A stretch of 64,000 bases of DNA, taken from contig DP000238.1 in the NCBI GenBank assembly GCA_000200715.1, positions 494,154 to 558,153 on the forward strand, in the 5' to 3' direction. This DNA comes from Cenarchaeum symbiosum A. Lineage in GTDB: Archaea; Thermoproteota; Nitrososphaeria; Nitrososphaerales; Nitrosopumilaceae. The position numbers and the translations under genes are program-made. The notes beneath the pieces are model-generated. The model saw nothing but the letters and a program-made list of their open reading frames with translations, was not told the DNA's origin and searched no databases. Positions 1 through 64,000 of this stretch are shown here, in pieces. Numbering within the stretch: the first letter of the stretch is position 1; every line of letters begins with the position of its first letter.

Positions 1-9661: not shown

Positions 9662-10270
9662 CTACCGGCCCGGCTCCCCGTCGACCAGGCAGACTAGCTC
9701 CCGGGCGAAATCCCCCAGGATCTCCGCCTCCTCAAGCGGGTCCTTTCCCCTGATCTCCAGGTCCTGCCTGAGCTCCCCAAGACGCGGCGTGTCCCGGGGG
9801 CACGCCTCGAGATGCGAGCTGAATATTTTGTCAGACACATGTGCCAGCATGAGCAGCCCGTTCTCTTTGCTTGCGTGGCGCGTGCTGAGCATCACAAGCT
9901 TGTCGTCGCTGTAAATGTCCCTTAGCATCTTGAGCGCCTTTGTCTCCGGCACCATCCCGAACTTTGGATGGCTTTGTATGATTATCAGTTCCAGCCTGCC
10001 CTCGGCGGTCGGCTGCATGTTGTATTCATATTCGCGGCCCCCCGCCCGCGTCCTGACCTGCACGAATTTTTTTACGCGGCCGCGCAGCTGCCGGGCGAGT
10101 ATGTCGGAGCCGGGATCAAAGCACGGCGGCTCCTTGTGAAAGTGGAGATTCCCGACCTTGCTGTCACTCAGGTTCTTGATTGTATACTCTGAATATTCGT
10201 CCCCCAGCTGCTGCCTGCATACTATGCATATATCCCCCGCCAATGCGGGATCCGTTGCGCAATTTTCCAT
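9662..10270 (-). CDS. Hypothetical protein with N-terminal Cys/His zinc-finger-like motif
   Basis: About 202 residues from ATG 10270. I do not recognise the family. The first 50 residues hold CIVC, then HFH and a further Cys (HKEPPC), a spacing that suggests a treble-clef-like zinc site. The remainder is mixed alpha/beta with a hydrophobic strand (LELIIIQSHP) and an acidic, helical C-terminus. No signal peptide or membrane segment is visible, so it is probably cytoplasmic. The frame stays open to an ATG at 10342, but those extra codons lie inside a dispersed repeat that also occurs at 52.1 kb, so the shorter start is preferred. The gene directly borders the orphan methyltransferase unit. Confidence 0.6.
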   Translation of the reverse strand: MENCATDPALAGDICIVCRQQLGDEYSEYTIKNLSDSKVGNLHFHKEPPCFDPGSDILARQLRGRVKKFVQVRTRAGGREYEYNMQPTAEGRLELIIIQSHPKFGMVPETKALKMLRDIYSDDKLVMLSTRHASKENGLLMLAHVSDKIFSSHLEACPRDTPRLGELRQDLEIRGKDPLEEAEILGDFARELVCLVDGEPGR

Positions 10271-10289
10271 AAATGTCTTGTGATATAAG

Positions 10290-10348
10290 GCTCTGTTACG
10301 TTGCGGGGGCATGGCCCAAAACGTGTCAAGAGCCGGGGACATGGGCGA
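10290..10348 (+). repeat. Terminal-type repeat Y, copy A
   Basis: A segment of about 58 bp beginning ctctgttacgttgcggg and containing gtgtcaagagccgggg. It matches, with scattered changes, the inverted repeats bounding the R-M unit at 49911-49970 (same strand) and 52124-52186 (opposite strand). Here it lies on the 3' side of the inverted methyltransferase copy, as expected if copy A derives from the same element. Confidence 0.75.
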
Positions 10349-10480
10349 TCTGGGGTCAAAAACTGTTAATCCGCGGGTACATTGGTGTTAACCGCGGTGA
10401 CATGGATACTACATGGAACAAAAACTAGTGAGGCTTTTACGTAGCCATGGATACTAGTGTACATGGCACCTATTTTGTAG
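10349..10480. repeat. Flank of the R-M unit, shared with 52017-52123 (inverted)
   Basis: Contains aaaaactgttaatccgcggg, catggaacaaaaactagtg and atactagtgtacatggcacc, all also present in reverse complement at 52017-52123. In copy A this flank joins the methyltransferase 3' end directly; in copy B about 950 bp holding the restriction enzyme gene lies between them. No gene is seen here. Confidence 0.75.
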
Positions 10481-10492
10481 AGGCGACATACT

Positions 10493-11143
10493 CTAGATTA
10501 GATTTTTGATCTTGTTTTTAAGCACGAGATCAAGGCCCCATGCAGACCAGCCGCGGTATTTTTCCCGGGCAAACAACTCTATTTTTTTCTGGAATGGAAA
10601 CATCCTTTCTATGCCCTGCATTGCTTGTACCGGTTTTCTGCTATGCTCCGACCGGGGTACCGTGATGAGCTGTCTTACATTCCTCGCGCCCCGGGGGGTG
10701 GGTATTTTTCCGTGTTTGAACAAAAGGCAGAGCTCACAGTTTGACAGGGTGTATTTTCCCGGATTATGATTCATCTTGTCCCATACAAACGCGACCGTGC
10801 GATATTCAAACCCCCAGGCCTTGCCCAGCTGAATAGCCTGTTCCAGATGCGGGCTTGTCGCCCACAGGAACAAGAGGCTGTTGCTGCTTGCAATTTTCTT
10901 AATCGGAATCTCCATCATTTTTTCAGTCTTCATCGTTGGATATTTGAAACTAGACGTACTAACGTAGAGATCCGTTTTGTCATACTGGAGCTTGCCGTTG
11001 TAATCCCAGGGCGGATCGGCATATATAATGTCAAATTTCCTATTTGGGAGCTTTTGATATAGAATTTCACGCGGTACCCTGTTTTGCTTTGTCCTGTTTC
11101 TGACGTCTTTTGAATAGACAGAATAGCTGCTCTGCCTGCTCAT
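10493..11143 (-). CDS. MT-A70/M.MunI-like adenine-N6 DNA methyltransferase, orphan copy A
   Basis: A 216-residue protein with the catalytic DPPW at residues 43-46 (IIYADPPWDYNG), the MT-A70 signature that M.MunI-type DNA m6A methyltransferases share with eukaryotic MT-A70/Ime4. A conserved LLFLWATSPHLEQA block and a C-terminal GWSAWGLD follow. It transfers a methyl group from S-adenosylmethionine to adenine; the target is probably the site of the partner restriction enzyme, predicted CAATTG. It differs from the copy at 50401-51051 at only about six residues. Copy A has no restriction gene beside it: the sequence just after its stop jumps to the flank that in copy B lies beyond the restriction gene. 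Its base composition is more AT-rich than its neighbours, suggesting import. It overlaps a small upstream frame by an ATGA. Confidence 0.9.
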   Translation of the reverse strand: MSRQSSYSVYSKDVRNRTKQNRVPREILYQKLPNRKFDIIYADPPWDYNGKLQYDKTDLYVSTSSFKYPTMKTEKMMEIPIKKIASSNSLLFLWATSPHLEQAIQLGKAWGFEYRTVAFVWDKMNHNPGKYTLSNCELCLLFKHGKIPTPRGARNVRQLITVPRSEHSRKPVQAMQGIERMFPFQKKIELFAREKYRGWSAWGLDLVLKNKIKNLI

Positions 11144-11319
11144 TTTCCGCCCCTCCCGTCACTTGAAGCGGCTCCGGCCTTGCGCCCCGTCAATTCGAAT
11201 ACAAGGCTTTCATGGAGTCTTGACGCCATAGCGGTTGGCTGCCGGATGATTTCCACAAGACCGCACCTTCCGTCAAAACCAACGGCTCCAAATTTCCTTT
11301 GAGCCTTCCCCCAGGCCAT
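11140..11319 (-). CDS. Small basic protein upstream of methyltransferase copy A
   Basis: A 59-residue frame (MAWGKAQRKFGAVGFDG...) from ATG 11319, ending in an ATGA overlap with the methyltransferase start and so probably translationally coupled. The same frame exists in copy B (50219-50404) with about nine substitutions and no frame break, although the DNA has diverged. An A/T-rich box (aaattttaaatg on the minus strand) lies about 26 nt upstream. Function unknown; a controller protein for the R-M unit is possible, but no helix-turn-helix is evident. Confidence 0.5.
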   Translation of the reverse strand: MAWGKAQRKFGAVGFDGRCGLVEIIRQPTAMASRLHESLVFELTGRKAGAASSDGRGGK

Positions 11320-11739
11320 TATCGCAGTATGTTATCATCATCATTTAAAATTTTTTTTATTGCCCTTGATTAAGGGACGGATGGCCCGGGGCATTGACGT
11401 CGGAGATCCCCGGATGGACCGGAATGTTTTATGCCCGGACACGTGCATTATATACGAGCCATGCCGGGGCACCGTGCAAGTGCCAGCCGATCCAAAAAAA
11501 ACCACCAGTCGGCCCCGCCCGCTGCATGTCCCCGCCCCCTAGGATTCTGTACGTCTGAGGTGCCCCGGCAGGGTATCTTCCCTCCCCGGCAGAAATCGAG
11601 CCCCGCACGCCTCTGCCAAGCAGCTCACCTGGCCCGCCGATCCCCTGACCCCCGGAACTTCTGTACATGCGCCTTGTGTCTGGCGCGTCCAATCCGGCGG
11701 GACTTGAAACTTATAAAACGGCAGCCACTACCCGCGGCC
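11320..11739. other. Intergenic: methyltransferase promoter side and pstS promoter
   Basis: 420 bp without a convincing gene. Bases 11320-11580 belong to the inverted repeat and include the A/T-rich promoter of the minus-strand unit. Bases 11581-11739 are unique and end with the pstS TATA box. Open frames here are short, Pro/Arg-rich and not conserved between the two repeat copies. Confidence 0.6.
11711..11718 (+). promoter_or_regulatory. TATA box of pstS
   Basis: ttataaaa centred about 26 nt before the ATG at 11740. This fixes the short start of pstS and implies a leaderless transcript. Confidence 0.6.
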
Positions 11740-12954
11740 ATGAAAGCGGCACTATCTGCTCTTGCGGTCGCGGCCGTATTGGCCGCATCCTTTGCGCACG
11801 CCCAGCCTGAGCCCCACACGGGGGACGAGCTGTCCATCAACGCGGCCGGCGCCACCTTCCCGTTCCCGCTCATAGACCTGTGGAGGGTCGAATACAACAG
11901 CCTGTACGAGAGCGTCAACCTCAACTACCAGTCGATAGGCAGCGGCGGCGGCATAAAGCAGCACATCGAGGGGACCGTCTCCTTTGCGGCATCCGACAAG
12001 CCCATGTCGGGATCAGAATCCGAGCGGGCCCCCGGCACCCTGCACATACCCGAGGCGATAGGCGGCATAGTAATAGCGTACAACCTGCCCGAGATACACC
12101 GCTCGGGCGTGCAGCTCACGGGTTCGATGATTGCCGATATCTTCCTCGGAAAGATCACGCGCTGGGACGATCCCGCCATTGCATCTGCCAACCCCGGCCT
12201 TGAGCTGCCCGCAGAAGACATCATAACCGTGCACCGCTCGGACGGGTCGGGCACCACCTTTGTATTCACCGACTACATGGTCCATGTAAGCCCCGAGTTC
12301 GATGAAATGGTGGGCCGCGGCAAGAGCGTGCCCTGGCCTAGCGGCGTGGGTGCAGCAGGCAACGAGGGCGTCGCAGGGGTGGTAAAGACCACGCCCTATT
12401 CAATCGGCTACATCGAGCTTGCATACGCGTTCCAGGCCGGCATAACATATGCAGACGTGCAGAACGCCGACGGCACCACGTTTATCACGCCCACCCTCGA
12501 GACGCTGGCCGCCGCATCCGAGCACGCGGCAGAGGTGGGCCTGCCTGCCGCGCACGAGGCCTGGGACGGCGTCTCCATAGTCAACGCGCCGGGCTCCGAC
12601 TCGTACCCTATCGCAAGCCTCACCTACCTGCTGGTCTACGAGGACCTCGAAAAGTCGACTGATTCCATAGAGGAGGCCCGGGCGGTGGTCCATCTCGTAC
12701 ACTGGATGATCACAGAGGGCCAGCAGTACTCGTCGTCCCTCCTGTACGTCCCGCTCCATGCTCACGTGGCCGACATAGGCAAGGCTGGCCTGAAAAGGGT
12801 AAGCTATGAAGGCGAGCTCATCTGGGAGGAGAAATACCAGATACCCCAGTGGATAAAGGACAACGCTCTCTGGTGGGCCGAGGGCAAGATAACCGACGAG
12901 GACTATATCTCCGGCCTGCAGTACCTGATATCCCAGGGCATACTAAAGGTCTAG
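11740..12954 (+). CDS. pstS: Phosphate ABC transporter substrate-binding protein PstS
   Basis: A 404-residue exported phosphate-binding protein. The signal peptide covers residues 1-22 (MKAALSALAVAAVLAASFAHA). Family features follow: NAAGATFPFPL, an S-D-K-P-M phosphate-site loop, and VHRSDGSGTTFVFTDY, the ligand loop of PstS proteins. An extra C-terminal segment ends WIKDNALWWAEGKITDEDY...YLISQGILKV, a tail I associate with extracellular proteins of Thaumarchaeota. The ATG at 11740 was chosen over an upstream in-frame start because it begins the signal peptide and sits 26 nt after a TATA box. It captures phosphate for the PstCAB permease encoded 6 kb downstream; that separation is unusual. 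Confidence 0.95.
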   Translation: MKAALSALAVAAVLAASFAHAQPEPHTGDELSINAAGATFPFPLIDLWRVEYNSLYESVNLNYQSIGSGGGIKQHIEGTVSFAASDKPMSGSESERAPGTLHIPEAIGGIVIAYNLPEIHRSGVQLTGSMIADIFLGKITRWDDPAIASANPGLELPAEDIITVHRSDGSGTTFVFTDYMVHVSPEFDEMVGRGKSVPWPSGVGAAGNEGVAGVVKTTPYSIGYIELAYAFQAGITYADVQNADGTTFITPTLETLAAASEHAAEVGLPAAHEAWDGVSIVNAPGSDSYPIASLTYLLVYEDLEKSTDSIEEARAVVHLVHWMITEGQQYSSSLLYVPLHAHVADIGKAGLKRVSYEGELIWEEKYQIPQWIKDNALWWAEGKITDEDYISGLQYLISQGILKV

Positions 12955-13317
12955 ACTGCAGTGCCATGGGGGGCCTGCGTTGCGTACATGGCCGATCTAA
13001 CCCCTGATACCGGCGCTCCCCGGCCATGCCCTTATGACATCAGGATGCTGTTCAGGCACGATAAACCGCCTGAATATGTCATAGATCTCCAGACTATTAC
13101 TATTTGCTTTTATATGATTGATATATAGATACTAATATGATCGGGTTTATCACTGATTTACTACTCGATTTTCTATTATTGATATAGGTTTTATATATAA
13201 ATGAAAAGTAATAACTTGATTATCATTTATATACACATCATCAAGCATAGTATCGATATATCATTAGTATATAAATAAAAACGATATATTTTTATAGAAA
13301 CTCTGTCTACTCATCAT
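12955..13317. promoter_or_regulatory. AT-rich intergenic region with inverted repeats before the AbiEi-like gene
   Basis: 363 bp without a gene. From about 13075 it becomes strikingly AT-rich against the GC-rich surroundings. An imperfect inverted repeat has arms atactaat (13129-13136) and attagtat (13263-13270) inside longer matching flanks. A tttata box at 13291-13296 is placed correctly for the ATG at 13318. AbiEi antitoxins autoregulate by binding inverted repeats in their promoters, so these arms are candidate operators. Confidence 0.5.
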
Positions 13318-14259
13318 ATGCTGGTAGAAAAAACACAGACGGTTCCACCTGTGTCCAAAAAAAAGGTAGAGGACAGGCAGGCCGAGCTTGGGAAACAGTC
13401 AGGACTCCTGACCCGGAACCTTGCGGAGACAATCCTGGACACGCCTGCAATCAGGGGAATGCAGGGTGTTATAGACGCCCAGGATGCCCTCATAAAAAAG
13501 CTAAATGATCTCAACAAGATCCTGATGGGGAATTCGTCGATGCCGGCAGCTGGTACGATTCATGGCGAAATGGATGCACCCGTAAAGGATTCCTGGAAGC
13601 GCGCGGTTAGGCATTCTGGTGCGATTGCCGACAAACAGGTAACCCGCACAAACATCAAGGGCAGGGTGGCCCGGGTGCTCTTCAACGCCCCCCGCGGCAA
13701 ACTGACAAAATATGGTGTGGCAAAGCGTGCAGAAAGCGGATATCCGTGGGTCAAGACCATCCTGCAAAGGCTTGAAGGGGATGGCATAATCCGGGGAACG
13801 CAGGTGATCGATTTTAGGGGGCTGATGAAGTGGTGGCGACTCCACCAGCCCAGCCCCAAGTACAGGGATTACCTGATGCGCCGCCCCTTGAAGGCACTGG
13901 ACACCAAGCTCGATTATGCGCTTACCAGTTATTACGCAGAGGACAAGATACAAGGCTACCTGTTTACGTCATCGCTGGAGCTTCACATCCGTGAATCAGA
14001 CAAGCGATTCTGGCACGAGTTGGTGATGAAAAAGGGGGCATCTGCCGGGAAAGGGGACGTCAGACTTATCTCTGGGGATGAGCATGTGTTCTATGGGTCA
14101 TTTATGGTGGATGGCGTGAGGCTTGCATCCATACCGCAAATCATGCTAGACCTGTATGATCTCGGCGGGGCCGCACATGAGGCGGCGGACATGATAATGG
14201 AAAAGTGGGAGAAGGAGGCAACGGTTACCGAGCCAAGACCGCCGCACTATCCCCAGTAA
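13318..14259 (+). CDS. AbiEi-like antitoxin / winged-helix regulator (type IV toxin-antitoxin)
   Basis: 313 residues. The N-terminal about 90 are Lys-rich and partly helical. A winged-helix-like segment follows about 110-165 (VLFNAPRGKLTKYGVAKRA...GDGIIRG). The C-terminal half resembles the AbiEi antitoxin domain, with LTSYYAEDKIQGYLFTSS and, near the end, 'VRLASIPQIMLDLYDLGG..HEAADM', close to the family's 'S.PQ.YLDL...gRG.EAA'. The partner encoded 86 bp downstream is an AbiEii-like nucleotidyltransferase. AbiEi proteins repress their own promoter and neutralise the toxin. The ATG at 13318 lies about 25 nt after a TATA box. The AT-rich surroundings suggest horizontal transfer. It could instead be a stand-alone regulator, but the pairing argues against that. 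Confidence 0.7.
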   Translation: MLVEKTQTVPPVSKKKVEDRQAELGKQSGLLTRNLAETILDTPAIRGMQGVIDAQDALIKKLNDLNKILMGNSSMPAAGTIHGEMDAPVKDSWKRAVRHSGAIADKQVTRTNIKGRVARVLFNAPRGKLTKYGVAKRAESGYPWVKTILQRLEGDGIIRGTQVIDFRGLMKWWRLHQPSPKYRDYLMRRPLKALDTKLDYALTSYYAEDKIQGYLFTSSLELHIRESDKRFWHELVMKKGASAGKGDVRLISGDEHVFYGSFMVDGVRLASIPQIMLDLYDLGGAAHEAADMIMEKWEKEATVTEPRPPHYPQ

Positions 14260-14317
14260 CGGCATCCTCCACGCCTTGGGCGCCTTTGATCGGCCGCGCA
14301 TTCCTATTAGTAAATTA

Positions 14318-14323
14318 TTTATA
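14318..14323 (+). promoter_or_regulatory. TATA box of the AbiEii-like gene
   Basis: tttata about 26 nt before the ATG at 14346. It shows the toxin-like gene has its own leaderless promoter, and it rules out the in-frame start 141 bases further upstream. Confidence 0.5.
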
Positions 14324-14345
14324 TGAAGTAATAGTAGAACCAACG

Positions 14346-15188
14346 ATGGATTCAGAAGTAAGGCGGCTGTATGATAAATTTGAGACACGCATATCAAAGG
14401 ACAACATGCTGCACGTCCTGTCCGCCGTTGAGGGCCCCGCCTGTCTGGTGGGCGGATGGGCGGTTTATCTTACCGTGAACGAGAAATACGAGGAGCTCTA
14501 TGGGCGGACATATCAGGAATCCCGGGACATTGATATTGCGTTTCATTTCTCCAAAAATGAAACCGCAGACTCCCTGCACATCTCCCCGTTTTATCAGGCC
14601 GTGCAGGCACTAAAAAACTTGGAATATGAATGGTCCGGGTTTAGGCTCCTGAGGGAGTATGACCGGGACAGCATGGTGCCGCTGGCGCAAGAAGCGGCCA
14701 AAAAAAGGCCCAGCTTTGAATTATTCCGCCTGTATGTGGACCTGATAGCCGACAATGTGCCTGAAAATTTTCAGGACGTCATGGGGTTTACGCCTGTCAA
14801 TCAGCGCATATTTGAGCCGATATTCACGGAAAACCTCTCTGTAACAAAAGAGATATCCGGAGTCAAAGTAACGCTTCCGGCAATTGAAGTGCTTGTCGCC
14901 AGCAAGACCATATCGATGCCTGACAGGCCGCCTGATCACAAAAAAACAAAGGACATCATGGATGTCTTTACCCTCATCTGGCAGTCGGAGGACCGGCTGG
15001 CGGAGATGAAGGCGGACATGCTGCGGCTGCTGTCCAAGTACCACGGGCAGGAGCACCCACAAAAATATGTGGAGCAGGCATTTGCAAAGGTAAGCCAGAG
15101 TGACTGCGATGATGCCGCAAAGCCCCTCGGCATAGATCCTGCCATGATAACAGATGCGCTGGACAACTTTGCCAGGCTGCCCGTTTAG
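14346..15188 (+). CDS. AbiEii/AbiGii-like nucleotidyltransferase (type IV toxin-like)
   Basis: 280 residues. The nucleotidyltransferase signature is clear: LVGGWAVYL at 34-42 and, after a spacer, SRDIDIAF with the metal-binding DID at 61-63. A third acidic strand is likely in FRLYVDLIAD. A later block, 'LPAIEVLVASKTISMPDRPPDHKKTKDIMDVFTL', is typical of AbiEii proteins, where the Lys and Asp help catalysis. Family members transfer nucleotides to tRNA 3' ends or similar acceptors and halt growth; here that is inferred. The upstream AbiEi-like gene is the presumed antitoxin. The TATA box at 14318-14323 gives it its own promoter in addition to any read-through. Confidence 0.75.
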   Translation: MDSEVRRLYDKFETRISKDNMLHVLSAVEGPACLVGGWAVYLTVNEKYEELYGRTYQESRDIDIAFHFSKNETADSLHISPFYQAVQALKNLEYEWSGFRLLREYDRDSMVPLAQEAAKKRPSFELFRLYVDLIADNVPENFQDVMGFTPVNQRIFEPIFTENLSVTKEISGVKVTLPAIEVLVASKTISMPDRPPDHKKTKDIMDVFTLIWQSEDRLAEMKADMLRLLSKYHGQEHPQKYVEQAFAKVSQSDCDDAAKPLGIDPAMITDALDNFARLPV

Positions 15189-15306
15189 GACGGCCGCTAA
15201 ACCCGGTCCACGCCGGGCCCTGATCTGCCGGACCCGTGCTCTTTTGCGCGGAGAACAATTCTTGCCGCCGGAACGTATTGTGTAATCCTTACTACCGCGC
15301 ACACGG

Positions 15307-15675
15307 TCAAATGAGACCCATGTTTCTATAATATTCGGTTATCAGGCGCATGGCCTCGTCTGGCGTCGTGCTCGTATCATCCGTTACCCGGTGCATCGTA
15401 TCCTCCCCACACCTGTGGCAGTATGCATGTGGGATGCCTTCTGGACTTTCTATCATGTACGCATGGGATGAAAATCTGCATTTCCAACACTCGATCCGGG
15501 TCAGGGGGAAAGTCCACAGCTTGTCTCCGAGCATGTGCGCTGTGTACTGCATTCCACTCTGTTTGATCCTTGTCTTGGCACCGTGATCCATGCAGTTTGT
15601 ACTTGCTTTCTCCAATAAAAGAATTTCATCCAACACTATATGGGCCGCATGGCCGGGCTTTGTGTTATCTACCAT
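15307..15675 (-). CDS. Small zinc-ribbon protein
   Basis: 122 residues from ATG 15675 (MVDNTKPGHAAHIVLDEILL). Two Cys pairs, CWKC and CHRC about 25 residues apart, form a rubredoxin-like zinc ribbon. The N-terminal half is helical and the C-terminus acidic then helical (TPDEAMRLITEYYRNMGLI). No catalytic motif is seen; such proteins often bind nucleic acid or a larger complex. A longer in-frame start at 15867 would add an Arg/Pro-rich stretch and is not preferred. A GC-rich near-palindrome around gggttaacc (about 15687) sits just upstream. It is convergent with the AbiEii-like gene. Confidence 0.6.
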   Translation of the reverse strand: MVDNTKPGHAAHIVLDEILLLEKASTNCMDHGAKTRIKQSGMQYTAHMLGDKLWTFPLTRIECWKCRFSSHAYMIESPEGIPHAYCHRCGEDTMHRVTDDTSTTPDEAMRLITEYYRNMGLI

Positions 15676-15679
15676 GTCG

Positions 15680-15702
15680 TCCCCCGGGTTAACCCCGGGG
15701 CT
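15680..15702. promoter_or_regulatory. GC-rich near-palindrome upstream of the zinc-ribbon gene
   Basis: An inverted repeat centred on gggttaaccc with C/G arms lies immediately before the ATG at 15675 (minus strand). It could be an operator or a hairpin in the leader. Nothing else supports a specific role. Confidence 0.3.
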
Positions 15703-15933
15703 TTTTGTGCTTGACAGAATTTGTGTGGGAAATCGAAATATCCTTGACGCTTGGCGGGTGACCATACCCCGTCTCCTGACGCAAGCGCCCCGGACATGAC
15801 CTGCGCCTGCGCGTGGTCCGGCGGTGCCAGGGAAGCGGGCTGTACCATCTTTATGACCGCCGGGCACCGTCTCGCCTGTTGGCAGGCGCTTTAGGCGCGC
15901 TCAGTTAAATACTATCGAGTTCCTATCCCTGAT

Positions 15934-17139
15934 ATGAATATGGCACTCGCCGCGGTACTACCGCTGCTCCTTGCAGGCGGGATGGCCTCGTCTTCTGCGG
16001 TTACATGGGATGAGAGCACCTGGGATGAAGACCTCTACTTTGCCGCCGCAGTAGACGGGTCGATGGCCCACCTCAGGGCGCTTGATCTCAACCTACAGGA
16101 CAGGAACGGGCCGCTGGCCGAGGCGCATGCCTTGCACCTGATGCTCTTAGAATACCCCAAGATGGAGTGGCAACTGCAGGCCGATCCCGACTTTGACGAG
16201 AGGCTCGTGCAGACGCTGCAGGATGTGCAGGTCAGGGCCACAATCAAGGCCGATCCGGAAGATGCCCAGGCTTCAATGGATGATGCAGCCGCCATTTTAG
16301 AAGAAGCCCGGATGCTCGTAGTCGGGGACGAGCTTAGCAGGGACAAGGATTTCAAGCTCTCCGTGATAGTGGAGCTGCTCAAGATGGCAAAGTTCTTTTA
16401 CGATGTGGGCGTATCTGACGGGGAGGTAGTCGCCTTGGCAGAGTTCCAACAGTCCTCGGCGCTTGTGTGGAGGTCAGATCAAATCCTGTCTGGATTCTCA
16501 GGGGACCTGCACAGCGGGGACCTTGTAAGGGTGAATGGACTCCTCGAGGAGATCGACCGCAGCTTCAGCGCTAGAAGCAATCCGGACTTTGTACTCTTAC
16601 AGATGGACGCCCTGATCAAGGTGTTGGAATCCAACGTTGACCGGATGCCGGGTGAGATGATGGATGATAAAATGATGGATGAAAAGATGATGGACGACGG
16701 GCACATGGCAGGCGATGAGCACATGGATGACGGGCACATGGAAGATGAGATGATGGGCGACAACATGATGGACGATGACAAGATGATGGGCGACAACATG
16801 ATGGATGGTGATGAGATGATGGGCGACAACATGATGGACGATGACAAGATGATGGATGACCGCATGATGGGCGACAAGATGATGGATGACCGCATGATGG
16901 GCGACAAGATGATGGATGACCGCATGATGGGCGACAAGATGATGGATGACCGCATGATGGGCGACAAGATGATGGACGGCATGGTGCTTCCGCCTCTCAA
17001 GCAGATTATGGCAGGCGTTGAGCCGGCAGAGATAGAATGCATGGACGGCTTTGAGCTGCTCTTTGGACCCTCGGGTAGGCCTGCCTGCATAATGGAGGAT
17101 ACCGTCTCCCGGCTGGTCCAGGCCGGCTGGACCAGTTGA
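15934..17139 (+). CDS. Exported protein with Met/Asp-rich tandem repeats and C-terminal PAC-GW motif
   Basis: 401 residues with a signal peptide (MALAAVLPLLLAGGMASSSA). Residues about 25-230 form a helical acidic domain shared with the next gene. About 240-350 is a low-complexity tract of units such as MMGDKMMDDR and MMDDGHM, at about 30% Met plus Asp/Glu and a few His. The C-terminus (PPLKQIMAGVEPAEIEC...GRPACIMEDTVSRLVQAGWTS) is a Cys-pair motif I recall on many exported thaumarchaeal proteins. Met/His/Asp-dense sequence suggests binding of Cu(I) or other metals; that is inference. It lies between pstS and pstC beside its paralog. The repeat is encoded by nearly perfect 30-bp DNA units, so its length may vary. 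Confidence 0.8.
   Translation: MNMALAAVLPLLLAGGMASSSAVTWDESTWDEDLYFAAAVDGSMAHLRALDLNLQDRNGPLAEAHALHLMLLEYPKMEWQLQADPDFDERLVQTLQDVQVRATIKADPEDAQASMDDAAAILEEARMLVVGDELSRDKDFKLSVIVELLKMAKFFYDVGVSDGEVVALAEFQQSSALVWRSDQILSGFSGDLHSGDLVRVNGLLEEIDRSFSARSNPDFVLLQMDALIKVLESNVDRMPGEMMDDKMMDEKMMDDGHMAGDEHMDDGHMEDEMMGDNMMDDDKMMGDNMMDGDEMMGDNMMDDDKMMDDRMMGDKMMDDRMMGDKMMDDRMMGDKMMDDRMMGDKMMDGMVLPPLKQIMAGVEPAEIECMDGFELLFGPSGRPACIMEDTVSRLVQAGWTS
16846..16980. repeat. 30-bp tandem repeat encoding MMDDRMMGDK
   Basis: Four consecutive 30-bp units begin at 16861, 16891, 16921 and 16951 with cgcatgatgggcgacaagat; the last diverges at its end. More degenerate 30- to 45-bp relatives precede from about 16650. Confidence 0.95.
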
Positions 17140-17238
17140 GCTGTACAGTGAATCTAGCATAGAACCTAGTTGCAATCAGTCAAGAACCGGGGCTCTGCGA
17201 CATCTGGGTGTTCCCACTAGGACGGAATAAATGGTTAA

Positions 17239-18126
17239 ATGAAACTCTCCCAGATCCATGCCATGAAGATGGTGGCTGCGATCCTGCCTCTGCTACTTGC
17301 GGGCGGCATGGCCGCGTCATCAGCCGAATCATGGGGGGATGAGCTCGAGTTCTCCTCTGCGGTGGAGGAATCACTGAGCCACTACCATGCCTTTGAGCTC
17401 AACCTTGATGCTGGAAACACAGAGCTGGCAGCAGCCCATGCCGCTCACCCGGCGCTGGAGCTGTACCCTGTCATGTCTCCGCACCTGCAGGCATATCCGG
17501 AGCTCGCCGAGAGGCTCCGGCTGGCCCTGCTGGATGTCCCCAGTACCGCAGGCCCCGGGGCCGAAAGGGCTGATGCACAAGCGGCCGTGGATGCGGCGAC
17601 AGCCCTGCTGGAAGAGGCCCGCCTGCTCGTTGCAGGAGGGGAGCTCTCCTCGGATGATGATTTCAAACTGGCGCTAACCGCCGGCCTTCTCGGGACGGCA
17701 GGGCACGAATACGGGGAGGCAGTCTCCGGCGGGGAGATAATCAACATGGTGGAGTTTCAGGATAGTTCTGCATTCGTGTGGAGGTCCCAGCAGATTCTAA
17801 AAAACCTGGACCTGCCTGATGGCGACCTTGAAAGGGTCATGGCACTCTACGCGGAGATCCAGGGCGGCTTTGACTCCCGCAGCGATCCCTCCCTGATGAC
17901 CCCCAGGTTCGACGCCCTGGCCGCCGCGCTCGAATCCAACATGGATGCGGGGCCGACCGCCCGCGGTGACATAGCCCCACCTCTCAAGCAGCTAAACATG
18001 GGCGTTGATCCGGCGGACATACAATGCATAGATGGCCTGGGGCTGTTATTCTCCCCCTCGGGGCGCCCTGCCTGCATATCGGAGAAGACGGCGCCCATGC
18101 TTCAAAGTGAAGGCTGGACGAGCTGA
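17239..18126 (+). CDS. Exported paralog without the Met-rich tract
   Basis: 295 residues, clearly paralogous to the preceding gene. It has the same signal-peptide core (LPLLLAGGMAASSAESW), a matching acidic helical domain (blocks such as AAHPALELYP and EFQDSSAFVWRSQQIL) and the same C-terminal motif (PPLKQLNMGVDPADIQC...GRPACISEKTAPMLQSEGWTS). It lacks the Met/Asp repeats, so they are an insertion or expansion in the neighbour. Translation may start at 17239 or at the second Met (17263). An A/T-rich box (gaataaatgg) just upstream fits the later start better. It precedes pstC by 76 bp and may be expressed with phosphate-uptake genes; its function is unknown. Confidence 0.8.
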   Translation: MKLSQIHAMKMVAAILPLLLAGGMAASSAESWGDELEFSSAVEESLSHYHAFELNLDAGNTELAAAHAAHPALELYPVMSPHLQAYPELAERLRLALLDVPSTAGPGAERADAQAAVDAATALLEEARLLVAGGELSSDDDFKLALTAGLLGTAGHEYGEAVSGGEIINMVEFQDSSAFVWRSQQILKNLDLPDGDLERVMALYAEIQGGFDSRSDPSLMTPRFDALAAALESNMDAGPTARGDIAPPLKQLNMGVDPADIQCIDGLGLLFSPSGRPACISEKTAPMLQSEGWTS

Positions 18127-18202
18127 CCGGACTATATAGCGCTATATTACGGGCATAGAATACAGCCCAATTTCTGATAAGCTCTCCCGCCGAAGGCGCG
18201 CC

Positions 18203-19168
18203 GTGCGGCACAGCCGGCACCGTCCTGGCGGGCGGGCGATCAGCGACAGGCTCTTCCGCCTGGGCGCCACGATCGCGGGCGCCTACGTGCTGGCCGTAAT
18301 ACTCGTCATATTCCTCCAGCTCGGGATAGAGTCGGCGCCAATCTGGGAAAAAGAGGGCGCCGCCTTCATCTGGGGGACCGACTGGAACCCCGTAGAAGGC
18401 AGGGATTCATTTGGGGCTCTCCCGTATATCGTGGGCACGCTTCTGACAGCGGGAATAGCCATGGCGATTGGAGTCCCGCTGAGCATCGGCATCGCCATGC
18501 TGGTGATAATCGCGCCAGGCAAGATAGGGGCGCCCCTCGGATACCTGGTCGAGCTGATAGAGGCAGTACCTAGCGTCATATTCGGGCTCTGGGGGCTCTT
18601 TGTCTTCCGCGTATACTTGCGCGACTGGGTCGAAAAGCCTTTACACGATATGTTCGGCGATTCCATATTCCTATTCTCGGGCACGCCGTTTGGCCTCGAC
18701 GTGCTGTCTGCCAGCCTGATTCTCGCCATAATGATAATACCGACCATATCTGCGGTCTCGCGCGAGGTGATGACCGCCGTGCCCCAGCAGCAAAAAGAAG
18801 CAGCATACATGCTCGGCTCCACCACCTGGGAGATGTTCCGCATGGCGGTATTTCCCTATTCCAAGGCGGGATTGATAGGCGCCTCTGTGCTCGGGCTTGG
18901 CCGGGCCGTCGGCGAGACCATGGCCGTCACCATGCTGATAGGAAACGCCACGGGCCTGCGGGCAATACCCGAATCGCTATTCGATCCGGCCCAGTCGATG
19001 GCCAGCATAATGGCAAACGAGTTCATCGAGGCGGATCTTGTATTCCATGTGCCCGCGCTAATAGGGGTGGCGCTTGTCCTCCTGCTGATATCCATGGCCA
19101 TCAACGTGGGGGCGCACTTTCTCGTCTCCAGGATGCTCCACATAAGACAGGAGGCCGTAAACTCTTGA
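18203..19168 (+). CDS. pstC: Phosphate ABC transporter permease PstC
   Basis: 321 residues, inner-membrane permease subunit that forms the phosphate channel with PstA. The start is GTG at 18203. Hydrophobic segments are visible near the N-terminus (IAGAYVLAVILVIFLQLGI), in YIVGTLLTAGIAMAIGVPLSI and further along. The permease EAA-type loop reads STTWEMFRMAVFPYSKAGLIGASVLGLGRAVGETMAVTM, which is diagnostic of PstC. The gene overlaps pstA by four bases, so the two are probably translationally coupled. Confidence 0.95.
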   Translation: MRHSRHRPGGRAISDRLFRLGATIAGAYVLAVILVIFLQLGIESAPIWEKEGAAFIWGTDWNPVEGRDSFGALPYIVGTLLTAGIAMAIGVPLSIGIAMLVIIAPGKIGAPLGYLVELIEAVPSVIFGLWGLFVFRVYLRDWVEKPLHDMFGDSIFLFSGTPFGLDVLSASLILAIMIIPTISAVSREVMTAVPQQQKEAAYMLGSTTWEMFRMAVFPYSKAGLIGASVLGLGRAVGETMAVTMLIGNATGLRAIPESLFDPAQSMASIMANEFIEADLVFHVPALIGVALVLLLISMAINVGAHFLVSRMLHIRQEAVNS

Positions 19169-20079
19169 GCGATGCGGCACGCCGGGCCGAGATAAGGGCC
19201 ATGTTCCAGTCCAACGTCCGCAAAAGGCTCGCCGTAAACAAGGCCATGACCCTTGTCATAATAGCATGCGCTGCAACTGCAATAACGCCGCTCCTCTGGA
19301 TACTCGGCACGCTGTTCGTCGGGGGCGCGGGCGCGCTCAGCTGGGAGTTTCTGACCGCAGAGCCCGGCGCCGTGGGCACCGGCGTGCCCCTCGCCATAGG
19401 CCCCGCCATACAGGGAACGCTGATAATCATAGGCCTCTCGGGAATACTCGGCATACCCGTCGGGGTGATGGCAGGCGTATACCTGGCGGAGATTGGAAGG
19501 GGCCGCCTTGCAGCCCAGGTCCGCTTTTTCATGGACGTGTTCATGCAGGTGCCGTCGATAGTCCTTGGAATATTCGCCTTTCTTGCCATCGTTCTATTGG
19601 TGGGGGGCTTCTCCCTCTGGGCCGGCGCCTTTGCGCTCTCCCTGATAATGTTCCCGATAGTCGCCCGCTCGACAGAGGGCGCCATGAGGATGGTCCCGTG
19701 GTCGCTCCGGGAGGCTGGCACGGCGCTCGGCCTGCGCGGCTGGGTCGTGACCCTGCGAGTCGTGCTGCCCGCCGCAAAAAGGGGGATAATAACGGGCGTG
19801 CTGCTGTCCGTATCCCGCGTAGGAGGGGAGACTGCCCCGCTGATAATGACCATATTGGGTAGCAGCCAGTTCTTTGCCGGCCTGAGCGACCCCATGGATG
19901 CGCTCCCCCTCCGCATATGGCGCCTCTCTCTGCAGCCGTACGACGAGGCGCGGCTTGCCGGCTGGGGCGCCGCCCTTGTGCTTGTCCTTGTGATACTTGC
20001 CATCCACGTGGGCGTAAGGTACTGGTTTGTCCACCGTGGAAAAGGATTAATTGCCTCCCCCGGCAGGGCGGGTGCGTGA
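19165..20079 (+). CDS. pstA: Phosphate ABC transporter permease PstA
   Basis: 304 residues with a TTG start at 19165 inside the pstC stop. Six hydrophobic segments are visible, with the cytoplasmic ATPase-contact loop '[50 protein letters not shown]' typical of PstA. It pairs with PstC to import phosphate using PstB energy. Its stop codon overlaps a possible GTG start of pstB (GTGA at 20076-20079). No phoU follows. Confidence 0.95.
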
Positions 20080-20081
20080 AG

Positions 20082-20903
20082 ATGGCAGCAACCGCATCCA
20101 CACTCCGGCCTGATACAAGCGCCGAGATTCCCGCCGGGCCTGCTGACGGGTACAAGATGATAGCCGAGAACGTAACAGTCCACTATGGGGACGTCTGCGC
20201 CGTCAGCGATGTATCCATAAAGTTCCACGAGCGGTCCGTCACTGCGCTGATCGGGCCCTCGGGGTGCGGCAAGACCACCTTTCTGCGCTGTTTAAACAGG
20301 ATGCACGACATGACGGGCAGCGCGCGCGTCGAAGGCAGGGTCTCTATAGACGGGACCGACCTGTACGGCGGGGACGTCGACCCCATATACCACCGGAGAA
20401 AAGTCGGCATGGTATTCCAAAAGCCCAACCCGTTTCCGACAATGTCAATCTATGACAATGCAGTCGCCGGCGTAAGGCTCAACGGGGTCCGGGACAGGGG
20501 TATACTCGACGAGATTGCGCGCGACGCGCTAGAGATGGCGTATCTTTGGGACGAGGTAAAGGACTCCCTGAAGAGGCCGGCCATGGAGCTATCCGGCGGG
20601 CAGCAGCAGCGGCTCTGCATAGCGCGTGCCCTTGCCATACAGCCCGAGGTGCTGCTCATGGACGAGCCGGCATCCGCGCTCGACCCGATAGCGACCCAAA
20701 AGATAGAAGAGACCATAACGGAGCTCAAAAGGGAATACTGCATCATAATAATAACGCACAACATGCAGCAGGCTGTGCGCTGCTCGGATTATACGGGCTT
20801 TATGTACATGGGCAAGCTCATAGAATTTGGCAAGACTGGGCGCGTGTTCACGCAGCCGCGCAGCGAGCTTACCTCAAAGTACGTAAAGGGCCAGTTCGGA
20901 TAG
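20082..20903 (+). CDS. pstB: Phosphate ABC transporter ATP-binding protein PstB
   Basis: About 273 residues. It has Walker A GPSGCGKT, a Q-loop in [17 protein letters not shown] (a PstB hallmark), signature [16 protein letters not shown], Walker [14 protein letters not shown] and H-loop IIITHN. ATP hydrolysis drives phosphate import through PstCA. The start is ATG 20082, or GTG 20076 overlapping the pstA stop. With pstC and pstA it forms a tight operon; pstS lies 6 kb upstream. Confidence 0.95.
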
Positions 20904-20910
20904 CTCACAG

Positions 20911-20916
20911 TTTATA
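20911..20916 (+). promoter_or_regulatory. TATA box of hjc
   Basis: tttata centred about 27 nt before the ATG at 20941. It selects that ATG over the TTG six bases upstream. Confidence 0.5.
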
Positions 20917-20940
20917 GGATCCGCGGCCGGATATTTGTTC

Positions 20941-21477
20941 ATGCGCGCTAAACGGTCGGCTGCATACCACAGAAAGGTCTCGAGGACCAGGAGGCAGCGG
21001 GGGTATGCATGGGAGGATGCAATAGTCAAGAGGTTCAACGGGGCCGAAGGCTGGCGCGCGTTCCGGCTCGGCTCGCCCAGCACCGGCCTGCCGGATGTTC
21101 TCGCTGTTGGACCCGCAGGCCTGTACGCGATAGAGGCCAAGTCGGGCACGGCCACCTCGCTTACAGTCCCCGCCGACCAGATAGAGAGGTGCCTCAGCTG
21201 GACCCGGGCGTTTGGCGCGTACCATGACAGGCGGGCGGTCCTGGCATTCAAGTTCCTCTCGAAAAAGCGCACGGGGACCGGCACCTATGAATCCCGCCGG
21301 CTCCGGGAGTACTTTGTGGTCTGGGACGGGAGCCCTGTCGACTGTATCTGCACGTACGACGGGGAGACCTACGCCCGCAGGGATGGGGAAAGAAGCAGAA
21401 TACGCCTCGCCAGGTGCTCCCTGCCGTTTGCCACAAGGACTCCGGACGGCCCGCCCGTCAAAGGCGCCCGGGGATAG
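20941..21477 (+). CDS. hjc: Archaeal Holliday junction resolvase Hjc-like
   Basis: 178 residues. The N-terminal about 100 carry the Hjc nuclease pattern: RQRGYAWEDAIVKRFN (catalytic Glu), FRLGSPSTGLPDVLAV (Asp) and LYAIEAKSG (E-x-K), which together make a PD-(D/E)XK active site. It would cut four-way DNA junctions symmetrically during recombination and repair. The last about 70 residues are an extension beyond the usual Hjc length of about 130, of unknown role (YFVVWDGSPVDCICTYDGE). The basic N-terminus fits DNA binding. Start chosen by the TATA box. Confidence 0.85.
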   Translation: MRAKRSAAYHRKVSRTRRQRGYAWEDAIVKRFNGAEGWRAFRLGSPSTGLPDVLAVGPAGLYAIEAKSGTATSLTVPADQIERCLSWTRAFGAYHDRRAVLAFKFLSKKRTGTGTYESRRLREYFVVWDGSPVDCICTYDGETYARRDGERSRIRLARCSLPFATRTPDGPPVKGARG

Positions 21478-21507
21478 CGGCACTTGCAGGCGGCATTACC
21501 AAGTATG

Positions 21508-21514
21508 TTTTTAA
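21508..21514 (+). promoter_or_regulatory. TATA-like box of the acidic hypothetical gene
   Basis: gtttttaac about 26 nt before the GTG at 21537, inside a short gap after hjc. It argues for GTG 21537 as start. Confidence 0.4.
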
Positions 21515-21536
21515 CACGCTATCCCGTACGCTGTGC

Positions 21537-22295
21537 GTGCCTGACGAGGAGAAATCCGGCAAGGACCGGCCAGAAAAGCCAGAGATTGACAGCCATCTCA
21601 AGGAGGAAAAGATCGACAAGTCGCTCGACGAGGTCTCCAATGTGATACACGACCTGCTAAGCGAGCCGGACCATCCGGATACCGACGAGCAGGTAGAACG
21701 CGTGCTCTCGGGGAACACCGGGGCGCCCCCCGAGCCAAAACCAAAAGGGCTCTCCCGCCTGGGCGGTCTCTTCAAGAGGCGCCGCTCCGACGAGGGGCCG
21801 CCGGAGCCCGCGGAGGAATTGCCGGAGCCTGCCGATGTGGTGCCCGGGGAGGATGGATCCGCCGGGAACCTGCCGGAGAAGGTGCTCAAATCGATACTCG
21901 AGCCGGTGGACGTGTACCCAAAGGATGGCGGCAAGTACGCGTTTGACGAGTTTGTAGACGAGCGGATCCTGGTCAGCAGGGACGCGTTTGGCAAAAAAGA
22001 GATGAAGATCAAGGTCCTGGAGGTATCCGACGAAAAGGCACCGACCCAGTGGAAGCTCGGCGACCGCGTAAAAATAGACAAGATACTGATTACAATAAAG
22101 CACCTCGAATCTCAGGAAATAGAAGAGGGCGAATTTGACATAAAGGCGATAGAAGAAGAGCTCATTGAAAAGCGGCACTATACCTCGACGAACCGGTGGG
22201 TTCCCGTCGACGAGATAAAAAACGGGTACGTTTCCGGCGCGCGCCACACCACACTGGTCAGCGATGCAGCCGCGCTTGACTATATCGCGTTCTGA
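21537..22295 (+). CDS. Acidic conserved hypothetical protein
   Basis: 252 residues from GTG 21537. The N-terminal half is charged and low-complexity (Glu/Lys/Pro-rich, with PPEPAEELPEPADVVPGED and a basic FKRRR), probably disordered. The C-terminal about 120 residues look like a folded beta-rich domain (DERILVSRDAFGKKEMKIKVLEVSDEK, then WKLGDRVKIDKILITIKHLES). No membrane segment or catalytic motif is seen, and I do not recognise the family. An upstream in-frame ATG at 21414 lies within hjc and would add an Arg-rich stretch; the promoter position argues against it. Convergent with the next giant gene. Confidence 0.65.
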   Translation: MPDEEKSGKDRPEKPEIDSHLKEEKIDKSLDEVSNVIHDLLSEPDHPDTDEQVERVLSGNTGAPPEPKPKGLSRLGGLFKRRRSDEGPPEPAEELPEPADVVPGEDGSAGNLPEKVLKSILEPVDVYPKDGGKYAFDEFVDERILVSRDAFGKKEMKIKVLEVSDEKAPTQWKLGDRVKIDKILITIKHLESQEIEEGEFDIKAIEEELIEKRHYTSTNRWVPVDEIKNGYVSGARHTTLVSDAAALDYIAF

Positions 22296-22318
22296 TCAAG
22301 GCCGCACGCCGCCCGTGA

Positions 22319-25300
22319 TCATTCAAACAGCGACTGGAAGAACGCTATTATTGAATCGAAAAATCCAGGCTCTTCGGCGGGATCAGCCGCTGGCTCTGAT
22401 TCGGGCGCGCGTTCCGGCTCTGATTCTGCCACGGGCTCCGGAACTGATTCTGCCACAGGCTCGATAACGGACTCGATAACGGGCTCTATGACGGATTCCA
22501 CCTCGGGCTCTGGATCCATAACGGGCTCCGGATCCATCTCGGGCACAAGTGCCGCGGGCGCGGGCTCCTGGGGAACAGCCGCAGGCAGCAGGTCCACCGC
22601 ATACACGTCGCTTGCATGCGAGGCCATCACTATCCCCTGGTTGTCGCGCAGCATTATGCTCAGCATGCCAGAGAACTCGCCTTCAAACTGCACCGTAAAG
22701 CTCTCGAGCGTGCCGGCGCCGGTTCCATAGTATGCGCCGTCCGGCGCTATAATGGATGCCGCGTCGCACACGTAAAACCATGCCGCCTCCTCCGGCCCGA
22801 CGGGGCACGTCCTGTCAAGGAAGGAACCTATCCTGTTGTAGGCGATGGTCGATGAGCCGCCGTCCCCTGTCAGAATTACCTCCATGTCGAATATGCTCAG
22901 GCCTCCCTCCGGCGTCCTGTAGGGCGATATGGTCAGCGCCGATCCCGGCTCCGCCCTGATCCGCGTCCCATCCAGCTGGATGCTCTCCCCGCCTGCTGCA
23001 AAGTCAAAGCCTACCCCGTACCCGACATCCGATCCGCCGAGCGTGACGCTGCCTATGGCGCCGCCCCCTCCTCCGCCGCCGCCACCGCCGCCACCGCCCC
23101 TGCGCGGCAGGGGTGCGGGCGCCGGCCTTGGGACGTCGGGGACGATTATTCTGACGTCAGAGCTGCCAGATAGCGATAACGAGGAGCCTGGCGGAGGCAG
23201 TGTGAGGTCTGCTGCCGCCCCGTTGTCTGCTGCAAATATGGCGCCCCCGTTTAGGGCCAGCGCGCCTGTTCCAGTATATGCCAGGTCGTCTGAGGTATGG
23301 CCTGCGGCCACCGTATATCTGAAGAGTATCTCGGTACTGCCCGAGCCGGAGACGTACACTGCCGACGCACCCGTCTCTAACTCGAGGCTCGGCGCCCCCG
23401 TTACGTTGACCGGCTCGCTAAACGTGACGGTTATCGAGACCGTCCCGCCCTCGCTTTCCGTGGTGGATGCAGCCGAGACCGACAGCACCACCGGCCCCGT
23501 GCGGATTGCATCCATCAAGCCCGGCGTGTCATATGCGGATATCTCCCACATGCGGGTGATAGTAGCGCCGTCATCCACTTCTGGCGTGCTCTTTCCATTT
23601 GCGGTGTCTTCGAGCTCGGCCTTTGCGCCATCAAGCACTCCCGGCATGCTCCTCCCCATTCGCTCATGCATGCCCATCACATTGCGCGCGCCTTCGTCTG
23701 CAATACTGGGAGTATCAGCCGCCATTATATCCCCCATGTAGATGATTCTAGCGCCGTCAAGCACTTCCGGCATGCTCCTCCCCATTCGCTCATGCTTGCC
23801 CATCACATTGCGCGCGCCTTCGTCTGCAATACTGGGAGTATCATCCGCCGTTATAACCCCCATGTAGATGATTCTAGCGCCGTCAACCACGCCCGGCATG
23901 CTCTCTGCCATTCTTGTGTTTTCGGGCACGGCAGTCGCGCCGTCAACCACGCCGGGCTCGCTCTTGCCCGTCGCATTCTCCCTTGTGATGCCTGTTGCAT
24001 TGTTCACGCCGCCGTCTATAATGCTCGGCGCATCAACGCCCGTTATCTCGCCCATGACCCCGCGCACGCCGTCATCTGTAATGCCCAGTGTGTCATTTGC
24101 CTTCAAGACCCTGATGTGGTCGGCCGCCGCGCCATCGCCCACGCCGGGCTCGCTCTTGCCTGTCGCATTCTCCCTTGTGATGCCTGTCGCATTGCGCACG
24201 CCGCCGTCTATAATGCTCGGCGCATCACCCGCCGTTATCTCGCCCATGAAAACGGCCCATATGCCATCGTTTACTGCCGGAGAGTCGCCTGTCTTCCTGT
24301 CGTGCGCGATTACCACCGAGTCCCTTGTGCCCGGCTCGTCTGAAACCTCTATTCCCTGGGCACCTTTTAGCGGGTAGGATGCAAGCGCGTACCTCGATAT
24401 TGTATCTGGGATCCCGTCGACTGTAAACATGTTCAGCCCGTCATCAGAAAAGGCAAGCCCCAGCAGGGATCCCGCCATGGCAAAACCGCCTGTATACTCT
24501 GCCGTGGTCACATCAAAGGGCGTTCCCAGCGAGTGGGCGTATATGATATTGTGTTCGTCGCCCGATATGAACATGGACGTCCCGTCGTTGGAGAATGCTA
24601 CCGACGTGGGCAGGCTCTCCCTTAAGGGCATGAGGCTGCTTGACGCCGTGTACGAGGGCTCCTCCAGCCTGTAGGAGCCGTTGGATGCGGCGGCAGACAC
24701 GTTGTACGGCTCCTGCAGGATGAACTGGTATACCCTATCCGTGGACTCCTCGACGATAAAGAGCCTCGTCCCGTCGGCTGAAAACGCAATGCTCTCCGGC
24801 ACAGAGCCGCCCACTGCCAGGATCTGTGTGTCGTCCAGCACCGAGGCGCTGATCGTCGCGCCTTCCACGTCGTACGGCGACTGCAGGCTGAACGTGTGCA
24901 CGGCGGGGGGGTCAACGCCGGTGATGAACAAGGAGGTGCCGTCATCCGAGACGGCAAGGCCGCGCGGGTCGCCCTGGCCTTGTGCGCCCTGTTCTGTATC
25001 AAGCGACGTCCCGTTGTACTCTGCACCTGTGATCACGTACGGATCCTGCAGCGTGTACCCGTAGACACTGTTATTCCCGGTCCCGGAGACTAGCATCTGC
25101 AGCCCGTCGGGCGAGAAGACGACCCCGGTGGGGGTGCTATCTGCCACCGTTATCTCGGTGGGCACCGGGGGGAACACGTCGTACGGCGCGTCCAAGTCAA
25201 ACCTGTGGATGGCGTCGCCAGTGTGGGCCGCCGACTCGCCCATCCTGCCGGACCCTGCATCCTCGCCTGCCACGTACAGGTGCCGCCCGTCTATCGAAAA

Positions 25301-28300
25301 GTCAATTCCCTGTATTGTAGGGCTCCACAGCGCGTCTAGCGCCCCCTCGTATACGGCGGCGGTCGCATCAAAGGAATCCGTCGAGTACACGTGCACGCTA
25401 TTTGTATCGCCGACAACGAACATTCTCGCGCCGTCGGCCGAGAACTGCACGCCGCGGGGCACCCCCGCCTGGCCGTCCACCTGCACGCTCCCTGAATGGG
25501 ATGCGCCAGTCAAATTGTACGGGCCCCCAAGCGTATACTGGTGTATTGCGCCGCCCGCCGCACCTGCGACGTACATGCTGCGCCCGTCTCTTGAGAATGC
25601 CAGGCCTGCCGGCTCTGCATCCTCGCCTGATACATCAAGGGATCCGCTGGAGAACGCCGCCGTGGATATGTTGTACGGCTCTGCCATCGAGAACTCGTAG
25701 ACGGTATCCGTGGTACTCCCCACGACAAACGCCTGCATTCCGCCCGGTACAACGCGCACATCAGTCGGGCGGGACTCTGCAGCTCCTGCCACTATGTGCG
25801 CGGATCCCGCGGGGCCCCCGCCGTCCACCAGGGCGATGCCGCCCCCTGCCAGCCCCGCGCCGCTTACATCAAAGATCTCCCCGAGATGGTACTCGAATAG
25901 AATGCCCCTCTCTGCTCCATCAAGCACCGCAAACCCCGCGCCTATCATTGTGGTCCCGCCGGGGCTGATTGCAATCCCCTTTGGATGGATAGAATCGCCC
26001 AGCGTGAGCATGCTGTCGTGGTACGCGGGCCCCGGGATCACAAACTGCTCCGGGAATATCTTGCCGTTGGGGCCCTCGACTGCCCCTGCCCCGAATATGA
26101 GCTCCAGGCTTGTCTGGTTCAGCGCCCCGGTGGCGTTTGGATCAAACCTGAACGATACAATGTGGGGCTCTGCATCCACGGGCTCCGCATCTTCTGCTCC
26201 AAGGCTGGTCGTGCCGTCGTTGATCTCCATTCTAGATGCGTTGGCTGCAACAAGTGGGCGGTCAAATGCAACCTGCAGCAGGCCGTCCGCGCCAAGTTCC
26301 GCGGATATTAGGGCAATCGGGGGGCTCCGCAGCTCGGCGGATGCGGCATCTGCCGCGGCGGGCGCGCTTGCGGAATTCCTCTTCCTCACGTGCTCCAACT
26401 CATACTCGTCAAGTATGACGGGCCCGCCCGGGTCGTCTTCGGGATACAAAAAGAAGCTGGCCGACCTTCCAATTTCGAGCACCCCCGGGGAATCCCCCGC
26501 GTGGATCCCTGTCGAGTCCACCTCTGCAATCCCCGGTTCTTCGAGCACCGTTATGTTGTTCGTACTCGTTACGGGGTACCCGCCGAACTCAAAGTACGCC
26601 ATCACGCGGTTTCCCTCGTCGAGGCCAAACAGCGTGCGGCCGTCATCCGAGAATGAGAGGGCCTCTAGAGACTCTACTCCCGTAAAGAAGCTCCCCACAC
26701 GCGTGGCATTGAGCACGTTATACGCTGCATCGAGCGCAAAGTGGTGCACCTGGCCCTCGTCGTCGGAGACGTACAGCGCGTCACCCTGGCGCGAGAATGC
26801 CAAGTCGGTCGGGGTTATCATGTCAAGCTCAAGGCCGCCTTCATATGCGGCACCTGTCACATTGTACGGCGTGCCCAGGCCGTACTGGTACACTATGTTG
26901 TTGGCGCCTCCGGCGACTAGCATTCTTGTTCCGTCATCAGACAGGGCGACCCCCGATGGGTCGATATCGCGCTCCGAGACGTCGAACTGTCCCATCAGGA
27001 CGGCGCTGCTTGTGTCGTACGCGCCCGGCAGCGCGACCCTGTGCACGGCGGCGGGGCTGCTGCCCGACGTGTACATCTCCGTCCCGCCCGCGGGAAAATA
27101 CAGCCCCTCGGGCGACGTCTGCCATGGGGTGACCAGGGTGCTCCGGAAGGCCGCGGTCGACAGGTCGTACCCGGACGACATCGTATACCAGTGTACCCTG
27201 CCGTTTACCTCGTTGGCTATGTACAGGCTGAAGCCGTCTGGCGCAAAGAACATTCCCCTCGGCGAGCCGCCCCGCACCGAGAGCGCGGAGAGGTCCTGCT
27301 CGGGGGCCGATGTATCATGGGGCCTGCTCAGTTCATACTGGTGTATCCCGTCGGATGCCGCCACGAATAGAAAGCTCCCGTCGCTCGAGAAAGTCAGGCC
27401 GTGGATCTCGCCGCTCTGCGGAGCCGCCGAAAAGGCGCCCATGTATGTGGCGCTGAGGATGCTGCCGCTTGTGCCCAGCGAGTACGTGTGGACTAAACTG
27501 CCCGTCCTGTCCGATATGTGCATGGTGTTCCCGTCGGGCGTTATTGATATGCCCCTGCCGTCGGCCACATTGACGGATATGTCAAACGACCGGGAATCAG
27601 ATACGTCGGCGGTATCAGGCCTGAACTTTTCAGAGAGCGGCATCTGGTAGATGGTATCATCCCCCCTTATCACATACATCTGGCGGCCGTTTAGAGAGAA
27701 GGCGGCCCCGTATACATCGCCTGTTCCCGGCAGCGGATCGCTTCTCTTGTACCCTCCTGCTGTCTGGATGTTGTAGGGAACGGTCAGATCATACGAGTGC
27801 ACCCTCGGCTGCTCGTCGCCGGTAACGAACAGGCGCAGCCCGCTGTCCGAAAAGGAGATGTGGTGTATCACCCCCGCCTGGGAGCCGACGTCCAGGCTGT
27901 TGCCGGCGAGCGCGGCTGTTCCTATGTCGAACCCCTCGCTTAATACGTACGGGTGGACCCAGTCCACAAAGTTGGTACGTCGGCCCCCTATCGCCATGAA
28001 CAGGCCGTCTTCTGAGAACGCCACCGCCCTGTCCTCGATAAGCTCCACACCCGTGGTATATGACCTGAGGTACCGCGGGGAGGGGAGCTCGTGGCCCGTG
28101 GGAAACGAGCCATCCTCGCCTGTAACCGCCTGCGGGGAAAAGTAGAGGCTGGGGCCGTCGAACAGGCCCAGTGCGGTCTGGTCGGAACTGCTCAGGGGAA
28201 TCTCCACCACTTCCGGGGGCGTCCCGGGCGTTCTGTTCCCCGACAGGGTGATCTCGCCCCTGCCGTCAGGATCCACAATGCGCATGCTGCTGCTATTCAC

Positions 28301-29509
28301 CGAGAGTATCGGCCGGTCAAAGATGATCCTGAAGATTCCGAGCTCGCCGTCCAGCTGGGCCGACACCACGTACGGCGCCGGTTCGGGGCGCATTATATCC
28401 GACGGGAGCACATACCCGCAGTTGTCGGGATAGAGCTGCCCCGGCCCCGGGTTGTTTCCTGTTCCAAATAAGGACGGGTCGCCGCATACTGCATTGTTCG
28501 GTATTGACAGTCGGGAGCTCCTCCCCTCGGCGGCCAGTATATCCTCCCTGTTGTGCTCCCCCGGCAGCTCAAAGATATAGTCGCCGGTCATCGTCGAGTT
28601 GAGCGTGCACCTGGGATCGAGCGTCTCGTCTTCTACATCGCACTGCATCCAGTATGTCTGGGTGGGCAGCGCGTGCCCAAAGTCCACATGGTCCGGGTCC
28701 AGGCAGCTCGAAGATGTGCATGTAAAGCTCTGCGTCATCTTTATGGTAGAATTGGGGGCCATCCCGACGATCTCCACGCTGGATATATTGCCAGTTGGCC
28801 TGTACGGTGGGTAGTTGGAGTTGAGGTGCACCCCCTCCAGCAGGCCCACGTCGCCGTCGAGGGCCCCAGGCAGGACGCACTCTTCGGTTCCGTCTGTATA
28901 TGTTATCTTTTGGGAATACGGAAAGAACGACTGTTGTACAACGTTGGTTACGCCCAAGTGTGAATAGTCATACGCGCCGACAAGGGAGCGGCTGTAGGTG
29001 CGGTCGTCGCAGCTAAACGCGGCAAAGTTGGACGAAAAGTCCAACGGGTTGGGTATTGCCTCCGAATACGCAAAGGCGCCCGCGGGTATCTGCGAGAACT
29101 CGCTGAACAGGTAATCTGCCCCGAGCCTGCCGCCCGAGTACGTGTATTCATAGTGTATCTTGTATATCTTGACCCCGTGCCCGCCCCACGCCACGGGCAG
29201 GCCCAGCTCCTCGCCGTTGGCGTAAACCTCTATCCTGCTACCCCGGTCCGACAGCAGGGGCTTGAATCCGTACAGCGGAATGCCAAAGGTTCCTCCGCCC
29301 TGGGGCACGCGCTCGAACTTGTAACTTGGCTGTATATGGTGAAAGTCCCGGTTGTTCGCCCTGTGGCCCTCCCCGGGATCCTCAGTAGAGCCTGGGGGAT
29401 GCGCGTACGCATCCGGGGCAAGTGCGGCGATGCCGGCAATTGCCGCGGCTGCCAGCACGATCACGAGTATCCATGCCGGCCTGTACGCACCCACGATCAT
29501 CCGCGCCAC
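22319..29509 (-). CDS. Giant exported beta-propeller surface protein (2,396 residues)
   Basis: Start GTG 29509 or ATG 29500. A signal peptide (PAWILVIVLAAAAIAGIAAL...AYA) is followed by HPPGSTEDPGEGH and a Cys-containing domain to about 400. Then: Ig-like domain about 410-500 (VVSAQLDGELGIFRIIFDRP), propeller about 520-1010, second Ig-like and propeller about 1115-1760, short repeats about 1790-2080 (DAPSIIDGGVRNATGITREN type), and a beta domain about 2085-2195 (VSITVTFSEPVNVTGAPSLEL). A run of glycines, a two-Cys C-terminal domain, a Pro/Glu spacer and GFFDSIIAFFQSLFE end the protein. Propeller blades show AFSxDGxxMFVxG. The layout matches the neighbouring giant gene. Function is inferred as a cell-envelope adhesin or structural protein. 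A gataaaat box (plus-strand 29541-29548) is the likely TATA element. Confidence 0.9.
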   Translation of the reverse strand: MARMIVGAYRPAWILVIVLAAAAIAGIAALAPDAYAHPPGSTEDPGEGHRANNRDFHHIQPSYKFERVPQGGGTFGIPLYGFKPLLSDRGSRIEVYANGEELGLPVAWGGHGVKIYKIHYEYTYSGGRLGADYLFSEFSQIPAGAFAYSEAIPNPLDFSSNFAAFSCDDRTYSRSLVGAYDYSHLGVTNVVQQSFFPYSQKITYTDGTEECVLPGALDGDVGLLEGVHLNSNYPPYRPTGNISSVEIVGMAPNSTIKMTQSFTCTSSSCLDPDHVDFGHALPTQTYWMQCDVEDETLDPRCTLNSTMTGDYIFELPGEHNREDILAAEGRSSRLSIPNNAVCGDPSLFGTGNNPGPGQLYPDNCGYVLPSDIMRPEPAPYVVSAQLDGELGIFRIIFDRPILSVNSSSMRIVDPDGRGEITLSGNRTPGTPPEVVEIPLSSSDQTALGLFDGPSLYFSPQAVTGEDGSFPTGHELPSPRYLRSYTTGVELIEDRAVAFSEDGLFMAIGGRRTNFVDWVHPYVLSEGFDIGTAALAGNSLDVGSQAGVIHHISFSDSGLRLFVTGDEQPRVHSYDLTVPYNIQTAGGYKRSDPLPGTGDVYGAAFSLNGRQMYVIRGDDTIYQMPLSEKFRPDTADVSDSRSFDISVNVADGRGISITPDGNTMHISDRTGSLVHTYSLGTSGSILSATYMGAFSAAPQSGEIHGLTFSSDGSFLFVAASDGIHQYELSRPHDTSAPEQDLSALSVRGGSPRGMFFAPDGFSLYIANEVNGRVHWYTMSSGYDLSTAAFRSTLVTPWQTSPEGLYFPAGGTEMYTSGSSPAAVHRVALPGAYDTSSAVLMGQFDVSERDIDPSGVALSDDGTRMLVAGGANNIVYQYGLGTPYNVTGAAYEGGLELDMITPTDLAFSRQGDALYVSDDEGQVHHFALDAAYNVLNATRVGSFFTGVESLEALSFSDDGRTLFGLDEGNRVMAYFEFGGYPVTSTNNITVLEEPGIAEVDSTGIHAGDSPGVLEIGRSASFFLYPEDDPGGPVILDEYELEHVRKRNSASAPAAADAASAELRSPPIALISAELGADGLLQVAFDRPLVAANASRMEINDGTTSLGAEDAEPVDAEPHIVSFRFDPNATGALNQTSLELIFGAGAVEGPNGKIFPEQFVIPGPAYHDSMLTLGDSIHPKGIAISPGGTTMIGAGFAVLDGAERGILFEYHLGEIFDVSGAGLAGGGIALVDGGGPAGSAHIVAGAAESRPTDVRVVPGGMQAFVVGSTTDTVYEFSMAEPYNISTAAFSSGSLDVSGEDAEPAGLAFSRDGRSMYVAGAAGGAIHQYTLGGPYNLTGASHSGSVQVDGQAGVPRGVQFSADGARMFVVGDTNSVHVYSTDSFDATAAVYEGALDALWSPTIQGIDFSIDGRHLYVAGEDAGSGRMGESAAHTGDAIHRFDLDAPYDVFPPVPTEITVADSTPTGVVFSPDGLQMLVSGTGNNSVYGYTLQDPYVITGAEYNGTSLDTEQGAQGQGDPRGLAVSDDGTSLFITGVDPPAVHTFSLQSPYDVEGATISASVLDDTQILAVGGSVPESIAFSADGTRLFIVEESTDRVYQFILQEPYNVSAAASNGSYRLEEPSYTASSSLMPLRESLPTSVAFSNDGTSMFISGDEHNIIYAHSLGTPFDVTTAEYTGGFAMAGSLLGLAFSDDGLNMFTVDGIPDTISRYALASYPLKGAQGIEVSDEPGTRDSVVIAHDRKTGDSPAVNDGIWAVFMGEITAGDAPSIIDGGVRNATGITRENATGKSEPGVGDGAAADHIRVLKANDTLGITDDGVRGVMGEITGVDAPSIIDGGVNNATGITRENATGKSEPGVVDGATAVPENTRMAESMPGVVDGARIIYMGVITADDTPSIADEGARNVMGKHERMGRSMPEVLDGARIIYMGDIMAADTPSIADEGARNVMGMHERMGRSMPGVLDGAKAELEDTANGKSTPEVDDGATITRMWEISAYDTPGLMDAIRTGPVVLSVSAASTTESEGGTVSITVTFSEPVNVTGAPSLELETGASAVYVSGSGSTEILFRYTVAAGHTSDDLAYTGTGALALNGGAIFAADNGAAADLTLPPPGSSLSLSGSSDVRIIVPDVPRPAPAPLPRRGGGGGGGGGGGGGAIGSVTLGGSDVGYGVGFDFAAGGESIQLDGTRIRAEPGSALTISPYRTPEGGLSIFDMEVILTGDGGSSTIAYNRIGSFLDRTCPVGPEEAAWFYVCDAASIIAPDGAYYGTGAGTLESFTVQFEGEFSGMLSIMLRDNQGIVMASHASDVYAVDLLPAAVPQEPAPAALVPEMDPEPVMDPEPEVESVIEPVIESVIEPVAESVPEPVAESEPERAPESEPAADPAEEPGFFDSIIAFFQSLFE

Positions 29510-29540
29510 GCCGTGCCCATGGTCTCTGCCTAGAAACCCG

Positions 29541-29548
29541 GATAAAAT
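29541..29548 (-). promoter_or_regulatory. TATA box shared in form by two giant surface genes
   Basis: attttatc on the minus strand, about 35 nt before the GTG. The same octamer precedes the other giant gene (plus-strand 42209-42216), so both appear to have similar promoters and short leaders. Confidence 0.45.
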
Positions 29549-29644
29549 ATGTTTTTTACAGTAGCCCTGCCCGTGCGGATCCGGCGGCCCCCTGCCGGGC
29601 GTACCGGGTCCGGCGGGGCATCATGTGGGCTAAAGCGGGCCGGA

Positions 29645-32600
29645 TCAGCCAAACAGGGATGCAAAGAACTCTATTATTCTGTCAAGGAAGCCCTGTTCTC
29701 TTGCCGCATCCGTTCCGGGCTCATCCACGGGCGCCTCGGGCGCGGGCTCCGGCTCGCCTTCACGCTCAGGTTCTGGGTCCATCTCGGGCTCTGGCGCCAC
29801 CGGCTCCGGCGCAGGCTCTGGCACCACCGGTTCCGGTTCTGGCGCCACCTGTTCTGGCGCGGGCTCCGGCTCGACTGGCGCCGGCGCGGGATCCATCACC
29901 ATGGCGACCGGCACGGGGCCCGCGCCCGCCATTATCGAATACCTGTCCCTGTCGTGGTTTGCCAGCACTATTCCCTGGCTGTCGCGAAGGGCTATGCTCA
30001 TGGTTCCCGAGAACTCGCCCTCGAGCGGTATGTTCATGCCCTCGAGGAAGCCTCCGTTTGTCCTGACCGATGCACCAGACCCGGATATTGCCGACTGGGG
30101 ATCACACGTATACAGCACGTCGGTTATCACCGGGTCCGTATCGCACTGCCTGCCAAAGAAGGATCCGACCCTGTTGTAGTATACGTCGGTGGTATCCCCG
30201 TCTGCCCCATGCAGCGAGACCTCCATGTCGAAGACGTTGAGCGTGCTCGGGGGGTTGAGCACCGGGCTTATCGCCAGGGTTCCGCCGGGGGCGGCGCTTA
30301 CCGTCGAGACGCCGCGCAGTGCGTTCTCCCCGTCCGCCATGATGTCAAACGAGACGCTGAATCCCAGGCTGCCTCCGCCTATGATGGCGCCGGAGCTGCC
30401 GCCCCCTCCGCCGCCACCGCCGCCGCCCCTGCGCGGTAGCGGAGCCGGTGCCGGAATCTCCGCGGGCGTATGGGTGTACGCACCAAACGCGGAGAGTGCA
30501 TGCGTCCATATTGCAAGGTCCGGCCCTGCATCCACCCGGCAGGCGCCACTCCCTGCATGTGCTGCCGCCGCCGCTGCACTGTCCGCGCTGCAGCGCGCAC
30601 CTATCTCCGTGGTTATATTGTCCGAGTTTATGCGGTATCCGTCATTTCCAGCCCGCCCGGGCAGGGATATGCGGACAGGCTCGTTGAGCTCGATGTCCTC
30701 GTCCAGCTGTCCCACCTCTATGGAATTGCCCTGTAGGGTGCCGTCCAGGCCGGTTGGCACCCTGCCTGGATCCTCTATGGTTATCTGCCGCTCTGCAAGC
30801 CCGGACAGGTCCAGGTCTGCCGGCAGCAGGGCCGTGACCTCCCCGCTAGTTACGGTCACCGACGAGGGGAGCACTGCTGATCTGTTGTCGCCGGCGATCC
30901 CAAGATGCAGTATCGCCGGGATGCCCTCTGTAGTCTCGTCTATAACGGAGAACTCTGGCGGCATGTCCCCGTGCATTACAAGCAGGTTGTCGTCGTCCGT
31001 CATGGTTATAGTCTGATTGTCAAGTAGTGTCCTGCTTTCTAGGGAGAGGCTGTAATTGGCCGCCGTGAGCGGATTCCCCGCGGGATCCGTCACGTTCTCA
31101 AACCGGACCGTGATGCTTTGCGCCGTCAAAAATCCGTCTGTAGTGGTTACAAGTAGGTTGTTGCCAGCTATCAGCTCTGCCGATACACCGCCGGCGTCGC
31201 TCCCGTTTATCTTCAGCGTTATGCCGCTCCCGTCGGTACCTTCGTGAAGCGGCTCGTCGGCGGTGGCCTCCAGGGTGTTGTTTCCCGTCACCAGGATGCG
31301 CTCGATAGAGGGCCGCATGGTGTCTATTGTAACGTCCGAGCTGCCCGACAGAGATGACGGCGAGCCTGGCTGCGGCAGTGTGAGGTCGGCTGCCGCCCCG
31401 TTGCCGGCCGATATCGACCCCCCGTTGAGCACCAGCGCGTCTCTTCCCGCATAGGCGAGATCTGCCGCATTGTGGCCTGCGCCCACCGTATAATTGAAGA
31501 TCAGCGCTGTTCCGCCGGAACCCTGCACATACCCTGCTGACGCGTTCACATTGAGCAGGAGGCTTGGCGCCCCGGTCACGCTTACGGGCTCGCTAAACGT
31601 GACGGTTATGGCTACCATACCGCCCTCTCTTTCTGCTGCATCTGCAGCCGAGACCGACCGCACCACCGGTACTGTATGGGCCGCATCTCCCACTATCGGC
31701 TTGTCGAGCGCGCCCACCCTTGTGTTGCTCATTTTTGCGGACAGCCCGCCGTCTGCAATGCCCGGAGCATCGCCCTCTGCTATGTCGCCCATGCGGGAGG
31801 TCGTGGCGCCGTCGCCCACGGAGGGCCCGTCATACGCCGTTGCATCTCCCATTATCTCGCTCCTGATTTCATCATTTACACTGGGCGTATCATATCCCGT
31901 TATTCCCCCCATGAATACGGTTCTCGCACTATCCGCCACGATCGGAGCGCTCTTCCCTGTTGCGTCATGCATCCCCGTCACATTGCGCATGCCGCCGTCT
32001 ATAACACTGGGCGTATCATCCGCCGTTATCCTCCCCATGAATACGGTTGCCGCACTATCAACCACGACTGGAGCGCTCTTCCCTGTTGCGTCATGCTTCC
32101 CCGTCACATTGCGCATGCCGCCGTCTATAACACTGGGCGTATCATCCGCCGTTATCTCCCCCATGCGGACGGTTGTCGCACCGTCAAGCACGCCGGGCGT
32201 GCTATTCCCCGCTGCGTCATGCTTTCCCGTCGCATTGCGCACACTTTCGTCATCCACATCCAGCGTATCATTTGCCATTATGTCGACCATGCGGGCGGTC
32301 ATCGCGCCGTCAACCACTCCCGGCATGCTATTCCCCGCTGCGTCATGCTTTCCCGTCGCATTGCGCACACTTTCGTCATCCACATCCAGCGTATCATTTG
32401 CCATTATGTCGACCATGCGGGCGGTAGTCGCGCCATCGGCCACGATGACCGTGCTGTTTCCAATTGCGGCGTGACTCCCTTCCCGCTTGGGCACGCCGCC
32501 GTCTGCAACACTCGGCGTATCATCTGCCGTTATATCCCCCATGCGCGATACAGTGGCCTCATCAACCACGATGACCGTGCTGTTTCCAATTGCGGCGTGA

Positions 32601-35600
32601 CTCCCTTCCCGCTTGGGCACGCCGCCGTCTGCAACACTCGGCGCATCATCTGCCGTTATATCCCCCATGCGCGATACAGTGGCCTCATCAACCACGACGG
32701 CCGTGCTGTTTCCAATTGCGGCGTGACTCCCTTCCCGCTTGGGCACGCCGCCGTCTGCAATGCCCGGCGCATCAACTTCCATTATAATGGACATCTTTGC
32801 CAGCTGCAGGCCGTCGACTATATCCGGCGCATCGCCCTCCATTATCGGGTCTATTCCCTCGGGCGGCAGACCGTCAACCACGTCCGGCCCGTCGACTACC
32901 ACCACTGCTGTCTTTTTCACATGCACCGCGCCATCTGCCGCATCCGGCCCGTCTGCACCTGTTATCGTTGCTATCCTTGCGGAATTCGCGCCATCTGTTG
33001 CTCCCGGCTTATCACCTGCCGGCACGGCGAAGCTCCGCACAGCCGCGGCCTGCGAGCTGTCGATCGGATACGTTCCCATCTGGTATGAATGCACTGAGGG
33101 ACCACCCACTGCGGGACTGCCCACATCGGTAAAGAACATGCGCAGGCCGTCTGCCGAGAATGCAAGCCCCGTGGGGGACCTGCCCTGATCCCTCACACTA
33201 AAGGAGCCCGTATATTCGGCAGTAGATGTGTCATGCGGTGATCCGAGCACGTACCTGAGCACAGTGTTTTTGCCGTCGCTTGCCGCAAACATGACATGCC
33301 CGTCTGGTGAAAAGTATATGCCCGTGGGGTTGTCACCCTGCCCCTTTACACTAAAGGAACCAACAAGGGAGTCGGCCGGCATGGAGTCGAGGTCGTACGG
33401 GCCGGCAAGGCTGTATTCGTACACTGTATCATTTCCAGTGCCCACGATGAACAGCCCCTCCCCGTCCGGTGTGAATGCAAGGTCAGTGGACGCCATCTCG
33501 AAATCATTGATGAAAAATGATCCGCCAGGTGTCGGAGCGGCCAGGCTAAAGGGCGGTGACAGGTCGTACCTGAGCACGCTGTCACTTCCCCTCCCTATGA
33601 TGAATACCGAGCTGCCGTCGGCCGAAAACTCCACGTCCCGGGGGGCGCCTTCCCGGGCCGCAGTGCCAAATGATTCCATGGGCTCCGGCGCCGACAGGTC
33701 AAACGGCGGATCCAGCGCAAACCCGTACACCCTGTCCCCGCCGTTTCCCGATACCAGCATGATGGTGCCGTTTGCAGAAAATGCCATACCTGTTGGCTCT
33801 GAATCAGACAGCCCGTACATGGCCCTGGGGGGGCCGCCTACCCCGTACGGCCCGTCAAGCTCGTATTCATGTATGGCATCGGAGGCAGAATCCGCTATGA
33901 ATGCAAACCTGCCGTCTGCAGAGAATGCAAGGCCGGTGGGTGATGTCGCATAGCTCCCCAGGTAATGGGAGCCTGCATACGTGCTCCCCGCGAGATCAAA
34001 GGCGCCGTCGAGCTCGTACCTGTGCAGCGCCTTTGAGTTTGTCCCCGTTATGAGCATGACTGTTCCATCCGCAGAGAATGCCACGCCCTGCGGCGCGTTC
34101 TCTTGCGCCGACACGTTGATGGATATCCCGCTGTGGACTGCAGTGCTGATGTCAAAGGCCGTGCTCATGTTATACTGGTGCACAGAATCGTTGATCTGCC
34201 CGGTCACAAATAACCGCATCCCGTCGGGGGAGATGGCTATGCCCCGGGGCGCACCTGCCTGATCCCGCACAAACACAGTCTCCCCGGTAGGTGTGGCGTT
34301 GACTATGTCATAGGGCTCTGCCAGCCTGTAGGCATGGGCGGTATCTGCAGTCCCTCCAAGGATTATCAGCAATCTGCCGCCATCAGCTAGCGCAAGGTCC
34401 ACCGGGTCTATCGTGGTATCAAGGGAGGTGCCGGAATATTCGGCTGCCTGTGCATTATAGGCCTCCGGCAGGTCGTACTGGTGTATCGCACTGCTGCCCG
34501 TCCCTACGATCAGCATGCGCCGTCCGTCTGGCGAGAATGCCACGCCTTGGATGGCATCATCCTGTGCGGCCACGCCAAACCCGCCCCTGTACGCGGGCAG
34601 GGGCAGCTCAAACTGCCGGGGGAATGCATCCCCGGATGCGCTCCTTAGTGCGCCTGCATCAAAGTGCAGCCTGGGGCTTGAATAATTCAGTATCTCCCCC
34701 AGATTGTCGGACATGTTGAAGGATACTGTACTGCCTGTGCCCGGGACAATGTCCGATTGCACAAGCGTCACCCCCGCGGTCCCGTTTCCGTCCCTTGCGT
34801 GGATTTTAGACGCGTCTATCGTCGAGTGGTCTATGGGCTGGTCAAATACGATTCCCAGGATGCCTCCGGTGTGGGCTGTAACAGAGACCAGCTTGGGTTT
34901 GGGGGCAAATGAGATCGTGACCGATGCATCATCAGAGATCCGCGGGGCGTCCGGGGGAAAGTCTTCCCGGGCGAGGACGACCGGATACGTGCCCAGCTGG
35001 TACGAATAGACGGCATCACTGTCAGAATCGGTAAAGAACATCCGCAGGCCGTCTGCCGAGAACGCCATCCCTGTGGGGATCGCGACCTGATCCCTCAAGT
35101 TGAAAGAGCCGGTGTATTCCGCACTGTCCAGATCATGCGCTGATCCGAGCTCGTACCTGAGCACCCTGTCCCTGGTCTCGCTTGCCGCAAACATCACCCG
35201 TCCATCGGGTGAAAAGGATACGGCCACCGGGTTGTCGTCCTGTTCCTTTACACTAAAGGATCCAACAAGGGAGTCTGCAGGCACGGTGCCATCTAGATCG
35301 TACGGGCCCGCAAGGCTGTATTTGTACACTGTATCTTTGTCGGCTCCCGCGATGAACAGCACCTCCCCGTCTGGCGTGAAATCAAGGCCGGTGGGGAAAG
35401 TCTCGTTTTCGCCGACGAAAAATGATCCGTTGGGTGTAGGCGCGGTTATGTCAAAGGGCGATGCCAGATCATACCGGTACACGCGGTCGTTATCCCTTCC
35501 TATGACAAATACCAAGCCGCCGTCCGCCGAGATATCCACGTCCTGCGGATCTGCATCCTGGGCTGAGACGCTGAAGAATCCAGAAGACTCCGGAGCAGAC

Positions 35601-38600
35601 AGGTCAAACGGCGGATCCAGCGTGAACCCGTATACCGAGTCCCTCTCGCTTCCCGAGACTAGCATGACTGTTCCGTCTGCAGAGAGCGCCACGCCCGTGG
35701 GCTCCCCGTCTGTCAGGCCGTACACGGCCACGGGGGGCCCGTCTATGTCGTACGGCCCGTCAAGCTCGTATTCATGGACTGCATCGTGGACAAAGTCAGT
35801 TATGTATACAAACCGGCCATCTGCAGAGAAGGCCAGGCCGGAGGGCGACCCCACGTTGTCCGCCAGGTAAAAGCTTCCAGTATACGTGTGCCCCGTAATG
35901 TTAAAGGCGCCATCGAGCTCATACCTGTGCATGGATTTTGAGGTCGGCCCCGTTATGAACATGAGGGTCCCGTCTGCAGAAAACGCCACACCATGGGGGT
36001 TACTGGCCTGCCCCGATACGTTAACGGAGGCACCGCTGTATGCCCCCGTGCTGAGATCAAAGGGAATGCCCAGGGAATATTCATGCACAGAATCGCTGTC
36101 CTGCCCCGTGATGAATACCCGCCGGCCGTCAGGGGATATGGCAATCCCGCGGGGTTCCGCCGCCTCCGAGATCACGGAGAGCATCTCCCCCGTCGGGGTC
36201 GCATTGACTATATCATAGGGCTCCGCCAGCCTGTATGCATGGGCTGTACCATTGGTCCCGCCAAGGACTATCATCAGCCTCCCTTCATCGGCTATCACCA
36301 AGTCCACCGGGTCTGTCGCGGTATCAAGGGAGATGCCGGTGTACACGGCGGCCGGCACATCATAGGCCCTCGGCAGGTCGTACTGGTGTACAGCACCGCT
36401 GCCCGTTCCTGCTATTATCATGCGCCGTCCGTCGGGCGAGATTGCCACGCCCTCGATTCTGTCATCCTGCGCCACTACATCAAGCGAGCTCCTGTACGCG
36501 GGCAGGGGCATCGCAAACGGCTGGGGGAATGCATCCCCGTAGGCGCTGCTGAGGGCGCCGGCATCAAAGTGCAGCCGGGGGCTTGAATGGTTGAATATCT
36601 CCCCGATGCGCGTCTTGTCCAGGCTGAAGGATACGGTATCACCTGTTCCCCTGTCTGAAAGCTCCCCTTGAACAAGCGTCAGCCCCGCGGTGGAATTGCC
36701 GTCCCTTGCGTGAATTCTAGACGCGTTTACCGTCGAGTGATCTATGGGCTGGTCAAACACGATTCTCAGCGTGCCTCCCGTCTCGGCTGTAACGGAGATC
36801 AGCTTGGGCTTGGGCGGAGGAGGTATTCCGGCAGATGCATTGTCTGATATTATGGGCTCGTCCAGGGATGTGCTGAACCGGGTGATCCTGACCGGGTATG
36901 TGCCCAGCTCATACCAGTGGATTGCATCGGTGACCGCGTCGGTAACGAACAAGCGCAGGCCGTCTGCCGAGTATGCAAGCCCCGTGGGGGACGTGCCTTC
37001 ATTCTTCACGCTAAAGGAGCCCGCGTATTCGGCGGTTCCTATATCATAGGGGGCTCCAAGATCGTACCTGAGCACAGAGGCCGCGCCGACGCTTGCCGCA
37101 AGCATGACGTCCCCGCCGGGCAAAAAGTACACGTCAGTGGGGTTCTCCCCCCTGTCCCTGAGGCTGAAGGATCCGGCAAGGGAGCTGTTGGGCATGGAGC
37201 CGTTCAGGTCGTACGGGCCCTCGAGATTGTATTCGTACACTGCATCTTCTGCAAAGCCCACAATGAACAATCCATCCCCGTCCTGTGTGAACGCAAGGCC
37301 GTTGGGTGTTGTCTCGGTTTCGCCGACGAAAAATGATCCGTTGTGTGTAGGCGCAGTTATCTCAAAGGGCGATGCCAGGTCGTACCTGTGCACGCTGTCA
37401 GTTTGCCTCCCCATGACAAATACCGAGCCGCCGTCGGCCGTGATGTCCACATCCCGGGGGACAGTATCCTCGGCTGCCGTGCTAAATGATCCAGAGGACC
37501 TTGGCGCAGACAGGTCAAACGGCGGATCCAGCGCGAACCCGTACACTGCATCCCCGCCGTTCCCCGAGATCAGCATGAGCGTCCCGTCTGCCGAGAACGC
37601 CACCCCCGTGGGCGCACTGTCGGGCAGGCCGTACTCCCCCGTCGGGGTTCCGTCTATCCCGTACGGCCCGTCGAGCTCGTACCTGTGGATGGAATCAGAA
37701 GAAGAATCAGGTATGAATGCAAGCCTGCCGTCAGACGATAACGCCAGGTCCATGGCATTGCCCCCGGTGCCCGCAATGTACAGCGACCCCGTGTGCGTGC
37801 GCCCCGAGAGATCAAAGGCGCCGCTCAGCTCGTACCTGTGCAGCAAATCCGATTCCGTACCGACTATGAACATGAGGTCTCCTCGGGCAGAGAATGCAAC
37901 GCCCTGGATGTTGGTCTCCTGTTGAGCCACGCTGACGGATTTTCCGCTGTATGAACCCGTGCTCAGATCAAAGGCCGTGCCCAGTGAATACTGGTGCACG
38001 GAATTGCTGCCCTGCCCCGTCACAAATACACTCAGCCCGTCGGGGGAGATGGCGATCCCGCGGGGCTCCACCTCCCTCCCGCTCGTCGAGAGCACATCCC
38101 CCGACGGGGCGGCAGTGCTTATGTTGTAGGGATCTGCCATCTCGTAGGCGCGGGCTTCAAAGCCTGCCCCGTCAAGTATTATCAGCAGTCTCCCGCCGTC
38201 TGCAAACACAAGTGCCACGGGCTCCATCCCGGGCGTCGCGAGGGATAAACCGGAGTACTCGGCTGCCTCCACGTCATAAGCAGCAGGCAGGTCGTACTGG
38301 TGTATGGCGTCGCTGCTTGTTCCCGCCATCAGCATGATCATCCCGTCGGGCGAGAATGCCGCGCCCTGCGGGGTGCGGTCCTGTGCAGCCACGTTGAGCG
38401 AGCCCTTTTGCGCGGGCAGGGGCAGAACAAACGGCTCGGGGAATACGCCCCTCACTGTAGTATTCAGCGCGCCGGCATCAAAGTGCAGCCGGGGGCCTGA
38501 CTGGGCTAATGCCTCCCCGATGCGCGTCTCATTCAGGCTAAAGGAGACGGTGTTTCCGGCGCCCGTGCTTGAAAGCTCCCCCGGCAGCAGCGTCAGCCCC

Positions 38601-38884
38601 GCCGCTGCATTGCCGTCCCTTACGTGGATTCTTGACACGTTTATCGTAGAGTGGTCTATGGGCAGGTCAAACACCATGCGCAAAAGGCCCGTCGAGTCCA
38701 CATCCGCCGAGAGCAGCACGGGGCTCTCCCCTGTGGGCGGGATGGCCGACGCATCCGAGTTGATGCCTGGCTTATCGCCCGCCTTTACGTCGACCATGGC
38801 TGTGCGCATAACGCCAACATCCAGGGTGGGGCTGTCCCTTACGTTTAGCTTCCCCGGTATGCCTGCATCTACTAGCATGCCCAC
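29645..38884 (-). CDS. Giant beta-propeller surface protein, C-terminal 3,079 residues
   Basis: A 3,079-residue frame with no export signal of its own; I read it as the continuation of 38917-42150 after a frameshift. It contains three tandem modules of about 635 residues, each an Ig-like domain (VFDxPIDHSTxxxSxIHxRDGN) plus a propeller of about 470 residues (GVAFSADGTLMFITG blades), over about 45-1930. Then come 42-residue repeats about 1990-2390 (TADDTPSVADGGVPKREG and relatives) and a beta domain (VAITVTFSEPVSVTGAPSLLL). Two further beta regions, a run of glycines, the shared two-Cys domain, a long PEPxPEP spacer and GFLDRIIEFFASLFG follow. The frame stays open upstream of 38884 past the stop of the other part, which supports one gene. 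Confidence 0.85.
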   Translation of the reverse strand: MGMLVDAGIPGKLNVRDSPTLDVGVMRTAMVDVKAGDKPGINSDASAIPPTGESPVLLSADVDSTGLLRMVFDLPIDHSTINVSRIHVRDGNAAAGLTLLPGELSSTGAGNTVSFSLNETRIGEALAQSGPRLHFDAGALNTTVRGVFPEPFVLPLPAQKGSLNVAAQDRTPQGAAFSPDGMIMLMAGTSSDAIHQYDLPAAYDVEAAEYSGLSLATPGMEPVALVFADGGRLLIILDGAGFEARAYEMADPYNISTAAPSGDVLSTSGREVEPRGIAISPDGLSVFVTGQGSNSVHQYSLGTAFDLSTGSYSGKSVSVAQQETNIQGVAFSARGDLMFIVGTESDLLHRYELSGAFDLSGRTHTGSLYIAGTGGNAMDLALSSDGRLAFIPDSSSDSIHRYELDGPYGIDGTPTGEYGLPDSAPTGVAFSADGTLMLISGNGGDAVYGFALDPPFDLSAPRSSGSFSTAAEDTVPRDVDITADGGSVFVMGRQTDSVHRYDLASPFEITAPTHNGSFFVGETETTPNGLAFTQDGDGLFIVGFAEDAVYEYNLEGPYDLNGSMPNSSLAGSFSLRDRGENPTDVYFLPGGDVMLAASVGAASVLRYDLGAPYDIGTAEYAGSFSVKNEGTSPTGLAYSADGLRLFVTDAVTDAIHWYELGTYPVRITRFSTSLDEPIISDNASAGIPPPPKPKLISVTAETGGTLRIVFDQPIDHSTVNASRIHARDGNSTAGLTLVQGELSDRGTGDTVSFSLDKTRIGEIFNHSSPRLHFDAGALSSAYGDAFPQPFAMPLPAYRSSLDVVAQDDRIEGVAISPDGRRMIIAGTGSGAVHQYDLPRAYDVPAAVYTGISLDTATDPVDLVIADEGRLMIVLGGTNGTAHAYRLAEPYDIVNATPTGEMLSVISEAAEPRGIAISPDGRRVFITGQDSDSVHEYSLGIPFDLSTGAYSGASVNVSGQASNPHGVAFSADGTLMFITGPTSKSMHRYELDGAFNITGHTYTGSFYLADNVGSPSGLAFSADGRFVYITDFVHDAVHEYELDGPYDIDGPPVAVYGLTDGEPTGVALSADGTVMLVSGSERDSVYGFTLDPPFDLSAPESSGFFSVSAQDADPQDVDISADGGLVFVIGRDNDRVYRYDLASPFDITAPTPNGSFFVGENETFPTGLDFTPDGEVLFIAGADKDTVYKYSLAGPYDLDGTVPADSLVGSFSVKEQDDNPVAVSFSPDGRVMFAASETRDRVLRYELGSAHDLDSAEYTGSFNLRDQVAIPTGMAFSADGLRMFFTDSDSDAVYSYQLGTYPVVLAREDFPPDAPRISDDASVTISFAPKPKLVSVTAHTGGILGIVFDQPIDHSTIDASKIHARDGNGTAGVTLVQSDIVPGTGSTVSFNMSDNLGEILNYSSPRLHFDAGALRSASGDAFPRQFELPLPAYRGGFGVAAQDDAIQGVAFSPDGRRMLIVGTGSSAIHQYDLPEAYNAQAAEYSGTSLDTTIDPVDLALADGGRLLIILGGTADTAHAYRLAEPYDIVNATPTGETVFVRDQAGAPRGIAISPDGMRLFVTGQINDSVHQYNMSTAFDISTAVHSGISINVSAQENAPQGVAFSADGTVMLITGTNSKALHRYELDGAFDLAGSTYAGSHYLGSYATSPTGLAFSADGRFAFIADSASDAIHEYELDGPYGVGGPPRAMYGLSDSEPTGMAFSANGTIMLVSGNGGDRVYGFALDPPFDLSAPEPMESFGTAAREGAPRDVEFSADGSSVFIIGRGSDSVLRYDLSPPFSLAAPTPGGSFFINDFEMASTDLAFTPDGEGLFIVGTGNDTVYEYSLAGPYDLDSMPADSLVGSFSVKGQGDNPTGIYFSPDGHVMFAASDGKNTVLRYVLGSPHDTSTAEYTGSFSVRDQGRSPTGLAFSADGLRMFFTDVGSPAVGGPSVHSYQMGTYPIDSSQAAAVRSFAVPAGDKPGATDGANSARIATITGADGPDAADGAVHVKKTAVVVVDGPDVVDGLPPEGIDPIMEGDAPDIVDGLQLAKMSIIMEVDAPGIADGGVPKREGSHAAIGNSTAVVVDEATVSRMGDITADDAPSVADGGVPKREGSHAAIGNSTVIVVDEATVSRMGDITADDTPSVADGGVPKREGSHAAIGNSTVIVADGATTARMVDIMANDTLDVDDESVRNATGKHDAAGNSMPGVVDGAMTARMVDIMANDTLDVDDESVRNATGKHDAAGNSTPGVLDGATTVRMGEITADDTPSVIDGGMRNVTGKHDATGKSAPVVVDSAATVFMGRITADDTPSVIDGGMRNVTGMHDATGKSAPIVADSARTVFMGGITGYDTPSVNDEIRSEIMGDATAYDGPSVGDGATTSRMGDIAEGDAPGIADGGLSAKMSNTRVGALDKPIVGDAAHTVPVVRSVSAADAAEREGGMVAITVTFSEPVSVTGAPSLLLNVNASAGYVQGSGGTALIFNYTVGAGHNAADLAYAGRDALVLNGGSISAGNGAAADLTLPQPGSPSSLSGSSDVTIDTMRPSIERILVTGNNTLEATADEPLHEGTDGSGITLKINGSDAGGVSAELIAGNNLLVTTTDGFLTAQSITVRFENVTDPAGNPLTAANYSLSLESRTLLDNQTITMTDDDNLLVMHGDMPPEFSVIDETTEGIPAILHLGIAGDNRSAVLPSSVTVTSGEVTALLPADLDLSGLAERQITIEDPGRVPTGLDGTLQGNSIEVGQLDEDIELNEPVRISLPGRAGNDGYRINSDNITTEIGARCSADSAAAAAAHAGSGACRVDAGPDLAIWTHALSAFGAYTHTPAEIPAPAPLPRRGGGGGGGGGGSSGAIIGGGSLGFSVSFDIMADGENALRGVSTVSAAPGGTLAISPVLNPPSTLNVFDMEVSLHGADGDTTDVYYNRVGSFFGRQCDTDPVITDVLYTCDPQSAISGSGASVRTNGGFLEGMNIPLEGEFSGTMSIALRDSQGIVLANHDRDRYSIMAGAGPVPVAMVMDPAPAPVEPEPAPEQVAPEPEPVVPEPAPEPVAPEPEMDPEPEREGEPEPAPEAPVDEPGTDAAREQGFLDRIIEFFASLFG
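31860..32830. repeat. 126-bp tandem repeats (42-residue units)
   Basis: gtgctgtttccaattgcggc recurs at 32451, 32577 and 32703, and attccccgctgcgtcatgct at 32204 and 32330, both exactly 126 bp apart. More diverged units extend to about 31860. Some neighbouring copies are almost identical, so unit number may change by recombination. Confidence 0.9.
33000..38750. repeat. Three tandem Ig-plus-propeller modules of about 1.91 kb
   Basis: A landmark word (gtcgagtggtctatgggctg and variants) occurs at about 38646, 36732 and 34821, about 1.91 kb apart, and the protein modules correspond along their length. This is segmental duplication inside one gene. Confidence 0.8.
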
Positions 38885-38916
38885 GTTTGGCGCGTCGACT
38901 GCCGGTACTATCCTGG

Positions 38917-41900
38917 TTATGTGGGTATCTCGCCCACGCCGGGCGCGTCGAGCACAAGCTTGCCGCGCACGGCACTAGCTGCATCGGAGGTGATGGCCCC
39001 GTCAAGTGCATCTGTCATCCGGTTGTGCAAGACATCTGCCCTCATGGCCACGCCGGGCTCGTCGCGTATGACTGCCCTGCTCTCCCCGTCCCGCAGGGCA
39101 AAATCCGAAAAGGCGAGCCTGTCGCCTGCCTCCCGGGGCAGAAACTTGTTCAAGTCTCTGTCCCCAGTCTCGGCAAGCCCGGGCCCGTCTGATGCGCCCA
39201 CGGCAGCCGTGCGCCTGGCCGGATACCCTCCGAAATTGAACTGCGCCACAGTCCCTGCGTCCCCGTCTAGCCCAAACAGCATTCGGCCGTCATCCGAGAA
39301 CGACAGGCCATGGAGGGACTCTGTCCCCATGAGGAAGCTCCCCACACGCTTGGCGTTGACTATATTGTACGCGGGTTTCAGAGCATAGTGGTGCACCTGC
39401 CCCTCGTCGTCGGATACGTACAGCGCGTCTCCCTGCCTCGAGAATGCAAGGTCTGTCGGGGTCGGCCCGCCGAGATCCAGGGCCCTGTTGTACACGGCCC
39501 CGTTCAAATTGTACGCAGGTACCAGCCCGTACTGGAATACCGTGCCGCTGGCTCCGCCGGCAACGAGCATCTTTTTGCCGTCACCGGACAGGGCGACCCC
39601 CACAGGGTTGATATCGCGCAGCGATACGTTGAGCATGCTGTGCTCGGTTATGCTGCTGGTGTCGTATTCTCCGGGCAGCGTGAGCCTGTGGACGAAGGGG
39701 GGGCTGCTGCCCACCGTATACATCTCCGCCCTGCCGGCGGGAAAGTACACCCCCTGGGGGGAATCCTGCCATGTGGTGATCTGGGTTCTCCGCAAGGTGG
39801 CGGTGGACAGGTCGTATTCAGACGATATATCGTACCAGCGCAGCCTGCCCCGTGCATCGTCGGTCAGGTACAAGTCGGTGCCCCCGGGCGCAATGAACAT
39901 GCCGCTCGGTGAATCGCCATCCGCCTCGAGCGCGGCAAGATCCTGCACGGGGCCCGATATGTCATGGGGCCGGCTCAGCTCGTACTGGTGCACCCCCTCA
40001 AAGGAGACTGCGAATAGAAAGCGCCCGTCGGGCGAGAATTTAATCCCAAAGACGCTTTCTGTCTGCGGCGATATTGAAAAAGAGGTCTCGTATCTGGCGC
40101 TAGACACGTCGTTCTTTTCGACGAGGGTGTATGCGTGCACATCGCCGCCTCCCGATACATACATGGTCTTTCCGTCGGGCGATACTGCCACCCCCCTTGC
40201 GTCATCCTCCACCGCCGATACATCAAACGATACGGGGGACGAGACGTCTGCCGTGCTCACCGTGAACTTTTCAGAAAGCGGGAACTGTTGCACGGTGTCG
40301 CTGTTCCCTATCGTATACATCTGGCGGCCGTCAAGCGAGAAGGCAATCCCGTACAGCTGGCCCTCGCCGGGTATGTTGGGGCTCGGAGTCCTTCCCCTGA
40401 CCGAGTTTATCGTATATGGGGTGGTCAGCTCGTACGGGAACACCTTTGGCGACTTGTTCCCGGTAACGAACATGAACAGGCCGTCATCCGAGAATGAGAT
40501 GTGGTGTATCGATAGGCCGACGCGGTCGTCCACGTCGAGGAACTTGCCGGAGCGCTCGGCCGTGCTGACGTCGAATTTTTCGGTCATCACATAAGGGTAG
40601 ATCCAGCCCTGGAAGGTCCTCCAGAGCCCGCCTATTACCATGGATGAGCCGTCTGAAGAGAACGCCACCGCCCTGTCCCGGTTAAGCTCGGTGCCCGTCG
40701 AGTATGTCCGGAGGTACCGCGGGGATGGCAGCTCGTGGCCCGCGGGAAACGCGCCCACCTCGCTTGTGACCGCAGACGGCTCAAAGTAAAGCCGGGGGTC
40801 TGCAAACGAGGCTGCCGCGCCAATGCTGCTTGCGTTTACTGGCAGCTCCACCACCTCGGGCGGAGTCCCGGATATTCTGTTCCCCGACGGGGCAATCTCG
40901 CCGCTGCCCCCCGCATCCGCGATGCGCATGCCCGAGCCATCCACTGAGAGTATCGGCCGGTCAAAGACCACCCTGAGTGTCCCAAGCCCCTCGTCGAGCT
41001 GGACCGACACCACGTACGGCGTGGGATCTGGGCGTATGACATCCTCTGGCAATACATACCCGCAGTTGTCCGGATAAAACTCCCCGGGGCCGGGCCTGTT
41101 TACGGCTCCAAACTCTGACGGGTCCGTGCATACTGCATTGTTCGGTATCTGCAGGTCGGGGCTTACCCCTTCTGCCGCCAGCACATCCTCCCTGTCATGC
41201 TGTCCCGGCAGCTCGAACACATAGTCTCCGGTAAGCGTCGAGTTGGCCATGCATCTCGGCCGGAGCGTCTCATCCTCTACGTCGCACCACTGCCAGAATG
41301 TCTGGGGGGGCAGCGCGTGCCCAAAGTCCACGTGGTCCGGGTTCCGGCAGCTCGATGATGTGCACTCTAGGGTGCGCGTCATCTCTATTACAGAATCGGG
41401 GGACATCCTTACCGTCTCCACGCTGGATATCTCGCCCTTTGGCACGTACGGGGCGTACCTGTTGAACGCAGAGAACGCCCCCTCCAGCTGCCCCTCGTCG
41501 CCGTCCAGGGCTCCCGGAAGTATGCACTCTTCGGTCCCGTCGGTGTACGTTATCTTTTGCGAATATGGAAAGAACGAGTGATACATGTAGTTAACCTGGT
41601 CCCTCACGATGTAGTCCTGGCGAAAGGACACGGTGTTTGTGTGGTCGTCGCAGCTAAACGCGGTGAGCCGGGGCTCGAAGCTCACCGGGTGGAAACCTAT
41701 TGCATCGCTGTACGCAAAGGCGCCCGCGGGGATGCTCGAGACCTCGGTCCTCTGATAGGACGAGCCCGTCCTGCCGTTTACAAGGGTTGTCCTAAACTCC
41801 GTCTCGTACCACTCGACCCCGTATCCGCCCCATGTTACAGGCAGGGCCAGCTCCTCGCCGTTGGCGTATACCTCTATCCTCCTCTCGGAATCGCCTATCA

Positions 41901-42150
41901 GGGCCTTGTATCCGAATACAGGGCCAAAGTCTCCGCCGCCGGGGGGCACAGGACCGAACCTGTATCTGATCTCCGTATGGTGGTAGTCGCTTGTGCCGCT
42001 CCTGTGGCCCTCCCCGGGATCCTCCGTGGAACCCGGGGGGTGAGCGTATGCCTCCTGGGTGAAGGGTACAGTTCCGGATAGTGCCGCGGCGCCGGCCATG
42101 ACGGCTACGGCCAGCATGAGGATCCCCGCGGATCTCTTAGCACGGATCAT
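38917..42150 (-). CDS. Giant beta-propeller surface protein, N-terminal part
   Basis: About 1,077 residues from ATG 42150. A signal peptide (MIRAKRSAGILMLAVAVMAGAAAL) is followed by AYAHPPGSTEDPGEGHR, the same mature N-terminus as the 22319-29509 protein. Then come a Cys-rich domain (CTSSSCRNPDHVDFGHALPP), an Ig-like domain (VVSVQLDEGLGTLRVVFDRP) and one propeller. It stops abruptly in the short-repeat zone (VLDAPGVGEIPT) without any of the C-terminal domains of its paralogs. The next frame, open across this stop, supplies them. A one-base change between about 38890 and 38945 would yield one protein of about 4,190 residues with the full family architecture. A longer in-frame start at 42255 would add residues before the signal peptide and is unlikely. 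Confidence 0.85.
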   Translation of the reverse strand: MIRAKRSAGILMLAVAVMAGAAALSGTVPFTQEAYAHPPGSTEDPGEGHRSGTSDYHHTEIRYRFGPVPPGGGDFGPVFGYKALIGDSERRIEVYANGEELALPVTWGGYGVEWYETEFRTTLVNGRTGSSYQRTEVSSIPAGAFAYSDAIGFHPVSFEPRLTAFSCDDHTNTVSFRQDYIVRDQVNYMYHSFFPYSQKITYTDGTEECILPGALDGDEGQLEGAFSAFNRYAPYVPKGEISSVETVRMSPDSVIEMTRTLECTSSSCRNPDHVDFGHALPPQTFWQWCDVEDETLRPRCMANSTLTGDYVFELPGQHDREDVLAAEGVSPDLQIPNNAVCTDPSEFGAVNRPGPGEFYPDNCGYVLPEDVIRPDPTPYVVSVQLDEGLGTLRVVFDRPILSVDGSGMRIADAGGSGEIAPSGNRISGTPPEVVELPVNASSIGAAASFADPRLYFEPSAVTSEVGAFPAGHELPSPRYLRTYSTGTELNRDRAVAFSSDGSSMVIGGLWRTFQGWIYPYVMTEKFDVSTAERSGKFLDVDDRVGLSIHHISFSDDGLFMFVTGNKSPKVFPYELTTPYTINSVRGRTPSPNIPGEGQLYGIAFSLDGRQMYTIGNSDTVQQFPLSEKFTVSTADVSSPVSFDVSAVEDDARGVAVSPDGKTMYVSGGGDVHAYTLVEKNDVSSARYETSFSISPQTESVFGIKFSPDGRFLFAVSFEGVHQYELSRPHDISGPVQDLAALEADGDSPSGMFIAPGGTDLYLTDDARGRLRWYDISSEYDLSTATLRRTQITTWQDSPQGVYFPAGRAEMYTVGSSPPFVHRLTLPGEYDTSSITEHSMLNVSLRDINPVGVALSGDGKKMLVAGGASGTVFQYGLVPAYNLNGAVYNRALDLGGPTPTDLAFSRQGDALYVSDDEGQVHHYALKPAYNIVNAKRVGSFLMGTESLHGLSFSDDGRMLFGLDGDAGTVAQFNFGGYPARRTAAVGASDGPGLAETGDRDLNKFLPREAGDRLAFSDFALRDGESRAVIRDEPGVAMRADVLHNRMTDALDGAITSDAASAVRGKLVLDAPGVGEIPT

Positions 42151-42369
42151 ATGGGGGGGAGAGCACCCGGACGCAAAGCAATATCCATGGAATCCCCCTT
42201 GTATTGCAGATAAAATGTCTTTTTGAAAAGGGGATCTACGTGTGCCTGCGGCCACGGATTCCGGGCATGTACCATGCAGTCTCCGGACCCGGCGGGGCCA
42301 TATCCGTGCCTGATCGGCCCCAGAAAGGCGCGCTAAAAGGATTTTAAGGATGCGCCCGGGGGCCCCCGT

Positions 42370-42699
42370 ATGATCACAAAGGAGATCACAATAAACGGCA
42401 CAGATTTCCGCCTGACCCTCACCGACCAGGTGATAAGCCAGGTCAACAACCTCAAGAGCCTATACGCCACCGCATACGAGGACCCGGAGAGCTTTGAGCA
42501 GGTGAGCTCCGAGATATCATCTGCGATAAAAGAGATCTCCACTGCCGTCGAACCTGCAGTCTCGGACGGGGACCTTGACGGGCTCATCCAGGAGGTCATC
42601 CGGGTCGTAGACAGCAGGGCAGCCGAGATGGAGCAGGAGCTCTCCAACCATGCAGCCGAATCCGCCAGAAAGTCAAAGCGGTCCAGGCGCAGATCCTAG
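42370..42699 (+). CDS. Small helical hypothetical protein
   Basis: 109 residues. A short beta-hairpin-like start (MITKEITINGTDFRLTLTDQ) is followed by long acidic helices and a basic tail (SARKSKRSRRRS), perhaps a coiled coil binding nucleic acid or another protein. No family recognised. An A/T-rich box (gattttaagg) about 26 nt upstream supports the ATG at 42370. It is divergent from the giant surface gene. Confidence 0.6.
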   Translation: MITKEITINGTDFRLTLTDQVISQVNNLKSLYATAYEDPESFEQVSSEISSAIKEISTAVEPAVSDGDLDGLIQEVIRVVDSRAAEMEQELSNHAAESARKSKRSRRRS

Positions 42700-42718
42700 G
42701 GCAGGGGCCGCCATGCAA

Positions 42719-42726
42719 CTTATAAC
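42719..42726 (+). promoter_or_regulatory. TATA box of the 42-residue Cys-rich gene
   Basis: cttataac about 26 nt before the ATG at 42749, which supports that very short frame as a real leaderless gene. Confidence 0.5.
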
Positions 42727-42748
42727 CGCGCCCGGTCGATAGTGCCCC

Positions 42749-42877
42749 ATGCCCAGCTGCGAGTGTGGTATCTGCGGGCACTTCTCTGAAGAGGAGTGCA
42801 TAAAGCGCGAGTGCAGGTGCTGCATGAACTTTCACATAAGGTCCGGCTCTGTAATACGCGGCGGCGCCCGGGCATAG
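42749..42877 (+). CDS. Very small Cys-rich (zinc-binding-like) protein
   Basis: A 42-residue frame: MPSCECGICGHFSEEE, then a second cluster ECRCCMNF. Seven Cys and one or two His in 30 residues suggest one or two bound zinc ions. The frame is supported by a TATA box 26 nt before the ATG. A related Cys spacing (CDC...CKCC) appears in the broken gene at 60159-60422. It ends two bases before the convergent DUF35 gene. Function unknown. Confidence 0.6.
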   Translation: MPSCECGICGHFSEEECIKRECRCCMNFHIRSGSVIRGGARA

Positions 42878-42879
42878 AT

Positions 42880-43170
42880 TTAGCTGGGCCCGACCTCGAA
42901 CCGGGATCTTCCGCCTTCAGTCCACGCGCGCAGCAGGCGCACCTTCTGCCCGTCGGCCGGACTCTTCCCGGAATACGACGCGACCAGGCGCACCCCGTCC
43001 ATATCCACCAGACAATATCTGCCCGACTTGTCCCCGGAAAATCCCACTATCCGCCCTGTATCTGGAAGTATCCCGCGGACGGTCCTGCCCAGGCAGCGCG
43101 GGCACCTACCCGACGGGGGCCAGACCGTATGCTTGCATGAGCTGCAATAGTCCGGGGATATCCCGCTCAT
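42880..43170 (-). CDS. DUF35 OB-fold/zinc-ribbon acyl-CoA partner protein
   Basis: 96 residues. A rubredoxin-like zinc ribbon (YCSSC...GRCPRC) is followed by an OB-fold (GRIVGFSGDKSGRYCLVDMDGVRLVASYSG). DUF35 proteins bind next to thiolases and, in archaea, can bridge thiolase and HMG-CoA synthase to channel acetoacetyl-CoA. The ATG overlaps the thiolase stop (ATGA), so the two are translationally coupled and probably form a complex. Confidence 0.85.
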   Translation of the reverse strand: MSGISPDYCSSCKHTVWPPSGRCPRCLGRTVRGILPDTGRIVGFSGDKSGRYCLVDMDGVRLVASYSGKSPADGQKVRLLRAWTEGGRSRFEVGPS

Positions 43171-44270
43171 GCTTCCATCACCAGTACCGTGGACGATGTG
43201 GCCGCCGCCGACATGTTGTGTACAAGGCCTGCCGCGGCCCCCTCTACCTGCCTGCCTTTTGCAGCGCCTTGCAGCTGCATTACTATCTCGTTTGCCTGCG
43301 CTATCCCCGTGGCCCCGAGCGGGTGGCCTGCGCCAATCAGGCCGCCCCGGGGATTTACAAAGTTATCCCCGGTCTCGTAGAGCTTGCTGCAAAATGCAGC
43401 ACCCCTGCCCTTGCCTGCAATTCCAATCCCCTCGAGAGCCATCGGCTCGCATATCCCAAACGCGTCGTGCAGCTCCATCACATCAATCTCCTTTGCGGAC
43501 CTGTTCGATGCGGCCAGCGCGTCTGCTGCCGCCATTGCAGTGGATTCCATGTGTACAAGCGGGCCCGCGCCCGAGAGAGAAGCAGAGACAGTCCTCTGGC
43601 CTATCCCCGATATGCGCACCGGCGCCTCCTGGCCCCGGGCCGCATCTTTTGATGCCAGCAGAATGGCGGCCCCGCCGCTGCACTCCCTTGAGCACTCGTA
43701 TAGCTTCAAGTCGTCGGTTATGCTGCGCGATTCAAGCACGTCTTGTATAGTTATATCCATGGCCGAGCACGCGCGCGGATTCGATGCGGCATTGCGGTGG
43801 TTCTTTGCGGCAACTGCCGCAAGATCCTCTGCGCTTGCGCCGTGCTCCCTCTTGTAGGCGCCAGCAAATAGCGACGCCCAGAATACCGGCTCCGGGTATC
43901 CTCCCCGCGACTGGTCCCACTCGAGGATGCCTCCGGGGCTCTTGCTCTTTTCTGCCCCTGCCACAAGGACCACCTCTGCCATGCCGCTAGCTATGTATGA
44001 TACGCCCGATACTATCGCGCTGGTCCCTGAACTGCACAGGCTCTCGACAGTATGCGCAATTCTAGGCGTTATCCCGCACTTTTCTGCCAGTATCGCCCCG
44101 AGATACTTTGAGTTGTCGTTTGTCGATGCTATGACCGCATCGACGCTCTCCCGCTGTATGTCCGTGCCCAAGAACAGCTCGGCTGACGCCTCCAGCAGGC
44201 TCTCCTCGACGGGCACATCCTGCAGGCCGAATTTTGTGCCCCCGGTACCCACGGCAAAGACCGGCCTCAC
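43167..44270 (-). CDS. Thiolase-family acetyl-CoA acetyltransferase
   Basis: 367 residues from a GTG start at 44270 that overlaps the upstream stop (GTGA). Thiolase features: the nucleophile region ESLCSSGTSAIVSG (Cys), the later ELHDAFGICEPMALEGIG and, near the C-terminus, PRGGLIGAGHPLGATGIAQ with the catalytic His. It belongs to the archaeal/SCP2-like thiolases, which condense or cleave acetyl-CoA units for the mevalonate pathway and, in ammonia-oxidising archaea, possibly the 3-hydroxypropionate/4-hydroxybutyrate cycle. The classical second active-site Cys near the C-terminus is not obvious. The DUF35 partner follows immediately. Confidence 0.9.
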   Translation of the reverse strand: MRPVFAVGTGGTKFGLQDVPVEESLLEASAELFLGTDIQRESVDAVIASTNDNSKYLGAILAEKCGITPRIAHTVESLCSSGTSAIVSGVSYIASGMAEVVLVAGAEKSKSPGGILEWDQSRGGYPEPVFWASLFAGAYKREHGASAEDLAAVAAKNHRNAASNPRACSAMDITIQDVLESRSITDDLKLYECSRECSGGAAILLASKDAARGQEAPVRISGIGQRTVSASLSGAGPLVHMESTAMAAADALAASNRSAKEIDVMELHDAFGICEPMALEGIGIAGKGRGAAFCSKLYETGDNFVNPRGGLIGAGHPLGATGIAQANEIVMQLQGAAKGRQVEGAAAGLVHNMSAAATSSTVLVMEA

Positions 44271-45229
44271 GCCCCCTCCATCGCCGATGCAATCAGCCTG
44301 CACGATTCTAGCGCGTCCCCCACGGGGTTGAGCTGTATAATCGGCAGGTCTATCCCCGCAGCGGCAAACCTCTCGATACCCTTCCTGCACTCGTCGGGCG
44401 TCCCGCATACTGCAAGCTCGGATACCATGCGTGGGGTCACCTGCCCGGCTGCAGCCTCAATCCCGGATTTTTTATACTCGCCGTATATGTTGCCCACCTC
44501 TGCATCAAACCCGCTTGCCGCCAGAAACTCCCTGTATATGCTGCCAACTGAGACGTAAAAGGCGACAGTCGTCCTGGCCCTGGCTGCCGCCGCCTCTGAA
44601 TCATGCGAGACGGCAGTTATCACCTGGCAGGCCGCATCTATCTTGCGCCGCGACTGCATCCTCTTTATCGTCCCCCGCAGCTCCCCGAGGGGCCGCAGGA
44701 ACAACAGCGCCCCGTCGGCTATCTCCCATGCGAGCTCTAGCATTCGGCGGTTCACCGCCGCCATATACACAGGTATTTGTTCCCTGACGGGCTTTACTAT
44801 CAGCGTAAAGCCCTTGAGCTTGAAGAACTCGCCCGAATAGTCTATCCTATTCCCCGATGATGCCAGCCGAACCACCTCGACATACTCGCGCATCCTCTCT
44901 ACGGGCCGCTCAAAGCTCATTCCGTGCAGGCCCCCCACTATCGGCGGGCTGCCGGCGCCAAGGCCCATCACCATGCGGCCGCCTGAGAGCGCATCCACTG
45001 TTACCGCCCCCATTGCTGCAAGCGCAGGGCTCCTCGAATAGATGTTGGTTATAGACGAGCCCACTTTGCAGCCGACTACCTGCGATACTGCCGACAGCAT
45101 TGCAAAGTTCTCCATCCCCCACGTCTCTGGAATCCAGACCGTATCGGGCCGCGCGGAATCCAGTATCTTGGAGCAGCCGAGCACCTCGCCTATCGATAGC
45201 AGCGAGCCCAAGCTGTATGATACCCTCAT
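44267..45229 (-). CDS. Luciferase-like F420-dependent oxidoreductase (methylene-H4MPT reductase type)
   Basis: 320 residues from ATG 45229, chosen because a taaac-type box lies about 26 nt upstream and MRVSYSLGSLLSIGEVL matches the family's first strand. LLM-class features include PDTVWIPETWGMENF, the SSITNIYSRSPALAAMGAVTVDALSGGR block with AxxAxTVDxLSxGR, and MVMGLGAGSP. Such enzymes use coenzyme F420 or FMN to reduce C1-carrier or related substrates; the exact substrate is unknown. It heads an operon with the thiolase and DUF35 genes through four-base overlaps, hinting at shared acyl-CoA or cofactor metabolism. Confidence 0.85.
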   Translation of the reverse strand: MRVSYSLGSLLSIGEVLGCSKILDSARPDTVWIPETWGMENFAMLSAVSQVVGCKVGSSITNIYSRSPALAAMGAVTVDALSGGRMVMGLGAGSPPIVGGLHGMSFERPVERMREYVEVVRLASSGNRIDYSGEFFKLKGFTLIVKPVREQIPVYMAAVNRRMLELAWEIADGALLFLRPLGELRGTIKRMQSRRKIDAACQVITAVSHDSEAAAARARTTVAFYVSVGSIYREFLAASGFDAEVGNIYGEYKKSGIEAAAGQVTPRMVSELAVCGTPDECRKGIERFAAAGIDLPIIQLNPVGDALESCRLIASAMEGA

Positions 45230-45257
45230 GCGGCGCCGGGGCGCCGTACATTGCAGT

Positions 45258-46130
45258 TTAACTGTTTTGCCTGCGCCGTGTGCGCGGTATGCGCCGTGGC
45301 GAGCCCCGGGTGCATGCGCGACGCGGCGTGCCGCCAGCCGGCTTGCGCCGCGCAGAGCCGCCTGCAGGCCTGCGCCGCCCCGGCGGCCGGCTCGAATATG
45401 CATCATTGAGCGACCTTATCATGTCAAGTGATTCATTTTGGACAAGCTCGAGGTTCGGTATCACACAGTGGCCCCCTATCACGCCCGGGTACATCTTGGG
45501 CCTGTTTCCGAGCGCCTTGTGTATTTCGTCTGAAAACGACCACATCTCGTCATAGTTTATGCCGTGCTCTGCTGCTATCGCGTTGCTTATCTGCGCATAG
45601 CTTATCAGCCATCCATAGTATGAAGTATCCACTACTATCTTGGCGAGCTCCAGCACCAGCGGGGTCGACATCTTTTTGGTCTTTACACCTGACGCCCTCA
45701 TCAAAGATGCAAATGCGCGGCCCGCCCATGCGGCCCGCGGCGCCCACGGATACACCGCGTAAAATTTTGTGTACCGCTTAAGATCTCCTGCCATCCTGCG
45801 GTGCACGCCCCTAGTCGCGCTGTATATGACGGGCACACCGAGCCCCTTTTGCAGCCTCTCTGTAGTATACGGGCTGATTGTGCTGTGGACGGCCACGGCT
45901 TCGGGCCGGAACATCTCTGCTAGCGATATTACATCGTCTTCAAAGTTAACAGTAAACGGTATGCATACGTGCAGGAATCCAGTCCTGTCATCTTTGTGCG
46001 CCTTTAGCCTTTTCCCCTCGCTTCGCGCCGGGTCTGCGTCATAGCCGAGGACAGTCCGGCCCCTGGAGAGGACCTTCTGTATAGGCAGCCCTATCTCGCC
46101 GAGCCCGGCTACTACATCCTTTGAGGCCAT
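45258..46130 (-). CDS. Sugar-nucleotide dehydrogenase-like Rossmann protein with basic tail
   Basis: 290 residues from ATG 46130, 26 nt after an A/T box (taattaatgg). The N-terminal Rossmann motif reads VVAGLGEIGLPIQKVL...GYDADP, as in UDP-glucose/GDP-mannose dehydrogenases. The middle keeps VHSTISPYTTERL and a helix with LELAKIVVDTSYYGWLISYAQISN, and later PGVIGGHCVIPNLEL, whose Cys sits where these enzymes keep the catalytic Cys. The C-terminal sugar-binding domain is absent, so it may be a reduced relative. The last about 45 residues are extremely basic (RRPAGGSARRKPAGGTPRR) and are encoded over the promoter of the next gene. Confidence 0.75.
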   Translation of the reverse strand: MASKDVVAGLGEIGLPIQKVLSRGRTVLGYDADPARSEGKRLKAHKDDRTGFLHVCIPFTVNFEDDVISLAEMFRPEAVAVHSTISPYTTERLQKGLGVPVIYSATRGVHRRMAGDLKRYTKFYAVYPWAPRAAWAGRAFASLMRASGVKTKKMSTPLVLELAKIVVDTSYYGWLISYAQISNAIAAEHGINYDEMWSFSDEIHKALGNRPKMYPGVIGGHCVIPNLELVQNESLDMIRSLNDAYSSRPPGRRRPAGGSARRKPAGGTPRRACTRGSPRRIPRTRRRQNS

Positions 46131-46170
46131 TGCCGCCCCCGCCAATATACCATTAATTAATCAGCGCGGC

Positions 46171-47133
46171 TCAGAGGTGCCTCTTGATGTAGTCGATGGC
46201 GGGCACCGGGGATGGCTCGACTCCCCGCAGGACTGCAAGGTATATCGAAGCATAGTCGAGCAGGTAGACAAGGTTTATGATTTTTGAGAGGACGCCGCCT
46301 TTGACCGACCTTACCTCCCTGTACCCTATCCCGCGCGATTCAAAAAAGCCGCGCAGTATGGCCCAGCGCTCTTTTGTCTTGTAATAGTCGTCGGCCCCCT
46401 CGATGAGTATGGGCTGGGCATTCCCCCCTCCTTCCCAGCTGACTATCCCGTTGTGGCACGCCTCTATGACATCTTCTGCTATCACGTGGCACTTTGCGTT
46501 CTCTTGGAGCGAGTTTTTGAAGCGGACCGCCGCCGCCTGCAGGCCCCACGGATAATATATCACAGGCATGCCCTTTATCCACCGGGCAAGCTCCAGCGCG
46601 GGGTTATCTTCTCTTTCAGGCGATATCCTGGATCTCAGCTCCCTCATGTCCGATATGGAATCGCGGACGTCCTTTTCATCGACGGGTATCACCCCTCCCA
46701 GCACGCTTAACATCGCGTATAGAAACGAGGGAAACGACGTCCTCGGCGAATGGTGCATGGGGACCACCCAGTGGGGCATCTTGTGGCGGGTACAGTATTC
46801 GAGCATCTCGCCCCCGCTGCAAAAGCAGGCCGTCTGGCAGCCGGCCTCCCTTGCCGCCTCTATTACAGTAAGCGTCTCGCGCGTGTTCCCCGATATGCTA
46901 GTGGATACCACCAGCGTTCCTGGGCCCGCCGTGCGCGGCAGGACATACCCCTTTACCACGCTTACGTGGATGCCGGTCTTTGAGAGCATCGAGTATAGGA
47001 CATCTCCTATCGCGCCAGAGCCCCCCATGCCGGCAAATACTACATCCGAGACCCCGCCGCTCTCCGCCTGCCCGTATTCCTCAGAGTATGATTCTTCTGC
47101 TATCTCCGGCCACCTGTCGTATGTCCGGTGCAT
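46171..47133 (-). CDS. Bifunctional phosphoglucose/phosphomannose isomerase
   Basis: 320 residues. The SIS fold is evident: VVFAGMGGSGAIGDVL, then STSISGNTRETLTVIEAA for sugar-phosphate binding. The archaeal PGI/PMI signatures ENAKCHVIAEDVIEACHNGIVSWEG contain the catalytic Glu/His pair. It interconverts glucose-6-P, fructose-6-P and mannose-6-P for gluconeogenesis and glycan precursors. The start at 47133 (MHRTYDRWPEIAEESY) matches family starts; a longer frame to 47265 crosses the promoter region. It is divergent from mtnA and upstream of the sugar-nucleotide dehydrogenase-like gene, consistent with surface-sugar synthesis. Confidence 0.85.
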   Translation of the reverse strand: MHRTYDRWPEIAEESYSEEYGQAESGGVSDVVFAGMGGSGAIGDVLYSMLSKTGIHVSVVKGYVLPRTAGPGTLVVSTSISGNTRETLTVIEAAREAGCQTACFCSGGEMLEYCTRHKMPHWVVPMHHSPRTSFPSFLYAMLSVLGGVIPVDEKDVRDSISDMRELRSRISPEREDNPALELARWIKGMPVIYYPWGLQAAAVRFKNSLQENAKCHVIAEDVIEACHNGIVSWEGGGNAQPILIEGADDYYKTKERWAILRGFFESRGIGYREVRSVKGGVLSKIINLVYLLDYASIYLAVLRGVEPSPVPAIDYIKRHL

Positions 47134-47232
47134 GCCCCCGGGGTCCCCCTTGTCCAGCCAGCATGAATGATTCAAGCATTCGGGTTGGTTCTCCTTGAAA
47201 ATATAACGGTTAACTGTGTACGGCCCGCCTTG

Positions 47233-47241
47233 CTTTAAATA
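47233..47241 (+). promoter_or_regulatory. TATA box of mtnA
   Basis: ctttaaata about 27 nt before ATG 47264, which selects that start over an upstream in-frame one at 47216. Confidence 0.55.
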
Positions 47242-47263
47242 CAGAATGTCCAGCCGCTGCAGC

Positions 47264-48304
47264 ATGGATATCCCTCAGGATCTCAAGACCGTCGAGTGGA
47301 GGGACGGCAGGGTGGTAATGATAGACCAGACTCGGCTGCCAGGCGAGCTTGTCTTTGTTGAATATGAGACATACGGGCAGGTAGCCGACGCAATACGGAA
47401 CCTTGTCATCCGCGGGGCGCCGGCGATAGGCGTGGCCGGCGCGTTCGGGCTGGCACTGGCTGCTTCCCGCAGCACGGCGGGGACTGTGGATTCATTGATG
47501 GCCGACCTTTGCACCGCAAGAGACGAGCTGCTCGGCACCCGGCCTACTGCTGTAAACCTCAAATGGGGCCTGGAGCGGGCGCTTGCTGCAGCAGAAAAGT
47601 GCACGGACGCTGATTCCATGCGGCGGGCAGTCGTGGATGAATCGCTTGCAATGGCCGAAGAAGATGTAAAGACCAACAAGGAGATGGGCAAAAACGGCTC
47701 GGGCCTGATAGGCGACGGCGAGACCGTAATGACCCACTGCAACGCAGGAGCGCTGGCCACGGTCTCTTACGGGACCGCGCTGGGGGTGATAAGGGCCACC
47801 AGGGAGGCGGGCAAGAACATCCGGGTTATAGCAACAGAGACCCGGCCTGTACAGCAGGGCTCGCGCCTTACAGCTTTTGAGCTGATGCACGACGGGATAG
47901 ACGTGCGGCTCATCCCCGATACGGCAGTGGGTTATTCCATGGCGCAGGGGCTGGTCGACAAGGTGGTGGTAGGGGCGGACCGCATACTGGGCACAGGCCA
48001 TGTCTACAACAAGATAGGCACCTACCAGGTGGCAGCCATGGCCGCACGGCACGGCATACCGTTCTATGTGGCCGCCCCGCTCTCTACGTTTGATCTTGAC
48101 AGCGGGCCTGAAGATGTAGTGATAGAGCAGCGAAAGGCGGCAGAGGTGACAGGGATTGGCGACAGCATGACCGCCCCCGACGGGGTGGGTGTGATCAATC
48201 CTGCCTTTGATGTGACGCCCCCGGAGCTCATCTCCGGGATAATCACGGAAAAAGGTGTGGCTGCGCCGCCGTTCAAAGAATCTATTCGGGCGCTGTTCGG
48301 CTAG
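47264..48304 (+). CDS. mtnA: S-methyl-5-thioribose-1-phosphate isomerase family protein (MtnA-like)
   Basis: 346 residues, eIF2B-alpha-like fold. Diagnostic blocks: IRGAPAIGVAGAFGLALA, GETVMTHCNAGALATVSYGTALGVI with the catalytic Cys, ETRPVQQGSRLTAFEL, VVGADRILGTGHVYNKIGTYQ with the catalytic Asp, and FYVAAPLSTFD. MtnA converts methylthioribose-1-P to methylthioribulose-1-P in methionine salvage. Some archaeal relatives act as ribose-1,5-bisphosphate isomerases in AMP degradation; the TH-C-N-A-G and NKIGTY blocks favour MtnA. The leaderless start is supported by a TATA box. Confidence 0.85.
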   Translation: MDIPQDLKTVEWRDGRVVMIDQTRLPGELVFVEYETYGQVADAIRNLVIRGAPAIGVAGAFGLALAASRSTAGTVDSLMADLCTARDELLGTRPTAVNLKWGLERALAAAEKCTDADSMRRAVVDESLAMAEEDVKTNKEMGKNGSGLIGDGETVMTHCNAGALATVSYGTALGVIRATREAGKNIRVIATETRPVQQGSRLTAFELMHDGIDVRLIPDTAVGYSMAQGLVDKVVVGADRILGTGHVYNKIGTYQVAAMAARHGIPFYVAAPLSTFDLDSGPEDVVIEQRKAAEVTGIGDSMTAPDGVGVINPAFDVTPPELISGIITEKGVAAPPFKESIRALFG

Positions 48305-48342
48305 GCCCCGGGCCCGCCTGTCATATATCTGACTCAAAAATA

Positions 48343-48350
48343 GTTATAAG
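48343..48350 (+). promoter_or_regulatory. TATA box of the first exported paralog
   Basis: gttataag centred about 26 nt before ATG 48372; an equivalent gttataaa (49126-49133) precedes ATG 49155. The two paralogs therefore share promoter form and leaderless starts. Confidence 0.55.
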
Positions 48351-48371
48351 TGGGTTATCAAGGGGGTGGCC

Positions 48372-49043
48372 ATGCTTACAAGACGATACGGAATAGCACT
48401 GACGGGCTTTGCCGCAGTATTTGCACTGCTGGCGATCACCCCTGCAAGTGCATCATTCCTGCCCGCAAGCCAGGCTGATACTCCTGTACTGTTCGGCATG
48501 GCGGAGCTTGTTCACAAGAATGTTGACGGCGAGGTTCTCTCATCACATACTGTCCACAACCAGCTGGTCGACTATGGGGAATCCATTCTCATAAAGGGCA
48601 CCTTTGGGGTTGATTCCGTTGGCACTACTTCGAACTTTGAAAGGTCGATGGTACTGTGTGTTACTGATGCTTTGACAGGGGCGGATATATCAGATACTAC
48701 CATCGCCGGGGACCTCACGCCTACCACCGCGGTTGATGACGGCGATCAGTCCTGCATAGACGCAACTGTACTACTCAACTCTGAACCGGGCTCGGCCGTA
48801 CTCAACACCGAACCCGGCTTGGCCGTACTCAACGCCACGTTCGACGGGGATGATGTAGTTGACGATGCGGTTATCACGGCTATAGCCGTCTGCAACACCC
48901 TCAATGAAGACTTCAACGACCGCGATGACTGCCAGGCTAGCGGAGGATTGTTCTCTGCTGTTGGCGTTGTTAACACTACGATAGGGGCAGATGACACGCT
49001 AGACATTACCTACACCTTTGATATTAGATCACCTATCAACTAG
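48372..49043 (+). CDS. Exported protein, tandem paralog 1
   Basis: 223 residues. Signal peptide MLTRRYGIALTGFAAVFALLAITPASASF, then a block almost identical to the next gene: PVLFGMAELVHKNVDGEVL, TVHNQLVDYGES. The rest is beta-rich, acidic and Asp/Thr-rich with four Cys likely paired (LCVTDA, SCIDA, VCNTLN, DDCQA). It ends DTLDITYTFDIRSPIN. It is probably an abundant secreted or surface subunit; no enzymatic motif. An internal near-repeat of about ten residues (LNSEPGSAV, LNTEPGLAV) occurs near residue 140. I recall similar exported proteins in other Thaumarchaeota, but cannot name a function. Confidence 0.75.
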   Translation: MLTRRYGIALTGFAAVFALLAITPASASFLPASQADTPVLFGMAELVHKNVDGEVLSSHTVHNQLVDYGESILIKGTFGVDSVGTTSNFERSMVLCVTDALTGADISDTTIAGDLTPTTAVDDGDQSCIDATVLLNSEPGSAVLNTEPGLAVLNATFDGDDVVDDAVITAIAVCNTLNEDFNDRDDCQASGGLFSAVGVVNTTIGADDTLDITYTFDIRSPIN

Positions 49044-49154
49044 TCAACACATCTGAATTTTTCGCTTTTTGAATGCAATGTATGCTCTGCGCCTGTCCAC
49101 ATGCGGGTGAGAACCGATAAAAATCGTTATAAACGGGCTATGCGCGGGAAAAGC

Positions 49155-49799
49155 ATGGTAAAACCAACAGTCGGAATTGCACTGACAGGGTTTGCCGCAG
49201 TGTTTGCACTGCTGGCGCTGACCCCCGCAAGTGCCTCATTCTTTCCGGCAGACCAGGCTGACAGTCCCGTGCTATTCGGCATGGCGGAGCTTGTACACAA
49301 GAACGTAGACGGCGAGGTTCTCTCATCACAGACGGTCCACAACCAGCTGCTCGATAGCGGCGAGAGCATACTAATCCGTGGAGCCTTTGGTCCTACTAAT
49401 CTGGATGAAAGTGACCAGCCCGCGGCAATATGCATCGGAGACGCGGAGGCAACAGACGTAACCGAGGATGCCGTAGCAGCCGACTTTGTGCCCGCTCTTG
49501 CATTTGCTGACTCGGGTGAAAGTACCTGCATACTGACGAACAACGTTGATAGCACCGACACCACCACCGACACAAGCCAGGCGGTCCTGCGTGCCAATTT
49601 TACAGATGCCAACATCGCAGCAGGTGAGACGATCACGTCACTTGTAATCTGCACTAACTCCCTTGACAACAGCAATGACAACTGCAGCACCCTGGGCGAA
49701 GCATTTGCGGTGGTCATAGTGCCCCAGCCCACTCTGGTAAATGCGGACGACATGGTGGAAGTAACGTACACCTTTGACCTCACATCTACCAACACCTAG
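49155..49799 (+). CDS. Exported protein, tandem paralog 2
   Basis: 214 residues from ATG 49155 (MVKPTVGIALTGFAAVFAL), fixed by the gttataaa box 26 nt upstream; in-frame starts at 49101 and 49140 are less likely. Signal peptide and first 60 mature residues match paralog 1 (SPVLFGMAELVHKNVDGEVL). The C-terminal half diverges but keeps Cys positions and the closing 'VEVTYTFDLTS'. The pair probably arose by tandem duplication and may build a surface layer, filament or matrix. It directly borders the restriction-modification element. Confidence 0.75.
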   Translation: MVKPTVGIALTGFAAVFALLALTPASASFFPADQADSPVLFGMAELVHKNVDGEVLSSQTVHNQLLDSGESILIRGAFGPTNLDESDQPAAICIGDAEATDVTEDAVAADFVPALAFADSGESTCILTNNVDSTDTTTDTSQAVLRANFTDANIAAGETITSLVICTNSLDNSNDNCSTLGEAFAVVIVPQPTLVNADDMVEVTYTFDLTSTNT

Positions 49800-50218
49800 T
49801 CCGGCAACCTGATTTTTCACTTTTTTGATAGAATACTATCCGTGCCGACTGCGCGTTTTTTTTCACACTAGTACCATGTGTGGCATACGCCGGGGCCCGT
49901 GCCGCCCGGCGGCCCTGTTAAGTTGCGGGTACATGGCTCAAAAAGTGTTAAGAGCCGGGTGCATGAGGGATACCCTGCTAGGGCACCTCGGGCGCACAGG
50001 ATCCCGGGGGCAGGGGCATGCAGCGGGCGGGGCCGACTGGTGGTTTTTTTTGATCGGCTGGCACTTGCACGGGGCCCCGGCATGACTCGTATCTAACACA
50101 CGTGTCCTGACATAAAACATTCCGGGCCATCCGGGGATCTCCGACGCCAATGCCCTGGGCCATCCGTCCCTTAATCAAGGGCAATGAAAAAAATTTTAAA
50201 TGACGATGATATCATACT
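49800..50218. other. Intergenic: left terminal repeat and promoter of the R-M element
   Basis: 419 bp without a gene. It holds the candidate target duplication (49902-49909), the left inverted repeat (49911-49970), about 250 bp matching 11320-11580 in inverted orientation, and the A/T-rich promoter aaattttaaatg about 26 nt before the ATG at 50219. Confidence 0.7.
49911..49970 (+). repeat. Left terminal inverted repeat of the R-M element
   Basis: Reads ggccctgttaagttgcgggt, then caaaaagtgttaagagccgg. It aligns over about 58 bp with the reverse complement of 52124-52186 and with 10290-10348. Confidence 0.7.
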
Positions 50219-50404
50219 ATGATAATGGCATGGGGGAAGGCTCAAAGGAAATTTGGAGGCGTTGGTTTTGACGGAAGGCGCGGTCATGTGGAAGTCATCC
50301 GGCAGCCGACCGCTATGGCGTCAAAACTCCATGAAAGCCTTGTATTCGAATTGATGGGCCGCAAGGCCGGTGCCGTTTCAAGTGACGGGAGGGGCGGAAA
50401 ATGA
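50219..50404 (+). CDS. Small basic protein upstream of methyltransferase copy B
   Basis: 61 residues (MIMAWGKAQRKFGGVGFDGR...), ending in an ATGA overlap with the methyltransferase start. An A/T box lies about 26 nt upstream of the first ATG. The frame is kept open in copy A at 11140-11319 with amino-acid changes, suggesting it is translated. Function unknown; candidate regulator of the R-M genes or a leader peptide coupling their translation. Confidence 0.5.
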   Translation: MIMAWGKAQRKFGGVGFDGRRGHVEVIRQPTAMASKLHESLVFELMGRKAGAVSSDGRGGK

Positions 50405-51051
50405 GCAGGCAGAGCAGCTATTCTGTATATTCAAAAGACGTCAGAAACAGGACAAAGCAAAACAAGATACCGCAGGAAATTCTATATCAAAAGCTCCCAA
50501 ATAGGAAATTTGATATTATATATGCCGATCCGCCCTGGGATTACAACGGCAAACTCCAGTATGACAAAACGGATCTCTACGTTAGTACGTCTAGTTTCAA
50601 ATATCCAACGATGAAGACTAAAAAAATGATGGAAATTCCGATCAAAAAAATTGCAAGCAGCAACAGCCTCTTGTTCCTGTGGGCGACAAGCCCACATCTG
50701 GAACAGGCTATTCAGCTGGGCAAGGCCTGGGGGTTTGAATATCGCACGGTTGCATTTGTATGGGACAAGATGAATCACAATCCGGGAAAATACACCCTGT
50801 CAAACTGTGAGCTCTGCCTTTTGTTCAAACACGGAAAAATACCTACCCCCCGGGGCGCGAGGAACGTAAGACAGCTCATCACGATACCCCGGACGGAGCA
50901 TAGCAGAAAACCGGTACAAGCAATGCAGGGCATAGAAAGGATGTTTCCATTCCAGAAAAAAATAGAGTTGTTTGCCCGGGAAAAATACCGCGGCTGGTCT
51001 GCCTGGGGCCTTGATCTCGTGCTTAAAAACAAGATCAAAAACCTAATCTAG
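50401..51051 (+). CDS. MT-A70/M.MunI-like adenine-N6 DNA methyltransferase, copy B
   Basis: 216 residues with catalytic DPPW at 43-46 and the MT-A70 blocks LLFLWATSPHLEQA and GWSAWGLD. It protects host DNA by methylating the adenine within the site cut by the adjacent restriction enzyme. Its last bases overlap the convergent restriction gene by nine bases, so the R and M genes are tail to tail. It differs from copy A at about six residues, so duplication or conversion is recent. Base composition is more AT-rich than the chromosome around it. Confidence 0.92.
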   Translation: MSRQSSYSVYSKDVRNRTKQNKIPQEILYQKLPNRKFDIIYADPPWDYNGKLQYDKTDLYVSTSSFKYPTMKTKKMMEIPIKKIASSNSLLFLWATSPHLEQAIQLGKAWGFEYRTVAFVWDKMNHNPGKYTLSNCELCLLFKHGKIPTPRGARNVRQLITIPRTEHSRKPVQAMQGIERMFPFQKKIELFAREKYRGWSAWGLDLVLKNKIKNLI

Positions 51052-51591
51052 AATATGTCTTAGATTCTTTTTAAAATGATTTATCAGTGGTGTGGAACTG
51101 GAACTTTTCCACAAGAAGAAATGTGCTCCATATTCATCGAACCAATATGTTATTTCTCTTGTTCTTTTTGCATCTCTGGTTATTCTACCTTGGTATACGA
51201 TCCAAAAAGGCAGGGTGCCAACAGGCAGGTTTGAAAGTTTGCACATTACTTTGAGCAGGCCGGGAGTAAAAAACTTACATGATCTTTCATGAGCATTGCC
51301 CCTGCCATCCTTGGGCAGTGTTTCTCCCGGCACGTATCCCTCCTGACTTTTTATTTCAACATACAACGTTTTCTTGGTTTTTTTGTTTGTTATCGCATAA
51401 TCAATAGATACGCCATGTTTTGGATTTTTTGAATAAATGTCTTTAAGCTCTTTGGGTTCTTTTCTTATCACATATTCTGTACCTGTGAATTCAGCTAGAA
51501 AAACCGCCTCAAATTCATCTTCCGCCTTTTTACCCATTAGGCCGCTTTTCTTTTGCCATACGTCGCGATCTCGAAGCTCCTTCTTACCCAT
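51043..51591 (-). CDS. MunI/EcoRI-like type II restriction endonuclease, predicted to cut CAATTG
   Basis: 182 residues. The PD-(D/E)XK centre is visible: Asp64 (VSIDYAI), then Glu79 and Lys81 (YVEIKSQ); the spacing matches MunI as I recall it (D83, E98, K100). GRGNAHERSCKFFTPGLLK at 97-115 contains the GNAxER element that MunI and EcoRI share for contacting AATT, and its other residues closely follow MunI. LPFWIVYQGRITRDAKRTREITYWFD further supports a MunI relationship. It would be lethal without the methyltransferase encoded opposite. It is present only in copy B. The gene is AT-rich, and TATA-like sequence in tatattagtaaaca lies upstream (about 51600). Confidence 0.88.
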   Translation of the reverse strand: MGKKELRDRDVWQKKSGLMGKKAEDEFEAVFLAEFTGTEYVIRKEPKELKDIYSKNPKHGVSIDYAITNKKTKKTLYVEIKSQEGYVPGETLPKDGRGNAHERSCKFFTPGLLKVMCKLSNLPVGTLPFWIVYQGRITRDAKRTREITYWFDEYGAHFFLWKSSSSTPLINHFKKNLRHILD

Positions 51592-52227
51592 CTATTAACA
51601 AACACCGACATATACTAATAAACACTCTTCTGATTTGCCGAGAATCTATCTCGATGTAGGGGTTTGCCTGAGTTGGAGAATGTTTGTCTTTCAGGCACAT
51701 CCTTTCTATTGGAGACCTTGATACATGAACCCAAACTCATATTTCAGTCTACGCAAGACACGTCCTGCGCGCGAGTTCTATCCTAGTCATTTTCTTTTAC
51801 ACCCGAGACTGGACTCTTGTCTCTGTGGTAGTCCTGAAGTCGGATGTGTGTCATCCTTGTGTTTTCACCGGAAAAGTGCCCCCAAGAAATGCTCTAAAGC
51901 CGGCCTTCTGACCCGAGATGTTCTCCCAAATTTGACCCTTCTGGGCCAAGCTATCAGCCGGACAGCGCAAATCTCCCAAATTTTGACTCCTACGGAGGCG
52001 TCTGCATGGAGGCTGTACAAAATAGGTGCCATGTACACTAGTATCCATAGCTGCGTAAAAGTATCACTAGTTTTTGTTCCATGCAGTATCCATGTCCCTG
52101 CGGATTAACAGTTTTTGGCCCCAGATCGTTCATGTCCCCGGCTCTTGACACTTTTTGTGTCACGTGCCCGCAACTTAACAGAGCCCGCCCGGTGTGCACT
52201 TTTATCGGCGCCCGCATCATACACCGC
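51592..52227. other. Intergenic: restriction-gene promoter, shared flank and right terminal repeat
   Basis: 636 bp. No convincing gene from 51592 to 52016; the open frames there are short and lack a signal or recognisable motif. Two near-copies of ctcccaaattttgac (about 51933 and 51977) form a short direct repeat. From 52017 the sequence matches 10349-10480 in reverse complement. The right terminal repeat and the udg TATA box (cttttatc, 52199-52206) complete the stretch. Confidence 0.6.
52124..52186 (-). repeat. Right terminal inverted repeat of the R-M element
   Basis: Reverse complement reads ctctgttaagttgcgggcac, then acaaaaagtgtcaagagccg. It lies just before the udg promoter, which begins at about 52199. 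Confidence 0.7.
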
Positions 52228-52782
52228 ATGGTGGACGGGCCGCTTGGGGGCATAGCCGCCCGGGTCTCTGTCTGTACAAGGTGCGGCCTGTGCGAGGGCA
52301 GAACCAATGCAGTACCGGGCACGGGCCCCGCATCCGCGCGGGCGATACTCGTCGGCGAGGCGCCCGGCAGGGAGGAGGACCTGCAAGGCAAGCCGTTTGT
52401 GGGGGGAGCGGGCAGGGTGCTGGACAAGGAGCTCGAGCGCGCGGGGATCCCGCGCAGTACTGTCTACATAACAAACGTGGTAAAGTGCCGGCCCCCGAAA
52501 AACAGGGTGCCTTCCGACGAAGAGAGGGACGCATGCATCGAATATCTAAAAGAAGAAATCTCTGTGATAAACCCCAGGATAGTCTGTATACTGGGGGCCA
52601 CTGCCCTCAGGTCGCTTCTGGGCCTCGGCGGGATAACCGGGATACGGGGCACGATAATAAACCAGGATAATACGGACTATCTGGTGAGCCTGCATCCGGC
52701 GGCCACAATGTACAGAAGGGATCTGCTCCCAGCGTTTAGAAGGGACATGAAAAAGCTTGCCGGGATGATATTATCCACATGA
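52228..52782 (+). CDS. udg: Family 4 uracil-DNA glycosylase (Fe-S)
   Basis: 184 residues. Four Cys positioned for a 4Fe-4S cluster: C16 and C19 (VCTRCGLC), C87 (KCRPP) and C103. Motif 1 is LVGEAPGREEDLQGKPFVG (43-60) and motif 2 LHPAAT (155-160), as in family 4 UDGs. It removes uracil from DNA produced by cytosine deamination. The ATG at 52228 is placed 26 nt after a TATA box; longer in-frame starts run into the R-M element's repeat. It overlaps the next repair gene by four bases, an operon for base-excision repair. Confidence 0.92.
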   Translation: MVDGPLGGIAARVSVCTRCGLCEGRTNAVPGTGPASARAILVGEAPGREEDLQGKPFVGGAGRVLDKELERAGIPRSTVYITNVVKCRPPKNRVPSDEERDACIEYLKEEISVINPRIVCILGATALRSLLGLGGITGIRGTIINQDNTDYLVSLHPAATMYRRDLLPAFRRDMKKLAGMILST

Positions 52783-53327
52783 CCCCGCTGGATAGAGCCT
52801 TTTACTCCAGGGAGCCTGCTGCTGTAGCCCGCGGCCTGCTAGGCAAGAGGCTTGCAAGAAAAATAGACGGCATCACCATGTCCGGGGTGATAATAGAGAC
52901 GGAAGCGTACGGCTCGTCTGATGACCCGGCCAGCCACGCGCACAGGGGCATGACTGGGAGAAATAGGGCCATGTTCGGCGAGGTGGGCAGGGCGTACGTC
53001 TACTTTACCTATGGCATGCATTACTGCATGAATGTAGTGGCCCGCCGCGGCAGGTCCGACGCGGGGGCGGTCCTGATACGCGCCATCCGGCCCGAGCTGG
53101 GGGCTGCACAGATGTCAAAAAACAGAAACGGCAGGGCCGCAATATCCGACGGCCCGGCAAAGCTCACACAGGCCATGAGGATATCTGCCGAACAGTACGG
53201 CGAGGATCTTACGCGGCGCGGTGCACTGTACATAGCAGAGGGGCCCCGCATACGGAGCATAACAGCCTCGCCCCGGGTGGGAATCCGGCGGGGCACCGAT
53301 TTATTGTGGAACTTTAAGGTGAAATAG
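52779..53327 (+). CDS. 3-methyladenine (alkyladenine) DNA glycosylase, AAG/MPG family
   Basis: 182 residues. Family blocks: ARGLLGKRLARKI, VIIETEAYGSSDDPASHAHRG (catalytic Glu region), TGRNRAMFGEVGRAYVYFTYGMHYCMNVV and 'GPAKLTQAM'. It excises 3-methyladenine, hypoxanthine and related damaged purines. The ATG lies in the udg stop (ATGA), so translation is coupled. The family was first known from mammals and also occurs in many bacteria and some archaea. It is convergent with the VTT protein. Confidence 0.92.
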   Translation: MTPLDRAFYSREPAAVARGLLGKRLARKIDGITMSGVIIETEAYGSSDDPASHAHRGMTGRNRAMFGEVGRAYVYFTYGMHYCMNVVARRGRSDAGAVLIRAIRPELGAAQMSKNRNGRAAISDGPAKLTQAMRISAEQYGEDLTRRGALYIAEGPRIRSITASPRVGIRRGTDLLWNFKVK

Positions 53328-53328
53328 G

Positions 53329-53961
53329 CTATTTGGACTCGTCGTCCTCGAGCGTCCACGGCAGCCGCTTGCCTAGTATCTTGCCCCAGTCCAGCCTGAG
53401 CATCAGCACCACAATCACTGTAAGCGCCGCCGCAAAGACAGCCACCCCAATGTATACCGGCGTGGGATCCGTATTGTTGGCAAAGTAGGCCTCTAGTATG
53501 GACGCGCCCAGATAGTGCGATATCAGCACTATGATGTAATGGAGGACTATCTTGCCTGTAAACGTGGCTATAAAAAACCTCCTCGGGTTGTACCTTGCCA
53601 GGCCCAGGGGCACGTACACAAGGTCATCGGGCATGGGCGTGGCTGCAGCCACGAATACTGCAGCAGCGCCGTACCTCTTTACCAGCCTTTCAAACGGCCT
53701 CATCCTTCTTCGCGCCTCCTCGCTCATCATCTTCCTGCCCCCGTAGCTTGCATAGAATATGATCTGCTTTGCACCGGTCGCGCATGCGGCAGAGAGCAGC
53801 ACCAGTATGTGCAGGTTGAACGTATCGCCCACCGCCATGGTGACTAGCAGCAAAAACGACGGGACGGGCAGAAACGGGACCAGGGATCCCAGAAAGCTCA
53901 CGACTGCGAGCCCCAGGTACCCTATCTCGGCGCCAAAGGGGAACAGGTCTATGACGTCCAT
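53329..53961 (-). CDS. DedA/VTT-domain (SNARE-associated) membrane protein
   Basis: 210 residues with four to five hydrophobic segments: the first around YLGLAVVSFLGSLVPFLPVPSFLLL, others around HILVLLSAACATGAKQII, and the last VYIGVAVFAAALTVIVVLML. The central AAVFVAAATPMPDDLVYVPLGLARYNPRRFF fits the VTT signature with its conserved Pro and Asp. Relatives move phospholipids across membranes; the substrate in an archaeal membrane is unknown. The tail is charged and cytoplasmic (LEDDESK). Confidence 0.8.
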   Translation of the reverse strand: MDVIDLFPFGAEIGYLGLAVVSFLGSLVPFLPVPSFLLLVTMAVGDTFNLHILVLLSAACATGAKQIIFYASYGGRKMMSEEARRRMRPFERLVKRYGAAAVFVAAATPMPDDLVYVPLGLARYNPRRFFIATFTGKIVLHYIIVLISHYLGASILEAYFANNTDPTPVYIGVAVFAAALTVIVVLMLRLDWGKILGKRLPWTLEDDESK

Positions 53962-54038
53962 CGGCCGCGGCCGGGCGGGGCATTATTAAACCGTAGTGGA
54001 TTTTTTCCGGATATCTGGCAATCATTAAAATATCATCT

Positions 54039-54431
54039 GTGGTACGGCAGATCAGCTTGAGAAAAAAAGAGTACTCTGAGATAGCCGGCGAGATTGCAGG
54101 GATCAGCCCGTACATACGGTTTGTGGCGGTGGTGGGCGGCCGCGGCGACCTGCTATACCACCACAGGAGGCGGGGGCTCCGGCCGATGCTCGACTCCAAG
54201 GACACGCACTACCAGTTCTCGCACATTGCGATAAAGACGGGCCTCGAAGCCGCCTTTGACAGGGCTCTAGGGCCGCTTGAGTTTGTCTGGGAGGAGCGAA
54301 AAAAAGTCCAGATACTCTCCTTTGCGATAAAAAAGACAAGGGTGTGGGTGTCCGTGGACAAAAAGGTGGTCCGCAGCGAGATGCTGAGGATTATTGATTC
54401 GTGCCTGCCTGTTGTCCGGCGCTATTCATAG
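54039..54431 (+). CDS. Conserved hypothetical protein, roadblock-like fold possible
   Basis: 130 residues from GTG 54039; TTG at 54057 sits better after the nearby A/T box (cattaaaat) and is an alternative. A helix, then IRFVAVVGGRGDLLYHHRR, a mid helix with HIAIKTGLEAAFDRALGPL, and two strands (KVQILSFAIKKTRVWVSVD). The order helix-strand-strand-helix-strand-strand resembles roadblock/profilin-like small sensor folds, and I recall similar short proteins in Thaumarchaeota. Role unknown. Its end overlaps the convergent ABC ATPase by about ten bases. Confidence 0.6.
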   Translation: MVRQISLRKKEYSEIAGEIAGISPYIRFVAVVGGRGDLLYHHRRRGLRPMLDSKDTHYQFSHIAIKTGLEAAFDRALGPLEFVWEERKKVQILSFAIKKTRVWVSVDKKVVRSEMLRIIDSCLPVVRRYS

Positions 54432-55354
54432 AGCCAGCACTTTGCATAGCCCGACTTTGTGCCCGCCTTTGGCGGGTCTGTACTGCACTTTTCCATGACG
54501 TCTGGGCACCTGTCTGCAAACCTGCACCCTGAACCAGGCGATATGAGCCCCGGCGGGGATCCCCTGATGTAGCCCGGCTTTTCTCCGCGCAGCTTGGGTA
54601 TCGAGGCCAGCAGGCCCTGTGTATACGGGTGCCGGGGGCTTCCGTATACATCCTCTGATGAGCCAAGCTCGGCTATCTGCCCGCCGTACATTATTCCAAC
54701 CTTGTCTGCTATCTCGGAGAGTATGGATAGATCGTGCGTTATTATGATGAATGATGTTCCCTCTTTTTTTAGCCGCTTGAGCAGGTTGATTATCTGGGCC
54801 TGCACTAGAACGTCTAGCGCGGTGGTCGGCTCGTCAGCTATTACCAGGTCCGGCTTTAGAAGAAGTGCCATTGCCGTCACGGCGCGCTGCTTCATGCCGC
54901 CGCTCAGCTCGTGGGGGTACCTGCCCAGCACGCCGGGCTCCAGGCCGACGGATGTTGCAGCCTCCTCCATGCGGCCCTCCCTGTCCCCTTCAAAGCCGTG
55001 CTGCCGGAGCACTTCAGAGAACTGCGACCTTATGGTATATACCGGGTCAAGCGAGCTCATCGCGCCCTGAAAGATCATGGATATGCGCTTCCACCTGTAT
55101 TCTGCGCTGAACCTGCGCTCGGCCATGTCTAGCAGGGATTCTCCCCGCATGGATATCGCCCCGGAATCTATGCGGCCCCCCTGCAGCATCCTCATTATGG
55201 CCAGCCCCAGGGTGCTCTTGCCGCAGGCGCTCTCGCCGGCTATCCCCAGTGATTCGCCTTCTTTTAGAGAAAAGCCCACGTCATCTAGTGCGTGCACCCT
55301 CCCGGCCCTGGTCCCGTAGCTGACCGAGAGGCCCTCTACGTCAAGAAAGGCCAT
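54422..55354 (-). CDS. Oligopeptide/dipeptide ABC transporter ATP-binding protein (DppD/OppD type)
   Basis: 310 residues from ATG 55354 (MAFLDVEGLSVSYG); an in-frame ATG at 55402 would add 16 residues. Walker A is GESACGKST, with Ala where Gly is usual. The Q-loop is ISMIFQGAMSSLDP, the signature HELSGGMKQRAVTAMALLL, Walker B LVIADEPTTALD and the H-loop IIITHD. The C-terminal oligopeptide/nickel transporter extension with Cys (CRFADRCPDVMEKC...) is typical of this subfamily. No permease or binding-protein gene is nearby; the partner ATPase (DppF) and permeases must lie elsewhere. Confidence 0.85.
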   Translation of the reverse strand: MAFLDVEGLSVSYGTRAGRVHALDDVGFSLKEGESLGIAGESACGKSTLGLAIMRMLQGGRIDSGAISMRGESLLDMAERRFSAEYRWKRISMIFQGAMSSLDPVYTIRSQFSEVLRQHGFEGDREGRMEEAATSVGLEPGVLGRYPHELSGGMKQRAVTAMALLLKPDLVIADEPTTALDVLVQAQIINLLKRLKKEGTSFIIITHDLSILSEIADKVGIMYGGQIAELGSSEDVYGSPRHPYTQGLLASIPKLRGEKPGYIRGSPPGLISPGSGCRFADRCPDVMEKCSTDPPKAGTKSGYAKCWLYE

Positions 55355-55400
55355 GGGGGGGCTATACTCCTGCGGGATTTTTGTCTTGCGCAGCCGCGGC

Positions 55401-55475
55401 ATTACTAGATCTGAACGAAATACTGCCGATTCGGGGTTGGAGATAAGAAAGATGATAGAAAAAGAACGAAGTTAG
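55401..55475 (+). pseudogene. 3' remnant of a gene related to 58536-58730
   Basis: A 24-codon open stretch ending SGLEIRKMIEKERS-stop aligns with the C-terminus SGIELRRMMEKE of the small minus-strand frame at 58536-58730. The DNA after both stops also matches for about 60 bp. The 5' part is missing or replaced by the ABC ATPase promoter region, so this is probably a decayed copy. Confidence 0.45.
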
Positions 55476-55840
55476 TAACAAACTATTGAAAATATCGCAG
55501 AAGAGGGGACACTTTCATAGAAAGACTACGTAATACGGGTATATTGGATTTTTGTTCTAGCATTTTGGGCCTATAGTGCAAAAACCGTGCCTGCCTCCAC
55601 GGAAGCATGCCTAAGCGGATTTTTGACGCCTCTAGGGACGGGCTGGTACCTTGCCGATGCCGGGATCATGCATCTCGTACGCAGGCTCCGGAAGGGCCGT
55701 CCTGTATCGGAGGCGGCAAGGTGGTTTAAATCTCATAGGTGGAAACTGCCGCCGGTGAATCCTGCCATTACAGCACACGTGCCTACAGTCCAGAACCCCA
55801 GGACCGGCCAGTGGCACATGGATGGGCCCTGGGCTCCGGC
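55403..55840. other. Intergenic with gene remnant and dispersed repeat
   Basis: 438 bp. It carries the remnant above, its conserved 3' flank, and downstream an 85-codon frame (GTG 55587 to TGA 55844) that overlaps the next ATG as ATGA but resembles no protein I know. A gtttaaat box at about 55722-55730 places transcription start near 55753, so at most the last 29 codons of that frame would be expressed as a coupled leader. Confidence 0.4.
55450..55535 (+). repeat. Dispersed repeat copy 1 (inverted partner at 58465-58560)
   Basis: Shares ctattgaaaatatcgc, gaggggaca, tttcata and a downstream gtatatt, in order, with the reverse complement of 58465-58560. Inside is a hairpin-like pair tgaaaat/attttca in copy 2. 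It follows the homologous gene ends, so it may be a conserved 3' untranslated or terminator segment. Confidence 0.55.
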
Positions 55841-56662
55841 ATGATGGGCGACTCTGGCCTGACGGGGAAGCGCAGGGGAATGGTGCGTTTTTTCAAAGAC
55901 AAAAAGACAAGGCTGCTGTACCTGGCGCTGCCCACCTTTGGTCTCTCGCTGCAGATTGCGCCGTATCCCCCGGAGGTGACATCTCTTCCGCTGGCGCTCC
56001 CGTTTGGGTACATCCCGCTAAACCCCGTGGCCTTTACGGCGATACTCGGATTTGCCGCGGCGCCCCTGATCGGCCACGGCGCCGCCATGTTCGTCCTGCT
56101 TGCGTTTATAGGCGCCGCCACCTGGCTTGGCGTGGCCCACGGGATGGTCCTGCTTGCGGGGCTTCTCCCAAGGGCAGTGCGCGGGACGGCGGGGCTTTTG
56201 CGCGGGGAGGTGCCGGAGCTGCACATGACGCGGCGCACAGCCGCCGCCCTCATCGTGATAGCGCTCATAATCCTCTCGCCTGTTATGGTATGGGGGGTGC
56301 TCATGTACGACTTTCACATGCGCTCGCTGTGGCCTTTTCAAAACGGCACCCGTCATGGCAGCATAGAGGATAACATGGGCGAGATCAGGGGCCTGCCGGA
56401 GGTCGAGGCATTCCACGAGGTGTACGCGGGGCGCAACATAACCTTCTCAGATCAGAGCATGTCCTCGGTCCGGTTTGATTATACAGTGCGTGATGACGGC
56501 AGGAGCGCGAGCCTGGTGATTGGATATTATGACCGGGAACCCTCGCGTTTTTACCACTCGTGCTACAACACTGATCTCAGATATGAGCTCTTCAGGGAGG
56601 ATGGCGTGCAGACTGACTGCTTTTCTTTTGTGGACGAGCACGGGCCGCCGGAGACAGACTAG
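55841..56662 (+). CDS. Membrane protein of unknown function
   Basis: 273 residues from ATG 55841; the ATG at 55880 is an alternative with a purine-rich tract before it. Three to four hydrophobic segments lie in residues about 30-190 (LLYLALPTFGLSLQIA, FTAILGFAAAPLIGHGAAMFVLLAFIGAATWLGVA, ALIVIALIILSPVMVWGVLM). A soluble C-terminal domain of about 80 residues with two Cys follows (SFYHSCYN-like region and QTDCFSF). The C-terminal domain faces outside if the last segment exits the membrane. I recognise no family. Convergent with the methyltransferase, overlapping by four bases. Confidence 0.6.
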   Translation: MMGDSGLTGKRRGMVRFFKDKKTRLLYLALPTFGLSLQIAPYPPEVTSLPLALPFGYIPLNPVAFTAILGFAAAPLIGHGAAMFVLLAFIGAATWLGVAHGMVLLAGLLPRAVRGTAGLLRGEVPELHMTRRTAAALIVIALIILSPVMVWGVLMYDFHMRSLWPFQNGTRHGSIEDNMGEIRGLPEVEAFHEVYAGRNITFSDQSMSSVRFDYTVRDDGRSASLVIGYYDREPSRFYHSCYNTDLRYELFREDGVQTDCFSFVDEHGPPETD

Positions 56663-58275
56663 CCCGGGGGCCGGGCAGAATCCGGATCTTCCCGGCCGCC
56701 GCCCGGAATGACTTCCAGCGATGCTGCCAGGCGGGCCATCTTTGCAATGTCAAACAGCGCCCTCTTTTTCATCATCTGTTTTACGGCATGGTTTAGCGCC
56801 TCGTATCTTTTGCACCCCGGGTTCTCCCTCACATAGTCGCGTATCGCAGAATCCGCCATTCCCGGCACCTCCCGGGGGGACCTGCCCCTGCGGCCGGTCT
56901 TTTTGAACGTGAATACAAAGTCCGTCTTTAGCCCCCCTTTTCTGCTGTCCTGTACCACGGATGCTGCCGAATACCCGAGCACATCCACGCCGGCAAGCTC
57001 CAGCCGGAGCCCAAAGAGCACCCTTTGCAGACCCTCCCACGTGCCGGCATCCATGTTGTTGAACATGATCGTAAGATGCCTGCCCGGCCGCAGCACGCGC
57101 TCGGCCTCTGACAGTATCCTTGCCATCTGCGCATTGTATGCCGCCGGCGTCTTGTCCCTTTCCGGCGAATCGCTTATCACCAGCTCCTCTTCCGCGTCCG
57201 CGGATGAGCCCATCCATCCGTTCCACATGGCGCTCAGCTCCATGTACGGGAGCCTGTCACCGTGCGGCGGATCCGTTATTATGTAGTCGACGGACCCGCC
57301 TGGCATCGAGGAGAGCGTCCGGTAACAGTCGGCGTTGAGCAGCAGGGCATTGCCGGAACCGCCCAGCATCCCGCCCATGCTGCACCGGGCCTGCGGGACT
57401 GCCGAATGCTGCCCCTCTTTTGCCCTGATTATCCTGCTGTACCTGTGCTCAAAGCAGTTCCACACGTTTATCTCAAAGTTGTTCCGCGGCACCCAGTATC
57501 CTATCACCCAGCTTCCAACCTCCTTTCGCCCCTGGGTGCGCGCGCCGCTGAGCCTGCCGCGCCTCCTCACCACGAACACCATGCGGCTTGCCTGCCCGAC
57601 CGATGCGGTAAAGCAGAACCGGAAAAAGTCGCACATCCTTTTCTCCCGGACCGCCCGTATCCCCTCCATCAGCATCGAGAGTGCAAGCAGGTTCCTCGGC
57701 GTGAACAGCTCGTACACCCTCATGCCCCTCCTTACGTTGATGCGGCTGTTCTCGGGCATCCTGCCCCTTGGATGGGGCAGATCAATGGAATCATAGGCAA
57801 AGCTGCCGGCATGCTCCACGTCCCGTTTGAGCGGCCGGAAGACGAGTTTCTTGCCCCCGTGTTTGCACCATATCTCGGCCATCTTCCCGTCTTTGTAGAT
57901 GTAGTGGGATCCCGTATGCTGCGCGCCGTTCCTGTACACCGGGTACAGGGAATGCACCCTATTCATGCACCTGTCCTGCAGCCGTGCAAACTCCGCCCTG
58001 GCCTTTTTGGTGTCCAGCCCGTATATCATCTGCCCCGTTATGAACACCGCCATCGGGTTGATGTCTATCCCGATGGTCCTGCGGCCGAGGACCAGCGATT
58101 CTGTGTTTGATATTCCGGAGCCGCAGAACGGATCGAGCACTATCTCGCCGGGGCGGGAGTACTCTTTGATATAGCTCCGCACCACGTTGAACGGCTTTTT
58201 CGACCAGTACTTGTGCATGGCATAGATGCCCGTGTACGGCTCGGGATCCGGCCTGGCCTTTTGAACCCTCTGCAT
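56659..58275 (-). CDS. DNA methyltransferase (N4-cytosine/N6-adenine class) with DPPH motif
   Basis: 538 residues from ATG 58275, about 26 nt after a cataaatt box. The N-terminal block HKYWSKKPFNVV...EYSRPGEIVLDPFCGSGISNTESLVLGRR contains the S-adenosylmethionine motif DPFCGSG (48-54). The catalytic motif is TDPPHGD (334-340), with His in place of the common Tyr/Trp. A long insert between them (about 100-330), with basic and Cys/His residues, is probably the target-recognition region. A C-terminal helical part follows. No restriction gene is adjacent, so it is an orphan or part of an unrecognised system. It overlaps the convergent membrane-protein gene. Confidence 0.8.
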   Translation of the reverse strand: MQRVQKARPDPEPYTGIYAMHKYWSKKPFNVVRSYIKEYSRPGEIVLDPFCGSGISNTESLVLGRRTIGIDINPMAVFITGQMIYGLDTKKARAEFARLQDRCMNRVHSLYPVYRNGAQHTGSHYIYKDGKMAEIWCKHGGKKLVFRPLKRDVEHAGSFAYDSIDLPHPRGRMPENSRINVRRGMRVYELFTPRNLLALSMLMEGIRAVREKRMCDFFRFCFTASVGQASRMVFVVRRRGRLSGARTQGRKEVGSWVIGYWVPRNNFEINVWNCFEHRYSRIIRAKEGQHSAVPQARCSMGGMLGGSGNALLLNADCYRTLSSMPGGSVDYIITDPPHGDRLPYMELSAMWNGWMGSSADAEEELVISDSPERDKTPAAYNAQMARILSEAERVLRPGRHLTIMFNNMDAGTWEGLQRVLFGLRLELAGVDVLGYSAASVVQDSRKGGLKTDFVFTFKKTGRRGRSPREVPGMADSAIRDYVRENPGCKRYEALNHAVKQMMKKRALFDIAKMARLAASLEVIPGGGREDPDSARPPG

Positions 58276-58464
58276 AATGGCCGTTTTGCCTCTAGGGAAT
58301 TTATGGCGTTTGATTTGCGGCCCTTCCACTCTGGGGGCGGATTGTCTGCGCAACTTTGACAAGGGGCGGGTCCGTGCAGCGGCATCCGGACTGTGGAGAG
58401 GCTGCCGTGGATGCATGACGGGGTGCCCTGCATCTGGCAGGGCTCTGAAACAGGAGTTTAATAT

Positions 58465-58560
58465 ACTTGGACTGGGTAGGCTATGTATGAAAATGTCCCC
58501 TCACTGGCGATATTTTCAATAGACGGCTAGTAACGTTATTCTTTTTCCATCATCCTTCTC
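58465..58560 (-). repeat. Dispersed repeat copy 2
   Basis: Inverted partner of 55450-55535. It covers the stop of the small hypothetical gene and about 60 bp after it, with the hairpin arms tgaaaat and attttca about 17 bp apart. Confidence 0.55.
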
Positions 58561-58730
58561 AACTCGATTCCCGAATAAGTGTGGATTTCACTCATGTCAC
58601 GCAGCGCCTCCCCAATTCTTTTTGACACACCGCCGGCATAGACAAACACGTCGCCGTCACGTACGATCGCCGGATCCTCGGCCCTGCTGTAAAATTTCAG
58701 GCAGCCTCCTTTTTCAAAGGCATAGCGCAT
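58536..58730 (-). CDS. Small hypothetical protein, possibly 5'-truncated
   Basis: 64 residues from ATG 58730: FEKGGCLKFYSRAEDPAIVRDG, then VFVYAGGVSKRIGEAL and a charged tail. The same frame stays open and protein-like for about 37 codons upstream, overlapping the end of the preceding gene but with no usual start codon, so the gene may have lost its 5' end. A C-terminal relative survives at 55401-55475. Function unknown. Confidence 0.4.
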   Translation of the reverse strand: MRYAFEKGGCLKFYSRAEDPAIVRDGDVFVYAGGVSKRIGEALRDMSEIHTYSGIELRRMMEKE

Positions 58731-58768
58731 CGCGGCGTGATAGACGGGATGCCGCTGAATGACCCGGT

Positions 58769-59659
58769 TTAGCTTTCTTGGCTTTTCAATATTCTGCCCC
58801 GTTGTCTCTTCAGGATTCCGTTTTCTAGTTCCATTTTATCGACCGAGAGGAAAATTACCGGCCTGGCCAGATATCCAGTTATGTTGATGTTACTGTTGTC
58901 TTTCCATGAGTAATAGGGAATGTTTTTTTTGTCAAAAAACTGCGTAGAGGTGTCAAAGCTGTGACCTGCCCATATTTTTCCCAGATTTTCCACGTTCAAA
59001 TCTAGCATTTGCCTGCGGAGTTTGACATCGGTAAGAAATGCAATTATGCTGGCACAAGATATGTACGGATTGCATTCGTTGCCCTTGATGAATATCTTGG
59101 GCTCCGTGTTGTCGATAATCTGATTCCATGCGGGTGTAAACTTGGATCTAAACGAGTTGATATGCAGCTCCACTTTCTCGGCATTTTTGTATCCGCGCAT
59201 CCATAGAAAGCTATGCGCGGTCAGGTATGAAAACATGGGGCCCAAATTGTCGATGAAAGCATCCGTCGGCATTATCTTCTTATAATGCTGTAGACCGCCC
59301 ACCATAATTCGCGGCAATGAGCTGCGTGATAGTATGACATACGAAAAATGGACAGATTTGATATGTTCCTGCATGCCTGCTATGAGCTGATCCGCAAAGG
59401 ATGCGGCCTTGCTCACTCCTAGACTATTCTCTAGATGCCTGCTTGAAAAAAACAGCGCGTTGCGGCTAATGCCAAAACCCTCCTTTAATTTCTCATTTAG
59501 GCTGACATATTCCTCTACAAACCTCTCTGGTTGTTCCGTGGAGACGCCCACGCCAAGCTGCGTGTTAAATCCGTGATATCTGTAATCTTTGCCCATTGCC
59601 GAGGCGTACTGCGTCTTCCCCCGGGTGAACTGCTTGGAATCGAATCCCACTATTGTCAT
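58769..59659 (-). CDS. Hypothetical protein, possibly RNase H-fold
   Basis: 296 residues from ATG 59659, which lies about 26 nt after a gttatatta box; a longer frame to 59746 crosses that box. It opens MTIVGFDSKQFTRGKTQYAS and later has LPRIMVGGLQHYKK, 'MPTDAFIDNLGPMFSYLT', KIFIKGNECNPYISCASIIAFL and VIFLSVDKMELEN. An early Asp on a strand plus a late acidic helix recall RNase H-like proteins such as DUF3800, but the match is weak and I do not assign a function. Base composition is more AT-rich than the surface genes, and broken genes lie on both sides. Confidence 0.55.
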   Translation of the reverse strand: MTIVGFDSKQFTRGKTQYASAMGKDYRYHGFNTQLGVGVSTEQPERFVEEYVSLNEKLKEGFGISRNALFFSSRHLENSLGVSKAASFADQLIAGMQEHIKSVHFSYVILSRSSLPRIMVGGLQHYKKIMPTDAFIDNLGPMFSYLTAHSFLWMRGYKNAEKVELHINSFRSKFTPAWNQIIDNTEPKIFIKGNECNPYISCASIIAFLTDVKLRRQMLDLNVENLGKIWAGHSFDTSTQFFDKKNIPYYSWKDNSNINITGYLARPVIFLSVDKMELENGILKRQRGRILKSQES

Positions 59660-59720
59660 AAGGTGATATTGCACCTGCGGGCATAATATAACTTCATTGC
59701 TAACACAAGACTTGTTCTCG

Positions 59721-59983
59721 CTATTGTGAGACCGGCTTGAATGCAAATCTTGTATCCATACTCGAGTCTAGGCCCCCATGAGCCTTGGCTGTGTTGCACA
59801 ATGCGCAAGTTTTGGCTGGAAATACCCTGTCTCCAGGCGCTGCATCCGCGGAGCGGCCGGCTTCGAGCTTCTGCCTGAAAGAAGATTGATGGCAGGATGG
59901 CGCCCCATCTGGTCAATATCTGCCCGAAATTCCTCTGTGATGCGGATGTTCTCCTTGCGTAGCAGCGTCCTCTCGGAGTCCAT
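59721..59983 (-). pseudogene. Frameshifted small gene with CxxC motif
   Basis: From ATG 59983 a frame reads MDSERTLLRKENIRITEEFR... to about 59820, then loses sense. One extra base in the tatttcc run would continue it as PAKTCALCNTAKAHGGLDSS to a TAG at 59721-59723. The joined product (about 87 residues) would have a helical N-terminus and a CALC zinc-knuckle-like motif. Either a sequencing slip or real decay. Confidence 0.4.
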
Positions 59984-60158
59984 GCGGATACCGCGATCTC
60001 ATAATCAACAGATCTTTCGGTTTGGGGGTGATTATTCCGTGCCTGGCCTAAACACACACCTTTTTTATTTTTTCAAGTATTTTAGGATAACTTGCCGCAG
60101 GCACAAAAACCCTTGAACTTAACAGTGCAATGAAACCGCCCGCAGACTTGCCAGGGCA

Positions 60159-60422
60159 TTATTCCTTGTACGGCCTGACAATGCAGCATTTACAGCGGTT
60201 TAGGTTGTCGTTGAATATCTGCTTGTAGCATTGACAGTTGTAACAATAATACTCGCAGCGCCCGTCAGGCCATTCGGATTTACAATCACAGGTTTTAGAC
60301 GATAATTTCTTTGGGGGTTTGATGCCTATTGTATATAGTCAGGGGCTGTCCGGCTTGGCCAGCTTTGGCCTATGTGCTGTAAATTCCTCAAACCAGACAT
60401 CAAACTCGGGCACATCGGCCAT
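60159..60422 (-). pseudogene. Cys-rich small protein gene interrupted by an in-frame TGA
   Basis: ATG 60422 lies nine bases after the stop of the upstream flavin-type gene. The first 27 codons end AHRPKLAKPDSP and meet TGA (60341-60339). The same frame then continues for 59 codons: GIKPPKKLSSKTCDCK, CEYYCYNCQCYK, RCKCC, ending at TAA 60159. Nine Cys in 35 residues suggest zinc binding and resemble the small protein at 42749-42877. The second half has no start codon of its own, so the two parts are one gene with a nonsense codon (mutation, sequence error or read-through). Confidence 0.55.
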
Positions 60423-60431
60423 GTAAACATC

Positions 60432-60932
60432 CTAGCCGTAAATGAGCTTTGCAGCCTCTTTTTTGCTCATTATACCTTTGGGATGGCTCTGGCCAGCCAG
60501 TGGATCTGGGACATGCCACGCGGAAAACCTGTCCGGAGTGATGACTATTATGCAGTCTGTAATGGTTAGCACTTTGTCGGCATCATCACCGGATAGATGA
60601 TATTTGTCCATTATGAGACGTTCAATGCGCTCTACTTCCATTTTATCCATGATGAATGTGACACTGCCACTTCCCGTTACAGCTGTAACATTGTACATGC
60701 CGGAGCCCTCGTCAACGGAAAATCCCGCCCTGGGACGGCCCTCTAGATTATGCGCCTTTTGTGTCTGTGTGTTTGTCCCTATGTAGATTTTGCCGTTCTT
60801 GTACACATACCAGACAGGCACCACATGGGGCGTTCCGTCAGATCCAACGGTTGCGAGTCTTAGCAGTTTTTGTGACTGTAAAAAGGCGTCCCTCTTGGAC
60901 GGGCTGATTGTACCTGCGGCGATCCCTGCCAT
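60432..60932 (-). CDS. Pyridoxamine 5'-phosphate oxidase-like FMN/F420-binding protein
   Basis: 166 residues, split-barrel flavin fold. It opens with KRDAFLQSQKLLRLATVGSDGTPHVVPVWYVYKNGKIYIGT, the usual N-terminal barrel, followed by RPRAGFSVDEG and SGSVTFIMDK. Such proteins use FMN or F420 to reduce small substrates or haem-like compounds; the substrate is not predictable. ATG 60932 lies about 26 nt after a tttattt box. It is followed by the broken Cys-rich gene in the same direction. Confidence 0.8.
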   Translation of the reverse strand: MAGIAAGTISPSKRDAFLQSQKLLRLATVGSDGTPHVVPVWYVYKNGKIYIGTNTQTQKAHNLEGRPRAGFSVDEGSGMYNVTAVTGSGSVTFIMDKMEVERIERLIMDKYHLSGDDADKVLTITDCIIVITPDRFSAWHVPDPLAGQSHPKGIMSKKEAAKLIYG

Positions 60933-60951
60933 AACACTGCTGGATTACATA

Positions 60952-61131
60952 TCACAAATAAAGATTGTCATCAGTAATGACTCGGGCAATTATATTCATG
61001 TGATGTTTGTGCTGCCATTCGCCCATATCCCTGCCGTTGTTATGCATGTACATAGATGTGGCATGCCTGCGGAGGTCATCAATAGACATCATGCGCATTT
61101 GACAAACGACTTCCCCTTGGAGCCGCTGCAC
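60952..61131 (-). CDS. Small Met/His-rich hypothetical protein
   Basis: 59 residues from GTG 61131; ATG 61098 is an alternative. It contains QMRMMSIDDLRRHATSMYMH and WQHKHHMNIIARVITDDNLYL, helical and rich in Met and His. A ttttattttt box (61151-61160 on the plus strand) lies 26 nt before the GTG, which supports expression. It ends 20 bp before the flavin-type gene, overlapping that gene's promoter. Function unknown. Confidence 0.45.
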   Translation of the reverse strand: MQRLQGEVVCQMRMMSIDDLRRHATSMYMHNNGRDMGEWQHKHHMNIIARVITDDNLYL

Positions 61132-61471
61132 AAGCTTACAAACAATTTGTAAAAATAAAATCTGCCGGCATGTGTGATCTTGCGCAGCGATCTGGGCTAA
61201 AATGAGTCGTGTACTGTGCAGGATTGCAGCACCTGTATGCTTGTCTCAGCACCCCGGATGCGCGTCATGGGGGCCAGGACATTGCCATGCCGTTTATTGT
61301 CGCTGCCTGCTGCCTTGATCAACGATGTACCGGAGGGGCTGCCCCGAGGGTTGCCGGCGGGCGCCGGTCTGCCATTCCGTATGGTCAGGCAGATTCTGTA
61401 TCCAGACGGATAAACCGAATTGAACATCCCTTGGAAAAACCATAAATATCAGCCTACGCTGCTGCCAAGGC
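61132..61471. other. Intergenic, promoters only
   Basis: 340 bp. It holds the A/T box of the small minus-strand gene and the cataaata box (61441-61448) for the gene at 61472. Three overlapping frames of 65-78 codons exist on both strands; none has a clear promoter position or a recognisable protein. Confidence 0.5.
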
Positions 61472-61972
61472 ATGATTGGCAATAGGGGCAAGGACAAGGA
61501 ATATGAAAAGATACGCTCCAGACTCCGGGATGGTGAGGAGATACTGCTCACCGTGACGCAGTCCAAGGCTATACTGCCAGCAACGTACTTTGTCACCAAC
61601 GAGAGGATCATAACGAGGGATCCCAGCATAACCGGCGAAGGGATAACCTCCATACAGTGGGTGGATGTGGGTGACTTTTCATTAAAAAAGAGGTTGTTTA
61701 GGGCTTACATCGAGTTTGTCATAAGATCGGGAAGCACCGTCACCTTGGACAACATCTCGAGGGGGGATGCCGAGGAAATGTACCGGCTGATAGAAAAATA
61801 CGTAAAGAGGCTGCGCGAGGCCGCAAACGAACAGCACGCAAAGGAACAGGCCCACACAGGGCAAGGGGAGGACAAGTCTGCCTCGGACCCGCTAGCCGTG
61901 CTCAAAATGAAGCTTGTAAACGACGAGATCACCGAAGAAGAGTTTGAAAAGAAAAAGAAGCTGCTAGAATAG
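61472..61972 (+). CDS. PH-domain protein with C-terminal SHOCT helix pair
   Basis: 166 residues. Residues about 20-110 look like a bacterial-type PH domain: GEEILLTVTQSKAILPATYFVTNERIITRDP, then IQWVDVGDFSLKKRLFRAYIEF. The last about 30 (DPLAVLKMKLVNDEITEEEFEKKKKLLE) are a SHOCT motif, a short oligomerisation element common at C-termini. Probably peripheral to the membrane; role unknown. The ATG is 26-27 nt after a TATA box. Confidence 0.8.
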   Translation: MIGNRGKDKEYEKIRSRLRDGEEILLTVTQSKAILPATYFVTNERIITRDPSITGEGITSIQWVDVGDFSLKKRLFRAYIEFVIRSGSTVTLDNISRGDAEEMYRLIEKYVKRLREAANEQHAKEQAHTGQGEDKSASDPLAVLKMKLVNDEITEEEFEKKKKLLE

Positions 61973-61998
61973 GGCAGGCACGCCCGCGGGGCAATATC

Positions 61999-62004
61999 AT
62001 AAAT
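61999..62004 (+). promoter_or_regulatory. TATA box of aspS
   Basis: ataaat about 26 nt before the ATG at 62028. Confidence 0.5.
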
Positions 62005-62027
62005 GGATCCCCTTTTTTCCACATCCC

Positions 62028-63305
62028 ATGGGGGCAGGGGGCAGAATCCACATAGCCGACATGGCAAAGCCCATGGCGGGCCAGAAGGTGCTGCTTGCCG
62101 GCTGGGTCGAGGACCTGCGTGAGCTCGGAAAGGTCTCCTTTGTCACACTCCGCGACGCCACGGGCCTGGCCCAGATAGTAGTAAAGGGCGGCCTGCAGGC
62201 CAGCATGGACGGCCTCACCCGGCAGAGCGTGGTTGCCGTCTCGGGCACAGTGGCGGAGACCCGTGCCAGGGACTTTGAGGTGGAGGTCTCAGCCGAGCAG
62301 ATAGACGTGCTGTCCCGGGCCATACACCCTCTCCCGATAGACCCCCTAGGCAGACTAGAGAGCGGCATGGACAACCGCCTCAACGCAAGGGCGCTCGACA
62401 TGAGAAACCAAAAGACCGCGTCTATATTCCGCCTCCGGCACCGCGTTTTGGAATCGCTGCGGCAGGGGCTCTCAAAGAGGCGCTTTACCGAGATCACCAC
62501 CCCCAAGATAATAGGCAGCGCCAGCGAGGGCGGGGCGAACCTATTCTCGCTCGAATACTTTGGCAAGACCGCATACCTTGCCCAGAGCCCCCAGTTGTAC
62601 AAGGAGCAGATGACCATGGGATTAGAAAGGGTCTATGAGATATCCGGCTTTTACCGGGCAGAGAACTCGCACACGGGAAGGCACCTGAGCGAGTTTACAT
62701 CCGTGGACATAGAGGCCGCATTCATGGATTATACAGATGTAATGGACGTGCTGGAACAGCTAGTCCGGGAGGCGTGTGTCGCCGCCTCTGAATGTACAAT
62801 AGAGCAGGAGGCCACCGGCCACAAGGCGGAGGTGCCGTCCGACATACCCCGGATAACCTACTCGCAGGCGGTAGACGAGCTTGGCTCCGACTGCGGGGTC
62901 AGCTTTGGCGACGACCTGCTTGATTCGCACCTGCGGCTACTCGGCGAAAAGCACCCCGGGTATTACTTTCTGACAGACTGGCCCACAAAGCTAAAGCCGT
63001 TTTACATCCGCCCAAAGGATGATGATGCCGAGGTGTCGCGCTCGTTTGATTTGCAGCACGGATACCTCGAGCTCTCCTCCGGCGGGTCTAGACTGCACGA
63101 CCCCTCGATACTCCGGTCGCGCCTCGAACAGCAGGGGCTCGACCCGGCCCTGTTTGCAGACCACCTGCGCGCCTTTGACTGGGGGATGCCGCCCCATTCG
63201 GGATGGGGCATGGGGCTAGACCGGTTCATGGCGGTACTTGTTGGCGTGGATAACGTGCGGGAGGCGGTCCTGTACCCGCGCGACCCCGACAGGCTATCCC
63301 CCTAG
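62028..63305 (+). CDS. aspS: Aspartyl-tRNA synthetase, archaeal type
   Basis: 425 residues, the usual archaeal length. An N-terminal OB-fold anticodon-binding domain (VLLAGWVEDLRELGKVSFVTLRDATGLAQIV) is followed by the class II catalytic core. Motif 1 region: FTEITTPKIIGSASEGGANLF; motif 2: FYRAENSHTGRHLSEFTSVDIE; motif 3: HSGWGMGLDRFMAVLVG. It charges tRNA-Asp; archaeal forms can be non-discriminating and also charge tRNA-Asn. The OB-fold residues that decide this were not judged here. It overlaps the convergent dehydrogenase by four bases. Confidence 0.95.
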   Translation: MGAGGRIHIADMAKPMAGQKVLLAGWVEDLRELGKVSFVTLRDATGLAQIVVKGGLQASMDGLTRQSVVAVSGTVAETRARDFEVEVSAEQIDVLSRAIHPLPIDPLGRLESGMDNRLNARALDMRNQKTASIFRLRHRVLESLRQGLSKRRFTEITTPKIIGSASEGGANLFSLEYFGKTAYLAQSPQLYKEQMTMGLERVYEISGFYRAENSHTGRHLSEFTSVDIEAAFMDYTDVMDVLEQLVREACVAASECTIEQEATGHKAEVPSDIPRITYSQAVDELGSDCGVSFGDDLLDSHLRLLGEKHPGYYFLTDWPTKLKPFYIRPKDDDAEVSRSFDLQHGYLELSSGGSRLHDPSILRSRLEQQGLDPALFADHLRAFDWGMPPHSGWGMGLDRFMAVLVGVDNVREAVLYPRDPDRLSP

Positions 63306-64000
63306 AGTCTCGATATTATCTCTGCGGTAAACTTGTCTGTCCCCGCCGATCCGCCCATGTCCTTTGTCTTTATGCCCTCTTTGACCGCGCCGTAGACTGC
63401 CGCGTTTAACCTGGTTGCGGCAACTAGGCACGTGGCATCATCGTTTCTTCCCCCCAGCCACCCGAGCATCATAGCCGCAGATAGCAGAAACGACGACGGG
63501 TTGGCCTCGTTTTTGCCCGCTATGTCAAAGGCCGCCCCGTGCACCGGCTCAAATATGGCAAACTTGTCCCCTATGTTTCCAGCCGGCGCCATCCCGAGGC
63601 CCCCTGCAGCCTGAGATGATTCATCGGAGAGTATGTCGCCAAAGAGGTTGGTCGTCACTATCACGTCGAACCACTCGGGCCTCCTTATCAGGTTCATGGC
63701 GCACGCATCCACATACATCTCACCAAACTCCACATCCGGGTATTCCGCGGCCACCCTGCGGCAGGTACTAGCAAACAGCCCGTCGGTCACCCTCATCACG
63801 TTTGCCTTGTGCACGCAGGTCACCTTGCGCCTCCTTGTCATGGCGGCCTTCAGCGCATACCTTGCTATCCTCTCTGACGCCCTCTCCGTTATGGTGCGGA
63901 GAGCCACTGCCGCCCCGTCTATGAAAAACTCGTTTCCCGTGTACAGATCTTCTGTATTCTCCCTGGCTATCAAAAGGTCGATATCATCGCGTATCGCTGG
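63302..64000 (-). CDS. Isocitrate/3-isopropylmalate dehydrogenase family protein (partial)
   Basis: The frame runs off the right edge; 232 codons are visible, starting inside PAIRDDIDLLIARENTEDLYTG. Family signatures: the substrate-binding RENTEDLY; VTTNLFGDILSDESSQAAGGLGMAPAGNIG with catalytic Asp residues; and EPVHGAAFDIAGKNEANPSSFLLSAAMML for cofactor binding. It oxidatively decarboxylates a 2-hydroxy-3-alkylmalate-type substrate. The decisive N-terminal substrate loop is outside the window, so isopropylmalate, isocitrate and homoisocitrate activity cannot be told apart. Confidence 0.85.
   Translation of the reverse strand, partial: PAIRDDIDLLIARENTEDLYTGNEFFIDGAAVALRTITERASERIARYALKAAMTRRRKVTCVHKANVMRVTDGLFASTCRRVAAEYPDVEFGEMYVDACAMNLIRRPEWFDVIVTTNLFGDILSDESSQAAGGLGMAPAGNIGDKFAIFEPVHGAAFDIAGKNEANPSSFLLSAAMMLGWLGGRNDDATCLVAATRLNAAVYGAVKEGIKTKDMGGSAGTDKFTAEIISRL

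Follow-up and report, generated by a model that had tools for sequence, protein, structure and literature searches.

A MunI-like restriction-modification unit in Cenarchaeum symbiosum A, probably a non-autonomous insertion cassette with the ends of a local MITE family

A complete type II restriction-modification (R-M) system in the sponge-dwelling archaeon Cenarchaeum symbiosum A is probably the cargo of a non-autonomous element that resembles a mobile insertion cassette (MIC) and has the ends of a local MITE family, both terms being used here as in ISsaga (PMC3129680). The unit lies within the window (the whole 64,000-nt stretch of DNA that was analysed, positions 494154-558153 of a genome of 2,045,086 bp in a single contig) and combines inverted ends shared with a transposable element family, passenger genes, the lack of a transposase and a flanking duplication that agrees at 8/8 positions, or 7/8 if the ends are drawn symmetrically. 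Physical entry of R-M systems into genomes is seldom caught, though their wide spread is known. Here an archaeal lineage has kept the ends, the footprint and the sibling elements alike, apparently without a surviving helper, and it becomes possible to test directly whether non-autonomous ends captured a defence system. In window coordinates the unit consists of:

49902-49909, plus strand: left target-site duplication CCGCCCGG, identical to 52185-52192, with the geometry of the CATAAAAG duplication of a 3.2-kb composite elsewhere in the genome
49910-49971, plus strand: left terminal inverted repeat, with two iteron-like modules TGTYAAnnnnCGGGnACATG, 84% complementary to the right arm
49969-50035, plus strand: segment like the 3' end of a host gene and its downstream sequence, matching genome 669077-669127 (87% over 51 bp, E=4e-9)
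50225-50404, plus strand: small ORF of 59 aa whose TGA overlaps the ATG of the next gene (ATGA), open in both copies of the unit
50401-51051, plus strand: adenine-N6 DNA methyltransferase (MTase), MT-A70 / M.MunI-like, 216 aa (Pfam MT-A70 4e-24; PADLOC MTase_II 2e-61)
51043-51591, minus strand: MunI-like type II restriction endonuclease (REase), 182 aa (Pfam RestrictionMunI, PF11407, 1e-41; PDB 1d02 1e-45)
52006-52124, minus strand: right subterminal region with one more iteron-like module, in common with copy 2 (80% over 201 bp)
52125-52184, minus strand: right terminal inverted repeat, complementary to the left arm
52185-52192, plus strand: right target-site duplication CCGCCCGG, an 8/8 match with the left copy

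A transposon-like structure of inverted repeats and an 8-bp direct repeat, with no transposase, was the core of the original prediction, and its coordinates proved exact. The inverted repeats around the R-M pair are approximately 56-61 bp long and, taken as arms of 61 nt (49911-49971 and 52125-52185), show the same 84% complementarity with a BLAST E value of 5.5e-11, while ORF and Pfam analysis found no transposase ORF inside the unit. The perfect 8-mer requires the left end to extend by 2 nt, and the asymmetry of 2 nt that this leaves between the ends counts against the MIC reading; drawn symmetrically from the motif GGCYCTG, the flanking 8-mers agree at 7/8 positions. Flanks were compared for every candidate pair of ends (about nine pairings), and the chance of a perfect 8-bp match is P=0.0014 for any offset within +-3 at two random positions and 5e-5 at a fixed offset. 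A uracil-DNA glycosylase gene lies downstream of the unit, its probable start being 43 bp away. The window as a whole has a G+C content of 58.6%; the value is 63-64% at 49901-50100 and falls to 32-45% across most of the MTase-REase region. Similarity to the 3' end of the host gene at 669.1 kb is present in the left interior of both copies and suggests that assembly of the unit took place within the lineage. Just left of the unit, at window 48336-49390, there is a tandem pair of paralogues whose starts resemble signal peptides (77% over 272 nt).

Both R-M reading frames are intact and run convergently with a tail-to-tail overlap of 9 bp, and their early identification as a methyltransferase with a convergent MunI-like endonuclease is borne out by the matches to Pfam MT-A70, RestrictionMunI and 1d02. 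The system shares with MunI (PDB 1d02) the REase family and a convergent MT-A70-type MTase, but near-invariant residues around the active site are altered. REase residues D64, E79 and K81 align with the MunI catalytic residues and are invariant in the alignment with relatives, whereas I63, S82, E84 and Y86 differ from the residues common to about 96% of relatives, and thus activity and specificity are not assured. The target of the pair is assumed to be CAATTG, a putative assignment taken from the MunI family. The 59-aa ORF appears to be under weak constraint between the copies (dN 0.054, dS 0.103) and had no match in PHROGs.

The same ends bound at least six MITE-like elements of approximately 150 bp elsewhere in the genome, without R-M genes. 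This family was found by whole-genome searches in which the end sequence and one sibling element served as queries, and adds MITEs to a genome described as IS-free. Paired ends 143-151 bp apart define the elements A, B, C, D2, E1 and E2, and the family is distributed as follows:

genome 609.8-613.0 kb: MITEs A, B and C, with ends at both sides
genome 609769-612982 (3,214 bp): composite A-C, bounded by the left end of A and the right end of C, with CATAAAAG on both sides (8/8)
genome 754.9 kb: MITE E2, with ends at both sides
genome 907.2 kb: MITE E1, with ends at both sides
genome 1427.8 kb: solo end D1, with no partner end within 19 kb
genome 1428.6 kb: MITE D2, with ends at both sides
genome 1702.1 kb: half copy of the MITE

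An initial count of three such repeats is therefore right for the window and too low for the whole genome. Each end contains two to four modules resembling TGTYAAnnnGCGGGGACATG, a recurrence that would be expected of putative transposase-binding sites. Other cargo between these ends, which the original prediction proposed to look for, is present in composite A-C, whose outer ends are inverted and 96% identical and whose CATAAAAG duplication has the same offset as that of the R-M unit, a symmetric drawing again giving 7/8. Its cargo comprises a gene resembling pyridoxamine oxidases, a small ORF with RIO-like similarity below the Pfam cut-off, and an ORF of 492 aa that has no Pfam match and weakly resembles portal proteins. 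The end of the composite lies 41 bp beyond the stop of a type III-like R-M system, a pair at genome 613024-617992 encoding a 768-aa Mod and an 891-aa BPTD_3080-family endonuclease.

An alternative is that two solo ends or MITEs inserted separately around an older R-M locus, in which case the unit never moved whole and the 8-bp match is a coincidence. Single MITEs and solo ends do exist (D1, F), MITEs A, B and C form a cluster at 609-613 kb, and the ends of the R-M unit are not continued by the MITE core. We nevertheless judge separate insertion very unlikely, as two independent composites have perfect 8-mers with an identical offset (the fixed-offset chance is given above) and the lack of the REase in 200 relatives leaves no old R-M locus in sight. 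The flank comparison found no duplications at the individual MITEs, which counts against the MIC reading and indicates that the activity of the family is old or that the MITEs have been rearranged.

The original prediction had left open whether the unit was moved in trans or, as a selfish R-M unit, owed its mobility to cutting by its own enzyme. The presence of the ends on MITEs free of R-M genes, together with a second composite whose perfect 8-bp flanking duplication is placed in the same way, argues for transposition in trans. It is documented that R-M systems promote rearrangement as well as movement linked to IS elements (PMC3031569), and the catalytic residues of the REase are conserved, but mobilisation by endonuclease cutting or restriction-linked recombination is extremely improbable here: these ends move or have moved without R-M genes, the footprint is transposase-like and an 8-bp duplication is not expected from a CAATTG cutter. 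Cleavage by MunI leaves a 4-nt overhang. Furthermore, CAATTG occurs neither inside the unit nor at its junctions, and it is not depleted in the genome (62 occurrences vs 56 for the reversed control word).

A second copy of the sequence had also been noted within the window and is indeed present, with its MTase half 95% identical to that of the unit; it does not amount to a duplication of an intact element, as it retains one end only and the REase region is deleted. This partial copy 2 (10289-11577, minus strand) consists of:

10289-10344, minus strand: right-type terminal repeat, the partner on the other side being absent
10493-11143, minus strand: intact MTase, 210/216 aa identical to that of the unit, with the REase missing
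11144-11577, minus strand: MTase upstream region and left interior, the left terminal repeat being absent

The partner GATATAAG of a target duplication for copy 2 was not found in the window, and the lack of both a left end and a duplication counts against the MIC reading. The two MTases differ with dN 0.013 and dS 0.119, from which it follows that at least one, and probably both, have been kept under selection. Comparison of the copies bears in addition on whether the unit is a decayed autonomous transposon that once held a transposase gene, for example at 51.6-52.0 kb, and lost it. About 400 bp to the right of the REase contain no recognised protein and still more sequence is gone from copy 2; on the other hand, a transposase remnant was noticed in neither copy, the two have no extra common sequence that could be one, and we regard such decay as unlikely. 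A quite unlikely elaboration of the MIC reading is that the R-M cargo sustains a helper-less cassette in the stead of a transposase, since R-M loss is punished, with the spare MTase of copy 2 a by-product that relaxes this hold.

In order to look for a transposase associated with these ends we searched for three families, PF12762 (IS1595), PF01610 (ISL3) and PF00665 (rve). Neither IS1595 nor ISL3 transposases were detected in the genome or in its congener G001, although the positive controls matched. The sole rve match in the genome is a decayed-looking IS481-like integrase-core protein (L068 1069-2028, genome ~1324949), below the Pfam cut-off and without these ends. The suggestion that a transposase with the same ends might be present elsewhere in the genome was thus not upheld for the families searched, and this counts against the MIC reading. 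An IS21-like element (IstA/IstB with the same ends) was likewise considered and rejected, the only rve protein in the genome being IS481-like and lacking these ends. Congener G001 has 24 rve matches, those examined being IS481-like; these elements were rejected as a source of the ends, their own ends being unrelated. Krupovic et al. 2019 counted zero IS-like transposons in Cenarchaeum symbiosum A (PMC6563490); an enrichment of transposases is described in two further papers (PMC7848895, PMC6790972).

Under the MIC interpretation, horizontally acquired R-M genes would have been trapped, along with a small piece of host DNA, between two ends of the resident family. A DDE-type transposase supplied in trans, from a gene that the lineage formerly had or from a mobile element that has disappeared, may then have bound the iteron-like modules of the two inverted ends and excised or copied everything lying between the outermost pair. 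Insertion with an 8-bp staggered cut would have placed the unit 43 bp upstream of the probable uracil-DNA glycosylase start, and once in place the R-M pair would presumably act as an ordinary restriction system, addiction-like in disfavouring its own loss.

The unit resembles known MICs and MITEs in its IS-like ends, lack of a transposase, passenger genes, target-site duplication and related short MITEs in the genome. It differs from them in that no cognate IS was found among the families searched, the ends are not assigned to an IS family, the passenger genes form a complete type II R-M system, and the host is an archaeon reported to be IS-free (PMC6563490). R-M-bearing MICs seem, tentatively, to be little described in the literature. 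The R-M genes of PluTI (Khan 2010) are reportedly bounded by short IS-derived direct repeats, and in Rhizobium leguminosarum VF39SM an R-M unit is flanked by IS copies (Rochepeau 1997). Both cases share with ours R-M genes between repeats related to insertion sequences, but they are bacterial and not bounded by MITE-family ends. The two studies are cited in a paper on IS-linked movement of the PaeR7I R-M system, with 8-10 bp duplications associated with IS1 (PMC3031569). There too R-M genes travel with transposable-element machinery; in contrast, the IS elements of PaeR7I are complete and provide the transposase. Terminal repeats of multiple modules are known from the IS21 family and from Tn7/Mu ends (PMC10122671), a likeness of layout only, as the terminal bases and 8-bp duplication found here were matched to no member.

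The family appears to be local. The REase was absent from the other 200 of 201 genomes searched, the end 25-mer (<= 3 mismatches) from the other 399 of 400 and the MITE from the other 329 of 330. Searches of IMG/VR and plasmids with the ends returned nothing or chance matches only, and the REase was not found in plasmids. The sole congener (G001) keeps only the right, glycosylase-side flank, the left flank not being syntenic, and thus offers no empty site, which counts against the MIC reading. MunI-type relatives were detected in 28 bacterial or archaeal metagenome-assembled loci, nearly all with the convergent layout, and their scatter over distant bacteria and archaea indicates horizontal mobility of the cargo, in contrast to the local ends. 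Three relatives were found in viral contigs. A MunI-like REase lies at 4001-4579 of a very large viral contig from IMG/VR (L076, 202,882 bp). Long inverted repeats surround other MunI-type units at 2/24 loci (L038 and L042), in both cases beside tRNA genes and, for L042, near a contig end; their sequence differs from the ends described here and they are probably unrelated to this family or an assembly artefact. At L038, from an Elusimicrobia MAG, the repeats (5480-5681 / 7600-7880) enclose a MunI-type R-M unit with an HTH, C-protein-like ORF. Other repeats were observed as well. A motif, AATCTCCCAAATT(TT)G, recurs in and near the elements (window 51920-52000, L012 ~765 and L009 ~1047) and may represent a second small repeat family, and an inverted repeat of 128 nt, 73% complementary, lies at window 55429-55556 and 58449-58576, with its arms 2.9 kb apart.
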